Source of the DNA: Streptomyces sp. AM 2-1-1
GTDB lineage: Bacteria; Actinomycetota; Actinomycetes; Streptomycetales; Streptomycetaceae
Reading direction: 5' to 3'
Assembly (NCBI RefSeq): GCF_029167645.1
Contig: NZ_CP119147.1
Span: 992,001-1,056,000 of the forward strand
Length of the DNA: 64,000 nt
Each line of letters starts with the position of its first letter. Position 1 is the first letter of the stretch. This document shows positions 1 to 64,000 of the stretch, piece by piece. The notes below the pieces were generated by a model, which searched no databases, had not been told where the DNA came from, and was given only the letters and a program-made list of their open reading frames with translations. The position numbers were made by a program, and so were the translations under genes.

Positions 1-1
1 G

Positions 2-1102
2 TACACGATCCGCGGGTACTGGCGGGCTCCCGAGCACAACGCGCGGGCCTTCACCGAGGACGGTTTCTACCGGACCGGCGACATCGTGCGCCGCACCCCC
101 ACCGGCCACCTCGTCGTGGAGGGCCGGGCCAAGGACCAGATCAACCGGGGCGGCGAGAAGATCGCGCCGGAGGAGGTCGAGAACATCATCCTCGCCCACC
201 CCTCCGTCCACGACGTCTCGGTCGTCGCGGTCCCCGACGCCTACCTCGGTGAGCGCTCCCTGGCCTACGTGATCCTCCGCGAGGGTGCTGAGCCGCTCAA
301 GTCCGTCGCCGTCAAGCGGTTCGTCCGCGAGCGCGGGATCGCCGCGTACAAGGTCCCCGACCTCGTCGAGTTCGTCAACGTGTTCCCGCAGACCGGGATC
401 GGCAAGATCAGCAAGAAGAGCCTGCGGTCCGCCGCGCCGGCTCCGCACCACGAGGAAAGGCCCGCACCCATGGCGCTGCCCGCCATCGCCCCGTACCCGC
501 TGCCGACGGCGGACGAGCTGCCCGCCAACCGGGTCGCCTGGACGGTCGATCCGTCCCGCGCGGTGCTGCTCGTCCACGACCTGCAGAACCACTTCCTGAA
601 CGCGTTCCCGGCCGGTGAGCAGCCGCTGACCGGGATGCTGGAGAACACCGCCAGGGTGCTGGAGGAGTGCCGCGACCGGGGCGTCCCGGTGGTGCACTCG
701 GCGCAGCGCGGGGGGCAGACACCCGAGGAGCGCGGGCTCCAGCTGGACTTCTGGGGGCCCGGCGTGGCGGACGATCCGGCCGCGCTCTCCGGTCCGGCGA
801 AGACGGCTCCCGCGGAGGGCGAGTACTCCCTCACCAAGTGGAAGTACAGCGCCTTCGTGCGGACCGGACTCGACGAGATCCTGCGGGAACTGGGCCGGGA
901 CCAGTTGATCGTCGTCGGCGTGTACGCGCACATCGGTGTGCTGATGAGCGCGGTGGACGCGTGGCAGCGCGACATCCAGGCGTTCGTCGTCGCCGACGCG
1001 GTCGCCGACTTCTCCCGCGCGGACCACGACATGGCGCTGCGGTACGCCGCCGGCCGCTGCGCCGTGGTGACCACCGCCGACGCTCTCTTCCAGGAGGTCT
1101 GA
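2..1102 (+). CDS. 2,3-dihydroxybenzoate-AMP ligase (C-terminal part) fused in frame to isochorismatase
   Basis: The gene begins before the window. The first ~155 codons are the C-terminal end of a DHB adenylating enzyme (EntE/DhbE). Visible are the A7/A8 core (YRTGD, then [20 protein letters not shown]) and the A10 lysine motif (TGIGKISKK). With no stop codon the frame runs into a complete isochorismatase (DhbB/EntB/PhzD family) starting near the ATG at 470. It has the catalytic Asp in LLVHDLQN, the Lys in LTKWKYSAF and the GVYAHIGVL motif, where Val replaces the Cys seen in many EntB/DhbB proteins, as in PhzD. An AGGAAAGG sequence 9 bases before ATG 470 could also allow separate internal translation. 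The usual carrier domain of EntB is absent here and is encoded by the next gene, 4 bases downstream. Role: converts isochorismate to 2,3-dihydro-DHB and activates DHB for siderophore assembly. Confidence 0.9.
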
Positions 1103-1106
1103 ACCG

Positions 1107-1334
1107 ATGTCCCTCACCCTCGAACTGATCCGCGCCGACGTCGCCGACTCCCTCGGCGAGGACCCCGAGGACATCCCGGTCGACGAGAACCTCGTGGACC
1201 ACGGACTGGACTCGGTACGGATCATGGCGCTGCTCGAACGCTGGCGCCGCGACCACGGTGTGACGGCCGCCTTCGCCGATCTCGCCGAACAGCCCGCCAT
1301 CGAGGCGTGGTTGCCGCTGCTGGTGGCCTCGTGA
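1107..1334 (+). CDS. free-standing aryl carrier protein
   Basis: A 75-residue single-domain carrier protein. The phosphopantetheine attachment serine lies in DHGLDSVRIM (about residue 36), the pattern of the C-terminal ArCP domain of EntB/DhbB. It would receive activated 2,3-dihydroxybenzoate from the adenylation enzyme encoded just upstream and present it to the condensation domain of the NRPS just downstream. The ATG lies 4 bases after the previous stop and its TGA overlaps the GTG of the NRPS gene, which indicates tight translational coupling. In most enterobactin systems this domain is fused to isochorismatase; here it is detached. Confidence 0.9.
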   Translation: MSLTLELIRADVADSLGEDPEDIPVDENLVDHGLDSVRIMALLERWRRDHGVTAAFADLAEQPAIEAWLPLLVAS

Positions 1335-4300
1335 GTGCCCCGGCCGCGAGCCTCGGAGCGCCGCCGGCCGGCGCCCCGGACACCGTACTGCCGCTGACGT
1401 CGGCCCAGTCGGGCATGTGGTACGCCCAGGCGCTCGACCCGCTGAGCCCGGCGCTGAACACCGCGGAGTGCGTGGAGATCGACGGTCCCGTCGACCCGGA
1501 GCTCTTCGGTGCCGCACTGCGCCAGGTGGTCGCGGAGGCGGACGCGCTGCGGATCCGGGTGGAGGACTCCCCCGATGGTCCGCGCCAGCGGATCCGTGCC
1601 GAGGTCGAACCGGCGTTGCGCACGGCCGATCTGCGGGCGGAGAAGGACCCGGACCGGGTCGCCGGGACGTGGATGCGGGACGATCTCGCCCGCCCCGTCG
1701 ACCTCACCCGCCAACCGGTCTTCGGGCAGGCGCTCTTCCGCGTGGGCGAGCAGCGGTGGCTGTGGTACCAGCGCATCCACCACCTCGCCATGGACGGCTT
1801 CGGCTACTCGCTGCTCGTACGGCGCACCGCCGAGGTCTACAGCGCCCTGGCAAAGGGTGAGGCACCCGCCCCGACGCCGTTCCGGCCACTGGCCGAACTG
1901 GTCGCGCAGGACGCCGAGTACCGCGCGTCCGACGCCCTGGCGGCGGACCGGGCCCACTGGAGCGAGGCGTTCGCCGACCGGCCCGAGGCACCCCACCTCG
2001 CCGGGCGCGGCGCGCTGCCGTCGCGGACCTCGCTGCGCCGCACGGTGTCGCTGCCGCGTGAAACGACCGAGGCGGTACGCCGGTTGGCGGACGGTCTCCG
2101 GGCGACCTGGCCGGAGGTGCTGATCGCCGCGCAGGCGCTCTACGCCTCCCGCGCCACCGGCCGCTCGGACGTCGTGCTCGGGCTGCCCATGATGGGCCGG
2201 ATGGGTTCGGTGGCGCTGCGGGTGCCGGGCATGGTCATGAACGTCCTGCCGCTGCGGCTGGAGGTCTCCCCCGCTGCGGACTTCGCCCACCTGGTCCGCC
2301 AGGTCGTGCTCGGCATCCGCGCCGTCCGCCGCCACCAGCGCTACCGTTACGAGGACATCCGCCGCGACCTCGGGCTGCTCGGCGAGAGCCGCGCCCTGGT
2401 CGGCCCGCTGGTCAACGTCATGCCCTTCGACTACGACGTGCGGTTCGCCGGTGCCCCCGTGCGGGCCCGCAACCTCTCGGCCGGGCAGGTGGAGGACCTG
2501 ACCGTCAACATCCACGACCGGGCAGACGGCCGCGGACTGCTCATCGACTACGACGCGAACCCGGCCCTCTACACCGAGGACGACCTCGCGGCCCACCAGG
2601 ACAGGTTCACCGGCCTCGTCGGGCGGCTGGCCGAGGCGGACCCGCACCTTCCGCTCGCCGCGCACACCATCGCCACGCCGGGCGAAGTCTCGCTGATCCT
2701 GTCGGAGTTCAACCGCACGGAGCGTGAGCTCCCCGCGACCAACCTGATCGGCCCCATCGAGTCGCGGGCCCGCCGGACCCCGAACGCCACGGCCCTGGTG
2801 TACGGCGCCGAGTCGCTCACCTACGCGGAGCTGAACGCCCGGGCCAACCGGCTGGCCCGGCACCTGCGCACCCTCGGCGCCCGCCCGGACGCGGTGGTGG
2901 CCCTCTCGGTGCCCCGGTCCGTCGAGCTGATCGTGGTGCTGCTGGCCATCCTCAAGACGGGCGCCGCCTACCTGCCGCTCGACCCGGACTACCCGGAGCA
3001 GCGCCTGCTGGACATGATCGAGGACGCGGCGCCGGTCTGCGCGGTGACCGACCGGGAGGGCAGGCTGCCGGAGGGCGGCACGACCCCGCTGGTCGTGCTG
3101 GACGGGCTCGACGTGTCGGACCGGCTGCCGACCGACCCGGGCCGCCCGCTCACCCCCTCCCACCCGGCGTACGTCATCTACACCTCGGGTTCCACCGGCC
3201 GCCCCAAGGGGGTCGTCGTCTCGCACGGGGCGATCGACAACCGGCTGCGGTGGATGCAGGACACCTACCGGCTGGTCCCCGGCGACCGGGTGCTGCAGAA
3301 GACACCGTCGTCGTTCGACGTCTCCGTGTGGGAGTTCTTCTGGCCGTTGCGCGAGGGCGCGACGCTCGTGGTCGCGGAACCCGGCGGCCACCGCGATCCG
3401 GCGTACCTCGCCCGCCTCGTGCGCGAACAGGGCGTCACCACCGTGCACTTCGTGCCGTCCATGCTCCAGGTCTTCCTGGCCGAGCCGGAGGCGGCCCGGT
3501 GCACGGGCCTCACCCGGGTGTTCTGCAGCGGCGAGGCGCTGGCCCGGGAGACCGCGAACCTCTTCGCGCGCACGCTGCCGGGGGCCGGGCTGCACAACCT
3601 GTACGGCCCGACCGAGGCGGCGGTGGACGTCACCCACCACACCTGTGCCGCGGAGGGCAGCGGCCCGGTACCCATCGGGCGTCCGGTGTGGAACACCCGG
3701 CTGTACGTGCTCGACGCGGCGCTCCAGCTCTGCCCGCCCGGCGTCCCGGGGGAGCTCTTCCTCGCCGGACGCCAGCTGGCCGACGGATACCTGGACCGCC
3801 CCGAGCTGACCGCGACGCGTTTCGTCGCCGACCCCTTCGGCCCCGCCGGCAGCCTCATGTACCGGACCGGCGACCTGGCACGGTGGACCACCGGCGGCGA
3901 GGTCGAGTACCTCGGCCGCACCGACCACCAGGTGAAGCTGCGCGGCCAGCGCATCGAACTCGGCGAGATCGAGGCGGCCCTGGCCGCACGGCCCGGTGTC
4001 GAGGGCGCCTGCGCCCTGGTGCGCGAGGACGACGGCGGCGAGCAGCGCCTCGTCGGTTACGTGCAGGGGCAGGCGGACCCCGCCGGGGTGCGGGCGGCGC
4101 TCGCACGGGTGCTGCCCGACCACATGGTCCCGGCCGCCGTGGTCGTGCTGGAGGCGTTCCCGCTGAGCCCGGCCGGGAAGCTCGACCGGCGTGCCCTGCC
4201 CGCACCGGTGTTCTCCGGCGGCACGGGGGGCCGACGCCCGTCCGGGCCCCTGGAGGAGAAGCTGACGCGGCTCTTCGCCGAGGTGCTCGGCGTCGAACAC

Positions 4301-5257
4301 GCCGGGCCGGACGACGCGTTCTTCGACCTCGGTGGCACCTCGCTGCTCGCCATGCGGCTGGTGGCGCGGGTACGGGAGGAGTGCGCGACGGAGCTGACGA
4401 TCGGCTCGCTCTTCGAGACGCCGACTCCGGCGGCCCTGGCCGCGCGCCTCGCGGGCCCCGGCGCGGGTGCCGACGACGCGCTGGACGTGCTGCTGCCCCT
4501 GCGCGGCGGAGACGGCCGTCCTGCGCTCTTCGCGTTCCACCCCGCGGGCGGCATCGCCTGGTGCTATGCGGGCCTCTCCGCCCGGCTGGGGCCCGATCAG
4601 CCGCTCTACGCCGTCCAGGTGCGGGGGCTGACCGACGACGAGCCGCTCGCGGAAACCCTGCGGGACCAGGCCGTCGACTACACCGCGCGCCTGCGCGCCG
4701 TACAGCCGCACGGGCCGTACCGGCTGGTGGGCTGGTCGGTGGGCGGAGTCCTCGCGCACGCCGTGGCGGTGCTGCTCCAGGAGGCGGGCGAGGAGGTCGA
4801 ACTCCTCGCGCTGCTCGACTCGTTCCCGTCCGAGATGTGGCGCGCCCGCCCGGCGCCCGAGGAGGGCGACGCGCTCACCGCGGTGCTGCGGATGGCCGGT
4901 TTCGAGCGTACGGACGAGGCGAGCCGTGAGGACGTGCTGGCCACCCTGCGCCGGGCGGGCAGCCCGCTCGCCGGCCTCGGCGACCGTACTCTGTCGAGGA
5001 TCGTCGACATCGTGCCGCACCATGCGCGGCTCATGCGCGAGCACCGGCACGACACCTTCCGGGGCGACGTCCTCTTCTTCACGGCCGCCGCGCCGAGGGC
5101 GGAGGACTGGCTCACCCGGGAGTCCTGGCACGCGCACGTGACCGGTGAGATCGTCAACCACGATCTCGACTGCACCCACGCCACGTTGCTCCAGGGCGCT
5201 AACCTCGACACCGTCGCGACGGTCCTCGCGGCCCGGCTGAAGGAGCTCGACGGATGA
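1331..5257 (+). CDS. EntF-like nonribosomal peptide synthetase, C-A-T-TE, predicted serine module
   Basis: About 1308 residues, close to E. coli EntF (1293). The GTG at 1331 overlaps the preceding TGA (GTGA), so I prefer it to upstream codons. Domain order: condensation (HHLAMDG near residue 150), adenylation (YTSGSTGRPKG near 620; FDVSVWEFFW; TVHFVPSML; RVFCSGEA; HNLYGPTEAAVDV), thiolation (FFDLGGTSLLAM near 1000) and thioesterase (GWSVGG near 1134, His in CTHATLL near 1282). The adenylation pocket residues I can place (D, V, W, H, F, S, L, V, D, Lys) match the serine code of EntF. This supports DHB-Ser condensation and TE-catalysed trimerisation and lactonisation, that is, enterobactin or a close relative. 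It is followed by coupled mbtH-like and PPTase genes. Confidence 0.93.
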   Translation: MSAPAASLGAPPAGAPDTVLPLTSAQSGMWYAQALDPLSPALNTAECVEIDGPVDPELFGAALRQVVAEADALRIRVEDSPDGPRQRIRAEVEPALRTADLRAEKDPDRVAGTWMRDDLARPVDLTRQPVFGQALFRVGEQRWLWYQRIHHLAMDGFGYSLLVRRTAEVYSALAKGEAPAPTPFRPLAELVAQDAEYRASDALAADRAHWSEAFADRPEAPHLAGRGALPSRTSLRRTVSLPRETTEAVRRLADGLRATWPEVLIAAQALYASRATGRSDVVLGLPMMGRMGSVALRVPGMVMNVLPLRLEVSPAADFAHLVRQVVLGIRAVRRHQRYRYEDIRRDLGLLGESRALVGPLVNVMPFDYDVRFAGAPVRARNLSAGQVEDLTVNIHDRADGRGLLIDYDANPALYTEDDLAAHQDRFTGLVGRLAEADPHLPLAAHTIATPGEVSLILSEFNRTERELPATNLIGPIESRARRTPNATALVYGAESLTYAELNARANRLARHLRTLGARPDAVVALSVPRSVELIVVLLAILKTGAAYLPLDPDYPEQRLLDMIEDAAPVCAVTDREGRLPEGGTTPLVVLDGLDVSDRLPTDPGRPLTPSHPAYVIYTSGSTGRPKGVVVSHGAIDNRLRWMQDTYRLVPGDRVLQKTPSSFDVSVWEFFWPLREGATLVVAEPGGHRDPAYLARLVREQGVTTVHFVPSMLQVFLAEPEAARCTGLTRVFCSGEALARETANLFARTLPGAGLHNLYGPTEAAVDVTHHTCAAEGSGPVPIGRPVWNTRLYVLDAALQLCPPGVPGELFLAGRQLADGYLDRPELTATRFVADPFGPAGSLMYRTGDLARWTTGGEVEYLGRTDHQVKLRGQRIELGEIEAALAARPGVEGACALVREDDGGEQRLVGYVQGQADPAGVRAALARVLPDHMVPAAVVVLEAFPLSPAGKLDRRALPAPVFSGGTGGRRPSGPLEEKLTRLFAEVLGVEHAGPDDAFFDLGGTSLLAMRLVARVREECATELTIGSLFETPTPAALAARLAGPGAGADDALDVLLPLRGGDGRPALFAFHPAGGIAWCYAGLSARLGPDQPLYAVQVRGLTDDEPLAETLRDQAVDYTARLRAVQPHGPYRLVGWSVGGVLAHAVAVLLQEAGEEVELLALLDSFPSEMWRARPAPEEGDALTAVLRMAGFERTDEASREDVLATLRRAGSPLAGLGDRTLSRIVDIVPHHARLMREHRHDTFRGDVLFFTAAAPRAEDWLTRESWHAHVTGEIVNHDLDCTHATLLQGANLDTVATVLAARLKELDG

Positions 5258-5469
5258 CCGCCGTGAACACACCGTTCGACCCCGCGCCCGCCGGGGCCGG
5301 GCCCACCCATCTGGTCCTGGAGAACGCCTCCGGCCGCCGGTCGCTGTGGCCCGCCTGGCGCGCGGTGCCCGCGGGGTGGAGCGTCGGCTCGGGGCCCGCG
5401 ACCTACGAGGAGTGCGTCGGCCGGCTCGCCCCGCGGTCCGGCTCCGCGGGCGCGACGGTGCGGCGGTGA
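5254..5469 (+). CDS. MbtH-like protein
   Basis: A 71-residue MbtH-family protein, normally a chaperone or activator that binds NRPS adenylation domains. The family core SLWPAWRAVPAGW and a C-terminal YEECV segment are visible. The usual acidic EGQ just before SLWP is replaced by ASGRR, which is somewhat divergent. The ATG overlaps the NRPS stop (ATGA) and the stop overlaps the next GTG, so it is co-translated with its presumed partner. Confidence 0.85.
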   Translation: MTAVNTPFDPAPAGAGPTHLVLENASGRRSLWPAWRAVPAGWSVGSGPATYEECVGRLAPRSGSAGATVRR

Positions 5470-6197
5470 GCACGATGTCCCTCGTGCGGCCCTGGGCGCC
5501 GGGAGACCGGCCTCCGGGGCCGTCCGCGCTGGAGGGTCCCGGTCCGCTGCTGTGGTCCGTGCGCCCCGGGGCTCCGGTTGCGGCCGACGCGGATCCGTTC
5601 GGGCCCTCCGGCCCGTCCGTGCTGGACGCCGAGGAGCGGGGCCGGGTCGCGGCGTTGCTGCGCCCCGAGGACCGTGCGATGTACGCGGCCTCGCACACGG
5701 CGTTGCGGGTGCTGCTCGGCGGGGTCCTGGAACTCCCGCCCGCGAAGGTGGAGTTGATGCGGCTCCCGTGCCCGGGGTGCGGCGCCCCGCACGGCCGTCC
5801 GGCCGTCGCGGGCCCGCCGGGAGAGCGGGTGCACTTCTCGCTGTCGCACACCGCGGGGCTGGCGCTGGTGGCCCTGGCCACCCGGCCGGTCGGCGTGGAC
5901 GTCGAGCGGCTGCCTTCGCCCAGGACGGCCGACGAGGCGGCGACGGCCCTCCACCCCGACGAGCGGGCGGAGTTGGCGGCCCTGCCGGCGGCGGACCGGC
6001 CGGCCGCCTTCGTACGGTGCTGGACCCGCAAGGAGGCGTACCTCAAGGGCACCGGGGAAGGGCTCTCCGGGGAGGCGCTGAGCGGCGCCTACCTGGGGAC
6101 GGGACCGGCTCCGGCCGCTCCGCCCGCAGGATGGGCCCTGCACGACGTCGAGGTACCGGCCGGTTACGCCGCCGCCCGCGCGCTACGGACCGACTGA
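5466..6197 (+). CDS. 4'-phosphopantetheinyl transferase (Sfp/EntD type)
   Basis: About 243 residues from the GTG at 5466, which overlaps the MbtH stop; ATG 5475 is an alternative. Family motifs: VHFSLSHTAGLALVAL, the magnesium-binding GVDVERL and WTRKEAYLKGTGEGL. It transfers phosphopantetheine from CoA to the serine of the aryl carrier protein and of the NRPS thiolation domain, making both active. As the last gene of the coupled operon it is probably dedicated to this siderophore pathway. It ends one base before the convergent esterase stop. Confidence 0.9.
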   Translation: MSTMSLVRPWAPGDRPPGPSALEGPGPLLWSVRPGAPVAADADPFGPSGPSVLDAEERGRVAALLRPEDRAMYAASHTALRVLLGGVLELPPAKVELMRLPCPGCGAPHGRPAVAGPPGERVHFSLSHTAGLALVALATRPVGVDVERLPSPRTADEAATALHPDERAELAALPAADRPAAFVRCWTRKEAYLKGTGEGLSGEALSGAYLGTGPAPAAPPAGWALHDVEVPAGYAAARALRTD

Positions 6198-6198
6198 G

Positions 6199-7461
6199 TC
6201 AGCCGCGGCCGAGCAGCCGGGTCAGTCCGTCCGCCATCTCCGTACGCCACCACACGTAGTCGTGGCCGCCGTTGAACTCGCGGTACGCACAGTCGTATCC
6301 GGCCTCGTCGAGCACCTCGCGCAGGCGCCGCGCGGCGGGCAGCGCCACCCACTCCTGTTCGCCGAAGGAGAGCCTGAACCGCACCGGGCGGCGCGGGGCG
6401 GCGGCGATCCGGCGGGTGAGCCACTCCGGCTCCGGTCCGTTCGGCCACCAGTAGGAGGCCGACTGGACCAGTGCGTTGCCGAAGCGGTGCGGGGCGCTCA
6501 GCGCCGTGTACGTCGCCGACAGACCGCCCAGGCTCTGCCCGGCGATCACGGTGCGTGCCGGGTCGTCGGTCAGGGGCAGACGCCGGGCGGCCCACGGGAG
6601 CAACTCCTCCGCCAAGAACGACGCGTGGGCAAAGTTGCAGGCCAGATCCCGCCACCGGGTGCCGGAGTCGACCGAGTCCACCAGGATCGCCGCCGTCGGC
6701 GGGATGCGGCCGTCCGCGATGAGGTTGTCGAGGAGGTTCGCGATGCCCAGGTGCGGCTGCCAGTGCTCGCCGTCCAGCAGGACCAGGACCGGGAGGCGTT
6801 CCCGGTCGGCACCCTCACCGGCGGCGGGCGGTTCGTACAACCAGACCGTGCGGGCCTCCCCGAGGTGGGCGCTGGGGACCTCGTGCACGCTCACGGTGCC
6901 GCGGGGCGCCTCCGGGCGGGGGTCCCAGTCCGAGACGGCCGGCTCCGGCCGGATCTGGGCCCAGGACACCGGGTCGCCGTCCCAGCGGCGGGGAAGTGTG
7001 CGGGAGTTCAGGGGGTCGGCGCGGCGCCGGGTCCGCAGCCACTGCCAGTAACCGGGGCCGTCGCCGTCGGGGCCGTCGCCCTCGTCGACGTAGAAGTCGT
7101 ACGTACCGCGCCAGTCGCGGCGCAGCCGGAGCGTCCAGTGCCAGACGTCGGTGCCGGGGACGCGCTCCATCAGGTTCCCGCGGGGGGCGCGCGGGTCACC
7201 GAGCTTGTTGGGGAGGACCTGGACCGCCCGGGTCGTCGCCGTGCCCCGCCACAGGAAGGTGACCGCCGCGTGCTCGGGACTGCCCTGCGGATCGGGGGCG
7301 ACCAACGGGGTGCCGCGCTCGCGCACCCGCACCCAGAACTCCTCGACCCCTTCGGGACCGGGGAGTTCGACCCCGGGGGCCGCGAGGAACGGGATCGCGT
7401 CGGGACGCGCGAGCCTCGGCGGATGGAGGGGGGCCCCTTCGGGCGGTGCGGACGCGAACAT
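6199..7461 (-). CDS. fes: ferric enterobactin (catechol siderophore) esterase, Fes/IroD family
   Basis: About 420 residues from the ATG at 7461, downstream of an iron box on the same strand; the frame stays open further upstream. An N-terminal Fes-type sandwich domain (WHWTLRLRRDWRGTYDFYV) precedes an alpha/beta-hydrolase domain with LVLLDGEHW, the nucleophile elbow GQSLGG and the histidine in GGHDYVWW. It should hydrolyse the Ser-lactone backbone of the ferric catechol siderophore in the cytoplasm and release iron. No signal peptide is visible. Its position, convergent with the biosynthesis genes, fits an enterobactin-type trilactone product. Confidence 0.88.
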   Translation of the reverse strand: MFASAPPEGAPLHPPRLARPDAIPFLAAPGVELPGPEGVEEFWVRVRERGTPLVAPDPQGSPEHAAVTFLWRGTATTRAVQVLPNKLGDPRAPRGNLMERVPGTDVWHWTLRLRRDWRGTYDFYVDEGDGPDGDGPGYWQWLRTRRRADPLNSRTLPRRWDGDPVSWAQIRPEPAVSDWDPRPEAPRGTVSVHEVPSAHLGEARTVWLYEPPAAGEGADRERLPVLVLLDGEHWQPHLGIANLLDNLIADGRIPPTAAILVDSVDSGTRWRDLACNFAHASFLAEELLPWAARRLPLTDDPARTVIAGQSLGGLSATYTALSAPHRFGNALVQSASYWWPNGPEPEWLTRRIAAAPRRPVRFRLSFGEQEWVALPAARRLREVLDEAGYDCAYREFNGGHDYVWWRTEMADGLTRLLGRG

Positions 7462-7488
7462 ACCGGCGAACTCCGAAGAACGATGACG

Positions 7489-7507
7489 GATAAGGCTTAC
7501 CTTACCT
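7489..7507 (-). promoter_or_regulatory. iron box (IdeR/DmdR type) for the esterase
   Basis: Read on the minus strand it contains AGGTAAGGTAAGCCTTA, matching about 13 of 19 positions of the actinobacterial consensus TTAGGTTAGGCTAACCTAA. It lies about 30 bases before the esterase ATG, where a DmdR/IdeR repressor would block transcription when iron is sufficient. Confidence 0.65.
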
Positions 7508-7677
7508 CGCGTCCGCCGACGTATCCGGAGTCCCCGTGCGGAGACCCCGCGGTGACCCCCGCGCGGCAGCCCGGCGAGGCTCGCACCGAGGCCCGCACGA
7601 AAGCACCCGCGAGGCCCGCGCCGACCTCGCGCTCCGGCAACCCGGCCCACGAGCACCCCGCTTGACCCCTGGAGGTT

Positions 7678-7696
7678 TACTTAGGCTAACCTAACC
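7678..7696 (+). promoter_or_regulatory. iron box (IdeR/DmdR type) for the surface protein
   Basis: TTTACTTAGGCTAACCTAA matches about 16 of 19 consensus positions and contains the full TTAGG-C-TAACCTAA core. It lies 83 bases before the ATG of the repeat protein at 7780, a normal promoter distance. Confidence 0.8.
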
Positions 7697-7779
7697 CCTT
7701 GTTGGCGCCCTCCTGCCGAAACGGTCAGCGAACGCCGCCCTTCTCCCCCGCACCTCTTCTTGCCTGCCAGGAGCCCGCC

Positions 7780-9924
7780 ATGAGCGCAGACAGACCTCTC
7801 CGTACCTCCACACCGGCGTTCCGGGGCCCTCGTGGCAGGGTCGCGCGGGTGGCCGCGCTCACCGCCGGAGCGACGCTGGGCCTCGGAGTGCTGTCGATGC
7901 CTCTCGCCGCGGCGAGCGGCGAGGCGGGAACGTCGACCGGCGCGGTGGCGCTCGCGGCTGACGAGGTGTCGGCCCCGGCGGTCGTCCTGGGCTCGACATC
8001 GGTGAAGGCGGGTGGGGAGGTCACCTTCACCGCCACCGGCTTCCCGGCCGCGAGCAAGGTCAGCGTCAAGCTCGACGACGCCACCCTCCTCGCTCAGTTC
8101 ACCAGCGGCGCCGACGGCAGCGTCTCCGGCACCGTCACCGTGCCCGGCTCCACCGCACCCGGCACCGACCACTGGCTCCGCTTCCTCGCCACCGGCACCA
8201 GCGTCAAGAGCGCCGCCCTCACCGTGACCGCCACACCCGCGGTCACACTCGGCACCACGTCGGTGAAGGCGGGCGGGGAGGTCACCTTCACCGCCACCGG
8301 CTTCCCGGCCGCGAGCAAGGTCAGCGTCAAGCTCGACGACGCCACCCTCCTCGCTCAGTTCACCAGCGGCGCCGACGGCAGCGTCTCCGGCACCGTCACC
8401 GTGCCCGGCTCCACCGCACCCGGCACCGACCACTGGCTCCGCTTCCTCGCCACCGGCACCAGCGTCAAGAGCGCCGCCCTCACCGTGACCGCCACCACGC
8501 CCACGCCCGAGCCGGCGACACCCAAGATCCGGCTCGGGGCCACCAAGGTCGCCGCGGGCGGCACCGTCTCCTTCGATCTGTCGGGCTTCGTCACGGGGCA
8601 GACCATCACGGTCAAGCTCGACGACCAGACGATCCTGAAGCAGTGGACCGCGGCCGTGAAGGCGGACGGCACGTTCTCCGGCACCGTGACGGTGCCGGCC
8701 ACGGCCGGCGCCGGCGCGCACTGGCTCCGCATCCTCGCCCCGGACCCCTCCACCAGCCTGAAGGCCGACTTCACCGTCACCTCCTCACCGTCCACGGGCG
8801 GTTCGAGCAACGGTGGCAGCACCGGAGGAAGCACCGGCGGCAGCGGCTCCACGGGCGGCGGCTCCACCGGCGGTTCCAGCACGGGCGGCGCCGGCACGGG
8901 TGGCTCCCCCACGGGCGGCGGCTCCACCGGGGGCTCCGGCACGGGCGGCACGAGCACCGGCGGCACCAGCACAGGCGGCTCGTCCACCCCGTCAGGTACC
9001 TCCGCGACCATCACCGCCGGTTCGAACGTGGCCGCCGGCGGCAAGGTCTCCTTCCGGCTGACGGGTTTCCCCGCCGGCCAGCAGATCACCGTGAAGCTGG
9101 ACGACGGCGAGATCATCGGACAGTGGCCCGACGGCATCGCCTCGGACGGCTCGTTCTCCGGTACGGTCACCGTCCCGGCGACCGCGACGAAGGGCGCACA
9201 CTGGCTGCGGTTCCTCGCCCCCAACCCGTCCACCAGCATGAAGGCCGACTTCACCGTGACCACCGGGGCAGCCGCCTCGGCGACCACCGGCGGCACGGGC
9301 GGCACGGGCACGAGCGCGGCCGGGGCCAACGGCTCCACCGCAGCGGGCGGCGCGGTTGCGGCGATCCCGGCCGCCACGGGTGCGCCCGCCAGCGCGAGCA
9401 ACGCCAGTGGGGCCAAGGCGGAGATCACCGCCAGCGAGGTCCAGCCTGGAGGGAAGCTCCACTTCAAGGTCACGGACTTCCCGGCGTCCCAGGTCGTCAC
9501 CATCAAGCTCGACGACGACGCCATCCTCGGGCAGTGGGACATCGACGCCCAGGGGTCGTTCGAGGGTGACGTGGAGATACCGGCCGAGGTGACCCCCGGG
9601 GCGCACTGGCTGCGCTTCCTGGCACCCAACCCCGCCACGACGCTCAAGGTCGACTTCACCGCCCTGGCCGCCGACCCCACCGCGGCCGCAGCGGTCGCCG
9701 CCCCGTCCCCGGACGCGGCGGCGACCACCACCGACCCGACCGTCAACGCCGCCTCGGTCCAGGACGTCGGGACAGGTGTCTCGTACGCGACGATCGCCTG
9801 GGCGGCCGGAGCGGCGGCCGTCGGCGGCGCGGTCGGAGCGGCCGGCGCGACCACCTTCGTCCTGCGGCGCCGCAAGCCGGACGCGCCGCGGACACCTTCG
9901 ACGTCGCAGCCCGCAGCCGTCTGA
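7780..9924 (+). CDS. iron-regulated, membrane-anchored surface protein with Ig-like repeats
   Basis: 714 residues. The ATG at 7780 is preferred because AGGAG sits 7 bases upstream and a signal peptide follows (RGRVARVAALTAGATLGLGV then AAA-type cleavage). Five copies of an ~85-residue beta-sandwich-like unit start near residues 68, 155, 250, 409 and 547, each containing the pattern KLDD..(I/L)..QW/F...G.F.G.V.VP...GAHWLRFLA. The first two are almost identical. A Ser/Thr/Gly-rich spacer (about residues 337-406) separates units 3 and 4. The C-terminus has one membrane segment (TIAWAAGAAAVGGAVGAAG) followed by LRRRK, so it is anchored in the membrane and not by an LPXTG sortase signal. Role unknown; the iron box suggests surface binding of iron, haem or siderophore. 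Confidence 0.85.
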   Translation: MSADRPLRTSTPAFRGPRGRVARVAALTAGATLGLGVLSMPLAAASGEAGTSTGAVALAADEVSAPAVVLGSTSVKAGGEVTFTATGFPAASKVSVKLDDATLLAQFTSGADGSVSGTVTVPGSTAPGTDHWLRFLATGTSVKSAALTVTATPAVTLGTTSVKAGGEVTFTATGFPAASKVSVKLDDATLLAQFTSGADGSVSGTVTVPGSTAPGTDHWLRFLATGTSVKSAALTVTATTPTPEPATPKIRLGATKVAAGGTVSFDLSGFVTGQTITVKLDDQTILKQWTAAVKADGTFSGTVTVPATAGAGAHWLRILAPDPSTSLKADFTVTSSPSTGGSSNGGSTGGSTGGSGSTGGGSTGGSSTGGAGTGGSPTGGGSTGGSGTGGTSTGGTSTGGSSTPSGTSATITAGSNVAAGGKVSFRLTGFPAGQQITVKLDDGEIIGQWPDGIASDGSFSGTVTVPATATKGAHWLRFLAPNPSTSMKADFTVTTGAAASATTGGTGGTGTSAAGANGSTAAGGAVAAIPAATGAPASASNASGAKAEITASEVQPGGKLHFKVTDFPASQVVTIKLDDDAILGQWDIDAQGSFEGDVEIPAEVTPGAHWLRFLAPNPATTLKVDFTALAADPTAAAAVAAPSPDAAATTTDPTVNAASVQDVGTGVSYATIAWAAGAAAVGGAVGAAGATTFVLRRRKPDAPRTPSTSQPAAV
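8000..8234 (+). repeat. tandem repeat, copy 1 (235 bp)
   Basis: Nearly identical to 8261-8495 at an offset of 261 bases (87 codons). I find one mismatch, T at 8013 versus C at 8274. The repeat encodes the first Ig-like unit of the surface protein. Confidence 0.95.
8261..8495 (+). repeat. tandem repeat, copy 2 (235 bp)
   Basis: Second copy of the duplicated unit; it encodes repeat 2. The other three units of this protein are diverged, so this pair is a recent or recently homogenised duplication. Confidence 0.95.
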
Positions 9925-9993
9925 CGACCCGTCGGTCGCTCGGCGGGCCCCTCAGGGTTTCGCCCACAGCGACCCGAGCAACCTCCCTCACCA

Positions 9994-10033
9994 CGCGGGG
10001 TGTTGCGCGCTCCCCCGCGCGCAGCACCCCGCG
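9994..10033 (+). terminator. terminator hairpin after the surface protein
   Basis: 17-bp arms (9994-10010 and 10017-10033) with a single G-T wobble and a 6-base loop. It has no U tract, as is common in Streptomyces. It separates the surface protein from the next iron box. Confidence 0.75.
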
Positions 10034-10111
10034 ACGCGTTCGCGGACCCGTACGTTCGCCCCGCCCCCGAACCTCACCCGCAACTGTGACGCACGCCACT
10101 CGAAAACACGC

Positions 10112-10130
10112 TTAACTTAGGCAAGCCTAA
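10112..10130 (+). promoter_or_regulatory. iron box (IdeR/DmdR type) for the propeller protein
   Basis: TTAACTTAGGCAAGCCTAA matches about 15 of 19 consensus positions and contains the symmetric TTAGGC-AA-GCCTAA. A possible -10 hexamer TAATCT (10133-10138) lies immediately downstream, so a bound repressor would cover the promoter. Confidence 0.78.
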
Positions 10131-10191
10131 GCTAATCTCATGGATATCGCCTCGCATCAAGGGGCGCACCAGTCAAGGAGATTGACGCAGC

Positions 10192-11244
10192 ATGACCTCT
10201 GCCACCCGCCGCTCCCTCAGCACCGCCGTCGTCCTCGCCGTCGGCGGTTCCCTGGCCCTGGCCGGCACGGCGTCCGCCAGTGCCACGGGCCACAAGGGCA
10301 ACTCGGCCTCCACGGTCACGTCCGCCTCGCTGGCGACGGGCCTGTACCAGTCCTCGTACTCCGAGCGGAACCACGTGCTGTGGACGACCACCGCCGTGGG
10401 CCGCCCGCCGGTCACCAACTCCAGCCTGCTGAAGGTCGACCCGCGCACCCTCGCGGTCAAGAAGACCATCGTCCCGCCGGTGACCGACGCGGCGACCGGC
10501 GCTGTCGAGGCCGTCTACGGTGTCGCGGTGGACGACGAGCACAACACCGTGTGGACGACGAACACCCGCAGCAACACGGTCGCGGTCTACAGCCAGAAGA
10601 CGGGCGAGCACCTCGCCACCCTGCCGAACGTCGCGCACGGCCGTGACATCGTCGTGGACGAGAAGCACAACACGGTGTGGGCGAGCAGCTTCGCCGGTGC
10701 GAGCCTGGTCGCGTTCGACTCCAAGACGCTCAAGGAGAAGGGCCGCGTCACCATCGAGGGTTCGAGCCCGACCGGCCTCACCCTGAACGAGAAGACCGGC
10801 ACCGTCTACACCGCCGACCTGAACAACGACCGCGTGATCGAGGTCGGCCCGCACAAGGCACCGCGCTTCATCCCGACCGGCGACGGCGCGATCTCGGTCG
10901 CCCTCTCCGCCAACGGCAAGACCGCGTACACCGCGAACCAGACCGCCGGCACCCTCTCGGTCATCGACCTGAAGAAGGGCGTCGTCACCTCCACCGTCGC
11001 GACCGGCGCCGGCTCGCTGGCCGTCGCCACCGACAAGAAGTCGGGTCGCGTGCTGGTCGTCAACCGCACCGCCGCCAACGTCTCGGTCGTCGACCCGAAG
11101 AAGGGCACCGTCGTCGAGACCCTCGCCACGGGCGCCAACCCGAACCACGTGACGGTCGACGACGGCGTGGCGTACGTCGTCGACAAGTCCGGCTCGGGCA
11201 CGGACGGCAAGGACCTGATCCACCGCATCGTCCTCGGCCGCTGA
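10192..11244 (+). CDS. secreted YncE-like beta-propeller protein, iron-regulated
   Basis: 350 residues with an AAGGAG ribosome site 11 bases before the ATG. A signal peptide (SLSTAVVLAVGGSLALAGTASA) is followed by repeated blades of the type VYGVAVDDEHNTVWTTNTRSNTVAVYS.KTGE, RDIVVDEKHNTVWAS and VNRTAANVSVVDPKKGTVVETL, typical of YVTN/YncE-family seven-bladed propellers. YncE of E. coli is known to be iron-repressed, and here an iron box lies upstream. The exact ligand is unknown. It probably acts outside the cell next to the anchored repeat protein upstream, but transcription is separate. Confidence 0.87.
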   Translation: MTSATRRSLSTAVVLAVGGSLALAGTASASATGHKGNSASTVTSASLATGLYQSSYSERNHVLWTTTAVGRPPVTNSSLLKVDPRTLAVKKTIVPPVTDAATGAVEAVYGVAVDDEHNTVWTTNTRSNTVAVYSQKTGEHLATLPNVAHGRDIVVDEKHNTVWASSFAGASLVAFDSKTLKEKGRVTIEGSSPTGLTLNEKTGTVYTADLNNDRVIEVGPHKAPRFIPTGDGAISVALSANGKTAYTANQTAGTLSVIDLKKGVVTSTVATGAGSLAVATDKKSGRVLVVNRTAANVSVVDPKKGTVVETLATGANPNHVTVDDGVAYVVDKSGSGTDGKDLIHRIVLGR

Positions 11245-11291
11245 CCCCCGCTCCCCCCTGAACCGGTTCGCCCCCGGAACCGGATCCGAAC

Positions 11292-11343
11292 GGCCGACGG
11301 CCCGTCCCCTCCCCGCTCCGGCGGGAGGAACGGGCCGTCGGCC
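11292..11343. terminator. bidirectional terminator hairpin
   Basis: 14-bp perfect arms (11292-11305 and 11330-11343) reading GGCCGACGGCCCGT and its complement. It lies between the convergent propeller gene and the FAD oxidoreductase gene and can end both transcripts. Confidence 0.8.
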
Positions 11344-11459
11344 TTCGGCGTGTCCGCTTCTCCGCCCACAGCGCCGGGCAGCGGTGCGTACCCGCGACGG
11401 GCGGCGAGCGGCAGGTCGTCGACCGCGACCGGTGCGGTCGGATCGGCCGGGCCGGCGGG

Positions 11460-12815
11460 TCAGCCGCCGGCAGGGCGGCCGGAGAGCCGCACCGTCTCGA
11501 TGCCGAGGGTCCGGGGAGCGCCGCAGCAGCCGCTCTCCTCGGCGGGGGCGTCGAAGAGGCCCGAGCCACCGCACACCCCGGTCTCCGGCAGCGTCAACTC
11601 CACCCGTGCGGCCGCCTCGTGGTCGCCGGCCAGGGCGGCCGCGACGGAGCGGACCTGTTCGTAGCCGGTCAGGGCCAGGAACGTGGGCGCGCGGCCGTAG
11701 GACTTCATCCCGACGAGATAGACGCCCCGTTCTCCGTGGCCGAGCTCCTTCGCCCCGTGCGGGTAGACCGTGCCGCACGAGTGGACGTTGGGGTCGATCA
11801 GGGGCGCGAGCCCGACGGGGGCCTGCAGTCGCGGGTCCAGGTCGAGGCGGAGTTCGCCGAGGAAGGAGAGGTCGGGACGGAAGCCGGTGAGGACGACGAC
11901 CTCGTCGACCGGCTCCGCGCGCGTGCCGTCCTCCGCCACGAGGACGAGGGCGTCGTCCGGACCCGACTCGATGCCGGCGATGCGGAAACCGGTCAGCGCG
12001 TGCGCCTGGCCGGCGTCGACCGCGGCCTTGGCCGCGAGACCCAGCGCGCCGCGTGCGGGGAGCTGGTCGGCGGACCCGCCTCCGTACGTGGAAGAGGTGA
12101 CACCCCGGCGCAGGATCCACAGGGAGCGCGTCCCGGGCTCGGCCTTCGCGAGGTCGGCGAGGGCGACGAGGGTGGTGAAGGCGGAGGCTCCGCTGCCCAC
12201 GACCGCCGTTCGTCTGCCCGCGTGACGGGCCCGGGTCGCGGGGTCGTGCAGGTCGGGCACCCGGTAGGTGATGTGCCGGACGTGGGCCCGCTCCCCCGCG
12301 GCGGGCAGTCCGTCGCCTCCGGCGGGCCCGGGCCCGGCCCACGTACCGGAGGCGTCGAGGACGGCACGGGCGAGGAGCCGGATTCCGGTCCCGTCGGCGG
12401 CCCGCGCGTGCACGGTGAACGGCTGCTCGGCGCGGTCGGCGTCCACGACGCGGTCGCGCCCGGCGCGGGAGATCCCGGTGACCGTGGCGCCCGTACGGAC
12501 ACGGTCGCCGAGGACCTCCGCGAGGGGCTGGAGGTACGACTCCACCCAGTCGCCGCCGGTCGGGTAGGCGGCCCCGTCCGGCCGCTGCCAGCCGGTCGCG
12601 GCGAGGAGCTTCTCGGCGGCCGGGTCGATGACCTCGTCCCAGGGGGAGAAGAGCCTCACGTGCGACCACTCACGCACCGCGGCGCCGACCGCGTCGCCGG
12701 CTTCGAGCACCAGCGGTTCCAGACCGCGTGCGAGGAGGTGGGCTGCGGCGGCGAGGCCGACGGGGCCCGCGCCGACGACGACGACAGGGAGCTCAACGGC
12801 ATCGGTGGTCTTCAT
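11460..12815 (-). CDS. FAD/NAD(P)-binding oxidoreductase, flavin monooxygenase-like (ArsO-like)
   Basis: 451 residues. The N-terminal dinucleotide fold VVVVGAGPVGLAAAAHLLARG and a second Rossmann motif TAVVGSGASAFTTLV (about residues 200-215) mark the two-domain flavoprotein monooxygenase/thioredoxin-reductase superfamily. The late motif VVVLTGFRPDLSFL is also typical. The C-terminal tail is cysteine-rich (GVCGGSGLFD, then ESGCCGAP), seen in actinobacterial proteins annotated as ArsO from arsenic islands. Here no arsR, acr3 or arsC neighbours occur, so an arsenic role is only a possibility. A symmetric operator-like site lies 45 bases upstream of the ATG. Confidence 0.75.
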   Translation of the reverse strand: MKTTDAVELPVVVVGAGPVGLAAAAHLLARGLEPLVLEAGDAVGAAVREWSHVRLFSPWDEVIDPAAEKLLAATGWQRPDGAAYPTGGDWVESYLQPLAEVLGDRVRTGATVTGISRAGRDRVVDADRAEQPFTVHARAADGTGIRLLARAVLDASGTWAGPGPAGGDGLPAAGERAHVRHITYRVPDLHDPATRARHAGRRTAVVGSGASAFTTLVALADLAKAEPGTRSLWILRRGVTSSTYGGGSADQLPARGALGLAAKAAVDAGQAHALTGFRIAGIESGPDDALVLVAEDGTRAEPVDEVVVLTGFRPDLSFLGELRLDLDPRLQAPVGLAPLIDPNVHSCGTVYPHGAKELGHGERGVYLVGMKSYGRAPTFLALTGYEQVRSVAAALAGDHEAAARVELTLPETGVCGGSGLFDAPAEESGCCGAPRTLGIETVRLSGRPAGG

Positions 12816-13278
12816 CGGCGCTCGGTCCTCACGCTGAGGGCGGGACGTCCCGCCCGCTGATTAGACGGACATCTAATTGATGCCCAGCGTGCCTCTTCCA
12901 TCGACACCTGTCAACATAGAAGCCTGTCGAATCAGCGTCGTCCGGACCTCCACCGCTGCGGCTCCCGGGGCAAAGCGGCGCCGTGCTTCCGCGACCGTGA
13001 GGGGCGATGCGCGCCGGGGGCCGGGGCTGCGGCCCATCCTGCCGCCGGCACGCCCGCGCATCGGCGCGACCGGCCCGTTCGCGAGCGGTCCCGACGCCCT
13101 CAGCCGGTCCCGGAAGCGTCCCGGCACCGGGGAACGGGGGAGGCGTCCGCCCCGTCGGAGCCGCATCGGCGCCCGGCAGGAGCGAGCATTAAGGTGCATG
13201 AGGGATGATGTGCGCGTTTCTCATGACTCCGGAGCGATGGGCTCGGGTGCATCGCAGCGCGCTGAGGGGAGCGAAGCC
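12816..13278. other. divergent intergenic region, 463 bp
   Basis: Non-coding space between the oxidoreductase and the lipoate-ligase-like gene. It contains the ATTAGA/TCTAAT palindrome and, at 12901-12930, a CCTGTC direct repeat flanked by TCGACA and TGTCGA. I do not see a convincing gene in the remainder, although open frames exist because of the high GC content. Confidence 0.5.
12860..12877. promoter_or_regulatory. palindromic operator candidate, ATTAGA-N6-TCTAAT
   Basis: Perfect 6-bp inverted repeat with a 6-base spacer in an otherwise GC-rich region, close to the start of the oxidoreductase. This arrangement is what an ArsR/MarR/TetR-class repressor would use. No adjacent regulator gene is present. 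Confidence 0.5.
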
Positions 13279-14343
13279 GTGCATGGCGAGTACAAGGTTC
13301 CCGGCGGCAAACTGGTCGTCGTGGATCTGGACGTCGACGGGGGCGTCCTGCGCAACGTGCGGGTCGCGGGCGACTTCTTCCTGGAGCCGGACGAGGCGAT
13401 CCTCGCGATCAACCGCGCCCTGGAGGGCGCCCCTTCCTCCACGGACGCCACCGCCCTGGCGGCCCGGATCACGGCGGCGCTGCCCGAGTCCACGGTCATG
13501 CTCGGGCTGTCGGCGGAGGGCGTCGGCATCGCCGTCCGGCGAGCGCTGGCCCGTGCGACCGAGTGGAGCGACTACGACTGGCAGTTGGTGCACGTGGAGC
13601 CGCAGGCCCCGGCGCTGCACATGGCGCTGGACGAGGTCCTCACCGCCGAGGTGGCCGCCGGGCGGCGGGCGCCCACGCTCCGGGTCTGGGAGTGGGCCTC
13701 GCCCGCGGTGGTCATCGGCAGTTTCCAGTCGCTCCGCAACGAGGTGGACCCCGAGGGGGCGGCACGGCACGGGATGACCGTGGTGCGCCGCGTCTCCGGC
13801 GGCGGGGCCATGTTCGTGGAGCCGATGAGCACCATCACGTACTCCCTGTCCGTGCCGGACTCCCTGGTCTCGGGCCTCTCCTTCGCAGACAGTTACGCCT
13901 ACCTCGACGATTGGGTGCTCGGCGCACTCGCGGACATGGGGATCAAGGCCTGGTACCAGCCCCTCAACGACATCGCGACCGAAGCCGGCAAGATCGCGGG
14001 GGCGGCCCAGAAGCGGATGGTGGGTGCCGACGGCGGCCCCGGGGCCGTCCTGCACCACGTGACCATGTCGTACGACATCGACGCCGACAAGATGCTCGAA
14101 GTCCTGCGCATCGGCAAGGAGAAGATGTCCGACAAGGGCACCACGTCGGCCAAGAAGCGGGTCGATCCACTGCGGCGTCAGACCGGTCTCGCGCGGGAGC
14201 AGGTGATCGAGAACATGATCGCCTCCTTCCGCAACCGCTACGGCCTGACCACCGGCGCGGTCACCGAGGAGGAGATGGCCCGGGCGGAGGAACTGGTGCG
14301 GACGAAGTTCGCCACCGAGGAGTGGACCGCCCGGGTGCCGTGA
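13279..14343 (+). CDS. lipoate-protein ligase A family protein
   Basis: About 354 residues from the GTG at 13279, which is preceded by GAGGGGAG at 7 bases; open frame extends upstream but lacks family similarity. The N-terminal ~100 residues (KVPGGKLVVVDLDVDGG... EPDEAILAINRAL) resemble the accessory domain of LplA. The catalytic BPL/LplA part follows with PALHMALDEVL, VIGSFQS, VVRRVSGGGAMFVE and AGKIAGAAQKR. It should attach lipoate, or a related acyl group, to lipoyl domains in the cytoplasm. Single gene with its own terminator. Confidence 0.87.
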   Translation: MHGEYKVPGGKLVVVDLDVDGGVLRNVRVAGDFFLEPDEAILAINRALEGAPSSTDATALAARITAALPESTVMLGLSAEGVGIAVRRALARATEWSDYDWQLVHVEPQAPALHMALDEVLTAEVAAGRRAPTLRVWEWASPAVVIGSFQSLRNEVDPEGAARHGMTVVRRVSGGGAMFVEPMSTITYSLSVPDSLVSGLSFADSYAYLDDWVLGALADMGIKAWYQPLNDIATEAGKIAGAAQKRMVGADGGPGAVLHHVTMSYDIDADKMLEVLRIGKEKMSDKGTTSAKKRVDPLRRQTGLAREQVIENMIASFRNRYGLTTGAVTEEEMARAEELVRTKFATEEWTARVP

Positions 14344-14355
14344 CCCGCCGCCTCC

Positions 14356-14379
14356 CGGGCCGGCGTCTCCGCCGGCCCG
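14356..14379 (+). terminator. terminator hairpin after the lipoate ligase-like gene
   Basis: 10-bp perfect arms (14356-14365 and 14370-14379) with loop TCTC, 13 bases after the stop codon. Confidence 0.75.
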
Positions 14380-14467
14380 CCTGTGCCTCCCCGGCTCCCC
14401 CGGCATCCCGCCGGAGCTGCGGCTCCGTACCGTCCGCGCTTGCGTCGGTGCGGAGCGGCGACCTACC

Positions 14468-14878
14468 GTGACGCCCATGCAGTCCTACACGATCGGCCAG
14501 GCGGCCCGCCTTCTGGGCGTGAGCCCGGACACCGCACGACGGTGGGCCGACGCGGGCCGGGTGGCCACGCACCGCGACACGAGCGGGCGGCGGCTCATCG
14601 ACGGCGGCGACCTGGCGGCCTTCTCGGTCGAGGTCGCCGGCACTGCCGGGAGCGGCGGCGAGGGGGAGGTCCCGTACACCTCCGTGCGCAACGCCTTCGC
14701 GGGCATCGTCACGGCGGTGAAGCTCGGCGACGTCGCCGCGCAGGTCGAGATCCAGGCCGGTCCGCACCGGCTGGTCTCCCTGTTGACGCGCGAGGCGGTG
14801 GAGGAACTCGGCCTGGAGGTCGGCATGGAGGCCACCGCCCGCGTGAAGTCGACCAACGTGCACATCGACCGGCTCTGA
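14468..14878 (+). CDS. MerR-type HTH plus Mop (TOBE) molybdate-binding regulator
   Basis: 136 residues from the GTG at 14468; ATG 14477 is an alternative. An N-terminal helix-turn-helix of the excisionase/MerR type (YTIGQAARLLGVSPDTARRWADAGRV) is followed by a single Mop/TOBE domain (TSVRNAFAGIVTAVKLGDVAAQVEI ... VKSTNVHID), which binds molybdate. It is placed just upstream of modABC on the same strand. It probably senses molybdate and controls the transporter, although a 354-bp gap shows that modA has its own promoter. Confidence 0.85.
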   Translation: MTPMQSYTIGQAARLLGVSPDTARRWADAGRVATHRDTSGRRLIDGGDLAAFSVEVAGTAGSGGEGEVPYTSVRNAFAGIVTAVKLGDVAAQVEIQAGPHRLVSLLTREAVEELGLEVGMEATARVKSTNVHIDRL

Positions 14879-15232
14879 GCGGTCCCGCTCACCGCACCCT
14901 TTTCTCCGCACACCCGCACACCCGCACACCCGCACGTACGCACACCCGCACGTACGCACACCCGCGGCCTCACGTGCGGGGGGCGGACCGCTGGCCGGAG
15001 ACAGCCGATCGCGCCCGAGTCAGCCTCCCCGCATCTGCCCCTGAAAGAACCTGCCCCCCACTGCTCCTGCGAGGCAATCGGGGTCTTCCCCTTGGCATCT
15101 GCGCACGTATGATCGATCCGTGCGCGCCGCCGTCCCGGTGATCGGCGTGCACCACACCGACCGTGCGAGCACCGGGAGACCAGCGCGGAGGAGTCGTCGG
15201 GCTCCTCCGGAGGACCAGAGGGAGCAGACTCC
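14879..15232. other. intergenic region before modA, 354 bp
   Basis: Contains a short tandem repeat (14909-14965) and a candidate -10 hexamer TATGAT at 15108-15113. I see no recognisable molybdenum-cofactor riboswitch and no gene. Confidence 0.5.
14909..14965 (+). repeat. short tandem repeat (CACACCCG / CACGTACG)
   Basis: Seven or so copies of an 8-base unit, first CACACCCG repeats, then alternating CACGTACG and CACACCCG, just downstream of the Mop regulator. Likely a slippage-prone low-complexity tract. Confidence 0.85.
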
Positions 15233-16081
15233 GTGACGACCCGTTCCGCACGCCGGCCCCGTAGGACACCGCAGTGGACGGGCGCGGGAGTCGCCGCGCT
15301 GCTGGCGCTGAGCGCCTGTTCCTCGTCGGACGGCTCCTCGCCCGACGCTTCGACGCGCTCCTCCGGCGGTTCCGCCTCAACCTCCGCGGGTTCCGCGGCG
15401 AAGCTCTCCGGCACGGTGACCGTGTTCGCCGCCGCCTCGCTGAAGGAGAGCTTCACGACGCTGGGAGCCTCGTTCGAGGAGGCCCACCCCGGTACCGAGG
15501 TCACCTTCAGCTTCGGCGGCAGTGACACCCTGGCCGCCGGGATCACCGAAGGGGCCCCGGCCGACGTCTTCGCCGCCGCCAGCGCCAAGACCATGGCGAC
15601 CGTCACCGACGCGGACGACGCGGTGGGAACGCCCGCCACCTTCGTCCGCAACCAGTTGGAGATCGCGACCCTTCCCGGCAACCCGGACAAGATCGCCACC
15701 CTCCGGGATCTCACGAACGCCGATCTCAAGGTCGTGCTCTGCGACAGGACGGTGCCGTGCGGCGCCGCCTCGCAGAAGGCGCTGGACGCCGCCGGTCTCG
15801 ACCTCGTCCCCGTCAGTTACGAGCAGGACGTGAAGAGCGCCCTCACCAAGGTGGAGCTCAGGGAAGCCGACGCGGCCGTGGTCTACCGGACCGACGTACG
15901 GGCCGCGGGTGACAAGGTGGAGGGCGTGGAGTTCCCCGAGTCGGCCGACGCCGTCAACGACTATCCGATCGCGCTGCTCAAGGACGCCCCCAACGCCACT
16001 GCGGCCCGGGCGTTCATCGAGCTGGTGCGGTCCGCCGAGGGGCAGCGGGTGCTGACCCGGGCGGGGTTCCTCACGCCGTGA
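15233..16081 (+). CDS. modA: molybdate ABC transporter substrate-binding lipoprotein ModA
   Basis: 282 residues from GTG 15233, with AGGGAG 9 bases upstream. The lipoprotein signal ends in the lipobox LSAC near residue 26. Mature ModA features follow: GTVTVFAAASLKESFTTLGASFEE, VTFSFGGSDTLAAGI, GAPADVFAAAS, EQDVKSALTKVELREADAAVVYRTD. It binds molybdate (or tungstate) outside the membrane and delivers it to ModB. First gene of modABC, overlapping modB by 4 bases. Confidence 0.93.
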   Translation: MTTRSARRPRRTPQWTGAGVAALLALSACSSSDGSSPDASTRSSGGSASTSAGSAAKLSGTVTVFAAASLKESFTTLGASFEEAHPGTEVTFSFGGSDTLAAGITEGAPADVFAAASAKTMATVTDADDAVGTPATFVRNQLEIATLPGNPDKIATLRDLTNADLKVVLCDRTVPCGAASQKALDAAGLDLVPVSYEQDVKSALTKVELREADAAVVYRTDVRAAGDKVEGVEFPESADAVNDYPIALLKDAPNATAARAFIELVRSAEGQRVLTRAGFLTP

Positions 16082-16977
16082 AGAGGCCCGCCGGTTCCGG
16101 AGCCCACGCACCTGCCACCTCCGGTGCGGTGACCGGCCCACGAGGACGCGGGACGGAAGGAGACGGCGGCGTGGCGGTACGAGGACGTACGCGGATGCGC
16201 GGACGCGTTCCACTGCCGCTGCTGCTGCCCGCCCTGCTCGGCCTGGTCTTCCTGCTGCTGCCGATGGTCGCCCTGCTCGTCCGGGCCCCCTGGCGGAGCA
16301 TGCCGGAGCAGTTGTCCAGTACGGAGGTGTGGCAGGCGCTCCAGCTGTCCCTGGTCTCCGCGACCGCCGCCACCGCGGTGAGCCTGGTTCTGGGCGTGCC
16401 TCTCGCCTGGGTGCTGGCGCGCACCGATTTCCGGGGGCGCGGTCTCGTCCGGGCCCTGGTGACGCTGCCGTTGGTGCTGCCGCCGGTGGTGGGCGGTGTG
16501 GCGCTGTTGCTGGCGCTCGGCCGCAACGGTGTGGTGGGACAGTGGCTGGACTCGTGGTTCGGCGTCACGCTGCCGTTCACGACGGCGGGGGTGATCGTGG
16601 CCGAGGCGTTCGTCGCCATGCCCTTCCTCGTCATCAGCGTGGAGGGCACCCTCCGGGCCGCCGACCCGCGGTACGAGGAGGCGGCCACCACCTTGGGGGC
16701 CTCCCGCTTCACCGCGTTCCGGCGGGTCACCCTGCCGTTGATCGCCCCGGGCATCGCGGCGGGTGCCGTACTGGCCTGGGCCCGCGCCCTGGGCGAGTTC
16801 GGCGCGACCATCACGTTCGCGGGGAACTTCCCGGGCCGTACGCAGACGATGCCGCTGGCCGTCTACCTCGCCCTGCAGAGCGACCCGGAGGCCGCGATCG
16901 CGCTGAGCCTGGTGCTGTTGACGGTGTCGATCGCGGTACTGGCCGGGCTGCGCGACCGATGGATGACGGCACCATGA
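16078..16977 (+). CDS. modB: molybdate ABC transporter permease ModB
   Basis: Up to 299 residues from the GTG at 16078, which overlaps the modA stop; GTG 16171 is an alternative that removes a hydrophilic 31-residue extension. Several membrane segments are visible (LPLLLPALLGLVFLLLPMVALLV; ATAVSLVLGVPLAWVLA; LPLVLPPVVGGVALLLAL; ALSLVLLTVSIAVLAGL). The permease EAA loop is EEAATTLGASRFTAFRRVTL. It forms the membrane channel of the molybdate importer. Confidence 0.92.
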   Translation: MKRPAGSGAHAPATSGAVTGPRGRGTEGDGGVAVRGRTRMRGRVPLPLLLPALLGLVFLLLPMVALLVRAPWRSMPEQLSSTEVWQALQLSLVSATAATAVSLVLGVPLAWVLARTDFRGRGLVRALVTLPLVLPPVVGGVALLLALGRNGVVGQWLDSWFGVTLPFTTAGVIVAEAFVAMPFLVISVEGTLRAADPRYEEAATTLGASRFTAFRRVTLPLIAPGIAAGAVLAWARALGEFGATITFAGNFPGRTQTMPLAVYLALQSDPEAAIALSLVLLTVSIAVLAGLRDRWMTAP

Positions 16978-18053
16978 GGATCGATGCGCCCACCGCGTCT
17001 CCGGCCGCCGCCGGGGGACTCGACGCCCGGCTCGTCGTCGACCGGGGCGCCTTCCGCCTGGACGTGGCACTGAGCGCCCGGCCCGGCGAGGTGGTCGCCC
17101 TGCTGGGGCCGAACGGCGCCGGGAAGACGACCGCGCTGCGCGCCCTCGCGGGTCTCACCGAGCTGACCGAAGGCCATCTGCGGCTGGACGGGGCCGCGTT
17201 GACCGACCGGCCGCCGGAGTCGCGCCCGGTCGGCGTCGTCTTCCAGGACTATCTGCTCTTTCCCCACCTCTCGGCCCTGGACAACGTGGCCTTCGGTCCG
17301 CGCTGCCGGGGCGCGAGCAAGTCCGAGGCCCGCGCCCAGGCGGCCGTGTGGCTGGACCGCATGGGGTTGGCCGACCGGGCCGGGGCGAAACCGCGCCGGC
17401 TCTCCGGCGGCCAGGCCCAGCGCGTCGCCCTCGCACGCGCGCTCGCCACCCACCCCCGGCTGCTGCTGCTGGACGAGCCCCTCGCCGCGCTCGACGCCCG
17501 CACGCGCCTCGACGTACGGGCCCAGCTCCGCCGTCATCTCGCGGAGTTCGAGGCGGTCGCGGTGCTGGTCACGCATGATCCCCTGGATGCCATGGTCCTC
17601 GCCGACCGTCTGGTCGTGATCGAGCACGGCGGCATCGTCCAGCAGGGCACGCCGTCGGAGATCGCCCGGCGCCCCCGTACCGACTACATCGCACAGTTGG
17701 TCGGCCTCAACCTCTACCGGGGGCACGCCGAGGGGCACACGACGGTCCGGCTCGACGCGGGTCCGGCGATCACCACCACCGAGGATCTCGTCGGCCCGGT
17801 GTTCGTCGCGTTCCCCCCGAGCGCGGTCACCCTGCACCGCGAACGGCCCACCGGTTCCAGCGCCCGCAACGTCTGGCGCTGCGCGGTCGACGGGCTGGAG
17901 ACGCACGGCGACCAGATCCGCGCGGACCTCGGCGGCGAACTGCGTCTCGCCGCCGACCTCACCACGGTCGCCGCCGCGGAGCTCGATCTGCACCCGGGGG
18001 CGACGGTCTGGGCCACGGTCAAGGCCGCGCAGACACACGCCTATCCCGCCTGA
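16974..18053 (+). CDS. modC: molybdate ABC transporter ATP-binding protein ModC
   Basis: 359 residues from ATG 16974, overlapping the modB stop (ATGA). Walker A GPNGAGKTT, Q-loop VVFQDYLLFPHL, signature LSGGQAQRVALARAL, Walker B LLLLDEPLAALD and the switch histidine VTHDP are all present. The last ~70 residues form a TOBE-like domain (WRCAVDGLETHGDQIRADLGGELRLAADLT), as usual for ModC. It energises molybdate import. A membrane molybdopterin-type oxidoreductase encoded at 25.7-26.9 kb is one possible user of the metal (inference). Confidence 0.92.
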   Translation: MRIDAPTASPAAAGGLDARLVVDRGAFRLDVALSARPGEVVALLGPNGAGKTTALRALAGLTELTEGHLRLDGAALTDRPPESRPVGVVFQDYLLFPHLSALDNVAFGPRCRGASKSEARAQAAVWLDRMGLADRAGAKPRRLSGGQAQRVALARALATHPRLLLLDEPLAALDARTRLDVRAQLRRHLAEFEAVAVLVTHDPLDAMVLADRLVVIEHGGIVQQGTPSEIARRPRTDYIAQLVGLNLYRGHAEGHTTVRLDAGPAITTTEDLVGPVFVAFPPSAVTLHRERPTGSSARNVWRCAVDGLETHGDQIRADLGGELRLAADLTTVAAAELDLHPGATVWATVKAAQTHAYPA

Positions 18054-18419
18054 GGAAGCGTGATCCTCCCGGGCAGGAGCCGACCCGTGCGGCCGGGTGG
18101 CGCCTTGCGGCTGCAGGTGACACCACAAGGTGGCGCGAAGTGGCACCACCTGGCGCCACCCGCCGCCATGCGACACCACCCGATGCAGCCTGACGCCACC
18201 TGGTGCCACGGGGTGCCACGGGGACCTCCCCCCACCAGCACGGCGGCTCTCGCACTCCCCAGGAGCGCCCTCATGCTCCGCGCGCCACTCCCCCGCCCCC
18301 CATGCCCCATGCCCCATGCCCCACCATCCACCCGGGTCGCGGGCTCCACGGCCCCTTCCCTCACCACAATGACGCCCTGCCGCTTGCACATGGCGCCACA
18401 GTGGTGCCATGATGGCGCC
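18054..18419. other. 366-bp intergenic region filled with phased TGGYGCCA-like sites
   Basis: No gene is evident. It contains a run of 8-base half-palindromic sites every 10 bases from 18131 to 18218, earlier weaker matches at 18098 and 18118, a short ATGCCCC triplet repeat (18301-18321) and three sites at 11-base intervals over the promoter (18391-18420). Confidence 0.75.
18131..18218 (+). promoter_or_regulatory. 10-bp-phased operator-like array (nine positions)
   Basis: Starting at 18131, 18141, 18151, 18161, 18171, 18181, 18191, 18201 and 18211 the 8-mers read TGGCGCGA, TGGCACCA, TGGCGCCA, CGCCGCCA, CGACACCA, CGATGCAG, TGACGCCA, TGGTGCCA and GGGTGCCA. Most are within one or two bases of the palindrome TGGCGCCA, exactly one helical turn apart. 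Ribbon-helix-helix repressors bind tandem sites with this spacing, and the next gene encodes such a fold. Confidence 0.7.
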
Positions 18420-18420
18420 A
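18384..18420 (+). promoter_or_regulatory. promoter with three 11-bp-phased operator sites; leaderless start
   Basis: Sites TGGCGCCA (18391-18398), TGGTGCCA (18402-18409) and TGGCGCCA (18413-18420) are 11 bases apart. They cover a candidate -35 TTGCAC (18384-18389) and -10 CATGAT (18408-18413, spacer 18). The -10 position places the transcript start at about 18420, the A of the ATG, so the mRNA may be leaderless. Binding of a repressor here would block the promoter. Confidence 0.6.
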
Positions 18421-18932
18421 TGGACCTCACCCCGTATGTCGACTCCCTCCGCCGCGAACTCGCGGTGGCCGCCGATGCCGGCGGCGACGAAGCCCGCGAG
18501 CTGGCCGAGAGGCTCACCGCTCCGCTGGAGTCGGCGACCCGCCTGACTCTGCTCAACGTGCTCTCCGCCGCGATGGACGAGGTCACCCGCGAGCTCGCTC
18601 CGGGCTCGGTCGACGTACGGCTGCGAGGACTCGACCCCGACTTCGTCGTGACCCGGCCGCCGGCCGATTCCCCCGCGGGGGCGGCCGCCGCCGTCGAGCC
18701 GGCCGCCTCGCAAGCACCCGCCGAAGGTGACGAGGGCGGCACCACCGCCCGGGTCAACCTGCGCCTGCCGGCCCACCTCAAGGCGCGCGCCGAGGAGGCC
18801 GCGGGCCGTGAGGGCCTCTCGGTCAACGCGTGGCTCGTCCGGGCCGTGTCGGCCGCCGTCGACGGCGGCGGCCGACCGCGTACGGCGGACAAGGCCCAGG
18901 TCGGACAGAGCTTCACCGGCTGGGTCCGCTGA
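18420..18932 (+). CDS. ribbon-helix-helix (HicB/Arc-like) regulatory protein
   Basis: 170 residues from the ATG at 18420. The N-terminal half (MDLTPYVDSLRRELAVAADA ... LNVLSAAMDEVTREL) is alpha-helical. A Pro/Ala linker leads to a C-terminal ribbon-helix-helix: strand TTARVNLRLPAHLKARAEEA followed by GLSVNAWLVRAVSAAV, the pattern of HicB/Arc-type DNA-binding folds. The C-terminal tail ends SFTGWVR. No toxin gene is adjacent; the next gene is DUF4097. Probable autoregulator of a four-gene operon including the ABC exporter, with targets being the phased sites upstream (inference). Confidence 0.75.
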   Translation: MDLTPYVDSLRRELAVAADAGGDEARELAERLTAPLESATRLTLLNVLSAAMDEVTRELAPGSVDVRLRGLDPDFVVTRPPADSPAGAAAAVEPAASQAPAEGDEGGTTARVNLRLPAHLKARAEEAAGREGLSVNAWLVRAVSAAVDGGGRPRTADKAQVGQSFTGWVR

Positions 18933-19030
18933 GGACGGCCGGCGCCGCCGCACCCCTTCACCCATGACCCCGTCCCGCCGGCGGGGAGACCCCACGAATC
19001 GACCCCACGACCCAAGAGGACGGGACAGCC

Positions 19031-19882
19031 ATGCCTTCTTTCGACACTCCTGAAGCGATCTCGGTCACCGCCCGCGTGGAGGCAGGCTCCGTGCAGTTCA
19101 CCGCGGACGACCGCCTCGACACCGTCGTCGCGGTGCGCCCCCGGGACCCGAAGCGGGACGCGGACGTACGGGCGGCCGGCCAGACCGAGGTGACGTACGC
19201 CCGCGGCGCACTGACCGTCAGGACGCCCAAGTCCGGCCTCTTCGGCCGTACCGGCATCGTCGACGTGGCGGTCGACCTGCCGTCGGGCTCGCGCGTCGAC
19301 ATGACCGGCGCCTGGGCCCAGGTACTCGGCGAAGGGCGCCTCGGCGAGGTCCGCGTGAAGACCTCGTCCGGCGACGTACGCCTCGACACCACCGGGCCCC
19401 TCCATCTGACCGCCTCCCACGGCTCGATCAGCGTGGACCGGATCGAGGGCAAGGCCGAGATCACCACCAGCTCCGGGAGCCTGCGCATCGGCATCATCGA
19501 CGGCCCCGCCGTCCTGAAGAACTCGCACGGCACCACGACCGTCCGTGCCGCGACCGGCGAACTGCGGGTGAGCGGCGCCCACGGCGACATCGAGATCCTC
19601 CGCGCCGAGGACTCGGTCACCGCCACCACCGCCTACGGCACCTTGCGCGTGGGCGAAGTGGTCCGCGGCACGGTCCAGCTGGAGACCAACTACGGGGCCA
19701 TCGAGATCGGCGTCCGCGAGGGCTCCGCCGCCTGGCTCGACGCGAGTTCGGGCTCCGGCCAGGTACGCAACACGCTCACCGCGTCCGAGGCTCCGGCCGA
19801 CCCCGACGGCGCCGACAACATCGTCGAGGTCCGCGCCCGCACCCGGCACGGCAACATCGACGTCCGCCGCGCCACGACCTGA
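19031..19882 (+). CDS. DUF4097-family beta-helix (putative adhesin-like) protein
   Basis: 283 residues. The ATG follows AGAGGACGGGACAGCC. Successive short beta-strand repeats of the form GEVRVKTSSGDVRLDTTGPLHL, ISVDRIEGKAEITTSSGSLRI and GTLRVGEVVRGTVQLETNYG are characteristic of DUF4097/putative adhesin right-handed beta-helices. No signal peptide or membrane segment is visible, so despite the family name it is probably cytoplasmic. It sits between the ribbon-helix-helix gene and a DrrAB-type exporter, a combination repeatedly seen in Streptomyces. Function unknown. Confidence 0.8.
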   Translation: MPSFDTPEAISVTARVEAGSVQFTADDRLDTVVAVRPRDPKRDADVRAAGQTEVTYARGALTVRTPKSGLFGRTGIVDVAVDLPSGSRVDMTGAWAQVLGEGRLGEVRVKTSSGDVRLDTTGPLHLTASHGSISVDRIEGKAEITTSSGSLRIGIIDGPAVLKNSHGTTTVRAATGELRVSGAHGDIEILRAEDSVTATTAYGTLRVGEVVRGTVQLETNYGAIEIGVREGSAAWLDASSGSGQVRNTLTASEAPADPDGADNIVEVRARTRHGNIDVRRATT

Positions 19883-19947
19883 CCGCGTGAGGGGCCGCCC
19901 TCGGCCCTTCCGCCCCCCTCGCCCCCTCCTCCGACCGGGAGATCCCC

Positions 19948-21003
19948 ATGCATGCCAATGTCATGTCCACGTCCAGCCAGGGCGGTGGCCTCCCGTCCCC
20001 GGCCGCCGTCTCCGCCGTCGGTCTGCGCAAGTCCTACGGCGACAAGACCGTCCTCGACGGCATCGACCTGCGCATCCCGGCCGGGTCCGTGTTCGCGCTC
20101 CTCGGTCCGAACGGGGCCGGCAAGACCACCGTCGTCAAGATCCTCTCCACCCTCGTCACCGCCGACGCGGGACAGGCGCAGGTGGCGGGCCACGACCTCG
20201 CCGCCGCTCCGCAGACGGTACGGGCCGCGATCGGGGTCACCGGACAGTTCTCCGCGGTGGACGGGCTGATCACCGGCGAGGAGAACATGCTCCTCATGGC
20301 CGACCTCCACCACCTCTCCAAGGCGGAAGGACGGCGGGTGGCCGCCGAACTGCTGGAACGGTTCGACCTCACCGAAGCGGCGCGAAAGCCCGCCTCCACC
20401 TACTCCGGCGGCATGAAGCGCCGCCTCGACATCGCCATGACCCTGGTCGGCAACCCGCGGATCATCTTCCTCGACGAACCCACCACCGGGCTCGACCCCC
20501 GCTCCCGCCACACCATGTGGGGCATCGTCCGCGAACTCGTCACCGGCGGCACCACCGTCTTCCTCACCACCCAGTACCTCGACGAGGCCGACGAACTCGC
20601 CGACCGCATCGCCGTCCTCCACGACGGGAGGATCGCCGCCGAAGGCACCGCCGACGAACTCAAACGCCTCGTCCCCGGCGGACACGTACGCCTCGCCTTC
20701 ACCGACCCCGACCGCTACCGCGGAGCCGCCACCGCCCTCTCCGACGCCTCCCGCGACGACGACGCACTCACCCTCCAGATCCTCAGCGACGGCAGCCAAC
20801 GCGAACTCCGCACCATCCTCGACCGCCTCGACGCCGCCGGCGTCGAAGCCGACCGACTCACCGTCCACACCCCCGACCTCGACGACGTCTTCTTCGCCCT
20901 CACCGGCGGCGAGACGGTCCCGAACCAGCAGGGCCCGCAGACCCGACAGCCCCCGCAGGCCCGGCAGACCCCGCGGATCCAGCCCGAGGAGGACGTCCGA
21001 TGA
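19948..21003 (+). CDS. ABC exporter ATP-binding protein, DrrA-like
   Basis: 351 residues; ATG 19948 with GGGAGA 6 bases upstream. Walker A GPNGAGKTT, ABC signature YSGGMKRRLDIAMTL, Walker B IIFLDEPTTGLDPRSR, and a C-terminal DrrA-type extension (DLDDVFFALTGGE). Family members power drug or lipid-like export with a DrrB-type permease, which is the next gene (ATGA overlap). The C-terminus is Gln/Pro rich (QQGPQTRQPPQARQTP). Confidence 0.9.
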   Translation: MHANVMSTSSQGGGLPSPAAVSAVGLRKSYGDKTVLDGIDLRIPAGSVFALLGPNGAGKTTVVKILSTLVTADAGQAQVAGHDLAAAPQTVRAAIGVTGQFSAVDGLITGEENMLLMADLHHLSKAEGRRVAAELLERFDLTEAARKPASTYSGGMKRRLDIAMTLVGNPRIIFLDEPTTGLDPRSRHTMWGIVRELVTGGTTVFLTTQYLDEADELADRIAVLHDGRIAAEGTADELKRLVPGGHVRLAFTDPDRYRGAATALSDASRDDDALTLQILSDGSQRELRTILDRLDAAGVEADRLTVHTPDLDDVFFALTGGETVPNQQGPQTRQPPQARQTPRIQPEEDVR

Positions 21004-21791
21004 GTTCCCTCTCCCTCGCCGTGCGCGACTCGTCCACGATGCTGCGCCGCAACCTGCTGCACGTCCGGCGCTACCCGTCCCTGACGCTCAACCTGCTGCT
21101 CACGCCGGTGATGCTGCTGCTGCTCTTCGTCTACATCTTCGGCGACACCATGAGCGCGGGCATGGGAGGCGGCGGGGCGGACCGGTCCGACTACCTGGCG
21201 TACCTCGTCCCGGGCATCCTGATGCTGACCATCGGCGGAACCACCATCGGCAGCGCGGTCTCCGTCTCGATGGACATGACCGAGGGCATCATCGCCCGCT
21301 TCCGCACCATGGCGATCCACCGGGGATCGGTCCTCGTCGGACACGTCGTCGGCAGCGTGCTGCAGTGTGTGACGAGCGTGGTCCTGGTCGCCGCCGTCGC
21401 GGTGGCCATCGGTTTCAGGTCCACGGACGCGACCGTCCTGGAATGGGTGCTGGCCGTGGGGCTGCTGGCGCTCGTCTCCCTGGCCCTCACATGGATCGCG
21501 GTCGGGATGGGCCTGTCCAGCCCGAACGTCGAGGCGGCCGGCAACAACGCGATGCCGTTGATGATCCTGCCGCTCCTCTCCAGCGCCTTCGTCCCGTTGG
21601 ACGCGATGCCCGGCTGGTTCCGGCCGGTCGCCGAGTACCAGCCCTTCACCCCGGCCATCGAGACCCTGCGCGGACTCCTGCTCGGCACGGGGATCGGCAA
21701 CAACGGCCTCATCGCCGTCGCCTGGTGCCTCGGGCTGGCTCTGCTCGGATACTTCTGGTCCACCGCCCTCTACGACCGCGAGCCGAAGTAG
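21000..21791 (+). CDS. ABC exporter permease, DrrB/ABC-2 type
   Basis: 263 residues starting at ATG 21000 inside the preceding stop. Six hydrophobic segments typical of ABC-2 permeases (LTLNLLLTPVMLLLLFVYIFG; LVPGILMLTIGG; VVLVAAVAVAIGF; VLAVGLLALVSLALTWIAVGMGL; MPLMILPLLSSAFVPLDAMP; LIAVAWCLGLALLGYFW). The motif SSAFVPLDAMPGWFRPVAEYQPFTP is typical of daunorubicin-resistance type permeases. Forms an exporter with the ATPase encoded just before; substrate unknown. Confidence 0.9.
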   Translation: MSSLSLAVRDSSTMLRRNLLHVRRYPSLTLNLLLTPVMLLLLFVYIFGDTMSAGMGGGGADRSDYLAYLVPGILMLTIGGTTIGSAVSVSMDMTEGIIARFRTMAIHRGSVLVGHVVGSVLQCVTSVVLVAAVAVAIGFRSTDATVLEWVLAVGLLALVSLALTWIAVGMGLSSPNVEAAGNNAMPLMILPLLSSAFVPLDAMPGWFRPVAEYQPFTPAIETLRGLLLGTGIGNNGLIAVAWCLGLALLGYFWSTALYDREPK

Positions 21792-21809
21792 TCCGTACGA
21801 GCGATACAG

Positions 21810-21840
21810 CGGCGCACCCGACACCCCGTCGGGTGCGCCG
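21810..21840 (+). terminator. terminator hairpin after the ABC exporter
   Basis: 13-bp perfect arms (21810-21822 and 21828-21840), loop ACCCC, 19 bases after the permease stop. It ends the ribbon-helix-helix/DUF4097/ABC operon. Confidence 0.85.
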
Positions 21841-21889
21841 TCCGTGGCCTGTCCGGGGAACGCCCGGGGCGCCCCTTAGCGTGGCGGCC

Positions 21890-22984
21890 ATGCGTGTACT
21901 CGTCACAGGCGGAGCAGGGTTCATCGGGTCGCACATCACCACGGCCCTGGTCGCGGCCGGGCACCGGGCGGTGGTGATCGACGCGTTGCTACCCACCGCC
22001 CATCCTGCCGGGACGGCGCCGGAAGGGCCGTACGAGCGGCTGATCGTCGCGGACGTGCGGGACCCCGGGGCCGTGGCCGGTGCGTTGGCGGGAGTCGACG
22101 CGGTCTGCCACCAGGCGGCGATGGTGGGACTGGGCAAGGACTTCGCCGACGCACCGCTCTACGTCGGCTGCAACGACCTGGGCACGGCGGTGCTGCTCGC
22201 GGGGATGGCGGCGGCCGGGGTCCGGGATCTGGTGCTGGCCGGGTCGATGGTCGTGTACGGCGAGGGGAGGTACGACTGCCCGCGGCACGGGTCCGTCCGG
22301 CCGGGGCCGCGCGCCCGGCAGGATCTGGAGGCGGGCCGCTTCGAACCCCGCTGCCCCTCCTGCGGGGCGGACCTCGTGCCGGGGCTGGTCCCCGAGGACG
22401 CCCCGGCCGACCCCCGCAACGTCTACGCCGCCAGCAAGCTCGCCCAGGAGCACCTCGCCGCCGCGTGGGCGCGGGCGACGGACGGCCGGGCGGTGTCGCT
22501 CCGCTACCACAACGTGTACGGGCCGGGGATGCCGCGCGACACGCCGTACGCGGGAGTCGCCTCGCTGTTCCGGTCCGCGCTGGCACGCGGTGAGGCGCCC
22601 CGGGTCTTCGAGGACGGGGGGCAGCGACGCGATTTCGTGCACGTGACCGATGTCGCCGCCGCGGCGGTGGCTGCGCTGACCGCCCTGCCGCAGCGGGTCC
22701 CGGGGGTCCTCACCGCGTACAACACCGGTAGCGGGGAACCGCACACCATCGGCGAGATGGCGGCGGCGCTCGCCTCCGCGTACGGCGGTCCGCCGCCCGT
22801 CGTCACCGGGGAGTTCCGGCTCGGGGACGTGCGCCACGTGACGGCGGACTCCCGGCGGCTGCGCGCGGACCTGGGCTGGCTGCCGCAGGTGGCGTTCGCC
22901 GACGGCATGCGGGAGTTCGCGGCCGCGCCGCAGCGGGGAGGGGCGTCCGCGCCCCCGGGCGGTGCCCGTCTCGCGGACGCCTGA
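21890..22984 (+). CDS. NAD-dependent epimerase/dehydratase (extended SDR) with cysteine insert
   Basis: 364 residues from ATG 21890. N-terminal NAD-binding VTGGAGFIGSHITTALV, then SMVVYGEGRYDC, the catalytic YAASK motif and RYHNVYGPGMP, all typical of nucleotide-sugar epimerases. An insert after the active-site strand carries CPRHG and, about 32 residues later, CPSCG. This could be a zinc knuckle and also occurs in dTDP-L-rhamnose 4-epimerase-like enzymes. Likely makes a nucleotide sugar for the glycosyltransferases downstream. First gene of the 21.9-28.5 kb glycan-type island. Confidence 0.82.
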   Translation: MRVLVTGGAGFIGSHITTALVAAGHRAVVIDALLPTAHPAGTAPEGPYERLIVADVRDPGAVAGALAGVDAVCHQAAMVGLGKDFADAPLYVGCNDLGTAVLLAGMAAAGVRDLVLAGSMVVYGEGRYDCPRHGSVRPGPRARQDLEAGRFEPRCPSCGADLVPGLVPEDAPADPRNVYAASKLAQEHLAAAWARATDGRAVSLRYHNVYGPGMPRDTPYAGVASLFRSALARGEAPRVFEDGGQRRDFVHVTDVAAAAVAALTALPQRVPGVLTAYNTGSGEPHTIGEMAAALASAYGGPPPVVTGEFRLGDVRHVTADSRRLRADLGWLPQVAFADGMREFAAAPQRGGASAPPGGARLADA

Positions 22985-23071
22985 CGGAGGGACGGAGCGG
23001 TGCGGATCGGCCGTTACGGGACGGACACCGATCGACGTCACCGTTTTGCGTGGCCCATATGCAGGCAAATG

Positions 23072-23091
23072 CCCTATCCGTCTTCATAGGG
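23072..23091 (+). promoter_or_regulatory. inverted repeat CCCTAT-N8-ATAGGG
   Basis: Perfect 6-bp arms (23072-23077 and 23086-23091) directly before the glycosyltransferase start, in a locally AT-richer stretch. It could be an operator or part of the promoter. Confidence 0.4.
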
Positions 23092-23840
23092 TGAGCCGGG
23101 TGACCGATACCTCGACCACCTCGACCCACGCCCCTTCCACCACTCCGTTCCCCGTCGACGTGGTGCTGCCCTGCCTGGACGAAGCCGCCGCCCTCCCCCG
23201 GGTGCTGGCCCGCATCCCGGCAGGCTGGCGCGCCATCGTCGTCGACAACGGTTCGACCGACGGCTCGGCGGAGGTGGCGCGTTCGCTGGGCGCCACCGTG
23301 GTGCACGAGCCGCGACGAGGTTTCGGGTCCGCGTGCCATGCGGGACTGGCCGCCGCCGAGGCGGAGTTCGTCTGCTTCTGCGACTGCGACGACTCACTCG
23401 ACCCGGGCCTGCTGCCCTCGTTCGTCGGGCGGGTCGCCTCGGGCGACTGCGACCTCGTGCTGGGGCGTCGCCGCCCCGAGGGGCGCGGCGCCTGGCCGCT
23501 GCACGCCCGGGTCGCCAATGTGGCGCTGGCCGTGATGCTGCGGCGCCGCACGGGACTGCGGCTGCGGGACCTCGGCCCGCTGCGCGCGGGACGCCGGACG
23601 GACCTGCTGGCCCTCGACCTCACCGACCGCCGCAGCGGATACCCGCTCCAGATGGTGGTGCGGGCCTCCGACGGCGGGCTCAGGATCGCCGAGGCAGACG
23701 TCCCGTACCGCCCCCGTACCGGCAGGTCCAAGGTCACCGGGACCTGGCGGGGCACCTGGCACGCGGTGCTCGACATGCGGGCGGTGCTGCGGGAACCGCC
23801 GCTCGTGCGCACCGCCGCGCGGACGGAGTCCTGTCGATGA
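23091..23840 (+). CDS. glycosyltransferase family 2
   Basis: About 249 residues from GTG 23091; GTG 23100 is equally possible. GT-A fold motifs: DVVLPCLDEAAALPRVLARI, AIVVDNGSTDGSAEVA, GFGSACHAGLAAA and CDCDDSLDP, the DXD-like metal site. It resembles polyprenyl-phosphate sugar transferases of the DPM1/DPG family, but no C-terminal membrane segments are present. It overlaps the next gene by 4 bases (ATGA), so it is co-translated with the DUF2064 protein. Confidence 0.85.
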   Translation: MSRVTDTSTTSTHAPSTTPFPVDVVLPCLDEAAALPRVLARIPAGWRAIVVDNGSTDGSAEVARSLGATVVHEPRRGFGSACHAGLAAAEAEFVCFCDCDDSLDPGLLPSFVGRVASGDCDLVLGRRRPEGRGAWPLHARVANVALAVMLRRRTGLRLRDLGPLRAGRRTDLLALDLTDRRSGYPLQMVVRASDGGLRIAEADVPYRPRTGRSKVTGTWRGTWHAVLDMRAVLREPPLVRTAARTESCR

Positions 23841-24484
23841 CCCCCTCCGGCCCCACCACTCTGCTGGTCCTCGCGAAGGAACCGGTTCCCGGTCGCGTGA
23901 AGACCAGGCTCACCCCGCCGTTCACCCCCGAGGAGGCGGCGGAGCTGGCCGCCGCCTCCCTCGCCGACACCCTGGGGACCGTGCTCCTGCTGCCGGCCGC
24001 GCGCCGGGTCCTCGTCCTGGAGGGCGGCCCCGGCCCGTGGCTGCCTCCGGGCATCGAGGTCGTCCCGCAGGGCGCCGGGGGCCTGGACGAGCGTCTCGCC
24101 CAGGCGTTCGGCGGCTGCGACGGCCCGACGCTCCTCCTCGGCATGGACACCCCGCAGATCGAACCGGCCCACCTCGCGCCCGCGCTCGCACCGGACGGTT
24201 GGGACCACTGCGACGCCTGGTTCGGCGAGGCGGAGGACGGCGGTTTCTGGGCGCTCGGGCTGGCCTCCCCCGATCCCGGGCTCCTGCGCGGGGTGCCCAT
24301 GTCCGTGCCGGAGACGGGGGCGGTGCAGCGCGCGCGGCTGCTCGACGCCGGGCTGACCGTCCGTGAGCTGCCCCGTCTCCGCGACGTGGACACCGCCGAG
24401 GACGCGGTGGCGGTCGCCGCTCTCGCCCCGCACGGAGGATTCGCCGCGGCTCTGGGCCGGCTCGACCGGGCATCGGTCCGATGA
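23837..24484 (+). CDS. DUF2064 / TIGR04282-type glycosyltransferase-like protein
   Basis: 215 residues. N-terminal LLVLAKEPVPGRVKTRLTPP is the signature of the DUF2064 (TIGR04282) family, a nucleotidyltransferase/glycosyltransferase-A-like fold. LLLGMDTPQI and EDGGFWALGL are further conserved blocks. Family members often sit beside GT2 and methyltransferase genes; biochemical role not firmly established. It is translationally coupled on both sides (ATGA at 23837 and at 24481). Confidence 0.82.
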   Translation: MTPSGPTTLLVLAKEPVPGRVKTRLTPPFTPEEAAELAAASLADTLGTVLLLPAARRVLVLEGGPGPWLPPGIEVVPQGAGGLDERLAQAFGGCDGPTLLLGMDTPQIEPAHLAPALAPDGWDHCDAWFGEAEDGGFWALGLASPDPGLLRGVPMSVPETGAVQRARLLDAGLTVRELPRLRDVDTAEDAVAVAALAPHGGFAAALGRLDRASVR

Positions 24485-25302
24485 CCACCTCGCGTACCTC
24501 GCAGGCCGAGAGCAACCTCTCCTGGGCCGCCGACCCGTACGCCAACGCCCTCCGCCACGGCCGCGGCCCGCTCTTCCTCCGCCGGACCGACGGCCTGCTG
24601 ATGCCGCTGGACGTGGAGCGCTGGTGTCTGGGCGCCGACGACGCCGACCTGTCGGCCCTGCGCCGCTGTGAGGGTCCGGTGCTCGACGTGGGCTGCGGGC
24701 CGGGCCGGCTGGTGGCGGCGCTCAGCCGGCGCGGGCACCGGGCGCTCGGCATCGACGTGAGCGAGGCCGCCGTGGCCCGCACCCGCGGCCTCGGCGGCTG
24801 GGCGCTGCGGCGCAGCGTGTTCGACCCGCTTCCGGGCGCGGGCCGGTGGGGCACGGTGCTGCTCGCGGACGGCAACATCGGCATCGGCGGGGACCCGTCC
24901 GCCCTGTTGGAACGCGTCGGGGTGCTGCTCGCCCCGGGCGGTCTCCTCCTCGTCGAGACGCACGCGCTCGACCTGGACGAGCGGTTCGAGGTCCATCTCC
25001 ACGACGGCAGCGCCGACGCCCCGGCCCCCGGCCGCGGTGGCTCCGGGGCGCTGCCGGCACCATTCCCGTGGGCCCGGCTGGGCACTCCGGCGCTCCTGCG
25101 GTACGCCCGTCCGCAGGGATGGGAGCCGGTCGATCAGTGGGAGTCCGGCGGACGGCCCTTCGTGGCGTTGCGCCGGCGGGGCGCCGTCCGGCCGGCGCGC
25201 CGCAGCGCGGAGAGGACGAGCCAGAGCGCCGAGGCGGCGAAGAGCGCTCCGGTGACGAGGAGCCAGTTGCCGAGGAAGACGTCGGGGGAAAGCCCGGTGT
25301 AG
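24481..25302 (+). CDS. SAM-dependent methyltransferase
   Basis: 273 residues. SAM-binding motif I is VLDVGCGPGRLVAAL (about residue 66), followed by LGIDVSEAAV, VLLADGNIGIGGD and LLAPGGLLLVETH, a class I Rossmann methyltransferase. The recognisable domain ends near PFVALRRRG. The last ~40 residues are low-complexity and lie antisense to the end of the convergent membrane-protein gene (169-bp overlap). Acceptor unknown; the coupled genes suggest a sugar or lipid-linked substrate. Confidence 0.82.
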   Translation: MTTSRTSQAESNLSWAADPYANALRHGRGPLFLRRTDGLLMPLDVERWCLGADDADLSALRRCEGPVLDVGCGPGRLVAALSRRGHRALGIDVSEAAVARTRGLGGWALRRSVFDPLPGAGRWGTVLLADGNIGIGGDPSALLERVGVLLAPGGLLLVETHALDLDERFEVHLHDGSADAPAPGRGGSGALPAPFPWARLGTPALLRYARPQGWEPVDQWESGGRPFVALRRRGAVRPARRSAERTSQSAEAAKSAPVTRSQLPRKTSGESPV

Positions 25303-25679
25303 GGCTCGTACCGCTCGGAGAGCCGCGCGATCAGCGGGAACTGGACCAGCAGGAGCAGCAGGGAGAGGAACGCCGGTACCCGTACGTGGTTGACGACGTC
25401 CGACCGTGCTCCCAGCGCCCCGCGCAGGGCGCGGTCGGCCGTCGCGTGGACGGGCAGCAGGACGAGGTCGTGCACCACGGCGGCGCCGGCGAACCAGAGG
25501 GCGATCCGCGGGGTGTCGCCGTCCAGCAGCCGGATTCCGGCGTAGCCGGTGAGGGCGAAGCCGGCGACCATGAGCAGCAGGTGCAGCGGCCCTTCGCCGT
25601 ACCGGCGCCGGAAGGGGTGCGCGGCGCGCGAGCGTGCCTTGCCCCCTACCCGGCCGGTGTTCCGCTCCCCGCCCTTCAC
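25134..25679 (-). CDS. four-helix integral membrane protein
   Basis: About 181 residues from the GTG at 25679, which overlaps the stop of the upstream molybdopterin oxidoreductase gene. Four hydrophobic segments are visible: LHLLLMVAGFALTGYAGIRL, IALWFAGAAVVHDLVLLPVH, PAFLSLLLLLVQFPLIA and NWLLVTGALFAASALWLVL. No functional family recognised. Tight coupling suggests that it partners the membrane oxidoreductase, for example as an additional membrane subunit (inference). Confidence 0.7.
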   Translation of the reverse strand: MKGGERNTGRVGGKARSRAAHPFRRRYGEGPLHLLLMVAGFALTGYAGIRLLDGDTPRIALWFAGAAVVHDLVLLPVHATADRALRGALGARSDVVNHVRVPAFLSLLLLLVQFPLIARLSERYEPYTGLSPDVFLGNWLLVTGALFAASALWLVLSALRRAGRTAPRRRNATKGRPPDSH

Positions 25680-26926
25680 AGGTCTCCGAAGGTCAGGGAT
25701 CCGACCCATTTGGTGTTCATCACTCCGGGGGCGGCCGGCACGATGATCCGAGCCGGGTGGCCGTGGTCGGCCGACAGGGCGACGCCGTTGACCTCCAGGG
25801 CGAGCAGGGAGCGCCCGTCGCGGACCTGGTTGTCGCGCAGGGCCGCCGTACGGAACGATCCGGCACGTTGCACGGACTCCACGAGGACGCCCGGCGGCCG
25901 GTCGGGGAAGCCGGCGATCGCGGCGAGGTCGCGCAGTCGCACCCCCCGCCACCACTGGTCGGAGGTGGACCAGCCCTCCACACAGGCGATGGGCAGGGCG
26001 GCGCTGTGCAGTTCCATAGCGAGGAGTTGGGCCCTGGTGAAGCGGAAGGAGCCGGCCGGTCCGCGTACGGTCAGGCGCCAGGCCGGTCCGGTGTCGGCCG
26101 GGCGGATGTGCACGGAGGCCGCGGTCTTGTTGATCTGGAAGCCGGCCGGCCCGGAGCCGGGGTCCTGGACGCCGTGCGGGGTGAGGAGGGCGGTGGGACG
26201 CAGCGCGTCGGAGCTCCGGCCGGCCGAGGTGGCCAGCAGGACCAGCGATCCGGCGCCCACCATGGCGAACGCGCCGCGCCGGGAGAGGGTCGGCGGGGCG
26301 GGCGCGGGCGCGGCCAGGGTGTCCTCCTCCCCCGGCGGAACGCCGTCGCGCAGGACCCGTACGGCTTTCGGGAGCTTGAGGGCGGTGTGGGTGAGGAAGC
26401 CCGCCAGGAAGACCCAGGCTCCGTAGAAGTGCAGCCGGTAGAAGGAGCCGGGAAAGACGTACTCCAGCTGGATGTTGAGGAGTCCGGTGACGATCTGGAA
26501 CAGGGCGCCGCCGACCAGGAGCAGGAGGGAGAGCCGCTCCAGCGCGTGGCCGGCGGAGCGGACCGGCGGGAGTGCGAAGAGGCGGGGGATCACCGACCAG
26601 AGCTTGGCCAGCACCACCGGGACCAGGACGGTGCCGAGGGTGACGTGCACGCCCTGGGTGAGCCGGTAGAGCCAGTGCGGGTCGGTCGGCCAGGCGAACA
26701 GGTAGAAGCCGAGCAGCCCCTTGTCCGGCGTCTTGTCGTTGACGGCCGCGAGGCCGGGGTTGTACGCGGCGTAGGAGAGCAGCCCGGTGACCGCCACCAG
26801 GGTCAGCCCGACGAGGAGGACGACGCCGAGTACGGCGGTGAACCGCGCGCCCCGCAGGGGGCTGCGCCAGAAGTCGGGCCTCGTGGGCCCGGGGAGTGCG
26901 GCGAGGTGTCGCATGAGGTCACCCAT
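25676..26926 (-). CDS. membrane-anchored molybdopterin-dependent oxidoreductase (sulfite-oxidase fold)
   Basis: 416 residues. Four or five N-terminal membrane helices (FTAVLGVVLLVGLTLVAVTG; GVHVTLGTVLVPVVLAKL; LSLLLLVGGALFQIVTGLL; FYGAWVFLAGFLTHTAL) with histidines resembling a cytochrome-b-type anchor. A second signal-like stretch (RRGAFAMVGAGSLVLLATSA) precedes the Moco domain. Within it, IACVEGWSTSDQWWRGVRL has the molybdenum-ligand cysteine of the sulfite oxidase/YedY family, and SADHGHPARIIVP is also conserved. The domain probably faces outward; substrate unknown. Divergent from the next plus-strand gene. Confidence 0.85.
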   Translation of the reverse strand: MGDLMRHLAALPGPTRPDFWRSPLRGARFTAVLGVVLLVGLTLVAVTGLLSYAAYNPGLAAVNDKTPDKGLLGFYLFAWPTDPHWLYRLTQGVHVTLGTVLVPVVLAKLWSVIPRLFALPPVRSAGHALERLSLLLLVGGALFQIVTGLLNIQLEYVFPGSFYRLHFYGAWVFLAGFLTHTALKLPKAVRVLRDGVPPGEEDTLAAPAPAPPTLSRRGAFAMVGAGSLVLLATSAGRSSDALRPTALLTPHGVQDPGSGPAGFQINKTAASVHIRPADTGPAWRLTVRGPAGSFRFTRAQLLAMELHSAALPIACVEGWSTSDQWWRGVRLRDLAAIAGFPDRPPGVLVESVQRAGSFRTAALRDNQVRDGRSLLALEVNGVALSADHGHPARIIVPAAPGVMNTKWVGSLTFGDL

Positions 26927-27081
26927 GGTGCCGACGGTAGGGCGAGGGTCCCCTTCCGTACGGGGACGCGCTCCCGGCGGGAGGGAAGGGTCACTCCGTC
27001 GAGTGGGCCGGGCGCCCCGGGAGGGCCTGCGGCGGCCCGGTCGGAGGGGGGAAACGGCCGGCGGAGGCTTAGCGTGCGGGG

Positions 27082-28491
27082 GTGAGGACCGAGGAGCGCG
27101 CCGGACGCGCCGGAGGAACAGGAGCCACCTCCCGCCCCCGTAGGGCGGACCGGGCGGGACGCCGGGACCTGAGGGCAGCGGCGCTGGGCGCGTCGCTGGT
27201 GGCGGTGGCCGCGCTCGTCGGCTGGGCGGTGAACGGCGACGGCTCCCTGTACGCGGGGTGGCCGCCCCTGATCGCCGCGTGGGACCCGCATGTCGGCCCC
27301 GGCACCCCGGCGGCGCTCGCGCTGGCCGTGCTCGCCGTCGCCTTCGGCGCCCGGGTCGCCGCCCGGACGCGCTGGCGCGGTCTGCTGGTCCTCTCCTGGA
27401 CGGCGTCGGCGGCGTGGATCTTCTCGCTCGCGATGATCGACGGCTGGCGCGGCGGCTTCGCGCTCAAGCTGACGAGCCGCCACGAGTACCTGGCGGGGAT
27501 CGCCGGGTTCCACGACATCGGCGCCGCCCTGCGCACCTTCGAGGACCACATCGTGATGGGCCGGCCCGGCAACTGGCCGACCCATGTGGCCGGCCATCCG
27601 CCGGGTGCCACGCTGCCGTTCGTCCTCCTGGACCGGATCGGCCTCGGCGGGGCCGTGTGGGCGGCGGTGTGCTGCGTCGTCCTGGCGGCCACCGCCGCGG
27701 CCGCCGCCCTGGTCGCGCTGCGGGCGCTCACCGGGGAGCCGGTTGCGCGGAAGGCGGCGCCGTTCCTGGTCCTCGCGCCGGGGGCGGTCTGGGCGGGGGT
27801 CTCGGCCGATGCCGCGTTCGCGGCCGTCGCCGGCTGGTCGATGGCGCTCCTCGCGCTGTCGGCGACCCGGGCGACCCGCTTCCCGGCGGTGGCGGCGGGC
27901 GGCTCCGGCCTGTTGTTCGGACTGGTCTGCTACCTGAGTTACGGGCTCCCGCTGACCGCCCTCCTGCTGGCGACTGTCCTCGTACTCGCCCGCACCGTCC
28001 GCCCGTTGCCCCCGTTCGCCGCCGGATCGCTGGTGGTGCCCGCCCTGTTCACACTGGCCGGGTTCCACTGGTGGGAGGCGTATCCCCTGCTGGTCGAGCG
28101 CTACCACCAGGGCGTGGGCGGCAAGCGGCCCTACGCGTACTGGGTGTGGGCCAATCTCGCCGCCGTCACCGTCTCGGCCGGAGTCGCCACCGTGGCCGGG
28201 CTGCGCAGGTCGGCGGTGGCCGCGCCCCGTGCCGTACGGGCGCTCAGGGCCGGTGGCCCGCTCACCGGGACGCAGCGGCTCGCCGTGCTCACCCTGGCGG
28301 CGGCCCTGGCCGTCCTCGCGGCCGACCTGTCGGGGATGAGCAAGGCCGAGACGGAGCGCATCTGGCTGCCGTTCGTCCTCTGGCTGCTGCCCGCGGCAGC
28401 CGCGCTCCCCGGCCGTCACCGGCGCGGCTGGCTCGGCGCCCAGGTGGTGCTGGCGCTGCTGGTCAACCACCTGCTGCGGACGAGTTGGTGA
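27082..28491 (+). CDS. polytopic membrane protein, glycosyltransferase GT-C-like
   Basis: 469 residues from GTG 27082. At least ten hydrophobic helices (e.g. AALGASLVAVAALVGWAV; LALAVLAVAFGARV; VWAAVCCVVLAATAAAAAL; FGLVCYLSYGLPLTALLLATVLVLA). The first extracytoplasmic loop carries HDIGAALRTFEDHIV and the motif WPTHVAGHPPGATLPFVLLDR. The topology and acidic loop resemble GT-C/ArnT-type transferases that use polyprenyl-linked sugars, but no family signature is certain. Context with GT2, epimerase and methyltransferase supports an envelope-glycan role. Confidence 0.68.
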   Translation: MRTEERAGRAGGTGATSRPRRADRAGRRDLRAAALGASLVAVAALVGWAVNGDGSLYAGWPPLIAAWDPHVGPGTPAALALAVLAVAFGARVAARTRWRGLLVLSWTASAAWIFSLAMIDGWRGGFALKLTSRHEYLAGIAGFHDIGAALRTFEDHIVMGRPGNWPTHVAGHPPGATLPFVLLDRIGLGGAVWAAVCCVVLAATAAAAALVALRALTGEPVARKAAPFLVLAPGAVWAGVSADAAFAAVAGWSMALLALSATRATRFPAVAAGGSGLLFGLVCYLSYGLPLTALLLATVLVLARTVRPLPPFAAGSLVVPALFTLAGFHWWEAYPLLVERYHQGVGGKRPYAYWVWANLAAVTVSAGVATVAGLRRSAVAAPRAVRALRAGGPLTGTQRLAVLTLAAALAVLAADLSGMSKAETERIWLPFVLWLLPAAAALPGRHRRGWLGAQVVLALLVNHLLRTSW

Positions 28492-28537
28492 CGGTGGCGT
28501 CCGAAGTCCGGTGCCGGGACCGGAGCAGGGAGCGCCC

Positions 28538-29566
28538 TCACTCCGCGGGCTTCCACCCCAGGGCGGGTCCGAGGCAGCCGGCGATGTCGTGGAGGATCTG
28601 CTCGTAGTCCTCGTGCGCGAAGCTGAACGGCAGGGCGAAGGCGACCTCGTCGACCTCCCGGAAAGCGGCGTGGGCGTGGAGCTGTTCGGCGAGCTGCTCC
28701 GAGGTGCCCACCAGGTCCGGGGCGAACATCATCCGCGCGGGTCCCTGCGGGGCTCTCGTGCGGGGCGTCCGGCTGCGGGCGTACTCCTCGTACCGGGCGC
28801 GCTGGGCGGGGGTCGCGGAGTCGGTGGGGATGACCACGAGCCCCTGGGAGACGCGGGCCGCGTCGCCGTCGGGGTGGTGGGCGCGGAAGGTGCGGATGTG
28901 CGCGAGCTGGATCGCGGCGAAGTCCGCGGCGGCGTCCGCGTCCTCCGCCTTCACCACACTGCTGGTCAGCAGGTTCATGCCGTTCTCGCCGGCCCACCGG
29001 GCGGAGCGCAGGCTTGCGGCGCCGTACCACATACGGCCGGCGAGGCCCTGGGCGTGCGGCTCGACGCGGTCGGAGTACACCTCGATCCCCTCCGTGCCGC
29101 TGAACGCGGTGACCCGCTCTCCGCGTACGAGGTCCAGCAGCCGGCGCACCCGGTCGTGGCCGAAGTCCTCGTCGGCGGCCGTGTCCGGGTACAGCGCGTC
29201 CTTGACCCGGTCGAAGTGGATCGGCGGTCCCACGCTGACACCCGGCTCCAGGCGCCCGCCGGAGAGGACGTCCACGGTCGCCAGGTCCTCGGCGAGGCGC
29301 AGCGGGTTCTCCCAGCCGAGCGGGATGACGGCGGTACCGAGGTGGATGCGGCGGGTGCGCTGGGTGGCCGCCGCCAGGACGGCGATCGGTGAGGAGATGC
29401 CGTACTGGAGGTGACGATGCCTCACCCAGGCGCTGTCGAAGCCGAGTTGCTCGCCCAGCTCGATGATGCGCAGCGTCGACTCGTGGCCGGGGCGCGGGTC
29501 GGCGCCGTCGAAGAGGCCGATGGTGAGGAAACCCAGTCCGCGCAGCGGCTTCGAGGTGGGCGGCAC
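28538..29566 (-). CDS. LLM class flavin-dependent oxidoreductase (FMN type)
   Basis: 342 residues. Luciferase-like TIM-barrel features: LGFLTIGLFDG, IIELGEQLGFDSAWVRHRH, GTAVIPLGWENPLRLAEDLATVDVLSGGRL and a C-terminal DLVGTSEQLAEQL-HAH. Such proteins use FMNH2 or F420H2; the motif set favours the FMN-dependent monooxygenase group. Substrate unknown. Monocistronic. Confidence 0.82.
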   Translation of the reverse strand: MPPTSKPLRGLGFLTIGLFDGADPRPGHESTLRIIELGEQLGFDSAWVRHRHLQYGISSPIAVLAAATQRTRRIHLGTAVIPLGWENPLRLAEDLATVDVLSGGRLEPGVSVGPPIHFDRVKDALYPDTAADEDFGHDRVRRLLDLVRGERVTAFSGTEGIEVYSDRVEPHAQGLAGRMWYGAASLRSARWAGENGMNLLTSSVVKAEDADAAADFAAIQLAHIRTFRAHHPDGDAARVSQGLVVIPTDSATPAQRARYEEYARSRTPRTRAPQGPARMMFAPDLVGTSEQLAEQLHAHAAFREVDEVAFALPFSFAHEDYEQILHDIAGCLGPALGWKPAE

Positions 29567-29664
29567 GGGTTCCTCCGGCGTTCGCGGCGGCCGCGCCGGA
29601 CGGCGGAGCCGTGTTCATTCTGGCAGGCGGGGCCGTGCGAAAGGTGGCGGCAGTGTTGCGGGAA

Positions 29665-29707
29665 CGCCTCCGCCCCGGCCGGATGTTCCCTGGCCGGGGC
29701 GGAGGCG
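29665..29707 (-). terminator. terminator hairpin of the isocitrate dehydrogenase gene
   Basis: 16-bp perfect GC-rich arms (29665-29680 and 29692-29707) with an 11-base loop, 57 bases beyond the stop of the isocitrate dehydrogenase gene. Confidence 0.88.
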
Positions 29708-29763
29708 TCGGTGCGGTGGGCGGTGCGCGCACTCGGGTGCGCGTACTCACCCGGGCGGCCGGA

Positions 29764-32172
<2,409 letters not shown>

Positions 32173-33174
32173 TCAGCCGGCGAGGGCGGGGACGACCGTC
32201 GATCCGTAGGCGTCGATGGTGGCCTCGCGGGCGTCGTGCATGGCGTAGACGGCGAACTGGTCGACGCCGAGGTCGCGCAGGATCCGGAGCTTGTCGATGT
32301 GTGCTTCGGCGGGGCCGAGCAGGCAGAACCGGTCGACGATCTCGTCCGGTACGAAGGCGGTGTCCGGGTTGTCGCTGCGGCCGTGGTGGCTGTAGTCGTA
32401 GCCGGACCGGCCGGCGATGTACGCGGTGAGGGCCTCGGGCACCAGGCCGGAGTGCTCGCCGTACCGGGAGACCAGGTCGGCGACGTGGTTGCCGACCATG
32501 CCGCCGAACCAGCGGCACTGCTCGCGCGCGTGGTCGAGGTCGTCGCCGACGTAGGCCGGGGCGGCGACGCAGATGGTGAGGGAATCCGGGTCCCGGCCCG
32601 CGTCCTCGGCCGCGGTCCGCACCGCCTTGATCATGTACTCGGTGAGGAACGGGTCCGCGAGCTGGAGGATGAATCCGTCGGCCTTCTGCCCGGCCAGTGC
32701 CAGCGCCTTGGGCCCGTAGGCGGCCATCCAGACCGGCAGCCTGCCGTCCTTCACCCAGGGGATGCGGACCGGCTGCCCGTCGAGGGACGCCTCGCGCCCC
32801 TCGGCGAGGTCACGGATGGTGTCGATGGCCTCGCCGAGCCGGGCGAGGGTGTGGGGCCTGCGGCCCGCGACCCGCATCGCGGAGTCGCCCCGGCCGATGC
32901 CGCAGACGGTCCGGTTGCCGTACATGTCGTTCAGGGTGGCGAAGGTGGACGCGGTCACCTCCCAGGTGCGGGTGCCGGGGTTGGTGACCATCGGGCCGAC
33001 GATGAGGCGTTCGGTGTGTTCGAGGATGCGGCTGTAGATGACGAAGGGCTCCTGCCAGAGCACCGCCGAGTCGAAGGTCCAGCCGTAGCGGAATCCGTTG
33101 CGTTCGGCGCGGCGCATCAGGCCGACGACGGACGAGGCGGGCGGGTCGGTCTGGAGGACGAGTCCGAAGTCCAT
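32173..33174 (-). CDS. LLM class F420-dependent oxidoreductase (TIGR03842-like)
   Basis: 333 residues from the ATG at 33174 (AGGAGCAGCGAC upstream). N-terminal MDFGLVLQTDPPASSVVGLMRRAERNGF, then GPMVTNPGTRTWEVTASTFATLN, CGIGRGDSAMRV, PVWMAAYGPKALALAGQKADGFI and a C-terminal LRDLGVDQFAVYAMHDARE match the F420-dependent luciferase-like group that often accompanies dihydropyrimidinase, beta-alanine-type aminotransferase and nitrilase genes. Those partners lie here at 41.7-45.4 kb, so the set is split in this genome. Confidence 0.83.
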   Translation of the reverse strand: MDFGLVLQTDPPASSVVGLMRRAERNGFRYGWTFDSAVLWQEPFVIYSRILEHTERLIVGPMVTNPGTRTWEVTASTFATLNDMYGNRTVCGIGRGDSAMRVAGRRPHTLARLGEAIDTIRDLAEGREASLDGQPVRIPWVKDGRLPVWMAAYGPKALALAGQKADGFILQLADPFLTEYMIKAVRTAAEDAGRDPDSLTICVAAPAYVGDDLDHAREQCRWFGGMVGNHVADLVSRYGEHSGLVPEALTAYIAGRSGYDYSHHGRSDNPDTAFVPDEIVDRFCLLGPAEAHIDKLRILRDLGVDQFAVYAMHDAREATIDAYGSTVVPALAG

Positions 33175-33514
33175 GTCGCTGCTCCTGGTCCAGTGCGCGA
33201 AGGGGGCGCGCGGGGCGGACCGCCACGGCCGCCCCGGCCGGTGTACTTCCGTCCGTGGACGGCGGGTTCGCCCGGCGGGGAGCGAGGTCGGGTACGGCCT
33301 CCGGCGCCGTGGGCGCACCACCCGCGGATGACGTTGTCCGGCGGAATACTTCCCTATCGGACCATGTCGAACCCTGTACGGCGACGCCTCGGACGCGCGT
33401 CGCGGAGCGATGACTCCCGCCCGCTTCCGTCACCTCGGGAAGAAGGCTTTCGGGGGCTCGGGGCCCCGGTGCGCGAGAAGGACGGGGTGCGGCCGGGACC
33501 GCACCCCCGCGTAC
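33175..33514. other. intergenic region, 340 bp
   Basis: Upstream region of the F420 oxidoreductase and downstream region of the secreted protein. Apart from the terminator at 33484-33507 I see no feature. Confidence 0.4.
33484..33507 (-). terminator. terminator hairpin of the secreted protein gene
   Basis: 9-bp perfect arms GGGGTGCGG / CCGCACCCC (33484-33492 and 33499-33507), 6-base loop, immediately beyond the stop codon at 33515. Confidence 0.8.
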
Positions 33515-34822
33515 TCAGCAGTTCGGGACGCCCGGCAGCCAGCCGGCGGCATTGTCGATGAAGATGTTGGAGACGTATCCGCCGTAGTCCGGCAGGTAGG
33601 ACCAGGCGTCGTTGCTGTACCCGTTCGACTGGACGAGCTGCCCGCGGACCTGGCACTGCACCCGTACCGTCGTGGGGCCGGCCAGCTGGGCGACCCGGGT
33701 GGAGGCACTGGTGGCCTGCTGGCGGATGTTGACGTCGGTGCCCCAGGTCGGGAAGGACGTGGTCGCGGCGCCGGCGGCGGTCCACAGGTACTCGACGGTG
33801 ACGTAGCCGTTGTCGTTCAGGCCGACGTTGTGGAAGGTGCCGTCGGCGAGGTCGATGCCGGCCGGGTTGAGCACCCTGCGGCCGGAGCCGTCCAGGCCGC
33901 CGTTGTACCCCTCCAGGTACGCGGCCTGCGCCTCGGGTCTGCCCCGCGGCAGGTCCTTGAAGCTCTCCCGGGTGGAGGACGGGTTCCAGTAGTCGTCACG
34001 GGTGTTCCACGGGCCGACGTCCCACACCGGGGCCGTCTCGCAGCGGGCGGGACCGCAGACCCGCACCGAGTACTGGCCACTGCCCTTCGGGGAGAGCCCG
34101 CGCCGGGACGGCAGCGCCACGAAGTGGTCGTCGGCGACGATGACGTGTCCGTTGGCGGTGGTGCCTCCTACCAGACCCTCGCGGGTGGCGTAGACGGTGG
34201 CGGTCAGGGAGGCCGCCGCCGCGACGGACGGGCCCGCGTCGTCGACGTCGAGTTCGGCGCTCAGGGACAGGGCGCGGATGCCCGGTACGGCACCGTCGGC
34301 GGCGGCGACCAGGACGATCCGGGCCTGCACCCGGGTGACGGCCCGGGGCAGCACCGCGGGGTCGTCCGCGCTCGCCTCCCGCCATTCGGTCCACCGGCCC
34401 AGTCCGTCCTGACCGCGCACGTCGACCACCACCTGCGATCCGGCCGGAAGGGTGACGTCGACGTCCGGGGTGATCCGGTCGACGGCACGGTCGAGCCGGT
34501 GCACCGGGAGGAGGACCGTGCCCTGTCCCCGCGGGGAGCGCGCGGAGGCGGGCCGTACGTGAGGGTCGCGCAGGCGCAACGCGCCGTCGGCGCGGCTGAC
34601 GTTGGTCTCGTCCCCGGAGGGCACGGAGAGGTCCGCCCGCCAGCTGACGCTCCCGAGCGGGCCGTCCGCGGGGGCGGCGTCACGGGCCGCCGCCGGACCG
34701 GCGGTGAGCGAGAGCGCGACGAGGGCCAGCAGCGAGAGCGCGGCGGCAGGTCCGCGCCGGACGAGGCGCGCGGCGGGGCGCACGGCTCCGGGGAGGGCGG
34801 TGGGTCTGGGGTCTCGGCGCAT
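33515..34822 (-). CDS. secreted protein with SH3-like C-terminal domain
   Basis: 435 residues from the ATG at 34822. A signal peptide (RRGPAAALSLLALVALSLTAGPAAA) is followed by a beta-rich region (VLLPVHRLDRAVDRITPDVDVTLPAGSQVVVDVRGQDG). The middle block GHVIVADDHFVALPS, CGPARCETAPVWDVGPWNTRDDYWNP suggests a double-psi beta-barrel. The C-terminal part (TDVNIRQQATSASTRVAQLAGPTTVRVQCQV) is a bacterial SH3 domain. Probably binds or modifies the cell wall outside the cell; catalytic activity cannot be shown. Own terminator downstream. Confidence 0.72.
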   Translation of the reverse strand: MRRDPRPTALPGAVRPAARLVRRGPAAALSLLALVALSLTAGPAAARDAAPADGPLGSVSWRADLSVPSGDETNVSRADGALRLRDPHVRPASARSPRGQGTVLLPVHRLDRAVDRITPDVDVTLPAGSQVVVDVRGQDGLGRWTEWREASADDPAVLPRAVTRVQARIVLVAAADGAVPGIRALSLSAELDVDDAGPSVAAAASLTATVYATREGLVGGTTANGHVIVADDHFVALPSRRGLSPKGSGQYSVRVCGPARCETAPVWDVGPWNTRDDYWNPSSTRESFKDLPRGRPEAQAAYLEGYNGGLDGSGRRVLNPAGIDLADGTFHNVGLNDNGYVTVEYLWTAAGAATTSFPTWGTDVNIRQQATSASTRVAQLAGPTTVRVQCQVRGQLVQSNGYSNDAWSYLPDYGGYVSNIFIDNAAGWLPGVPNC

Positions 34823-35279
34823 GGATGCGCCTCCTTCGCGGTGGGGGCGGGGAAGGAACTCGCGGGCCGCGGGGCGCGCCCGTGAGGGTGTGGGCGGAGA
34901 CGTCATGGGGGCGTGGTGGGGAACGGAGGGGGGCATCGTCGTTCGGGTCGCCGACCGGGGCCCGCGGTGTCCCCGGCGACGGGGTCGGGCGCACCGGGTC
35001 CGCAGCCCTGGTGACGACGTGACACGTGAAGGCCACGGTGGTGCGGGCAGGGACGCCGCGCAAGCCATTCGTTCCTGGTCGAAGGAGGTCGCGGCACGCT
35101 TGCCAGCGGCCCGGCGCCCCGCTACCTTCCGCGCCCTCCCCGCATCCGCACCCTCGACGCCGCCGGGCGGAGAGGTGACGACATCCGCTCCTCCTGACAT
35201 GCATGCGTCACATCCGCACTGCGCGTAGAGTTCCGCCGGGCGAGCGCCGCCGAACGCCCGTGACCGCCGGGGGTGCGCC
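34823..35279. other. divergent intergenic region, 457 bp
   Basis: Space between the secreted protein (minus) and the ArsR-like regulator (plus). No convincing gene; a short AT-richer stretch (CATGCATGCGTCACATCC, 35199-35216) may be part of a promoter. Confidence 0.4.
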
Positions 35280-36278
35280 GTGCTACGGGTGGAGTTCACG
35301 CACCAGGAGCTGGCCCGTCTGCGTCTCGCCCCCGACGTGGACCCGCTCTGGGAAACCGCGCTGAGCCTGCATCTGCTGCAGCGCCGTCAGGCGCCGCTCG
35401 CCTTCGGGACCTGGCGGCGCGAAGCGATCGCGGCCCTGCGGCGGACCGGCCTCGTCGCCGCGACGCGCGCCCTGATGCGACTGTGCCCGGACCGCTCGTA
35501 CTTCCCGGACTTTCTGACACCCGGTCGCGGGGACAGCGATCTCGACACCGCGCTCGAACGGGTGCTCTCCACGCCCCGGAACCGGCTGCGCGCCGAACTC
35601 GCCCGGCTCTACGCCCCCACCGGCCGCCCCGTCCCCGCAACCCTGCGCCCTCTGGCCGACGGCTGCCCCCGGGCGCTGGGCCGCCTCGGATCCGCCCTGC
35701 GCGCCTACCACCGGGTGGCCGTCGAGCCCTACCTCGGCGCGATGCGCGCGCAGGCCGCGGCCGACCGGACCGCCCGGGCCGAAGCCGTCCTCACCCACGG
35801 CGCGGAGGGCCTCCTCATCGTTCACGGCGAGCTGCCCGGGTGGCGCTACCGGGAGCGCGAGCTGCGCGCCCCGTACCCGATCGAGCGCGGACTGGCCCTG
35901 CGGGGGCGGACCTTGACCCTCGTACCGGCGTTCTTCTGCGTCCGCTCCCCGATCGCTCTCGCGGACGAGGAGCTGCCTCCGGTCCTCGTCCACCCGCTTT
36001 CGCCCGCACCCGGCTGGCTCGAACGCCGGCACCTCGGCGGTGACGCTCCGGCGGCGCAGCTCATCGGCGCCTCCCGCGCCGAGCTGCTGCGGATACTCGA
36101 CCGCCCGATGACCACCATGGACCTCGCCGCGGCGCTCCGGCTCGCCCCGTCGACCGCCAGCAGGCACGCCACCGTGCTGCGCGAGGCGGGGCTGCTGCTC
36201 TCCCAGCGCCAGGGGGTGCGGGTCCTCCACCACCGCACCCGGCTCGGCCGGGCCGTGCTGGAGGGCGCACTGCGATGA
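35280..36278 (+). CDS. ArsR-type winged-helix regulator with long N-terminal domain (DUF5937-like)
   Basis: 332 residues from GTG 35280 (GTG 35289 is an alternative). The C-terminal ~70 residues form a winged helix: [55 protein letters not shown], with recognition helix [10 protein letters not shown]. The long N-terminal part ([31 protein letters not shown]) matches a Streptomyces class of ArsR regulators with a DUF5937-like domain; no metal ligands seen. Target unknown; it may control the divergent secreted protein. Confidence 0.78.
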
Positions 36279-36588
36279 ACCGGGTGAGCCGGGCCGGGGC
36301 CGCCGGGCCGTCATGACGACGGCAGCGCCGCCGTGCGCTCCGGGCAGATCCGCCCGGAGCGCGTCCCGTCCCACCCGGCGGGCCACCCGCAGGTCGGTGT
36401 CGTACCGCCGTCGCGCCGCCGCAGGTGCGGCGTCGGGCCCCTCGCGCCGCCGCTCCTCCATGTCCCCCGCTTCGCAGCGGGCCGCGGAACCCACCCCTGT
36501 GACCTGCGGCAGAGCCGGGGCGCACGGGGGGGGTGGACCCGACCGTGCCGACTTCACCCCGCGGGAAGGGGGCCAGTACAGTACGGGA
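36279..36588. other. intergenic region, 310 bp
   Basis: Holds the terminator at 36335-36362 and the promoter region of nadE. No gene supported. Confidence 0.4.
36335..36362 (+). terminator. terminator hairpin after the ArsR-like gene
   Basis: 11-bp perfect arms GCGCTCCGGGC / GCCCGGAGCGC (36335-36345 and 36352-36362), loop AGATCC. Confidence 0.78.
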
Positions 36589-37431
36589 ATGGTGACCCTA
36601 AGGGAGCAGATTATCGCCGACCTCGGCGTCCGGGCGGCAGTGGAACCGAAGGAGGAGATCCGGCAGCGGGTCGACTTCCTCAAGGAGTACCTGCGGTCGA
36701 CGCCGGCCAAGGGCTTCGTACTCGGGATCAGCGGCGGCCAGGACAGTACGCTGGCCGGCAAGTTGTGCCAGCTCGCGGCCGAGGAGCTGCGGGCCGAGGG
36801 GCACGACGCCACCTTCCTCGCGGTGCGGCTGCCGTACGGCGTGCAGGCGGACGAGCACGACGCGCAGATCGCGCTGGAGTTCATCGGGCCGGACCGTTCG
36901 GTCGCGGTGAACGTCAAGCCGGGTGCCGACACCGTGGCCGCCGAGGTCGCGCGCGGGCTGGCCGGGCTGCCGGAGGGGGAACCGGAGCTGCGGGACTTCG
37001 TACGCGGCAACGTCAAGGCCCGTGAGCGCATGGTGATCCAGTACGGGCTCGCCGGCCAGTTGGGGCTGCTCGTCGTGGGCACGGACCACGCGGCCGAGGC
37101 GGTGACCGGTTTCTTCACCAAGTACGGCGACGGCGGGGTCGACCTCACCCCGCTCACCGGGCTGACCAAGCGTCAGGGTGCGGCGCTTCTGCGGGAGTTG
37201 GGAGCCCCGCAGAGCACCTGGGAGAAGGTGCCGACGGCGGACCTGGAGGACGGCCGCCCCGCGCTGCCGGACGAGGTGGCACTCGGGCTGACGTATGCGG
37301 AGATCGACGACTACCTGGAGGGCGCGGAGGTCACCCCCGAGGTGGCGTCGAAGCTGGAGGCGGGCTACCTGGCGACCCGGCACAAGCGGACCGTCCCGGC
37401 CACCCCGCTCGACGACTGGTGGAAGAGCTGA
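36589..37431 (+). CDS. nadE: NH3-dependent NAD synthetase NadE
   Basis: 280 residues from ATG 36589 (E. coli NadE has 275). PP-loop ATP pyrophosphatase motif [16 protein letters not shown], then [46 protein letters not shown] and the C-terminal [15 protein letters not shown]. It makes NAD from deamido-NAD, ammonia and ATP. There is no glutaminase domain, so ammonia is the direct nitrogen donor. Monocistronic with its own terminator. Confidence 0.95.
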
Positions 37432-37486
37432 CCGCGACGGCGGACCACTGAACGCGGCCCGGCCGCCCGACCGTCCCGCCCTTCCC

Positions 37487-37526
37487 ACGCACCCGCCGCG
37501 CGACCCGGTTCGCGCGGCGGGTGCGT
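37487..37526 (+). terminator. terminator hairpin after nadE
   Basis: 16-bp perfect arms (37487-37502 and 37511-37526) with an 8-base loop. Confidence 0.85.
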
Positions 37527-37606
37527 CATGTCCGGACCGGGTCCCGGCCTCCGCTCCCCACCGCATCGTCGCCTTCTTGTGACCGGGGGTGATGTTCCTT
37601 CCCATC

Positions 37607-37625
37607 TAAGGGCAGGCTAACCTAA
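37607..37625 (+). promoter_or_regulatory. iron box (IdeR/DmdR type) for the Fec cassette
   Basis: TAAGGGCAGGCTAACCTAA matches about 16 of 19 consensus positions. It ends 5 bases before the ATG at 37631 and includes a possible -10 TAACCT (37618-37623), so the repressor would sit on the promoter and the mRNA may be leaderless. Confidence 0.82.
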
Positions 37626-37630
37626 GCGGC

Positions 37631-38530
37631 ATGAGAGCTGGTGAGAGCATGTCCGGTGCGGCGCACGTCGCCGCCGCTGCCGGTGTGCCACATACGCGCG
37701 GTCACGGACTGTCCGCCGACGGGGTCACCGTCGCCTACGGCCGCACCGACGTCGTGCACGGGGCGAGCCTCGCCCTGCGGCCCGCCGAGGTGACCGCCCT
37801 GGTGGGCCCCAACGGCAGCGGGAAGTCGACACTGCTGCGTACTCTCGCCCGGCTCCAGACCGCACGGACCGGAACGCTCACCGTGGACGCCGGCACCGAG
37901 GGGGCCACCGACGGCTTCGCGCTCGGCGCCCGCGAATTCGCCCGGCGGGTCGCACTCCTGACGCAGTCCCGGTCCACGCCGGGCGGTCTCACCGTCCGGG
38001 ACGTGGTCGAGTTCGGCCGCTACCCGCACCGCGGCCGCTGGGGACGTCCCGACCCGGACGGCACGGCGGCGGTGGACCGCGCCCTCACCCTCACCGGTGT
38101 CGAGGACCTCGCCGGCCGGGGCGTGGAACAGCTCTCCGGCGGGCAGCTCCAGCGCGTGTGGCTGGCGAGCTGCCTGGCGCAGGAGACGGGCGTTCTGCTG
38201 CTCGACGAACCCACCACCTACCTCGACCTCCGCTACCAGGTCGAACTCCTCGACCTGATCCGCGATCTCGCCGACCTCCACGGCATCGCCGTGGGCGTCG
38301 TCCTCCACGACCTCGACCAGGCGGCAGCCGTCTCCGACCGGGTCGCCCTGCTCCACGCGGGACGCGTCGTCGCCGACGGCGCGCCCGAGGACGTGTTCAC
38401 ACCGGAGTTGCTGTCCGACGTCTACGGCATCCGCATCGACGTCGACACCGACCCGTCGACCGGCCGGCTGCGCACCCGCGCGATCGGTCGCCACCACTCC
38501 CGATCCGAAGGGCTCAGCACCTCCTCATGA
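37631..38530 (+). CDS. ferric siderophore ABC transporter ATP-binding protein (FecE/FepC-like)
   Basis: 299 residues from ATG 37631; ATG 37649, with GGTGAG before it, would give 293. Walker A GPNGSGKSTLLRTL, Q-loop LLTQSRSTPGG, signature LSGGQLQRVWLASCL, Walker B VLLLDEPTTYLDLRYQ and switch His VLHDLDQAAAVSDR; the YLD-R motif is typical of siderophore/cobalamin ATPases. The iron box upstream supports iron-dependent expression. It overlaps the binding-protein gene by 4 bases and forms an operon with two further genes. Confidence 0.92.
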   Translation: MRAGESMSGAAHVAAAAGVPHTRGHGLSADGVTVAYGRTDVVHGASLALRPAEVTALVGPNGSGKSTLLRTLARLQTARTGTLTVDAGTEGATDGFALGAREFARRVALLTQSRSTPGGLTVRDVVEFGRYPHRGRWGRPDPDGTAAVDRALTLTGVEDLAGRGVEQLSGGQLQRVWLASCLAQETGVLLLDEPTTYLDLRYQVELLDLIRDLADLHGIAVGVVLHDLDQAAAVSDRVALLHAGRVVADGAPEDVFTPELLSDVYGIRIDVDTDPSTGRLRTRAIGRHHSRSEGLSTSS

Positions 38531-39513
38531 AGCGCCACCTCCTCGCCTCGGCCACCGTCGCCGTCGCCGCCCTCTCGCTGGCCGCCTGCGGAACCTCGGA
38601 GCCGTCCACGGACGACGCCGCCCCGTCCGCGAAGCCCGCCGCCCAGAAGATCACCGTCACCGACGCCACCGGCGCGAAGGTGACGCTCGACGGGCCCGCC
38701 ACCAAGGTCGTCGCCACCGAGTGGAACGTGGTCGAGGACCTCGTGGCCCTCGGTGTCTCCCCGGTGGGCGTCGCCGACGTGAAGGGCTACACCGCGTGGA
38801 ACACCGCGGCCCCGCTCACCGGCGACCCGAAGGACATCGGTACGCGCGGCGAGCCGAGCATCGACACCGTCGCGGCGCTCGCCCCGGACCTCGTGGTCGC
38901 CACCGACGACCTCTCCCCCGACGTCGTCGCCCAGCTCCGCAAGGTCGCGCCGGTCATCCAGGTGACCTCCGCCGACGGCGCGGACCAGATCGGCACGATG
39001 ACCGAGGGCCTCGACCTGGTCGCGCGGGCCACCGGCAAGACCGCCGAGGCCACCACCGTGAAGAACGAGTTCGAGGCGAGCATCGCCGAGAACAAGAAGG
39101 CCCTGGAGGACGCCGGGCTCGGCGGCGCCCGGGTCGCCTCGGCCGACGGCTACGTCGACGCCAACCAGGTCTCCGTCCGCGCCTTCACGGCGAACTCCCT
39201 CCTCGGCTCGGTCAACGAGAAGCTCGGGCTGAAGAACGCCTGGACCGTCGAGGGGGACAAGGCCTACGGCCTGGCCACCACCGACGTCGAGGGACTCACC
39301 AAGCTCGGTGACGTCCACTTCAGTTACATCGCCAACGACGTGGACGGCGACGCGTTCGCCGACAACCTCTCGAAGAACGCGGTCTGGAAGTCGCTGCCGT
39401 TCGTCGAGGACGGCAACGTGCACCGGCTGCCCGACGGCGTCTGGATGTTCGGCGGCCCCCGCTCGATGGAGGCGTACGCCGACTCCCTCGTCGACGCCCT
39501 GACGAAGAAGTAG
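38527..39513 (+). CDS. ferric siderophore-binding lipoprotein (FecB/FepB-like)
   Basis: 328 residues. Signal peptide with lipobox LAAC near residue 21, then a class III periplasmic-binding-protein fold: KVVATEWNVVEDLVALGVSPVGVAD, IDTVAALAPDLVVATDDLSPDVVAQLRKVAPVIQV, a long central helix (TVKNEFEASIAENKKALEDAG) and a C-terminal VHRLPDGVWMFGGPRSMEAYADSL. It captures the ferric siderophore at the membrane surface. The ligand cannot be read from the sequence; the catechol made at 1-6 kb is a candidate. Confidence 0.9.
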   Translation: MKRHLLASATVAVAALSLAACGTSEPSTDDAAPSAKPAAQKITVTDATGAKVTLDGPATKVVATEWNVVEDLVALGVSPVGVADVKGYTAWNTAAPLTGDPKDIGTRGEPSIDTVAALAPDLVVATDDLSPDVVAQLRKVAPVIQVTSADGADQIGTMTEGLDLVARATGKTAEATTVKNEFEASIAENKKALEDAGLGGARVASADGYVDANQVSVRAFTANSLLGSVNEKLGLKNAWTVEGDKAYGLATTDVEGLTKLGDVHFSYIANDVDGDAFADNLSKNAVWKSLPFVEDGNVHRLPDGVWMFGGPRSMEAYADSLVDALTKK

Positions 39514-39519
39514 CGCGCC

Positions 39520-41586
39520 GTGGCCGTCATCAGCAAATCCGTGGTCGGCCGTGACCGCCCCGCCGCGGCCACGACGGGCACGGTCGCGGTGACGGCCGGG
39601 CTCGTGCTGCTCGTCCTCGTCCTCGCCGTCGTCGACATCACCCAGGGCACCGCCGACGTCGGCGCGTCGGAGGTCCGGGACGCGCTCCTCGGCCGCGCCG
39701 ACGCCGGGGACTCCTCCGTCGTCATCGCGTCCCGGCTGCCGCGCATGGTCGCCGGCATCCTCGTCGGGCTGGCGCTCGGTGCGGCGGGGGCGGCCCTCCA
39801 GTCGGTCAGCCGCAACGTGCTCGCCGCGCCGGACACCCTGGCGGTGAACGCCGGTTCCTATCTGGCGCTGGGCCTGGTCGCCGTCACCGGTGTCTCGCTG
39901 CCCTTCCTCGCCTCCTCCGGCGCGGCGTTCGTCGGCGGGCTCGCCGCCGCGGCCGTCGTCCTCGGCCTCTCCGGACTCGGGAAGGGCACCGTACGGCTCG
40001 TCCTGGCGGGCAGCGCGCTGATGCTGGGCCTGAACGCCGTGACCGAGGCGCTGCTCCTGCTCTTCCCGCAGAAGACCGAGGGGCTCTACCGCTGGGGCCA
40101 GGGCGGCATCGGCCAGAACGGCTTCGACGGGGTCCAGCAGATGCTCCCGGTCGTCGTGGCCGGCCTGCTCGGGCTGCTGCTCCTCGGCCGCCGGGTCGAC
40201 GCGCTCGGCCTGGGTGACGACGCGGCCCGCGGCCTGGGCGTCCCCGTCCGGGGAACCCGGGTCACCGCCGTCGTTTTCGCCACCCTGCTCTCCGCGGCGG
40301 CCGTCACGCTCGCGGGCCCGATCGGCTTCGTCGGTCTCTGCGCCCCCGCGCTCGTACGGCCCCTGGCCCGACGGTTCCGCGGCTTGACCCGCTCACGGAC
40401 CGGGATGCCCGTCGCCGGGCTGGTGGGCGCGGCGCTGATCCTCGGGGCGGACGTGCTGCTGCGCGCGGTCGTCCCCGCCGACCTGGCGGTGGAGGTGCCC
40501 ACGGGCGTCGTCACCACGGTGGTCGGCAGCGTCTTCCTGGTCGTGATGGCGCTCCGTACGCGGGACACCGACGCGGCCGAGGCGCCGGACCGGCTGCGGA
40601 TACCCGGTCGCACGGCGTTCCTGGTCACCGTGGCCGTCCTCGTCGTCGCGCTCTTCGCCGTGGTGGTCGGCGCGGTCCTCCTCGGGGACGCGAAGCTGCT
40701 GCTCGGCGACGTCGTGAACTGGACCCAGGGCCGGTCCGGACGGGTCGTCACCTACGTCCTGGACGCGCGGGTCCCCCGGGTGCTGGCCGCCCTGCTGGCA
40801 GGTGCCGCGCTGGCGCTGTCCGGCACCCTGGTGCAGGCGGTGACCCGCAATCCGCTCGCGGAGCCCGGCATCCTCGGTGTCACCGGCGGCGCCGGCCTCG
40901 GTGCCGTACTGGTCGTCACCACCGTGACCGCCGCGAGTTCCTGGGTGATCGCCGGTGCGGCGTTCGCCGGTGCGGCCGCAGCCTCGTCGCTGGTCTTCGG
41001 CCTGGCGGCCCGGGGCGGTTTCCGGCAGAACCGGCTGGTCCTGCTCGGGATGGGGGTGTTCGCCGGCACGACGGCGCTGATCAGCCTGGTCATCGTGGTA
41101 AGCGACCCGTTCGACACGACGCGGGCGCTGACCTGGCTGTCCGGATCCACCTACGGCCGGAACATGCCCGACGTGCTGCCCGTCACGGTGGTGCTCGCCG
41201 GGGCCCTCGTGTGGTCGGCGGTACGCCGCCGGGAGCTGGACCTCGTCGCGCTCGACGACAACACCCCGAGGCTCCTCGGTCTGCGCCTCACCCGGGCCCG
41301 CCTCGGCTTCCTGGTGGCGGCGGTGCTGCTCGCGGCGAGCGCGGTGGCGGCCGCCGGACTGATCGGCTTCGTGGGTCTGGTCGCCCCGCACGCGGCACGT
41401 GCCCTGGTCGGGCGGCGGCACGCGCGGGTCGTCCCGGTCGCGGTCCTGCTCGGAGCGATCCTCGTCACCCTTGCCGACCTGCTGGGCCGCACGGTGATCG
41501 CCCCGGCGCAGCTCGGCGCGGGCCTGATGACGGCCGTCATCGGCGCCCCGTACTTCCTCTACCTGCTGGTCCGCACGCGCCGCTGA
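39520..41586 (+). CDS. FecCD-family permease, two permease modules fused
   Basis: 688 residues, double the usual ~335, from GTG 39520. Each half has the FecCD/BtuC signature set. Half 1: SRLPRMVAGILVGLALGAAGAALQSVSRNVLAAPDTLAVNAG and FVGLCAPALVR. Half 2: DARVPRVLAALLAGAALALSGTLVQAVTRNPLAEPGILGVTGG and GFVGLVAPHAARALVG. The fusion provides both halves of the membrane channel that separate FecC and FecD proteins normally form. Six bases separate it from the binding protein gene; the operon ends at the hairpin near 41.65 kb. Confidence 0.92.
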   Translation: MAVISKSVVGRDRPAAATTGTVAVTAGLVLLVLVLAVVDITQGTADVGASEVRDALLGRADAGDSSVVIASRLPRMVAGILVGLALGAAGAALQSVSRNVLAAPDTLAVNAGSYLALGLVAVTGVSLPFLASSGAAFVGGLAAAAVVLGLSGLGKGTVRLVLAGSALMLGLNAVTEALLLLFPQKTEGLYRWGQGGIGQNGFDGVQQMLPVVVAGLLGLLLLGRRVDALGLGDDAARGLGVPVRGTRVTAVVFATLLSAAAVTLAGPIGFVGLCAPALVRPLARRFRGLTRSRTGMPVAGLVGAALILGADVLLRAVVPADLAVEVPTGVVTTVVGSVFLVVMALRTRDTDAAEAPDRLRIPGRTAFLVTVAVLVVALFAVVVGAVLLGDAKLLLGDVVNWTQGRSGRVVTYVLDARVPRVLAALLAGAALALSGTLVQAVTRNPLAEPGILGVTGGAGLGAVLVVTTVTAASSWVIAGAAFAGAAAASSLVFGLAARGGFRQNRLVLLGMGVFAGTTALISLVIVVSDPFDTTRALTWLSGSTYGRNMPDVLPVTVVLAGALVWSAVRRRELDLVALDDNTPRLLGLRLTRARLGFLVAAVLLAASAVAAAGLIGFVGLVAPHAARALVGRRHARVVPVAVLLGAILVTLADLLGRTVIAPAQLGAGLMTAVIGAPYFLYLLVRTRR

Positions 41587-41599
41587 ACCGCCCGCGCAC

Positions 41600-41635
41600 G
41601 CCCCGCCCCGCCCCGCCCCGCCCCGCCCCGCCCCG
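41600..41635 (+). repeat. CCCCG pentanucleotide repeat
   Basis: About seven head-to-tail CCCCG units immediately after the permease stop, running into the terminator stem. A simple-sequence tract prone to slippage. Confidence 0.9.
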
Positions 41636-41658
41636 GGAGACGTTCCCGGGGCGGGGCG
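41624..41658. terminator. bidirectional terminator hairpin
   Basis: 15-bp perfect arms (41624-41638 and 41644-41658) with a 5-base loop, between the convergent FecCD permease and dihydropyrimidinase genes. Confidence 0.85.
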
Positions 41659-41674
41659 TCCGTGTGTGCGGTCC

Positions 41675-43072
41675 TCAGCCGGCGTACTGGGAGAGCCCGC
41701 GCGGCAGATAGGTGCCGTGCCCGGCGTGGCCGACGTAGGTGCGGTTCTCGATCACCGGGACGCCGCGGGAGAGGACGGTCTCCACCCGGCCGGTCACCCG
41801 CTTGCCCTCGTACGCCGAGTAGTCGACGTTCATGTGGTGGGTCGCGGCCGACATGGTCTGTTCGGCGTGCGGGTCGTAGAGGACGATGTCGGCGTCGGAG
41901 CCGGGGGCGATGGTGCCCTTCTTGGGGTAGAGCCCGAACATCCGGGCCGGTGCGGCGCAGGCGATCTCGATCCAGCGCCGGCGGCTGAGGTGTCCGTCGA
42001 CGACGGCCTGGTGGAGGAGGTCCATCCGGTTCTCGACGCCGGGCATGCCGTTGGGGATCTTCGAGAAGTCGCCCCGGCCCAGTTCCTTCTGTCCCGTGAA
42101 GCAGAAGGGGCAGTGGTCGGTGGAGACCACCTGGAGGTCGTTGGTCCGCAGTCCGCGCCAGAGCGCCGCCTGGTGTTCCCTGGGCCGCAGCGGGGTGGAG
42201 CAGACGTACTTGGCGCCCTCGAAACCGGGTTCGGCGAGGTTCTCCGTCGACAGGAAGAGGTACTGCGGGCAGGTCTCGCCGAACACCGGGTGGCCCTCGT
42301 CGCGGGCGCGTGCGATCTCGGCGACGGCTTCCCGCGCCGACACGTGCACGACGTAGAGCGGGGCCCCGGCCACCTGGCTGAGCCTGATCACCCGGTGCGT
42401 GGCCTCCGCTTCGAGCAGCGCCCTGCGGACTTCGCCGTGGTGGCGGGGGTCGCGTTCGCCCCGCGCCAGCGCCTGCTCGACCAGGACGTCGATGGCGAGG
42501 CCGTTCTCGGCGTGGGTCATCACCAGGCCGCCGTTGGAGGCGGCCTGCTGCATGGCCCGCAGGATCTGTCCGTCGTCGGAGAGGAACACCCCCGGGTAGG
42601 CGGTGAAGAGCTTGAACGAGGTGACGCCGGCCGAGACGAGCCGGTCCATCTCCCGGAGCGAGGAGGCGTTCACGTCGGACATGATCATGTGGAAGCCGTA
42701 GTCGATCGCGCAGTTGCCCTCCGCCTTCTCGTGCCAGGCGCCGAGCCCGGCGGTGAGCGTCCCGCCCCGGGACTGGATCGCGAAGTCGACGATGGTCGTC
42801 GTGCCGCCCCAGGCGGCGGCGCGGGTCCCGGTCTCGAAGGTGTCGGAGGCGTACGTGCCGCCGAAGGGCATCTCCATGTGGGTGTGGGCGTCCACCCCGC
42901 CCGGGATCACGTACGTGCCGGTGGCGTCGATCCTCCTGCCGGCCCAGCCCTCGGCCACGTCACTGCCGTGGGCGGCGAGCGCGACGACCCGGCCCCCCTC
43001 GATCAGCACGTCGGCGTGGATCTCGTCGGACGCGGTGACGACGAGACCGCCGTGGATCACGGTACGGATCAT
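41675..43072 (-). CDS. hydA: dihydropyrimidinase / D-hydantoinase
   Basis: 465 residues. Amidohydrolase metal site GGVDAHTHMEMPFGG, the lysine to be carbamylated in GVTSFKLFTAYPG, further metal ligands in YVVHVSAREAV and STDHCPFCF, and the C-terminal APARMFGLYPKKGTIAPGSDADIVLYDP. It hydrolyses dihydrouracil or 5-substituted hydantoins to N-carbamoyl amino acids. It is the last gene of a minus-strand group with a class III aminotransferase and a nitrilase-family enzyme, which suggests reductive pyrimidine degradation. Confidence 0.92.
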   Translation of the reverse strand: MIRTVIHGGLVVTASDEIHADVLIEGGRVVALAAHGSDVAEGWAGRRIDATGTYVIPGGVDAHTHMEMPFGGTYASDTFETGTRAAAWGGTTTIVDFAIQSRGGTLTAGLGAWHEKAEGNCAIDYGFHMIMSDVNASSLREMDRLVSAGVTSFKLFTAYPGVFLSDDGQILRAMQQAASNGGLVMTHAENGLAIDVLVEQALARGERDPRHHGEVRRALLEAEATHRVIRLSQVAGAPLYVVHVSAREAVAEIARARDEGHPVFGETCPQYLFLSTENLAEPGFEGAKYVCSTPLRPREHQAALWRGLRTNDLQVVSTDHCPFCFTGQKELGRGDFSKIPNGMPGVENRMDLLHQAVVDGHLSRRRWIEIACAAPARMFGLYPKKGTIAPGSDADIVLYDPHAEQTMSAATHHMNVDYSAYEGKRVTGRVETVLSRGVPVIENRTYVGHAGHGTYLPRGLSQYAG

Positions 43073-43141
43073 GTGCCTCTCCTCGCTGTGCCGGGAAGGG
43101 ACCCACGGCGAGGGGCCCCGTTGCGTGCTGGTCGGGTCGGG

Positions 43142-43166
43142 GGCGGCGTCTGCCGGAGACGCCGCC
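43142..43166. terminator. hairpin between aminotransferase and dihydropyrimidinase genes
   Basis: 9-bp perfect arms GGCGGCGTC / GACGCCGCC (43142-43150 and 43158-43166), loop TGCCGGA, in the 178-bp gap. It may attenuate transcription into the dihydropyrimidinase gene. Confidence 0.5.
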
Positions 43167-43250
43167 TCCGGGATACCTCCGAGAGGTGGGGCGGCGCGCC
43201 GGACGCCGCCTCCGGGGTGGCGGGGCGCGCGCCGGGCCGCCCCCTCCGGG

Positions 43251-44534
43251 TCAGCCCGCGGCGCGCAGGGCCTCGCCCAGGATGGACGCGCCCTCCTCCG
43301 CCTCGGCGACGGACAGCGAGAGCGGCGGGGCGATCCGCAGCACGCTGGTGCTGTGGCCGCCGCCCTTGCCGATGAGCAGGCCGCCCTCGCGCGCCGCCTC
43401 CAGGACGGCGGCGGCGGCCTCGGGGGCGGCCCGGTCGGTGCCGGGCTCCACCAGCTCGATCCCGATCATGAGACCGCGCCCGCGTACCTCGTGCACCGAG
43501 GGCACCCGCGCGGCGAGGGCCCGCAGGCGTTCGACGAGCAGTCCGCCGACCCGGCGGGCATTGCCCTGGAGGTCGTGGTCGAGAAGGTACGTGAGGTTGG
43601 CGAGGCCGGCCGCCATCGTGACGGGGGAACCACCGAACGTGGAGATGGAGTTGGCGTCCAGGCAGTTCATCACCTCGGACCGGGCCACCACGCCGCCGAC
43701 GGACATGCCGTTCCCGATCCCCTTGGCGAAGGTCAGGATGTCCGGCGGGCCGTTCCGCGCGTGCGCCTGCCATCCCCAGAAGTGGTCGCCGGTGCGGCCC
43801 CAGCCGGTCTGCACCTCGTCCGAGATCCACAGGATGCCGTGCCGGTCGAGCACCTCGCGGAAGGCGGCGTAGAGGCCGTCCGGCGGCGAGGTGAAGCCTC
43901 CGACGCCCTGGATCGGTTCGGCGATGAGCGCGGCGGGCCGGCGGGTGTGCCCGAGGAGGTCCTCCAGGTCCCGTACGCATGCCGCGATGAACTCGGCGTC
44001 GGTCAGTTCCGCGTACGGCCCCCGGGTCCGCACCCCGCCATGCACGTACAGGGTCTGGAGGGGGGAGAGGCTGGTGGGCGACCAGCCCCGGTTGCCGGTC
44101 ACGGAGACCGTCGAGAACGACCTGCCGTGGTAGCTGTTGCGCATCGCGAGGATCTGGTTGGACCCCCGGTACGTGGTGGCGAGCAGCAGGGCGGTGTCGT
44201 TGGCCTCGGTGCCGGAGGTGGTGAAGAAGACGCGCGCGTCGGGGATGCCGGAGAGGGTGGCGACGCGCTCGGCGAGGTCCACCAGCGGGCGGTTGAGGTA
44301 GAGCGTCGACGAGTGGAGGATCCGCCCGGCCTGCTCGCTGATCGCCTTCGTCACCTCGGGCAGCGCGTGCGCGGTCATCGTGGTGAGGATGCCGCCGAAG
44401 AAGTCGAGGTAGCGCTTGCCGTCCGCGTCCCAGACGTGGCGCCCCTCGCCGTGGGTGATCTCCAGCGGGCGGTCGTAGTAGAGGGTGAGCCAGTCGGGGC
44501 TGACGGCGCGGTGCCGTGCGAAGAGGTCGTTCAC
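43251..44534 (-). CDS. class III aminotransferase (beta-alanine or similar omega-amino acid)
   Basis: 427 residues from GTG 44534, which overlaps the stop of the upstream nitrilase gene (GTGA). PLP-enzyme motifs: DADGKRYLDFFGGILTTMTAHALPEV, TTSGTEANDTALLLA, the Asp in ILWISDEVQTGWGRTGDHFWGW, and the PLP lysine in ILTFAKGIGNGMSVGG. In the pyrimidine pathway it would transfer the amino group of beta-alanine (or 3-aminoisobutyrate) to 2-oxoglutarate or pyruvate. Coupled with the neighbouring amidohydrolase. Confidence 0.88.
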   Translation of the reverse strand: MNDLFARHRAVSPDWLTLYYDRPLEITHGEGRHVWDADGKRYLDFFGGILTTMTAHALPEVTKAISEQAGRILHSSTLYLNRPLVDLAERVATLSGIPDARVFFTTSGTEANDTALLLATTYRGSNQILAMRNSYHGRSFSTVSVTGNRGWSPTSLSPLQTLYVHGGVRTRGPYAELTDAEFIAACVRDLEDLLGHTRRPAALIAEPIQGVGGFTSPPDGLYAAFREVLDRHGILWISDEVQTGWGRTGDHFWGWQAHARNGPPDILTFAKGIGNGMSVGGVVARSEVMNCLDANSISTFGGSPVTMAAGLANLTYLLDHDLQGNARRVGGLLVERLRALAARVPSVHEVRGRGLMIGIELVEPGTDRAAPEAAAAVLEAAREGGLLIGKGGGHSTSVLRIAPPLSLSVAEAEEGASILGEALRAAG

Positions 44535-45373
44535 GGTTCCACCAGCCCGTCGTAGGCGTCCGCTCGGCGGTCGCGGTAGAAGGCCCACTGGGTGCGGACC
44601 TCCTCGATCAGGTCGAAGTCCAGGTCCCTGACGACGAGTTCCTCCTCCTTGTCGCTGGCGACGTCACCGACGAACTGGCCCCGGGGGTCGACGAAGTAGC
44701 TCGTGCCGTAGAAGTCGTTGTCGCCGTACTCCTCCCGGCCGACCCGGTTGATCGCGGCGACGAAGTACTCGTTCGCGACGGCCGACGCGGGCTGCTCCAA
44801 CTGCCAGAGGTGGCTGGAGAGCCCACGCGAGGTCGCAGACGGGTTGTACACCAACTGGGCTCCGTTGAGGCCGAGTTGTCGCCACCCCTCGGGGAAGTGG
44901 CGGTCGTAGCAGATGTAGACGCCGACCTTGCCGACCGCCGTGTCGAAGACGGGCCAGCCGGCGTTCCCGGGCTTGAAGTAGTACTTCTCCCAGAACCCCT
45001 TGACCTGCGGGATGTGGTGCTTGCGGTACTTGCCGAGGTACGAGCCGTCGGCGTCGATCACCGCGGCGGTGTTGTAGTAGAAGCCCGACTGCTCGATCTC
45101 GAAGACGGGCACCACGATGACCATGCCGGTCTCACGGGCCAGTTCCTGCATCCGGGCGACCGTGGGGCCGTCCGGTACCGGCTCGGCCCAGCGGTAGTGC
45201 TCCGGCTCCTGCACCTGACAGAAGTAGGGGGCGTTGAACACCTCCTGGAAGCCGATGATCCTCGCCCCCTGCCGGGCGGCCTCGCGCGCGTGCTCCTCAT
45301 GCTTGGCGATCATGGATTCGGTGTCGCCGGTCCAGGTCGCCTGGACGAGTGCGGCGCGAACGACGTGGGACAT
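44531..45373 (-). CDS. nitrilase-superfamily amidohydrolase, beta-ureidopropionase-like
   Basis: 280 residues. The Glu-Lys-Cys catalytic triad is visible: Glu in IGFQEVFNAPYF, Lys in YRKHHIPQVKGFWEKYYF and Cys in VGVYICYDRHFPEG. The extended loop VKGFWEKYYFKPG is typical of the beta-ureidopropionase/N-carbamoyl amino acid amidohydrolase branch. It would hydrolyse N-carbamoyl-beta-alanine to beta-alanine, CO2 and ammonia, between the dihydropyrimidinase and the aminotransferase steps. First gene of the group, with an operator-like direct repeat upstream. Confidence 0.9.
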   Translation of the reverse strand: MSHVVRAALVQATWTGDTESMIAKHEEHAREAARQGARIIGFQEVFNAPYFCQVQEPEHYRWAEPVPDGPTVARMQELARETGMVIVVPVFEIEQSGFYYNTAAVIDADGSYLGKYRKHHIPQVKGFWEKYYFKPGNAGWPVFDTAVGKVGVYICYDRHFPEGWRQLGLNGAQLVYNPSATSRGLSSHLWQLEQPASAVANEYFVAAINRVGREEYGDNDFYGTSYFVDPRGQFVGDVASDKEEELVVRDLDFDLIEEVRTQWAFYRDRRADAYDGLVEP

Positions 45374-45403
45374 GAGCTGCTCCTTCGACGCGGCGTCAGA
45401 GCC

Positions 45404-45422
45404 TCTACGCGTTTTCTACGCG
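45404..45422 (-). promoter_or_regulatory. direct repeat TCTACGCG-N3-TCTACGCG, operator candidate
   Basis: Two identical 8-mers (45404-45411 and 45415-45422) exactly 11 bases apart, 31-49 bases before the start of the nitrilase gene, where a regulator of the pyrimidine operon could bind. No regulator gene is adjacent. Confidence 0.5.
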
Positions 45423-45594
45423 GGTGGACACGGAAGGTAGGAGGAGAACGTAAGCCCCTCCCCACGGCGGGGCAAGACCGTCGCCGTGAACCGGCCGAGT
45501 CGATCACGTTTCACACCCGGGCGGCCCGCACCGCCGCCGGGACACGCCGCACGCGGCCCCGGACGGAGGCTCCTGGGCCGCTCGGGGCGCACCC

Positions 45595-47046
45595 TCACAC
45601 CCCCGCGACGCCCGCCACCCGCAGGGCGTGCACGAGGTCCCACTCCCGGGCCGCCGACACCCCGCGGGCCGCCGCGAGGAGTTGGGGGACGAGGTGGGCC
45701 GCCCCCGCACCGGCGACGCGCGCGGTGTCGTGCGGGGACCGCACACGGACGAAGGCGCTCAGTAACTCCTCCGCCTCCGACCCCCGCCCCGCCCGTTCCA
45801 GCGCGGCCGCCGCCTCGGCGATCTCCTCGGCGGGGCGGGAGACCCCCTGCCGCAGCAACTGCCCGCAGTCCCCGGACCGCCCCGCCGCCGCGAGGGCGCC
45901 GACGGCGTCGGCGAGCCCCACGGGCGGCAGCGAGGAGACCTCCCACAACAGCGTGGCCCAGTCGGCGTCGAGACCGGCCAGCTCCAGCGCCACGGCGAGC
46001 ACCGGCAGCCGCTCGGCCGGCCAGGCCGCCGCCTCGCAGAGCACGGCGTACGCCTCTCCCGTCCGCCCCTGCGCGCGCATCGCCAGCAGGTGGGTGACCA
46101 CCTCTGCCGCGGCTCGCACCACCACCGGGTCGAAGGCCGGTCCGGTCGTGTCCGCTTCGGCCCGTCCGCCGGCCCCGCGCGCGTCCGGCCCACGGTCCCG
46201 GGACGCACGCGTCACGCCGCCGAAGCGCGCACCCCGGGGCGTCGCCGGGGACGGCGCGGCGGAGGGCAGCAGCGGGAGCGCCGAGGGGGCGGGCCCGTCG
46301 GCGTTCTCCAGCCCGGCGAACCGGGCGCCCCTCGGCCTCCCGCGCGCCGCTTTCGGCGCGGGGGCGGGCGCGGGGGCGGGGGCGGGGGCGGCCACGGTCG
46401 CACGGGTGGGCTCGGCAACGCGGGCGGGTTCGGGAGCACAGACGGGTCCGGGATCGGCGGCCGCGCGCGGGGCCGGCGCGGTGACGGGCGAACCGGGGTG
46501 CACGGAGGGGGTGTTCGGAGCGCTCCGATCGCTCGTCCCGTCCTCCCGCAGCCGGGCGGGCGGGACGGCGAGCGCCGCCAGGCGGGTGCGGATCTCCTCG
46601 CATCGGGCGGAGGCGCGCCGGTGGTCGTCCCGGGCCCAGGCGAGGGCTTGCGGATCGGCGTCCCGTACCCCGCCGCTTCCCGCGGCCGCCAGCCGCCGGG
46701 CCGCCTCATGCTGCTCGCGGAGCATCAACTCCAGCCGGTGGAGCAGCTCCTGCCGTCCACCCGGTCGGCGGTCGTGGGCCGCCGCCGAGGCCTCGTAGAG
46801 GGCGGCGGCCCGCACCGACTCCCGCTCGGCGAACGCGGTGCCGCAGGAGGCGGCCACGTCCTGGAGGAGCGACTCGACGACGTCCCAGGGCGGGATCTCC
46901 ACGCCGTCGAAGCACGCGCGCATCCCGGCGGGATCGCGGCGCAGGAATATCCCGTACCAACCGCGCGCGGGATTCAGCCGGCCGGCCAACTCCCGCAGGA
47001 GATCGGCGAACACACCTGGTTCGACCCCATTGCGCTGTGCCGTCAT
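45595..47046 (-). CDS. hypothetical protein with Ala/Pro linker and helical C-terminal repeats
   Basis: About 483 residues from ATG 47046 (GTG 47052 also possible). The N-terminal ~180 residues are helical and basic (LLRELAGRLNPARGWYGIFLRRDPAG; RRLELMLREQHEAARRL). A disordered Ala/Pro/Arg region follows, with an APAPAPAP tract and twice the motif RGARF-G. The C-terminal third has alpha-helical repeats resembling TPR/HEAT units (AVVTHLLAMRAQGRTGEAYAVLCEAAAWPAERLPVLA). I do not recognise a catalytic family. Similar Streptomyces proteins are often annotated only as large tegument-like hypotheticals. Confidence 0.6.
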   Translation of the reverse strand: MTAQRNGVEPGVFADLLRELAGRLNPARGWYGIFLRRDPAGMRACFDGVEIPPWDVVESLLQDVAASCGTAFAERESVRAAALYEASAAAHDRRPGGRQELLHRLELMLREQHEAARRLAAAGSGGVRDADPQALAWARDDHRRASARCEEIRTRLAALAVPPARLREDGTSDRSAPNTPSVHPGSPVTAPAPRAAADPGPVCAPEPARVAEPTRATVAAPAPAPAPAPAPKAARGRPRGARFAGLENADGPAPSALPLLPSAAPSPATPRGARFGGVTRASRDRGPDARGAGGRAEADTTGPAFDPVVVRAAAEVVTHLLAMRAQGRTGEAYAVLCEAAAWPAERLPVLAVALELAGLDADWATLLWEVSSLPPVGLADAVGALAAAGRSGDCGQLLRQGVSRPAEEIAEAAAALERAGRGSEAEELLSAFVRVRSPHDTARVAGAGAAHLVPQLLAAARGVSAAREWDLVHALRVAGVAGV

Positions 47047-47205
47047 CGCCACCGCCGCCCTCGTCGGCCACCGACTGGAACCCTCCAGCCGGCTCGCATT
47101 CGACCGCAGGCGTGTTACGGGGCGGCTACGCCCGCTTTTCCGCTCCGAGGCGCCGAAAGTGCCGGGGCGGTACGCCGGGAAGCGCGAGCCCCCGGACCGG
47201 GTCCC

Positions 47206-47586
47206 TCAGAACGTGACCGCGATCCCGGTGTGGGGCCGCTTTCCGAGCCGGACGACCATGGCCGGCCAGTCGACCAGCCAGAACTTCCAGGTGTACTTGC
47301 GGGCCAGCGCCTTGCGCACGGCGGCCATCTCCGCCCCTTCGAGGAGGCGCGCGGTTCCCTCGGCGCTCGGGGCCCCTTCGGTGACCCGGCCCTTGACGTC
47401 GCAGACGGCGACCCGGACCCGGGAGGTGTGGCGCAGCCGCTTCACCTTCCACGAGTCGGATCGGGTCCAGATGTAGAGCGTCCCGCCGTCGGCCGCCGCC
47501 CACACGGGGGTGGCGACGGGGGTGCCGTTCTTCCGGTAGGTGGTCAGGCTGACGTACTCGCTGCCGGCGAGGTCCTGGAGAGTCAC
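47206..47586 (-). CDS. PPOX-class F420-dependent oxidoreductase
   Basis: 126 residues from the GTG at 47586. Split beta-barrel flavin-fold motifs: YVSLTTYRKNGTPVATPVWAA, LYIWTRSDSWKVKRLRHTSRVRVAVCDVKGR and GTARLLEG. Small actinobacterial proteins of this kind bind F420 or FMN and reduce unsaturated substrates; the actual substrate is unknown. No operon partner. Confidence 0.82.
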   Translation of the reverse strand: MTLQDLAGSEYVSLTTYRKNGTPVATPVWAAADGGTLYIWTRSDSWKVKRLRHTSRVRVAVCDVKGRVTEGAPSAEGTARLLEGAEMAAVRKALARKYTWKFWLVDWPAMVVRLGKRPHTGIAVTF

Positions 47587-47666
47587 GGGGCGAGCCTATG
47601 CTCCCCGGCCCGGGTGGCGGACGGACCTCCCGCCCGGGAACCGGCCGGCGCGCTCCCGGGCGGCCG

Positions 47667-48002
47667 TCACACCCTGAGCGGCACCAGCGCACCGGCCGGC
47701 ACCGCGGACAGCACGGCGGGCGGCATGGTGCCCGCCACCCTCCCGTCCACCGTGTCGGGCTCCCGGGCGCAGCCCGTGAGGATCTCGTCGAGGGAGAGGC
47801 CGAGGGCCGCCGCGAGGGCCGCCACGGTGAAGAAGGCGGGCGTGGGGGCGCGGCCGGTCTCGATCTTGCGGAGGGTCTCGGCGGAGAGGCCGGCGCTCGC
47901 CGCGACGGCGACCATGCTCCGTGCGCCGCGCGCCTCGCGGAGCAGGGCTCCGAGCCGTTCGCCGCGCAGGCGCTCTTCCGGGGTGAGGGGTGTTCGTACC
48001 AT
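47667..48002 (-). CDS. XRE-family helix-turn-helix regulator
   Basis: 111 residues from ATG 48002. HTH_3 domain: RLGALLREARGARSMVAVAASAGLSAETLRKIETGRAPTPAFFTVAALAAALGLSLDEIL. The C-terminus is short and hydrophobic (LSAVPAGALVPLRV). Divergent from the methionine aminopeptidase gene with only 41 bases between start codons. A perfect palindrome in that gap is the likely binding site and would control both genes. Confidence 0.85.
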   Translation of the reverse strand: MVRTPLTPEERLRGERLGALLREARGARSMVAVAASAGLSAETLRKIETGRAPTPAFFTVAALAAALGLSLDEILTGCAREPDTVDGRVAGTMPPAVLSAVPAGALVPLRV

Positions 48003-48014
48003 GGCGTCATTCTA

Positions 48015-48033
48015 ATACCGCATGGACCGGTAT
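48015..48033. promoter_or_regulatory. palindrome ATACCG-N7-CGGTAT in divergent promoter
   Basis: Perfect 6-bp arms (48015-48020 and 48028-48033). A -10 TATATT (48031-48036) points to the plus strand with a start close to ATG 48044 (leaderless). A -10 TATTAG on the minus strand (48012-48017) serves the XRE gene. Repressor binding would cover both. Confidence 0.65.
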
Positions 48034-48043
48034 ATTAATTGGC

Positions 48044-48811
48044 ATGGTGCAACTCAAGACGGAAACCTCCCTGGCCGCGATGCGTGAGGCCGGCCGGGTC
48101 GTGGCGCAGATGCTGACCGCCGCGCGCGAAGCGGCGAAGATCGGTGTCAGCCTGCGCGACATCGATGCCGTGGCCCACCAGGTGCTGCGCGACGCCGGTG
48201 CCGGATCACCCTTCCTCCACTACCACCCGCACTTCGCGCCGGTGCCCTTCCCCGCCGTGATCTGCGCGTCGGTGAACGACGCGATCGTGCACGGCGTCCC
48301 CGACGGATACCGGCTGCGCGACGGGGACCTGGTCAGCATCGACGCGGGTGCGACGCTGAACGGCTGGGTCGGCGACTCCGCGATCAGCTTCACCGTGGGC
48401 CGGGCCCGGCCCGCCGACACCCTGCTGATCGACACCGCCTACGCGGCGCTGGACGCGGGCATCGCGGCGGCCGTCGTCGGCAACCGCATCGGCGACATCG
48501 CCCACGCCATCGGTACCGTCTGCCGCTCGGCGGGGTACGGCATCCCCGAGGGGTTCGGCGGCCACGGCGTGGGCCGGTCCATGCACGAGGACCCGTCCGT
48601 GCCGAACGAAGGGCGCGCCGGGCGGGGGTTGCCCCTGCGCCACGGGATGGTGCTGGCGATCGAGCCGATGCTGATCGCCGGCGGCGGCGACTACTTCCGG
48701 CCGGACCAGGACGGCTGGACGCTCCGGACCACCGACGGCAGCCGGGCCGCCCACGCCGAGCACACGGTGGCCATCACCGACGACGGCCCGCGCATTCTCA
48801 CGGCGCTCTGA
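48044..48811 (+). CDS. map: type I methionine aminopeptidase
   Basis: 255 residues from ATG 48044. Metal ligands and family signatures: HYHPHFAPVPFP, ICASVNDAIVHGVPDGY, SIDAGATLNGWVGDSA, GFGGHGVGRSMHEDPSVPN and AIEPMLIAGG. It removes N-terminal methionine from new proteins. Streptomyces usually carry several paralogues. The divergent XRE gene and shared palindrome suggest that this is a regulated, accessory copy and not the housekeeping one beside secY/adk. Confidence 0.9.
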   Translation: MVQLKTETSLAAMREAGRVVAQMLTAAREAAKIGVSLRDIDAVAHQVLRDAGAGSPFLHYHPHFAPVPFPAVICASVNDAIVHGVPDGYRLRDGDLVSIDAGATLNGWVGDSAISFTVGRARPADTLLIDTAYAALDAGIAAAVVGNRIGDIAHAIGTVCRSAGYGIPEGFGGHGVGRSMHEDPSVPNEGRAGRGLPLRHGMVLAIEPMLIAGGGDYFRPDQDGWTLRTTDGSRAAHAEHTVAITDDGPRILTAL

Positions 48812-48840
48812 GCCCCGCGGCGAACGCGCCGACCCCCCGA

Positions 48841-48920
48841 GCGGGCACGCCGACCCCCGAGCGGGCACGCTGATCCCCGCGCGGGCACGCTGAGCCCCGC
48901 GCGGGCACGCCGATCCCCGC
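48841..48920 (+). repeat. 20-bp tandem repeat, four units
   Basis: Units at 48841, 48861, 48881 and 48901, each reading GCGGGCACGC-YGANCCCC-GM with one to three differences. A fifth degenerate unit precedes them at 48821. Located 30 bases after the aminopeptidase stop, in non-coding DNA. Confidence 0.9.
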
Positions 48921-48940
48921 AGAGGACCGCCCGCACCGGA

Positions 48941-48991
48941 CCGGCACGACCGCTCCGCCCCGGACGCCGTCCGGGAGCTCGGTCGTGCCGG
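48941..48991. terminator. terminator hairpin
   Basis: 12-bp perfect arms CCGGCACGACCG / CGGTCGTGCCGG (48941-48952 and 48980-48991), with a smaller hairpin inside. It lies between the convergent aminopeptidase and gamma-glutamyltranspeptidase genes. Confidence 0.8.
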
Positions 48992-49010
48992 CGGTCGTGC
49001 CGCGCCCGGT

Positions 49011-50828
49011 TCAGCGCCGGCCGCCCCTGCTCGGCGTCACCACCATCGCCGAGCCGCCGCCCCGGCGGACCGTCTCGGCCGCCGCCAGCCACCGCCCGTC
49101 GGGCAGCCGCTGGACACCGGTGGCCGCGCCGATCTCGGGGTTGAGCTTGAACACGTGCCCGAGCGCCTCCAGCCGGGCGCGCAGCGGGCTGTCCCACAGC
49201 GCGGGCTCGATCTCGGTGGCCGCCGCGTTGCGCTGGCTGGCGCGGGGCGCGGCGATGGCGTCGACCAGCGGCAGGCCGCGGTCGGCGCTGCCCGTCAGGG
49301 TCTGGAGGACGGTGGTGATGATGGTCGCCCCGCCGGGCGACCCCAGCGCCAGCACCGGCTTCCCGTGGTCGAGCACGATCGTCGGCGAGATCGACGAGCG
49401 CGGCCGCTTGCCCGGACCCGGCAGGTTCGGGTCGTGCACGGCCGGGGAGGCCGGCGCGAAGGAGAAGTCGGTCAGCTCGTTGTTGAGCAGGAATCCGCGT
49501 CCCGGCACCGTGATGCCGCTGCCGCCGGTGGACTCGATGGTCAGGGTGTAGGCGACGACGTTGCCCCACTTGTCGGCAGCCGTCAGATGGGTGGTGTTCT
49601 CCCCCTCGAACGTCGTCGGGGCCGCGGTCCCGCCGGTCGCGCAGGGGGTCGGGGAGTTCGGGTTCCCCGGTGCCAGCGGGCTGGTCAGCACGGCGTCGTC
49701 GCGGATGAGGCAGGCGCGCGAGTCGGCGAACCGCTGACTGAGCAGCCCGGCCGTGGGGACGTCCTCGAACGCCGGGTCGCCGACCCAGCGTCCCCGGTCC
49801 GCGAAGGCGATCCGGCTCGCCTCGATCAACCGGTGCAGGTACTGCGCCTGGCTCGCCCGGGAGAGGTCGGTGGCCTCCAGGATGTTGAGGGCTTCCCCGA
49901 CACTGGTCCCGCCGGAGGAGGAGGGGGCGATGCCGTAGACGTCGAGCCCCCGGTAGCCGACCTTGGTCGGCGCCTGCCGCAGCGCCCGGTACGCCTTCAG
50001 GTCCTGGGCGGTGAGGTCACCGGGCCGGGCGACGCGGCCGGACGCCGGGTCGACGGGGGGCGTGCGCACGGTCGCCACGATGTCGTGGGCCAGGTCGCCC
50101 CGGTAGAGCTCCTCGACCCCTTCGCGGCCGAGCTCGTCGTACGTACGGGCCAGGTCCGGGTTCTTGAACACCGATCCGACCACCGGGAGTTCACCGCCGG
50201 GCAGGAAGAGCTTCGCGCTGGCCGGGAAGTCGGCGAACCGCGCCCGGTTCCCCTCGGTCTGGCTGCGGAAGGTGCCGTCCACGACGAACCCCTCGCGCGC
50301 CAGCCGCTCGGCGGGCTTCAACAGGGTGCGGAGCGACTTGCTGCCCCAGGTGTCGAGCGCCTTGTCCCAGGTGGCGGGGGTGCCCGGGGTACCGACGCCG
50401 AGACCGCTGGTGACGGCGTCGTTGAAGGCGAGCGGCTTGCCGTTCTCCAGGAAGAGCGAGGAGTCCGCGCTGCGGGGCGCGGTCTCGCGGCCGTCGATGG
50501 TCTGTACCGTACGGGACTTGGCGTCGTAGTACACGAAGTACCCGCCGCCGCCGATGCCGGCCGAATAGGGCTCGGTGACCCCGAGCGCGGCTGCCGTCGC
50601 CACCGCCGCGTCCACCGCGTTGCCGCCCTTGCGCAGCACCTCGATGCCGGCCGCCGTGGCGTCGGCGTCCACACTGGCCACCGCTCCCCCGTACCCGGCG
50701 GCCACCGGTGTCTTCGCCGGTGGGGCGGGCGGCCGCGGCGACGAGCCCGCGGGGGCCGCCGCCCCGACGGACGCCACCACCGCGAGCACGGCCAGAACCG
50801 ATACGTTCCGTCCGACAGGACGACGCAT
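49011..50828 (-). CDS. ggt: gamma-glutamyltranspeptidase, secreted
   Basis: 605 residues. A signal peptide (VSVLAVLAVVASVGAAAPAG) is followed by the large-subunit features GGNAVDAAVATAAALGVTEPYSAGIGGGGYFVYYD. The maturation and catalytic threonine is at about residue 412 in FEGENTTHLTAADKWGN, where the precursor autocleaves. The small subunit shows NNELTDFSF and PRSSISPTIVLDHGKPVLALGSPGGATI. It cleaves or transfers gamma-glutamyl groups from glutathione-like or polyglutamyl substrates outside the cell. Monocistronic. Confidence 0.93.
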   Translation of the reverse strand: MRRPVGRNVSVLAVLAVVASVGAAAPAGSSPRPPAPPAKTPVAAGYGGAVASVDADATAAGIEVLRKGGNAVDAAVATAAALGVTEPYSAGIGGGGYFVYYDAKSRTVQTIDGRETAPRSADSSLFLENGKPLAFNDAVTSGLGVGTPGTPATWDKALDTWGSKSLRTLLKPAERLAREGFVVDGTFRSQTEGNRARFADFPASAKLFLPGGELPVVGSVFKNPDLARTYDELGREGVEELYRGDLAHDIVATVRTPPVDPASGRVARPGDLTAQDLKAYRALRQAPTKVGYRGLDVYGIAPSSSGGTSVGEALNILEATDLSRASQAQYLHRLIEASRIAFADRGRWVGDPAFEDVPTAGLLSQRFADSRACLIRDDAVLTSPLAPGNPNSPTPCATGGTAAPTTFEGENTTHLTAADKWGNVVAYTLTIESTGGSGITVPGRGFLLNNELTDFSFAPASPAVHDPNLPGPGKRPRSSISPTIVLDHGKPVLALGSPGGATIITTVLQTLTGSADRGLPLVDAIAAPRASQRNAAATEIEPALWDSPLRARLEALGHVFKLNPEIGAATGVQRLPDGRWLAAAETVRRGGGSAMVVTPSRGGRR

Positions 50829-50918
50829 GCGTACCTCCAGTTGACGATCGTCCGCGCAGAGTAACTCCGGCCCGGCCGGATCGTCAGGACCGCCTCGAAC
50901 GAATACCCGGATGCCCGC

Positions 50919-50932
50919 TACGATCCCCGGCC
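50919..50932 (+). promoter_or_regulatory. -10 TACGAT; leaderless start candidate
   Basis: TACGAT at 50919-50924 lies 8 bases before ATG 50933, so transcription probably begins at the start codon. No Shine-Dalgarno sequence is present upstream of this gene. Confidence 0.5.
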
Positions 50933-51679
50933 ATGACCGACGACGTACGCAACATTGTGCTGGGCGTCATCGCCGCGGGAGTGAGCGCCGCTCTCGGCTG
51001 GCTCGCGCGCACCTACCTCTGGCGCCGCGAACTCCGCCGCAAGCAGGACTTCTTCGGGCTCCCCTCCCACTCCGAGTGCCTGCTCGTCGTCAACCGCGAC
51101 CCGGGCACCGACGGATCCGTGCACCGCCATGACGTCTTCGCCCTGCTGGAGTTGTCCGCTTTGATCAAGGACTGCGACGCGCACGCGCAGATCCTCTCCC
51201 ACGACGCGGCCCGGCAGGGTTTCGGCGAACGCACGGAGTACTGCGTCGGCGGGCCGGGTTCCAACCGGCGGGCGGCTGCGCACCTCCAGGCACTGCTGCC
51301 CGGCATCCGCGTGAACACCGACCGCGAACCTGGCCCGGACCGGGCCTCGTTCTCCATCGGTACGGAGCACTACCCGCTGGTCAAGGGGGTGTTGGAGCAC
51401 GTGCTGCTGGCCCGGCTGAGCATCGGCGCGGACGCGCGGCCGGTGTTCCTGCTCTGCGGTCAGCGAGCGATCGACAACCAGGCCGCGGCCCGCTATCTCA
51501 CCCGCAACTGGCGGAAGCTGGCGCGCACCCACCGCGGCTCGACCTTCTGCCTGCTGCTGAAGGTCGTCAACTCCGACGCGTACGGCCCCGACGTGGTGGA
51601 GCTGGTCGCGGACGTGACGCGCATCGCCCGGACACCGGTACCCGCGGCGCTCCCGGACGCCGAGCACGCCACCGGCTGA
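50933..51679 (+). CDS. membrane-anchored protein of unknown function, Rossmann-like
   Basis: 248 residues. One N-terminal membrane anchor (VRNIVLGVIAAGVSAALGWLA) followed by a basic stretch WRRELRRKQDFFGLP. The globular part alternates strands and helices: SECLLVVNRDPG, VFALLELSALIKDCDAHAQILS, the glycine-rich CVGGPGSNRRAAAHLQ, and ARPVFLLCGQRAIDNQAAARYL near the end. The NRD...GGPGSN arrangement suggests a nucleotide- or sugar-phosphate-binding fold, but I cannot name the family. Monocistronic. Confidence 0.65.
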   Translation: MTDDVRNIVLGVIAAGVSAALGWLARTYLWRRELRRKQDFFGLPSHSECLLVVNRDPGTDGSVHRHDVFALLELSALIKDCDAHAQILSHDAARQGFGERTEYCVGGPGSNRRAAAHLQALLPGIRVNTDREPGPDRASFSIGTEHYPLVKGVLEHVLLARLSIGADARPVFLLCGQRAIDNQAAARYLTRNWRKLARTHRGSTFCLLLKVVNSDAYGPDVVELVADVTRIARTPVPAALPDAEHATG

Positions 51680-51690
51680 CCTTCGCCCCC

Positions 51691-51835
51691 GCGACACGGA
51701 GGAACGAGGCACCGTCGGGCGTCCCCACGACGACGGCCCTTCTTCCGTGCGCGTCCTCCCCCGCAGAGACGGGGGTGTTCCGCACACGGAGGAGCGGGCC
51801 TTCGTCGTGCATCCCCACGACGACGGCCCGCTCTC
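51691..51835. repeat. imperfect direct repeat, period exactly 90 bp
   Basis: 51691-51745 and 51781-51835 align without gaps, sharing ACACGGAGGA, GTCG, CCCCACGACGACGGCCC and CTTCCGT-like blocks. The 30-codon period leaves an open minus-strand frame in which both copies encode RRAVVVG..., so it could be a decayed coding repeat. Confidence 0.8.
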
Positions 51836-51993
51836 CGTCAACGGCACCTTCCGGTACTTCGGCCGGGCATCTCCCCCTCTGCCGTGCGGCGGGTCACCGG
51901 CATGCAGCTGACCTTCTCCCCGCACGCGCCGGGCCCGGGAGAACGTCCGGGTCACGGGCGTGCGGGAGGTGATCTCCGGCTGCTGGCCGGCGG

Positions 51994-52023
51994 GGGTGTC
52001 CGGCGTCGGTCCGCCGGACACCC
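51994..52023 (-). terminator. terminator hairpin of the glu operon
   Basis: 12-bp perfect arms GGGTGTCCGGCG / CGCCGGACACCC (51994-52005 and 52012-52023), 6-base loop, directly adjoining the gluD stop codon. Confidence 0.88.
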
Positions 52024-52887
52024 TCAGGGCAACAGGGGTCCTGGTCCGGCCGGGGAGACCTCCACGGCCTCCGTCTTCGGGTTGCGGCGCTGGCGCTTGG
52101 CCATCCATGTGGCGAACCACGAGAGGAGCATGCACATCCCGATGTAGATGGGGGAGATGACCATCACGACCGGGATGAACGGCAGGTCGTAGTCGAGGTT
52201 GGAGGCGATGAGCTTCCCGGCGTGGAGGAACTCCTCGTAGGTGATCAGAAAGCCGAGCGAGGTGTCCTTCAGGGCCACCACGAGCTGGCTGATGATGGTC
52301 GGCATCATGGCGCGCACGGCCTGCGGTGCGAGTACGGAGGCCGTGACCTGGGTCTTGCGCATCCCCAGCGCGTACGCGGCCTCCCGTTGGCCCCGCTCCA
52401 CGGAGTTGATCCCGGTGCGGAACACCTCGGCGAGCACCGAGCCGTTGTAGAGGGTCAGTCCGGCGACCAGGGCGGGCAGCGGCTGGACCTTCAGCGCCAC
52501 GAAGATGAAGAAGATCATCACCAGTACGGGCATGGCGCGGAAGAACTCGACCAGCAGGGTGGAGAGCCACCGGACCGGCCGGTGCACGGAGAGCCGGCCG
52601 ACCGCCAGTACGGCTCCGAGAGCCAGCGAGAGCACCGCCGCGTACGCGAAGGCCTTCAGGGTGTTGCCCAGTCCGCGCAGCAGCAGCTCCTGGATGCCCT
52701 TGTAGGTGAAGGGGTTCCACTTGGCGGCGGCGAACTGGCCCGTGTCGACCAGGAGGTAGACGACCCAGGCGAGGAGGGCGGCGACCAGGATCGTGGAGAC
52801 GACGCCGTAGAGGAAGTGCCGTTTGCGGGCTTCGGGGCCCGGGATGTCGTAGAGCGCGGTGGCGGAGGGTGCGGCGTGGGTGGTCAT
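52024..52887 (-). CDS. gluD: amino acid ABC transporter permease, GluD-like
   Basis: 287 residues. His/Glu/Gln-type permease with hydrophobic segments (FLYGVVSTILVAALLAWVVYLL; AAVLSLALGAVLAV; VLVMIFFIFVALKV) and the EAA loop RGQREAAYALGMRKTQVTASVLAPQA. The hydrophilic C-terminus carries AKRQRRNPKTEAVE. Last gene of a gluABCD-type operon for glutamate or related polar amino acid uptake. It overlaps the preceding permease gene (ATGA). Confidence 0.9.
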   Translation of the reverse strand: MTTHAAPSATALYDIPGPEARKRHFLYGVVSTILVAALLAWVVYLLVDTGQFAAAKWNPFTYKGIQELLLRGLGNTLKAFAYAAVLSLALGAVLAVGRLSVHRPVRWLSTLLVEFFRAMPVLVMIFFIFVALKVQPLPALVAGLTLYNGSVLAEVFRTGINSVERGQREAAYALGMRKTQVTASVLAPQAVRAMMPTIISQLVVALKDTSLGFLITYEEFLHAGKLIASNLDYDLPFIPVVMVISPIYIGMCMLLSWFATWMAKRQRRNPKTEAVEVSPAGPGPLLP

Positions 52888-53528
52888 CGGGCGACTCCCC
52901 AGCGCTTCTCCAGCACGTGGAAGAGCACGCTGATGGACAGGGTGATGATCAGGTAGCCGACGGCGATCCAGACGAAGGTCCAGATGATGCTGTATCCCAG
53001 CTCGTTGAGGGTCTTGTAGGTGCCGAGGAGTTCGGTGACGCTGAACGCTCCGGCGATGGCGGAGTTCTTGGCCAGCGCGATGAGGGTCGATCCGACCGGC
53101 GGGATCACCGAGCGGAACGCCTGGGGCAGTACGACGGTGTTCAGGGTCTGTCCGAAGGACATCCCGAGGCTGCGGGCGGCCTCGCCCTGGCCGGTGGGCA
53201 CGGTGTTGATGCCGGAGCGCAGCACCTCGCAGATGAACGCCGAGGTGTAGCAGCCGAGCGCCAGCACCGCGAAGACCTGGAACGGCAGTACGAGGCCGAA
53301 GCGCGGCAGGCCGAGGAGGACGGCGAAGAACAGCAGGGTGAGCGGGGTGTTGCGCAGCACCGTCACCCAGACGGTGCCCAGCAGGCGGAGCGAGACGACC
53401 GGCGCGACCCGGAACGAGGCCATGACGAAGCCGAGTACGAGGGCCAGGACCGAGGCGTAGACGGTGAGTTCGAGGGTGCCGAGGAACCCCTTGCCGTAAA
53501 GGGAGAAGTTCTCTGTCAGTACGTCCAT
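52884..53528 (-). CDS. gluC: amino acid ABC transporter permease, GluC-like
   Basis: 214 residues. Membrane segments TLELTVYASVLALVLGFVMA, TPLTLLFFAVLLGLP and IIWTFVWIAVGYLIITLSISVL, and the EAA loop GQGEAARSLGMSFGQTLNTVVLPQAFR. Pairs with GluD to form the channel. Located 16 bases after the binding-protein gene. Confidence 0.9.
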   Translation of the reverse strand: MDVLTENFSLYGKGFLGTLELTVYASVLALVLGFVMASFRVAPVVSLRLLGTVWVTVLRNTPLTLLFFAVLLGLPRFGLVLPFQVFAVLALGCYTSAFICEVLRSGINTVPTGQGEAARSLGMSFGQTLNTVVLPQAFRSVIPPVGSTLIALAKNSAIAGAFSVTELLGTYKTLNELGYSIIWTFVWIAVGYLIITLSISVLFHVLEKRWGVAR

Positions 53529-53544
53529 GGTGGTGGTCCCTCCC

Positions 53545-54456
53545 TCAGTTCGCCGGGTAGCGGTCGATGGGCGGCGGCGTCGGCGCGGGCACCCCGGAGA
53601 GCCCGAGCGTCGCTTCGAACGCCTTCTTCCAGTTGCCGTTCTTCTCGTTCTCCTCCAGTGCGTCGTTGATCGCGGACCGCAGGGCGTCGTCGCCGCGCGG
53701 CACGCCGATGCCGTAGGGCTCCTCGGAGAAGGGCTTGCCGACGACCTTCATCTCGTCCGGTGCCTTCGCGGCGAAGCCCAGCAGGATCGCGTCGTCGGTG
53801 GTGACGACGTCGACCTGGTAGGTCAGCAGGTTGTCGACGCAGATGGAGTACGTGTCGTAGGCGACCAGGTCCGCCTCGGGGAAGTCGGCGGCGATGCGCT
53901 GGTAGGGGGTGGATCCGGCGGCCGAGCAGACCGTCTTGCCGGCCAGGTCCTGCGGGCCGTGGATGTCGTTCTCGTCGGTGCGTACCAGCAGTCCCTGCCC
54001 GGCCATGTAGTAGGGGCCGGCGAAACCGACGAGCTTCTTACGCATGTCGTTGATGGTGTAGGTGCCGACGTAGTAGTCGATCTGGCCGTTCTGCAGGGCG
54101 GTTTCGCGGTTGGCCGAGGCGATGGTCTTGAACTGGATCTCCTTCGGACCGAAGCCGAGGCTGGCCGCGACCATGGTGGCGATCTCGATGTCGAATCCGG
54201 AGTAGATCCCGGTGGCGGGGTCCTTCTCGCCCAGGTAGGGCTGGTCCTCCTTGGCGCCGATCACCAGCCGGCCCCGCCGCTCGGCAGCCGTCCAGGTCTT
54301 CGATTCCGGGAGCCGGAAACCGGTGTTCACCGTGTAGTGGGGCAGTGCCCCGGCCTTGGGACCCTTGACCGGCGGGCTGCCCTCCTTCCCGCACCCGGCG
54401 GCGAGGGCGGTCAGCAGCAGGCCGACCAGCAGCGCGGTGATCTTCTTGGTACGCAA
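53545..54456 (-). CDS. gluB: glutamate-type ABC transporter substrate-binding lipoprotein, GluB-like
   Basis: 303 residues starting at a TTG (54456), chosen because GGGAGG lies 7 bases upstream and the frame then begins LRTKKITALLVGLLLTALAAGC, a lipoprotein signal with lipobox LAAGC. The mature protein shows SBP_bac_3 motifs: RGRLVIGAKEDQPYLGEKDP, GFDIEIATMVAASLGF, ANRETALQNGQIDYYVGTYTIND and DDAILLGFAAKAPDEMKVV. It binds glutamate or a related amino acid outside the membrane. Confidence 0.9.
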   Translation of the reverse strand: MRTKKITALLVGLLLTALAAGCGKEGSPPVKGPKAGALPHYTVNTGFRLPESKTWTAAERRGRLVIGAKEDQPYLGEKDPATGIYSGFDIEIATMVAASLGFGPKEIQFKTIASANRETALQNGQIDYYVGTYTINDMRKKLVGFAGPYYMAGQGLLVRTDENDIHGPQDLAGKTVCSAAGSTPYQRIAADFPEADLVAYDTYSICVDNLLTYQVDVVTTDDAILLGFAAKAPDEMKVVGKPFSEEPYGIGVPRGDDALRSAINDALEENEKNGNWKKAFEATLGLSGVPAPTPPPIDRYPAN

Positions 54457-54470
54457 CGCGGAGCCTCCCG

Positions 54471-55214
<744 letters not shown>

Positions 55215-55368
55215 ACGCTGCCCTGCCCATGTGTCGCTGTGTGTCGGCTCAGCGCAAACTATCCGTACGCCCAAGGCACTTCGACGGCGACACGCAAACA
55301 GGGCAAAAGGCTGTTTATCTAGACGGCGGCGTCAGCCGGCTCCGACGCCGGAGCGGTCGGCGCCGTCG

Positions 55369-55809
55369 TCACTCCTCGGCCGCCTCCGCGTAGACCTGCG
55401 AGAGTTCGGGGCTTCCGTAGACCGCCCAGTCCAGTCCGGCCCCGACGACGTCGATCTCCCGGCCGGAGGCCAGCCGTACGACGGGCTGTCCGCTCGGCCA
55501 GATGTCCCACCGGGCACCGGGCACGGTCCGCACCACCACGGTGCCGAGGTAGAGGCCGGCGTCGTTTCCCAGCCAGGGCACCTCTTCCGGATCGTCGCGC
55601 CAGTGGGGCGGCAACTGGTCGAGGGCGGTCAACGAGCCGGGCGAATCGTCGAGTTCGAGTCCACTGCTCCCTGCCCGGACACGGAGCAGCTCGCACTCGG
55701 CGAGGAGTTCGGCGAGACCGCCCGGGTCGTCCGCCGCGGTCTCGGCCAGGGTCGCCGTACGCGTATCGCCTTGCCGCTTGCGCCAGTTGTCCAAGAAAGG
55801 GATGTTCAC
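55369..55809 (-). CDS. DUF6278-like conserved Streptomyces protein
   Basis: 146 residues from GTG 55809 (VNIPFLDNWRKRQGD). Acidic protein with helical LAELLAECELLRVRA and a block LPPHWRDDPEEVPWLGNDAGLYLGTVVVRTVPGARWDIWPSGQPVVRLASGREIDVV. No membrane segment or known catalytic motif. It resembles a conserved Streptomyces hypothetical family (DUF6278); function unknown. Stands alone, divergent from the SDR gene. Confidence 0.72.
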   Translation of the reverse strand: MNIPFLDNWRKRQGDTRTATLAETAADDPGGLAELLAECELLRVRAGSSGLELDDSPGSLTALDQLPPHWRDDPEEVPWLGNDAGLYLGTVVVRTVPGARWDIWPSGQPVVRLASGREIDVVGAGLDWAVYGSPELSQVYAEAAEE

Positions 55810-55914
55810 CCGGCAAGGGTCCCACCTTCGTCCCGCCGCACGCCACAGGGCGCGCGACCGGGTGCGCGCCAGGCCGGAACCGGACGGCGGCGGAGCGGAC
55901 CGTAGGCTGCCGGA

Positions 55915-56694
55915 ATGAACGTACAGAACTATCTTTCCGAGCTCTTCTCCCTGGAAGGCAGGACCGCGGTCGTCACCGGCGGCAGCTCCGGCATCGGCCG
56001 GGCGATCACGGATGCGCTCGCCCGCGCGGGTGCGGCGGTCACCGTCGTGGCCCGCCGCGAGCCCGAACTGAAGACGACCGTCGACGAACTGACCGGGGCC
56101 GGCTGCCGCGCCGCCTGGGTCAGCGCCGATCTCGCCACCGCCGAGGGGGTCCGGCAGGCGGCCGACGCCGTGCTCGCGGGGTTCGGGGCGCCGGACATCC
56201 TGGTGAACTGTGCCGGCGTCAACCTGCGGCCGCCGATGGGCGAGCTGGGCGAGGAGGTCTGGGACACCACGATGGCGGTGAACCTCAAGGCGCCCTTCCT
56301 CCTGGGCGAGCGGTTCGGGCCGGGGATGGCGGAGCGCGGGTACGGGCGGATCATCCACATCACCTCGCAGCAGGCCCACCGCGCCTTCGTGAACAGCGGG
56401 GCGTACGGCGTCTCCAAGGGCGGCCTGGAAGCGCTGGCCCGGTCTCAGGCGGAGGCGTGGTCGCCGTACGGGGTCACCGCCAACACCCTGGTCCCCGGGT
56501 TCGTGATGACCCCGCTCAACGCCCGGCTCTCCTCGGACCCGGAGAAGGTGGCCGCACTGGCCGCCCGCACGATGGTGGGGCGCAACGGCCTGCCCGAGGA
56601 CTTCGCCGCCGCGGCGGTCTTCCTGGCCGGCCCCGGATCGGCGTACGTCACCGGGCAGTCGCTCTTCGTGGACGGCGGGTTCTCCGTCCACTGA
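55915..56694 (+). CDS. short-chain dehydrogenase/reductase (gluconate 5-dehydrogenase-like)
   Basis: 259 residues. Nucleotide-binding TAVVTGGSSGIGRAI, the NCAG motif in ILVNCAGVNLRPP, catalytic Ser in IIHITSQQAH and catalytic Tyr/Lys in AYGVSKGGLEAL, and C-terminal YVTGQSLFVDGGFSV. The N-terminal LFSLEGRTAVVTGG is common in the 2-deoxy-D-gluconate / gluconate 5-dehydrogenase branch. Substrate uncertain. Monocistronic. Confidence 0.86.
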   Translation: MNVQNYLSELFSLEGRTAVVTGGSSGIGRAITDALARAGAAVTVVARREPELKTTVDELTGAGCRAAWVSADLATAEGVRQAADAVLAGFGAPDILVNCAGVNLRPPMGELGEEVWDTTMAVNLKAPFLLGERFGPGMAERGYGRIIHITSQQAHRAFVNSGAYGVSKGGLEALARSQAEAWSPYGVTANTLVPGFVMTPLNARLSSDPEKVAALAARTMVGRNGLPEDFAAAAVFLAGPGSAYVTGQSLFVDGGFSVH

Positions 56695-56771
56695 CCGCGC
56701 GCGGGCCGGCCGTCGTGCCGCCCGCGGAGTTCCGCGTCCCGAGTCCGGCCGGGACCGGGCGCCGGGCGGGA

Positions 56772-57521
56772 TCAGACGACCGGCGGCTTCCGGGCCGCCT
56801 CGGTGGCGGCGGCGACCAGCGCCCCGGCGGCGGCGGACGCCTCCTCCTTGTCCACCCCGAGGCCGGTGAGGAGCCCTTCGCCGCCCTCGTGTTCCAGAAG
56901 TGCCAGCAGGATGTGCTCGGTCCCGACGTGCTGGTGACCGAGCCGCAGGGCCTCGCGGAAGGTGAGTTCGAGGACCTTGCGGGAGCCGGCGTCGTACGGG
57001 ATGAGCGCGGGCACCTCGTCGGCGGCGGGCGGCAGGGCCGCGAGGGCGGCGGTGCGCACCTGCGCCGGGGTGACGCCGCGGGCCGCGAGCACCTGGGCGC
57101 CGATGCCCTCGGGGTCGCCGACGAGACCGAGTACCAGGTGCGCGGGAAGGACCTCGGTGTTCCCGGCGGCATGGGCCTCGTTGTGGGCGGCGACCGCGAC
57201 GTTGCGGGCCCGCGGGGTGAAGCGTGCGAACCCCTCGTCGGGGTTGAGCTCAACGGACTCGTCGGGCTTCTTCGGGACGAAGCGCTTCTGGGCGGCCTGG
57301 CGGGTCACCCCCATGCTCCTGCCGATGTCGGTCCAGGAGGCGCCGGAGCGGCGGGCTTGGTCCACGAAGTGACCGATGAGGTGGTCGGCGATGTCGCCGA
57401 GGTGGTCGGCGGCGACCACCGCGCCGGAGAGCTGGTCCAGAGCGTCGGAGTGGGACGTCTTGATGGCCTCGATGAGGTCGTCGAGGCGTACGGGAGGGGT
57501 GACGGATGCCGGTTGCGTCAT
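56772..57521 (-). CDS. HTH protein with Clp N-terminal-type repeat domain
   Basis: 249 residues. The N-terminal half has a helix-turn-helix (ARRSGASWTDIGRSMGVTRQAAQKRF). The second half is a Clp_N double repeat (FTPRARNVAVAAHNEAHAAGNTEVLPAHLVLGLVG; LELTFREALRLGHQHVGTEHILLALLEHEGG) as in ClpA/ClpC N-domains but without an ATPase. Proteins of this design are probably stress-linked regulators or adaptor proteins. Its promoter carries palindromic sites directly over the -10 and -35, consistent with autoregulation. Confidence 0.82.
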   Translation of the reverse strand: MTQPASVTPPVRLDDLIEAIKTSHSDALDQLSGAVVAADHLGDIADHLIGHFVDQARRSGASWTDIGRSMGVTRQAAQKRFVPKKPDESVELNPDEGFARFTPRARNVAVAAHNEAHAAGNTEVLPAHLVLGLVGDPEGIGAQVLAARGVTPAQVRTAALAALPPAADEVPALIPYDAGSRKVLELTFREALRLGHQHVGTEHILLALLEHEGGEGLLTGLGVDKEEASAAAGALVAAATEAARKPPVV

Positions 57522-57522
57522 G

Positions 57523-57569
57523 TGTCAACCATAAGTTGACACCTCCGCGGACGTCAACCTCTGGTTGTC
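57523..57569 (-). promoter_or_regulatory. strong leaderless promoter with two inverted-repeat operators
   Basis: On the minus strand: -35 TTGACG (57557-57552), 18-base spacer, -10 TATGGT (57533-57528), predicted start at A of the ATG (57521), so leaderless. Perfect palindrome TGTCAAC-CATAA-GTTGACA (57523-57541) covers the -10. A second symmetric site, GTCAACC-TCT-GGTTGTC (57553-57569), covers the -35. The same GTTGAC half-site is used in both. Confidence 0.72.
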
Positions 57570-57580
57570 AGCGGGGGCGT

Positions 57581-58360
57581 TCAGAGTTCGAGGTCCACCA
57601 CCACCGGCGCGTGGTCGGAAGCGCCCTTGCCCTTGCGTGCCTCGCGGTCGACGTAGGCGTCCTTCACGGAGGCCGCGAACGGGGCGTTGCCGTAAGCGAG
57701 GTCGATCCGCATGCCCCTGTTCTTGGGGAAGCCGAGCTCGCGGTAGTCCCAGAAGGTGAACGGGTGGTCGTACTTGAGGGGGCGCGGCACGATGTCGCTC
57801 AGCCCTTCCGCGCGCAGTGCGGCGAGGGCGTCCCGCTCGGCGGGAGTGACGTGGGTGGCCCCCTCGAAGCGGTTCGGGTCCCACAGGTCCTCGTCGGTCG
57901 GCGCGACGTTGAAGTCGCCCAGCACGGCGAAGGGGCGGGCGGCCGACGCGTCCGCGGCGACCGCCGTCCGCAGCGCCTGGAGCCACCGCAGCTTGTAGGC
58001 GTAGTGCTCGTGCGTGACCTCACGGCCGTTGGGTACGTAGACCGACCAGAGCCGGACGGGTCCGCAGGTCGCGGCGATCGCCCGGGGCTCCACCACCCCG
58101 TCGTACGCGGGGCCGTCCGGCAGGCCGGTGACCACCTCGTCGAGGCCGACCCGGGAGATCAGCGCCACGCCGTTCCACCGGCCGGTGGCGTTGACCGCGG
58201 AGGCGTACCCCGCCTCCCGCAGTTCGTCGGTGGGGAACTGCTCGGCGGTGCATTTGGTCTCCTGGACGCACAGCACGTCGGTGCCGGTGCTCTCCAGCCA
58301 GGCCAGCAGCCTCGGCAGCCGGGCGGTGATCGAGTTGACGTTCCACGTGGCGATGCGCAT
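57581..58360 (-). CDS. xth: exodeoxyribonuclease III (XthA/ExoA type AP endonuclease)
   Basis: 259 residues from ATG 58360. Endonuclease/exonuclease/phosphatase motifs: MRIATWNVNSITARL, LCVQETKCTAEQFP (catalytic Glu), VYVPNGREV, VLGDFNVAPTDEDLWDP, RIDLAYGN and the catalytic SDHAPVVV near the end. It repairs abasic sites and 3'-blocked ends. No partner gene; transcribed toward the Clp-N gene. Confidence 0.92.
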   Translation of the reverse strand: MRIATWNVNSITARLPRLLAWLESTGTDVLCVQETKCTAEQFPTDELREAGYASAVNATGRWNGVALISRVGLDEVVTGLPDGPAYDGVVEPRAIAATCGPVRLWSVYVPNGREVTHEHYAYKLRWLQALRTAVAADASAARPFAVLGDFNVAPTDEDLWDPNRFEGATHVTPAERDALAALRAEGLSDIVPRPLKYDHPFTFWDYRELGFPKNRGMRIDLAYGNAPFAASVKDAYVDREARKGKGASDHAPVVVDLEL

Positions 58361-58398
58361 GGGAACCAACCTAACCGCTGCCACCGACAGCCGGACGC

Positions 58399-59046
58399 TC
58401 AGAGCCCGGTGCGCTCCCCCGGGGCCATCCGGCCGTGGTCGCTGCCGCCCAGCGCTCCGATCTGGGAGTCGTAGATCGGCCGGGCGAGGTCGGTGAGCAG
58501 GGCGTCGTGGATGTCGATGGCGCGGCGCGGCCCGACCTCGCGGACGTAGTCGATGACCTCGGAGATCTTGCTCCACGGAGCCATCACCGGCAGCAGCAGG
58601 GTGTCGACCGGTTGCGCGGGGACGGTCAGCGCGTCGCCCGGGTGGAAGAGCGCAGCGTCGACGAGGAACCCGACGTTGGTGATGCGGGGGATGTCCGGGT
58701 GGATCACCGCGTGCAGCTCGCCGTGGACCTGGACGTCGAACCCGGCGGCGCGGAAGGTGTCACCGTGGCCGACGGTGTGCACCCGGCCGGGGAACGCCGG
58801 CGCCAGCTGCTCGGCGACGCTGCGCAGCGTCCAGATCTCCGCGGCCGGGTTGGCCTCCATCGCGGCGCGCAGCCGGGCCTCGTCGAAGTGGTCCGGGTGC
58901 TCGTGCGTCACCAGCAGGGCGTCGGCGCCGACGGCGTCACCCTCCCCGGAGAAGCCGCCCGGGTCGATCACGAGGGACTGCCCGTCCTTGTCCAGACGCA
59001 CGCACGAGTGGCTGTTCTTGGTGAGGGTGAGGGTCGAGGGGTTCAT
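58399..59046 (-). CDS. MBL-fold metallo-hydrolase (UlaG/YcbK-like)
   Basis: 215 residues. Metal motif THEHPDHFDEARL preceded by SLVIDPGGF, with a later histidine (VHGELHAVIH) and Asp in GFLVDAALFHPGDAL, the layout of the metal-dependent hydrolase group related to UlaG. No obvious substrate clue. Lies between exonuclease III and the PcaL-like gene, transcribed the same way. Confidence 0.8.
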   Translation of the reverse strand: MNPSTLTLTKNSHSCVRLDKDGQSLVIDPGGFSGEGDAVGADALLVTHEHPDHFDEARLRAAMEANPAAEIWTLRSVAEQLAPAFPGRVHTVGHGDTFRAAGFDVQVHGELHAVIHPDIPRITNVGFLVDAALFHPGDALTVPAQPVDTLLLPVMAPWSKISEVIDYVREVGPRRAIDIHDALLTDLARPIYDSQIGALGGSDHGRMAPGERTGL

Positions 59047-59058
59047 GGTTCCATCCTG

Positions 59059-60354
59059 CTACGCGGACGGGTCGGTTTCCTCCCTGATCACCGACTGCGC
59101 GACGGCGAACGCGGCGCCGGCGGCGGGAATGCCGCAGTACACGGCGGTCTGGAGCAGCACTTCCTTGATCTCGGCGGGCGTGAGGCCGTTGCGCAGCGCC
59201 GCCCGGAGGTGCGCGGCGAGGCCCTCCAGCCGTCCGGACGCGATCAGCGCGGTGAGCGTGACGCAGCTGCGGGTACGGCGGTCGAGACCGTCACGGTTCC
59301 AGACCTCGCCCCACGCGTAACGGGTGACGAGGTCCTCGTACTCCTCGGTGAACGGGTCGGCGGCCGCTTCGGCCCGGTCCACGTGGGCGTCGCCGAGCAC
59401 CTCCCGGCGGATCCTCGTCCCGAGCGTGCGGTGGTCCGCGCGCTCGCCGTCGTCCGCCCTCGGCGAGGGGACCGCCGGCGCGATCTCCGCGACGGGCGCG
59501 TACGGCGCGGAGATCTGCGGGACCGCGACGGCGGCGGGGGCTGCCGCGGGCACCGGAACGGCGCCGAGGGTGTCCTGCCAGGTGGTGGAGAAGTGGGTGA
59601 AGAGGAGATCCATCACGGCGGTCGGCTGCTCGACCGGGGCGAGGTGCGAGGCCCCCGGCACGAGGGCCAGGCGGGCGTCCGGGATCCCGGCGACCAGGGT
59701 GCGCGCCTCGGCGGGGCCGGTGACCCGGTCCTCGGCGCCCACCACGACGAGTGTGGGGACACCGATGCGGCCGAGCTCGGCGCGGATGTCGAAGGCGGCG
59801 AGCGCCTCGCACGCGGCGATGTAACACCCGGGGTCGGTGGTGCGCACCATCTGCACGGCCCACTCCACGATCGCGGCCTGCGCGCCCGCGAAACTGGGCG
59901 TGAACCAGCGCTCGGGTGCGCTGCGGGCGATGGGCTCCAGGCCGTTGGTACGGACGATCACCCCGCGCCCCCGGAACTCGTCCGGGGTGCCGAACCGGGG
60001 TGAGGTCGCCACCAGCGCCAACGACGCCACCCGGTGCGGGTGGCGCAGCGCGAGGTCGGCACCGACGGCGCCGCCGATGGAGCACCCCGCGTAGCCGAAG
60101 CGCTGGACGCCGAGCGAGTCGAGGGTGGCGATCAGCCGGTCCCCCAGGTCGGCGACGGAGACCGCGGGGCGGGCGGGGGCTCCGCCGTGGCCCGGCAGGT
60201 CGTACCGCAGCACCCGGTAGTGCTGGGAGAGGTCGGGTATCTGGCGGTCCCACATGTGCCACGTGGTACCCAGAGAAGGCCCGATCACCAGGACCGGAGC
60301 GTCTTCCGGCCCGTCGAAGCGGTATTGGAGGGTGTTCGATGATGTCTCGCTCAC
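59059..60354 (-). CDS. pcaL: fused 3-oxoadipate enol-lactonase / 4-carboxymuconolactone decarboxylase (PcaL type)
   Basis: 431 residues from GTG 60354. The N-terminal ~265 residues are an alpha/beta-hydrolase: LGTTWHMWDRQIPDLSQHYRVLRYDLPGHGG, nucleophile YAGCSIGGAVG, Asp in VVGAEDRVTG and His in GASHLAPVEQP. After an Ala/Pro linker of ~60 residues comes a CMD domain (YAWGEVWNRDGLDRRTRSCVTLTALIASGRLEGLAAHLRAALRNGLTPAEIKEVLLQTAVYCGIPAAGAAF). Such fusions, called PcaL, perform two consecutive steps of protocatechuate degradation in Streptomyces and Rhodococcus. No other pca genes are visible here. Confidence 0.85.
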   Translation of the reverse strand: MSETSSNTLQYRFDGPEDAPVLVIGPSLGTTWHMWDRQIPDLSQHYRVLRYDLPGHGGAPARPAVSVADLGDRLIATLDSLGVQRFGYAGCSIGGAVGADLALRHPHRVASLALVATSPRFGTPDEFRGRGVIVRTNGLEPIARSAPERWFTPSFAGAQAAIVEWAVQMVRTTDPGCYIAACEALAAFDIRAELGRIGVPTLVVVGAEDRVTGPAEARTLVAGIPDARLALVPGASHLAPVEQPTAVMDLLFTHFSTTWQDTLGAVPVPAAAPAAVAVPQISAPYAPVAEIAPAVPSPRADDGERADHRTLGTRIRREVLGDAHVDRAEAAADPFTEEYEDLVTRYAWGEVWNRDGLDRRTRSCVTLTALIASGRLEGLAAHLRAALRNGLTPAEIKEVLLQTAVYCGIPAAGAAFAVAQSVIREETDPSA

Positions 60355-60551
60355 CCGCCTGACCCTCTCATCTCCCACCATCTTCCACAGAACCGGGTCG
60401 GCCCTACGGGCTGTGCCCCTTCGCCTGCGAGGGTGGCCCCAGCTCGGGCCCGCCCGCCGGACGCCCCGTGGAGTCCGCCCCACGTGACGGCGGCAGCGCG
60501 CAGGTCCTCCACGCCGGGCTTCACGTAGTACCGCTTGGTGGTGCTCACGTT
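60351..60551 (-). pseudogene. possible truncated regulator-like ORF
   Basis: 66 codons from a GTG, overlapping the pcaL start at its 3' end. The first ~23 residues (STTKRYYVKPGVEDLRAAAV) look protein-like, whereas the rest is Gly/Ala/Arg-rich and unconvincing. It lies next to a transposase remnant, so disruption by an insertion is plausible. Low certainty. Confidence 0.25.
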
Positions 60552-60926
60552 ACTCGGAGCTCGTGACACGATTGTGTCGATGTTGGCCGGTGGGGCGTGC
60601 CCGGTATGACGATGCGGCTGTTCGTGAGGGTGCGGGTACGCGACCGTGGATCGCGGACGATGAGGTGTGGGATCTGGTCGGGCCGCGTTGCTGCCGCCGT
60701 GGCCGGAGCGGTCTCCGAGGCCGGTGTCGGACCGGCTCTGCCTCCCGGGCATCCTGTTCGTGCTCCGCAACGACATAGCCCGGCAACTTCTGCCCCCGGG
60801 GCTCGGGTTCGGCTCGGGACAGATCTGCCGGCGCCGACTGGACCGGTGGCACAGGCCCGGCCGCGGGCCCGATCATGCCCCGACGCCCCATCAGGCAGTC
60901 ACACACCCGACGACGTGACAACGCCC
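60355..60926. other. degenerate region, 572 bp
   Basis: Between pcaL and the PP2C gene; contains an IS5-type transposase remnant (60625-60870) and a short minus-strand frame (60351-60551, starting VSTTKRYYVKPGVEDLRAAA) that may be the stub of a truncated gene. Otherwise nothing recognised. Confidence 0.5.
60625..60870 (+). pseudogene. IS5-family transposase remnant, frameshifted
   Basis: One frame reads GTRPWIADDEVWDLVGP (60630-60680). The next frame continues LLPPWPERSPRPVSDRLCLPGILFVLRNDIARQLLPPGLGFGSGQ, then RRRLDRWHRPG. Together these match the N-terminus of IS5-type transposases (W-ADDEVW-LV-P LLPPWPERSPGPRPV-DR-CLQGILFVLH). A frameshift near 60685 and loss of everything after ~80 residues show that it is dead. 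No terminal inverted repeats identified. Confidence 0.7.
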
Positions 60927-63143
60927 TCAGCCGGGTTCGGCGGCGGTGAGGACGAGGATGGCCTGGTCGTCGTCGATGCCGTGGTCGCCGGTAAAGGCGT
61001 GCACGGCCTCGGTGACGGCGTTGATCAGGTGCTGCGGGGTGGGCCTGTGCGGTGTGCCGGTCACGGCATCGGCGAGGCGTTGGTCGCCGAAGAGTTCGTC
61101 GTCGTGGCGGCGTGCTTCGGTGATGCCGTCGGTGTAGAGCATCAGGCTCTCGGCCGGGCGCAGGTGCAGGCTGCGGGGTTCGATGTGGATGTCGGGTCCG
61201 ATGCCCAGCAGGATGCCGGGTGCGTCGACGGTGCGAACGGTGTGGTGGTTGTCCATGTGGAGCGGGAGGGTGTGGCCGGCGCGGACGAGATCGATGTCCA
61301 GGCCCGTGGAGGTGGGGGTGAGCTGTCCGTAGACAAGGGTGACGAATCCGGTGCCGTGTCCGGCGGGCCGATTGATCAGGGCTTGGTTGACCGCTTTGAC
61401 GACGGCCTCGGGGCCCGGGACGAGGGGGGCGACGGCGCGGGCAGTGTGACGGACCAGGGCGGTGGTGGTGGCGGCGATGGCGCCACGCCCGCAGACGTCA
61501 CCGAGCATGAACCCCCACCGGTCCCCCTCCAGGGGGAAGACGTCGTAGAAGTCTCCGCCGATGTCGAGTCCCTCACCGGCGGGGTGGTAGTAGGTGGCCA
61601 CTTCCGCGCCGGGGACCCGGGGCACGTCGGGCAGGAGAAGCCCGGCCTGCAGGTCGCGGGCGAGAGCGGCGCGGTGGGTGTACTGGCGGGCGTTACGCGC
61701 AGCCAGGGCAGCACGGGCAACAAGCTCTTCGGCCAGGACGATGGTGTGCCCGTCGAAGATGTGGTCGCCGGTGTACAGCAGTGTCACGGTACCGAACGCG
61801 TTGCCGCGGTCGAGCAGAGGGATGCACAGGTAACCGGTGACGCCGAGGTCCTGCCAGGGGGCCGGGCCGGTGGGGGCGCGGCGTGCGACCTCGGTCACGC
61901 CGGAGGCCAGGACGCGGGTGATGGGGTCGTCGGTGTCGTAGGCGGGGGTGTGGGAGGCGAGCAGGTCCTGCTGCCTGCGGGTGGGGGCGTTGGTGGCCAC
62001 GCGGTGCACCCGGCCGCCCTCGATGACGTCGACCGCGCACAGGGGTGCCAACCGCGGGACGCAGGCGTCGGCCAGGCGTCTGAGGGTGTGGTCGGCGTCG
62101 AGTTCGGCGCTCAGGGTGGTACTGGCATGCAGGAGGAAGGCCAGGTCGTCGCGGGCGGCCTTCTCACGGACCTCGGCCGCCCAGTACGCCTGTTCGGCCT
62201 GGTGGCGTTCGATGGCCAGGGCGGCGGTGTCGGCGAAGATCTGGGCGAGCGCGAGGTCGGCGTCCTGCGGCGAGCGCGGGACGCGGTGGTACATCGCGAA
62301 GGTGCCCAGCAGTGAGCCGTCGCTCGCCAGGATCGGAGTGGACCAGCAGGCGGCCAGGCCGGCCTTGTCGGCCAGGTCGCGGTAGTCGTCCCAGAAGGGG
62401 TCCGTGGCGATGTCGGAGACGGCCACCGGTCTACGGCGGTGTGCGGCGGTGCCGCAGGAACCCACGCCTTCGCCGGTGGCGATGCCGTCGATGGCCTGGT
62501 TGTAGAAGTCGGGCAGGCTCGGTGCGGCGCCGTGGCGCAGATGCCGGCCGTCGGCGTCGGCGAGCAGGACGGACACCAGCACTTCCTCGGGTGTCAGGTC
62601 CTGGATCGCGCGGGCCATGCCTTCGAGTACGTCGGAGAGGGGGGCCTGACGGGCGATCTGCTCCAGCAGTGCCCGGTGCTCGGCCGTCAGCCGCTGCGCG
62701 TGCTTGATCTGGGTGGTCTCTACCCCGATCATGCGCACGCCCATGACGTTGCCGCCGGCGTCCGTGCGGGGTTCGTAGGTGAAGTCGAAGTACGCCTCAC
62801 GGGCTTTCGCGCCTTCGCCCAGTACGACGCGGGCGTCGCGGCCGGTGTAGGCCTCCGCCGTGCGGTAGACCCTGTCCAGCAGGGTGATGAAACCCTGTTC
62901 GACGAGCTCCGGCATCAGCTGTCCGAGCGGTACGCCGGTGCGGGTGCGTTCGAGCCCGCCTATCGCGGTGAAGAATGCCGGGTTCGCCGCCTCCAGCATG
63001 TGTGCCGGGCCCGCCATGGAGGCGAAGACCGCCATCGACTGCCCGAACAGTGCCCGCAGATCATGATCCGTGTCCGTGGCAGCGGCACGTACCGCGGGTT
63101 CCCGGGCGGGCGGGCAGGCCTGCTGGTCCGGTACGCCCGTCAT
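60927..63143 (-). CDS. PAS-GAF-GAF-PP2C (RsbU/SpoIIE-type) serine phosphatase
   Basis: 738 residues from ATG 63143, overlapping the STAS gene stop (ATGA). N-terminal PAS (LFGQSMAVFASMAGPAHMLEAANPAFFTAIGG), then GAF 1 (VLVSVLLADADGRHLRHGAAPSLPDFYNQ... TPILASDGSLLGTFAMYH) and GAF 2 (VDVIEGGRVHRVATN... TGYLCIPLLDRGNAFGTVTLLYTG). The C-terminal PP2C/SpoIIE domain shows GLDIGGDFYDVFPLEGDRWGFMLGDVCGRGAIAATTTALVR and LMLYTDGITEARR; Asp residues in these motifs bind manganese. Likely dephosphorylates an anti-sigma antagonist, and the co-translated STAS protein is the obvious substrate. Confidence 0.9.
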   Translation of the reverse strand: MTGVPDQQACPPAREPAVRAAATDTDHDLRALFGQSMAVFASMAGPAHMLEAANPAFFTAIGGLERTRTGVPLGQLMPELVEQGFITLLDRVYRTAEAYTGRDARVVLGEGAKAREAYFDFTYEPRTDAGGNVMGVRMIGVETTQIKHAQRLTAEHRALLEQIARQAPLSDVLEGMARAIQDLTPEEVLVSVLLADADGRHLRHGAAPSLPDFYNQAIDGIATGEGVGSCGTAAHRRRPVAVSDIATDPFWDDYRDLADKAGLAACWSTPILASDGSLLGTFAMYHRVPRSPQDADLALAQIFADTAALAIERHQAEQAYWAAEVREKAARDDLAFLLHASTTLSAELDADHTLRRLADACVPRLAPLCAVDVIEGGRVHRVATNAPTRRQQDLLASHTPAYDTDDPITRVLASGVTEVARRAPTGPAPWQDLGVTGYLCIPLLDRGNAFGTVTLLYTGDHIFDGHTIVLAEELVARAALAARNARQYTHRAALARDLQAGLLLPDVPRVPGAEVATYYHPAGEGLDIGGDFYDVFPLEGDRWGFMLGDVCGRGAIAATTTALVRHTARAVAPLVPGPEAVVKAVNQALINRPAGHGTGFVTLVYGQLTPTSTGLDIDLVRAGHTLPLHMDNHHTVRTVDAPGILLGIGPDIHIEPRSLHLRPAESLMLYTDGITEARRHDDELFGDQRLADAVTGTPHRPTPQHLINAVTEAVHAFTGDHGIDDDQAILVLTAAEPG

Positions 63144-63550
63144 CCGTCGTGTTCCCCACCGGTCCGTGCTCCGGGGTCGACGCCGGCCCCGGCGGTGCCG
63201 ACAGCACCCCTGTGCGTGTCGAGGGCCTCCTCGGTGTCGGTATGCAGACAGAAGACCTGGTTCAGCCCGGTCAGCACGAACAGGCGGTCGAAGAAGGCGG
63301 GTATACCCGCCACGCACAGGACCCTGCCCTGCGCGGCCAGCTGGTGGTGCAGCTTCACCAGTGCGCTGATACCGGTGGAGTCGCAGTACGTGAGGTGGGA
63401 GCAGTCGATCACGACCGTCCCCGCTTCCCGTCCCGCGGCCAGTTCCGTGTCCTCAGCCTCGTACAGCTGCACCACGCTGTGGAAGTCGAGATCTCCGCGC
63501 AGAGCGAATACGACTGCCTGCGTGTCCCGCCTGACGTCTACCGCGAACAC
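63140..63550 (-). CDS. STAS-domain anti-anti-sigma factor
   Basis: 136 residues from GTG 63550. STAS fold: FAVDVRRDTQAVVFALRGDLDFHSVVQLYEAEDTELA, the phosphorylatable serine in VVIDCSHLTYCDSTGISALVKLH, and a helix FFDRLFVLTGLNQVFCLHTDTEEAL. In its unphosphorylated form such a protein sequesters an anti-sigma kinase and releases a sigma factor. Translational coupling to the PP2C phosphatase gives a two-protein partner-switching unit; no kinase or sigma factor is adjacent in the window. Confidence 0.88.
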   Translation of the reverse strand: MFAVDVRRDTQAVVFALRGDLDFHSVVQLYEAEDTELAAGREAGTVVIDCSHLTYCDSTGISALVKLHHQLAAQGRVLCVAGIPAFFDRLFVLTGLNQVFCLHTDTEEALDTHRGAVGTAGAGVDPGARTGGEHDG

Positions 63551-63957
63551 TCTCGGTTTCCTCCGCCCTAGGATTCTCAGTGATGCTCATGATAAAGAGC
63601 AGCTTTCACCGCGTGAAACGCGGGCTGGTCAGCTTCCGCCCTGCTCGGGTGATTTCACTGATCCAACCCCCGTCGAACAAGGTTGAACCGGGCGCAATCA
63701 CTCAGTGAACGATGCAGCATGCCATGCGGATCTTCGGGTGTGCTCACCCGGACATGGCCGCCCCGCGTCTGCCCAGAGGTCCCGTGCGGCCTGCCAGAGC
63801 TGCTCCGGTACCCCGTGAGCGGGCGTTTCCCGTTTCCTCGCGCGGGAGCGGCTGTCACGGATGCGCCCTTCACCCCAGTGCCGTGGGGAGCCTGTCCCGC
63901 CTCGCCCAGGAACAACCATGTCGTGAGGCGAGGCAGGCTTCCACGTGAGGAGGATCC
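63551..63957. other. upstream region of the STAS/PP2C pair
   Basis: 407 bp. The AT-richer stretch 63575-63620 is the likely promoter region and contains the TTTCAC-CGC-GTGAAA palindrome. Open frames exist on the minus strand (e.g. 63698-63919) but I cannot support them as genes. Confidence 0.5.
63604..63618. promoter_or_regulatory. palindrome TTTCAC-CGC-GTGAAA
   Basis: Perfect 6-bp inverted repeat with a 3-base spacer, 54-68 bases before the STAS start; operator candidate for the partner-switching operon. Confidence 0.5.
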
Positions 63958-64000
63958 TCAGTGGTGCGTGGTGAGGTCGGTCAGTCCGGAGATGGTCAGG
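63958..64000 (-). CDS. 3' end of a minus-strand gene entering from the right
   Basis: The last 13 codons before a TGA read LTISGLTDLTTHH in one minus-strand frame. This resembles the final helix and tail of a STAS-type protein (compare LTGLNQVF in the neighbouring anti-anti-sigma factor) but is too short for certainty. Confidence 0.4.
   Translation of the reverse strand, partial: LTISGLTDLTTHH

Follow-up and report, generated by a model that had tools for sequence, protein, structure and literature searches.

The window examined in this work, a stretch of 64,000 nucleotides from Streptomyces sp. AM 2-1-1, carries a ribbon-helix-helix (RHH) regulator gene at 18420..18932 on the + strand, which starts with ATG and encodes a protein of 170 aa. 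The genome is 7.2 Mb in size, and the closest relatives of this protein are Streptomyces proteins. An RHH domain had been assigned to the gene in a sequence-only reading of the same DNA, and the fold was confirmed here for the C-terminal residues 107–151 (18738..18872, + strand). The N-terminal domain (residues 1–83; 18420..18668, + strand) consists of three helices and a beta hairpin with a mean AF2 pLDDT of 92.6, and no clear relative of it was seen in the PDB. Pfam assigns the protein to HicB (PF05534) with 21.5 bits against a cut-off of 21, whereby the match covers residues 112–142 only, the DNA-binding end. Database names for the family include HicB antitoxin and even histidine kinase. 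No match to HicA_toxin (PF07927) was found in the whole genome of the window, and the neighbours of the gene encode DUF4097 and DrrA/DrrB proteins rather than HicA. The low-confidence tail ends (18918–18929) in GWVR in 85 of 161 orthologues and in GWAR in another 18 of the 161, a possible interaction or degradation motif.

Downstream on the + strand follow a DUF4097 (Toastrack) protein of 283 aa (19031..19882; PF13349, 42.4 bits), a DrrA-type ABC ATPase (19948..21003; TIGR01188, 314.7 bits against a cut-off of 312.45) and a DrrB-type ABC permease (21000..21791; PF01061, 86.4 bits), with the end of drrA overlapping the DrrB gene by 4 bases. The locus thus combines PF13349, TIGR01188 and PF01061 in one Toastrack-ABC operon, and both the DUF4097 protein and the DrrAB exporter expected from the sequence-only reading were found. 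A close-orthologue set was assembled from the best 80 of at least 384 confirmed loci in genome contigs (hereafter the best 80). DUF4097 was present in all of these 80 loci and in 76 of 85 further orthologues, a set that includes two repeats, both without DUF4097. DUF4097 is the constant operon partner, and DrrA/DrrB are present in many lineages.

Two clusters of 8-bp sites precede the regulator gene, and they were scored by direct reading against TGG[CT][AG]CCA. The distal cluster is a ladder of nine slots with a period of 10 bp (18131–18218). Full 8/8 agreement was found at 18141, 18151 and 18201, 7/8 at 18131, 18191 and 18211, and 6/8 at 18161 and 18171, while slot 18181 (CGATGCAG, 4/8) is degenerate and no site. 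Hence, eight of the nine 10-base-phased 8-mers that had been proposed between 18131 and 18211 lie within two bases of the consensus TGGYRCCA. Two outermost distal sites (18098..18125), TGGCGCCT at 18098 and TGACACCA at 18118, each match at 7/8 and are 20 bp apart with a weak intervening slot at 18108 (5/8); the first ladder rung at 18131 lies 13 bp beyond 18118. The promoter cluster comprises three 8/8 sites spaced by exactly 11 bp, namely TGGCGCCA at 18391..18398, TGGTGCCA at 18402..18409 and again TGGCGCCA at 18413..18420, the last base of which is the A of the ATG. Numbered from this A, these sites are referred to as −29, −18 and −7; all were read directly, and all hold conserved positions. 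The exact form TGGYGCCA, searched on either strand, is found at seven positions of the 64-kb window, of which six belong to these clusters. As a chance control, 300 Markov copies of the region were scanned, with any period from 7 to 14 allowed. The best nine-slot run (period 10) scored 61/72, whereas the highest score in any copy was 45; for three-slot runs, the corresponding scores were 24/24 (period 11) and 19. The array sites are real.

Between the two clusters lies a heptamer microsatellite, CCCCATG repeated 3.7 times (18298..18323), which may be behind the longer spacer of 180 bp found here and may vary the spacer length between strains. Three other repeats were observed in the window. 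A 261-bp tandem repeat of 1.9 copies with 99% matches (7999–8495) is probably a recent duplication, and about five 20-bp units CCCCGCGCGGGCACGCCGAT, each with the palindrome CCCGCGCGGG, are found at 48808–48920. At 14907–14965, CGCACACCCGCACGTA is repeated 3.7 times, starting about 30 bases past a small reading frame (14468–14878) that we take by eye to be MerR-like.

On the other side of the array, the reading frame of an ABC ATPase, which we take to be ModC-type, ends at 18053. The possibility that the sites control, or are controlled by, this upstream gene was considered and rejected, as a relative of the ABC ATPase is found upstream in just 3 of the best 80 loci (33–42% identity). A crude ORF and GC3 rule, applied to 74 loci, called a nearest upstream gene of the same orientation in 47 and a divergent one in 22, and found none in the other 5. 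Since the upstream gene is not conserved, the sites belong with the RHH gene.

The conservation of the promoter cluster was then assessed with positions counted from the A of the ATG and at most one mismatch allowed. Among the best 80 of at least 384 loci, 75 have a site at −29, 76 at −18 and 54 at −7. Altogether, the 80 upstream regions contain 695 sites compared to a Markov-control mean of 79.6. Sites close to the promoter are most often 11 bp apart (131 pairs), and those further upstream 10 bp (181 pairs). A wider search covered three overlapping sets of 197, 394 and 396 genomes, the third with a different query, and returned orthologue matches in 67, 143 and 46 genomes, respectively. The resulting 161 loci and the best 80 add up to 241, of which 4 repeat a genome, leaving 237 distinct loci from across the phylum. 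Under a rule of one mismatch to TGRNNYCA with a 1-base shift tolerated, both the −29 and −18 sites are kept in 211 of the 237 and at least one of them in 226, with neither in 11. Among the loci lacking both (11 of the 241), L148 and L178 have no usable start, and the other nine are remote relatives. Orthologues without the sites would have spoken against the sequence-only reading; for the promoter cluster, the opposite was found. The gene went undetected in 15 genomes of the same genus among those searched, and a second full-length copy is present in three others (L251, L252 and L253 in G610, G750 and G627, respectively). All three second copies carry −29 and −18 sites, the −18 site of L251 being poorer.

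The sites are interleaved with a conserved promoter. The −35-like element TTGCAC (18384..18389, + strand) has a conserved TTG, which is found at −36 to −34 in 75 of the best 80 loci and no more than one base away from this place in 77 of 81 loci from other families (those of 133 with sites in register). The −10-like element CATGAT (18408..18413, + strand) has a conserved A at −11 and T at −7, and both bases are kept in 77 of the best 80 and in 81/81 of the other-family loci in register. Both neighbouring sites contribute to this hexamer: its CA closes the −18 site, its final T opens the −7 site, and the linker lies in between. The sequence-only reading had placed the promoter cluster over the −35, the −10 and the ATG. 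Its three sites at 11 bp, the overlap of the second and third with the −10-like element and the extension of the third into the ATG are all borne out, while the first site lies just downstream of TTGCAC and does not overlap it. According to the base profile, the −18 site contributes the CA of the −10 and the TG of a possible extended −10, which T−15 and G−14 within this site could form. T−15 is present in 92% of the best 80 and in 53% of the 81 other-family loci, and such an extended −10 may account for the occurrence of TGGTGCCA as the −18 site in 54 of the best 80.

None of five Shine-Dalgarno-like 5-mers was found at −16 to −5 in the best 80 or in the 81 other-family loci (0/80 and 0/81). 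The mRNA is likely leaderless, with a transcript predicted to begin at the ATG. An N-terminal extension of the protein was considered, as the frame is open to 18060, and rejected: no more than 60 codons are open upstream of the ATG in 54 of the best 80 and 73 of the 81 orthologues, and more than 60 in the other 26 and 8, respectively. A generic consensus promoter scan of 17900–22000 returned no sigma-70-type site. Therefore, the promoter assignment rests on conservation, and it is this predicted promoter of the gene itself that the operator overlaps.

To count occurrences genome-wide, the exact pair TGRYRYCA-N3-TGRYRYCA was used. In 30 chosen genomes with the gene, 48 exact pairs were found, and coordinates place 43 of them at the RHH promoter; 28 of the 30 genomes contain the pair. 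In 25 genomes without a detected gene, the pair is absent from 23 and present in two. A reversed-pattern control gave 1 match in the 30-genome set and 9 in the 25-genome set, so the stray pairs look like chance matches at background level. A regulon was rejected on these counts, with 5 of the 48 pairs lying off the RHH promoter besides the two in the 25 gene-less genomes. In the genome of the window, one exact pair at 10 bp occurs elsewhere, inside a long perfect hairpin GGGGCCCTGGTGCCATATGGCACCAGGGCCCC that we read as a terminator. Sites scattered at random over the genome, the outcome that would have contradicted the sequence-only reading, were thus not what was found, as the pairs are nearly unique to the promoter. 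A single-target autoregulator appears to be the best reading of this distribution.

Further evidence on the reader of the sites comes from the RHH strand, which follows the pattern R-x-[N/T/S]-x-R across the orthologues and reads R-V-N-L-R in the window. Its central residue N113 (codon 18756..18758, + strand) is proposed as the specificity residue. Among distinct loci, G..C at bases 3 and 6 of the −29 site accompanies N113 in 116 of 126 cases, compared with 1 of 89 for T or S; at the −18 site, the corresponding numbers are 93 of 122 and 3 of 96. The −7 site covaries only weakly, with G..C present in 19 of 101 loci that have N and in 7 of 23 that have T; we ascribe this to the double duty of the site as part of the −10 and start codon. 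In 133 loci, residue 113 shares the most information with the site class of all 170 columns (0.721 of 0.908 bits, corrected by subtracting shuffles), followed by residue 163 with 0.479 bits. Within the site, the dependence on residue 113 falls on bases 3 and 6 (0.50 and 0.35 at −29; 0.22 and 0.25 at −18), with values of at most 0.07 for the other six bases. Mean locus GC is equal across the classes (N 0.715, T 0.710 and S 0.707). This is the pattern that a base contact from the RHH strand would be predicted to leave.

On a 126-locus tree, for which the strand was masked, the site class fits the residue class in 122 loci, and the residue class changes at least five times; a first, smaller tree had given agreement in 78 of 81. 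Well-supported branches hold a single independent N versus T/S pair, which does not suffice for a sign test, and with so few independent changes between N and T/S, shared ancestry may contribute to the covariation. By family, with 62 loci put in, eight of the ten N families and none of the 22 T/S families have G..C at −29. Both residue states, along with their matching −29 sites, also occur within one genus (L101 and L111, genus code g35) and within one genome (G607), where an N-type and a T-type paralogue (L201 and L246) coexist, each with the matching −29 class. Taken together, co-occurrence, near-uniqueness and the covariation of residue 113 with bases 3 and 6 support the earlier proposal that the downstream RHH protein reads the operator, and it likely does so.

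The distal ladder has a narrower distribution. With at least three of four rungs required at period 10 between −350 and −80, a ladder was found in 66 of the best 80 loci, in 9 of 27 same-genus loci from even genome samples (one more at period 11) and in 1 of 134 other-family loci (ten more at period 11); the same test applied inside the gene gave 0 of 80 and 1 of 134. A second test, which extended to −45 and asked for at least three rungs that each have another one exactly 10 bp away, gave 65 of 80, 13 of 27 and 3 of 134, respectively. When one mismatch was allowed at any base, mismatches in the rungs avoided bases 2 and 7 (2 and 4 of 250 rungs), and the two linker bases between rungs are degenerate, so the ladder is apparently kept by selection on the sites. 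Since it is scarce outside the close relatives while the promoter cluster stays, it looks like a variable lineage add-on. The suggestion that the two clusters interact through looping fared less well. Among 78 ladders, the distance to the promoter ranges from 21 to 188 bp, with 137–139 bp being commonest (35 of 78), and the helical phase shows no clear constancy. Looping with a conserved phase is not supported: the vector strength over 30 unique distances is 0.34 at a pitch of 10.5, and the value of 0.50 at a pitch of 10.0 is expected from the gain or loss of 10-bp rungs. The persistence of the promoter cluster in other families, where the ladder is scarce, lends looping no support either.

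Combined, these data indicate that the 170-aa RHH protein very probably acts as an autoregulator dedicated to its own RHH-Toastrack(-DrrAB) operon, most likely by repressing it. In the proposed mechanism, one RHH dimer would read each 8-bp palindrome TGRYRYCA, with strand residue 113 reading base 3 and, via the dyad, base 6; N113 would prefer G..C, and T or S would prefer A..T or mixed sites. Three dimers 11 bp apart, near one face of the helix, would sit over the spacer, the −10 and the start codon of the leaderless promoter and thereby exclude RNA polymerase. The upstream ladder, mostly of 3–7 further sites at 10 bp and present throughout much of Streptomyces and its close relatives, might add cooperativity and stabilize the complex, or take up protein. 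By way of the Toastrack protein, a signal from the membrane or the exporter would probably reach the RHH protein and lift repression. The large autoregulatory operator of the sequence-only reading is upheld in that RHH-linked sites lie over the gene's own promoter, while repression as opposed to activation is what this promoter overlap suggests. If clusters at 11 and 10 bp demand opposite twist, the operator might also be read as a supercoiling sensor, with the Toastrack protein tuning the free repressor. Side-by-side dimers of fixed geometry would then favour promoter DNA with about 11 bp per turn and ladder DNA with about 10, and overwound DNA would move the repressor to the ladder and open the promoter, with underwound DNA doing the reverse. 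We regard this elaboration as decidedly unlikely.

The RHH protein could instead be an activator, or a dual element switched by Toastrack, with the ladder recruiting or positioning RNA polymerase. Distal ladders upstream of the promoter in 65 of the best 80 loci are compatible with such a role, as is the precedent of AmrZ, an RHH protein described, in the part of the source consulted, as both repressing and activating (PMC3325190). However, the conserved part of the operator overlaps the −10 and the start codon, and in other families the period-10 ladder is found in that single locus of 134 despite a kept promoter cluster, which makes activation rather unlikely.

It seems highly unlikely that the array serves chiefly as a centromere-like or titrating platform in the manner of the parS of RHH ParB, with promoter control being secondary. 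The long array does recall RHH ParB/Omega, which according to the portion of PMC9499535 seen binds 7–10 tandem heptads overlapping promoters, and the RHH part gives weak PHROG matches to families called partition protein ATPase. Against this, no ParA lies beside the RHH gene in this neighbourhood, where the operon consists of DUF4097, DrrA and DrrB; DUF4097 is the constant partner, and the gene is undetected in the 15 same-genus genomes mentioned above. That a regulator other than the RHH protein reads the sites is extremely improbable: binding by the RHH protein is predicted from sequence and the independent changes on the tree are few, but the site class tracks residue 113 best of all columns, the exact pair is absent from 23 of the 25 genomes without a detected gene, and each G607 paralogue carries its matching −29 class. 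Finally, the 8-mers could be a product of chance or mutation, such as slippage repeats in GC-rich DNA that have no reader. The region is indeed GC-rich and holds a heptamer microsatellite between the clusters, yet the linkers are degenerate, mismatches avoid bases 2 and 7, the Markov controls are exceeded, and both cross-family conservation and covariation are seen, rendering this origin scarcely conceivable.

The preferred reading, an RHH autoregulator on its own operator, has several relatives among known systems. The met boxes are 8-bp palindromes arranged in tandem over a promoter, spaced by 8 bp and bound by one MetJ (RHH) dimer each, and MetJ regulates several genes with S-adenosylmethionine as co-repressor. 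The present operator resembles them in its tandem 8-bp palindromes over a promoter, with one dimer each proposed, and differs from them in its spacings of 11 and 10 bp and its single target. In MetJ, a strand Thr that reads the A of GAC would be the counterpart of the T/S type described here. In recognition, the protein would be akin to Arc, MetJ and AmrZ, while the long array over its own promoter is like that of Omega. The Arc repressor of phage P22 (1par, 1bdv; PMC12645479) has chains of about 53 residues; in the present protein, by contrast, an unrelated domain at the N-terminus precedes the C-terminal RHH domain, and the sites of the operator number from three to about a dozen. AmrZ of Pseudomonas aeruginosa (3qoq) is, according to the available part of PMC3325190, an autorepressor that reads GGC half-sites through K18, V20 and R22 as a dimer of dimers. 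It parallels the mode of action proposed for the present protein, autoregulation by an RHH protein whose strand residues would read bases, and differs in having two half-sites with a 5-bp linker, an RHH domain near the N-terminus and several targets. Omega/ParB of pSM19035 places one dimer on each of 7–10 tandem heptads over its own promoter, but in the portion of PMC9499535 seen these are contiguous, non-palindromic 7-bp repeats that serve plasmid partition with ParA.

An actinobacterial operon of Toastrack, ABC ATPase and permease with an RHH transcription factor is mentioned in one sentence of PMC11237479, and as far as the accessible text goes, this is probably the operon type found here. 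The part of that paper seen holds no operator sites, binding specificity or promoter layout, and no description of the operator was found in the open-licence PMC literature. Such an operon is thus already mentioned in print, and it is from Arc, MetJ, AmrZ and Omega that the present system is set apart by the periods of 11 and 10 bp, the C-terminal position of the RHH domain and its partners.

These results provide a testable operator and a role for an RHH family that is labelled HicB antitoxin or even histidine kinase in databases, and they tie this family to the Toastrack operon of several classes of Actinomycetota. They also describe a natural experiment in beta-strand DNA recognition, in which one residue and one base pair, together with its dyad mate, change in concert. 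If residue 113 reads the site as proposed, an N113T form would shift its preference from TGGCGCCA towards TGACGTCA, and the L201/L246 paralogues of G607 offer a natural pair for specificity tests. A further question raised by the finding is why additional sites, up to about eleven of them and at another period, occur in many Streptomyces.
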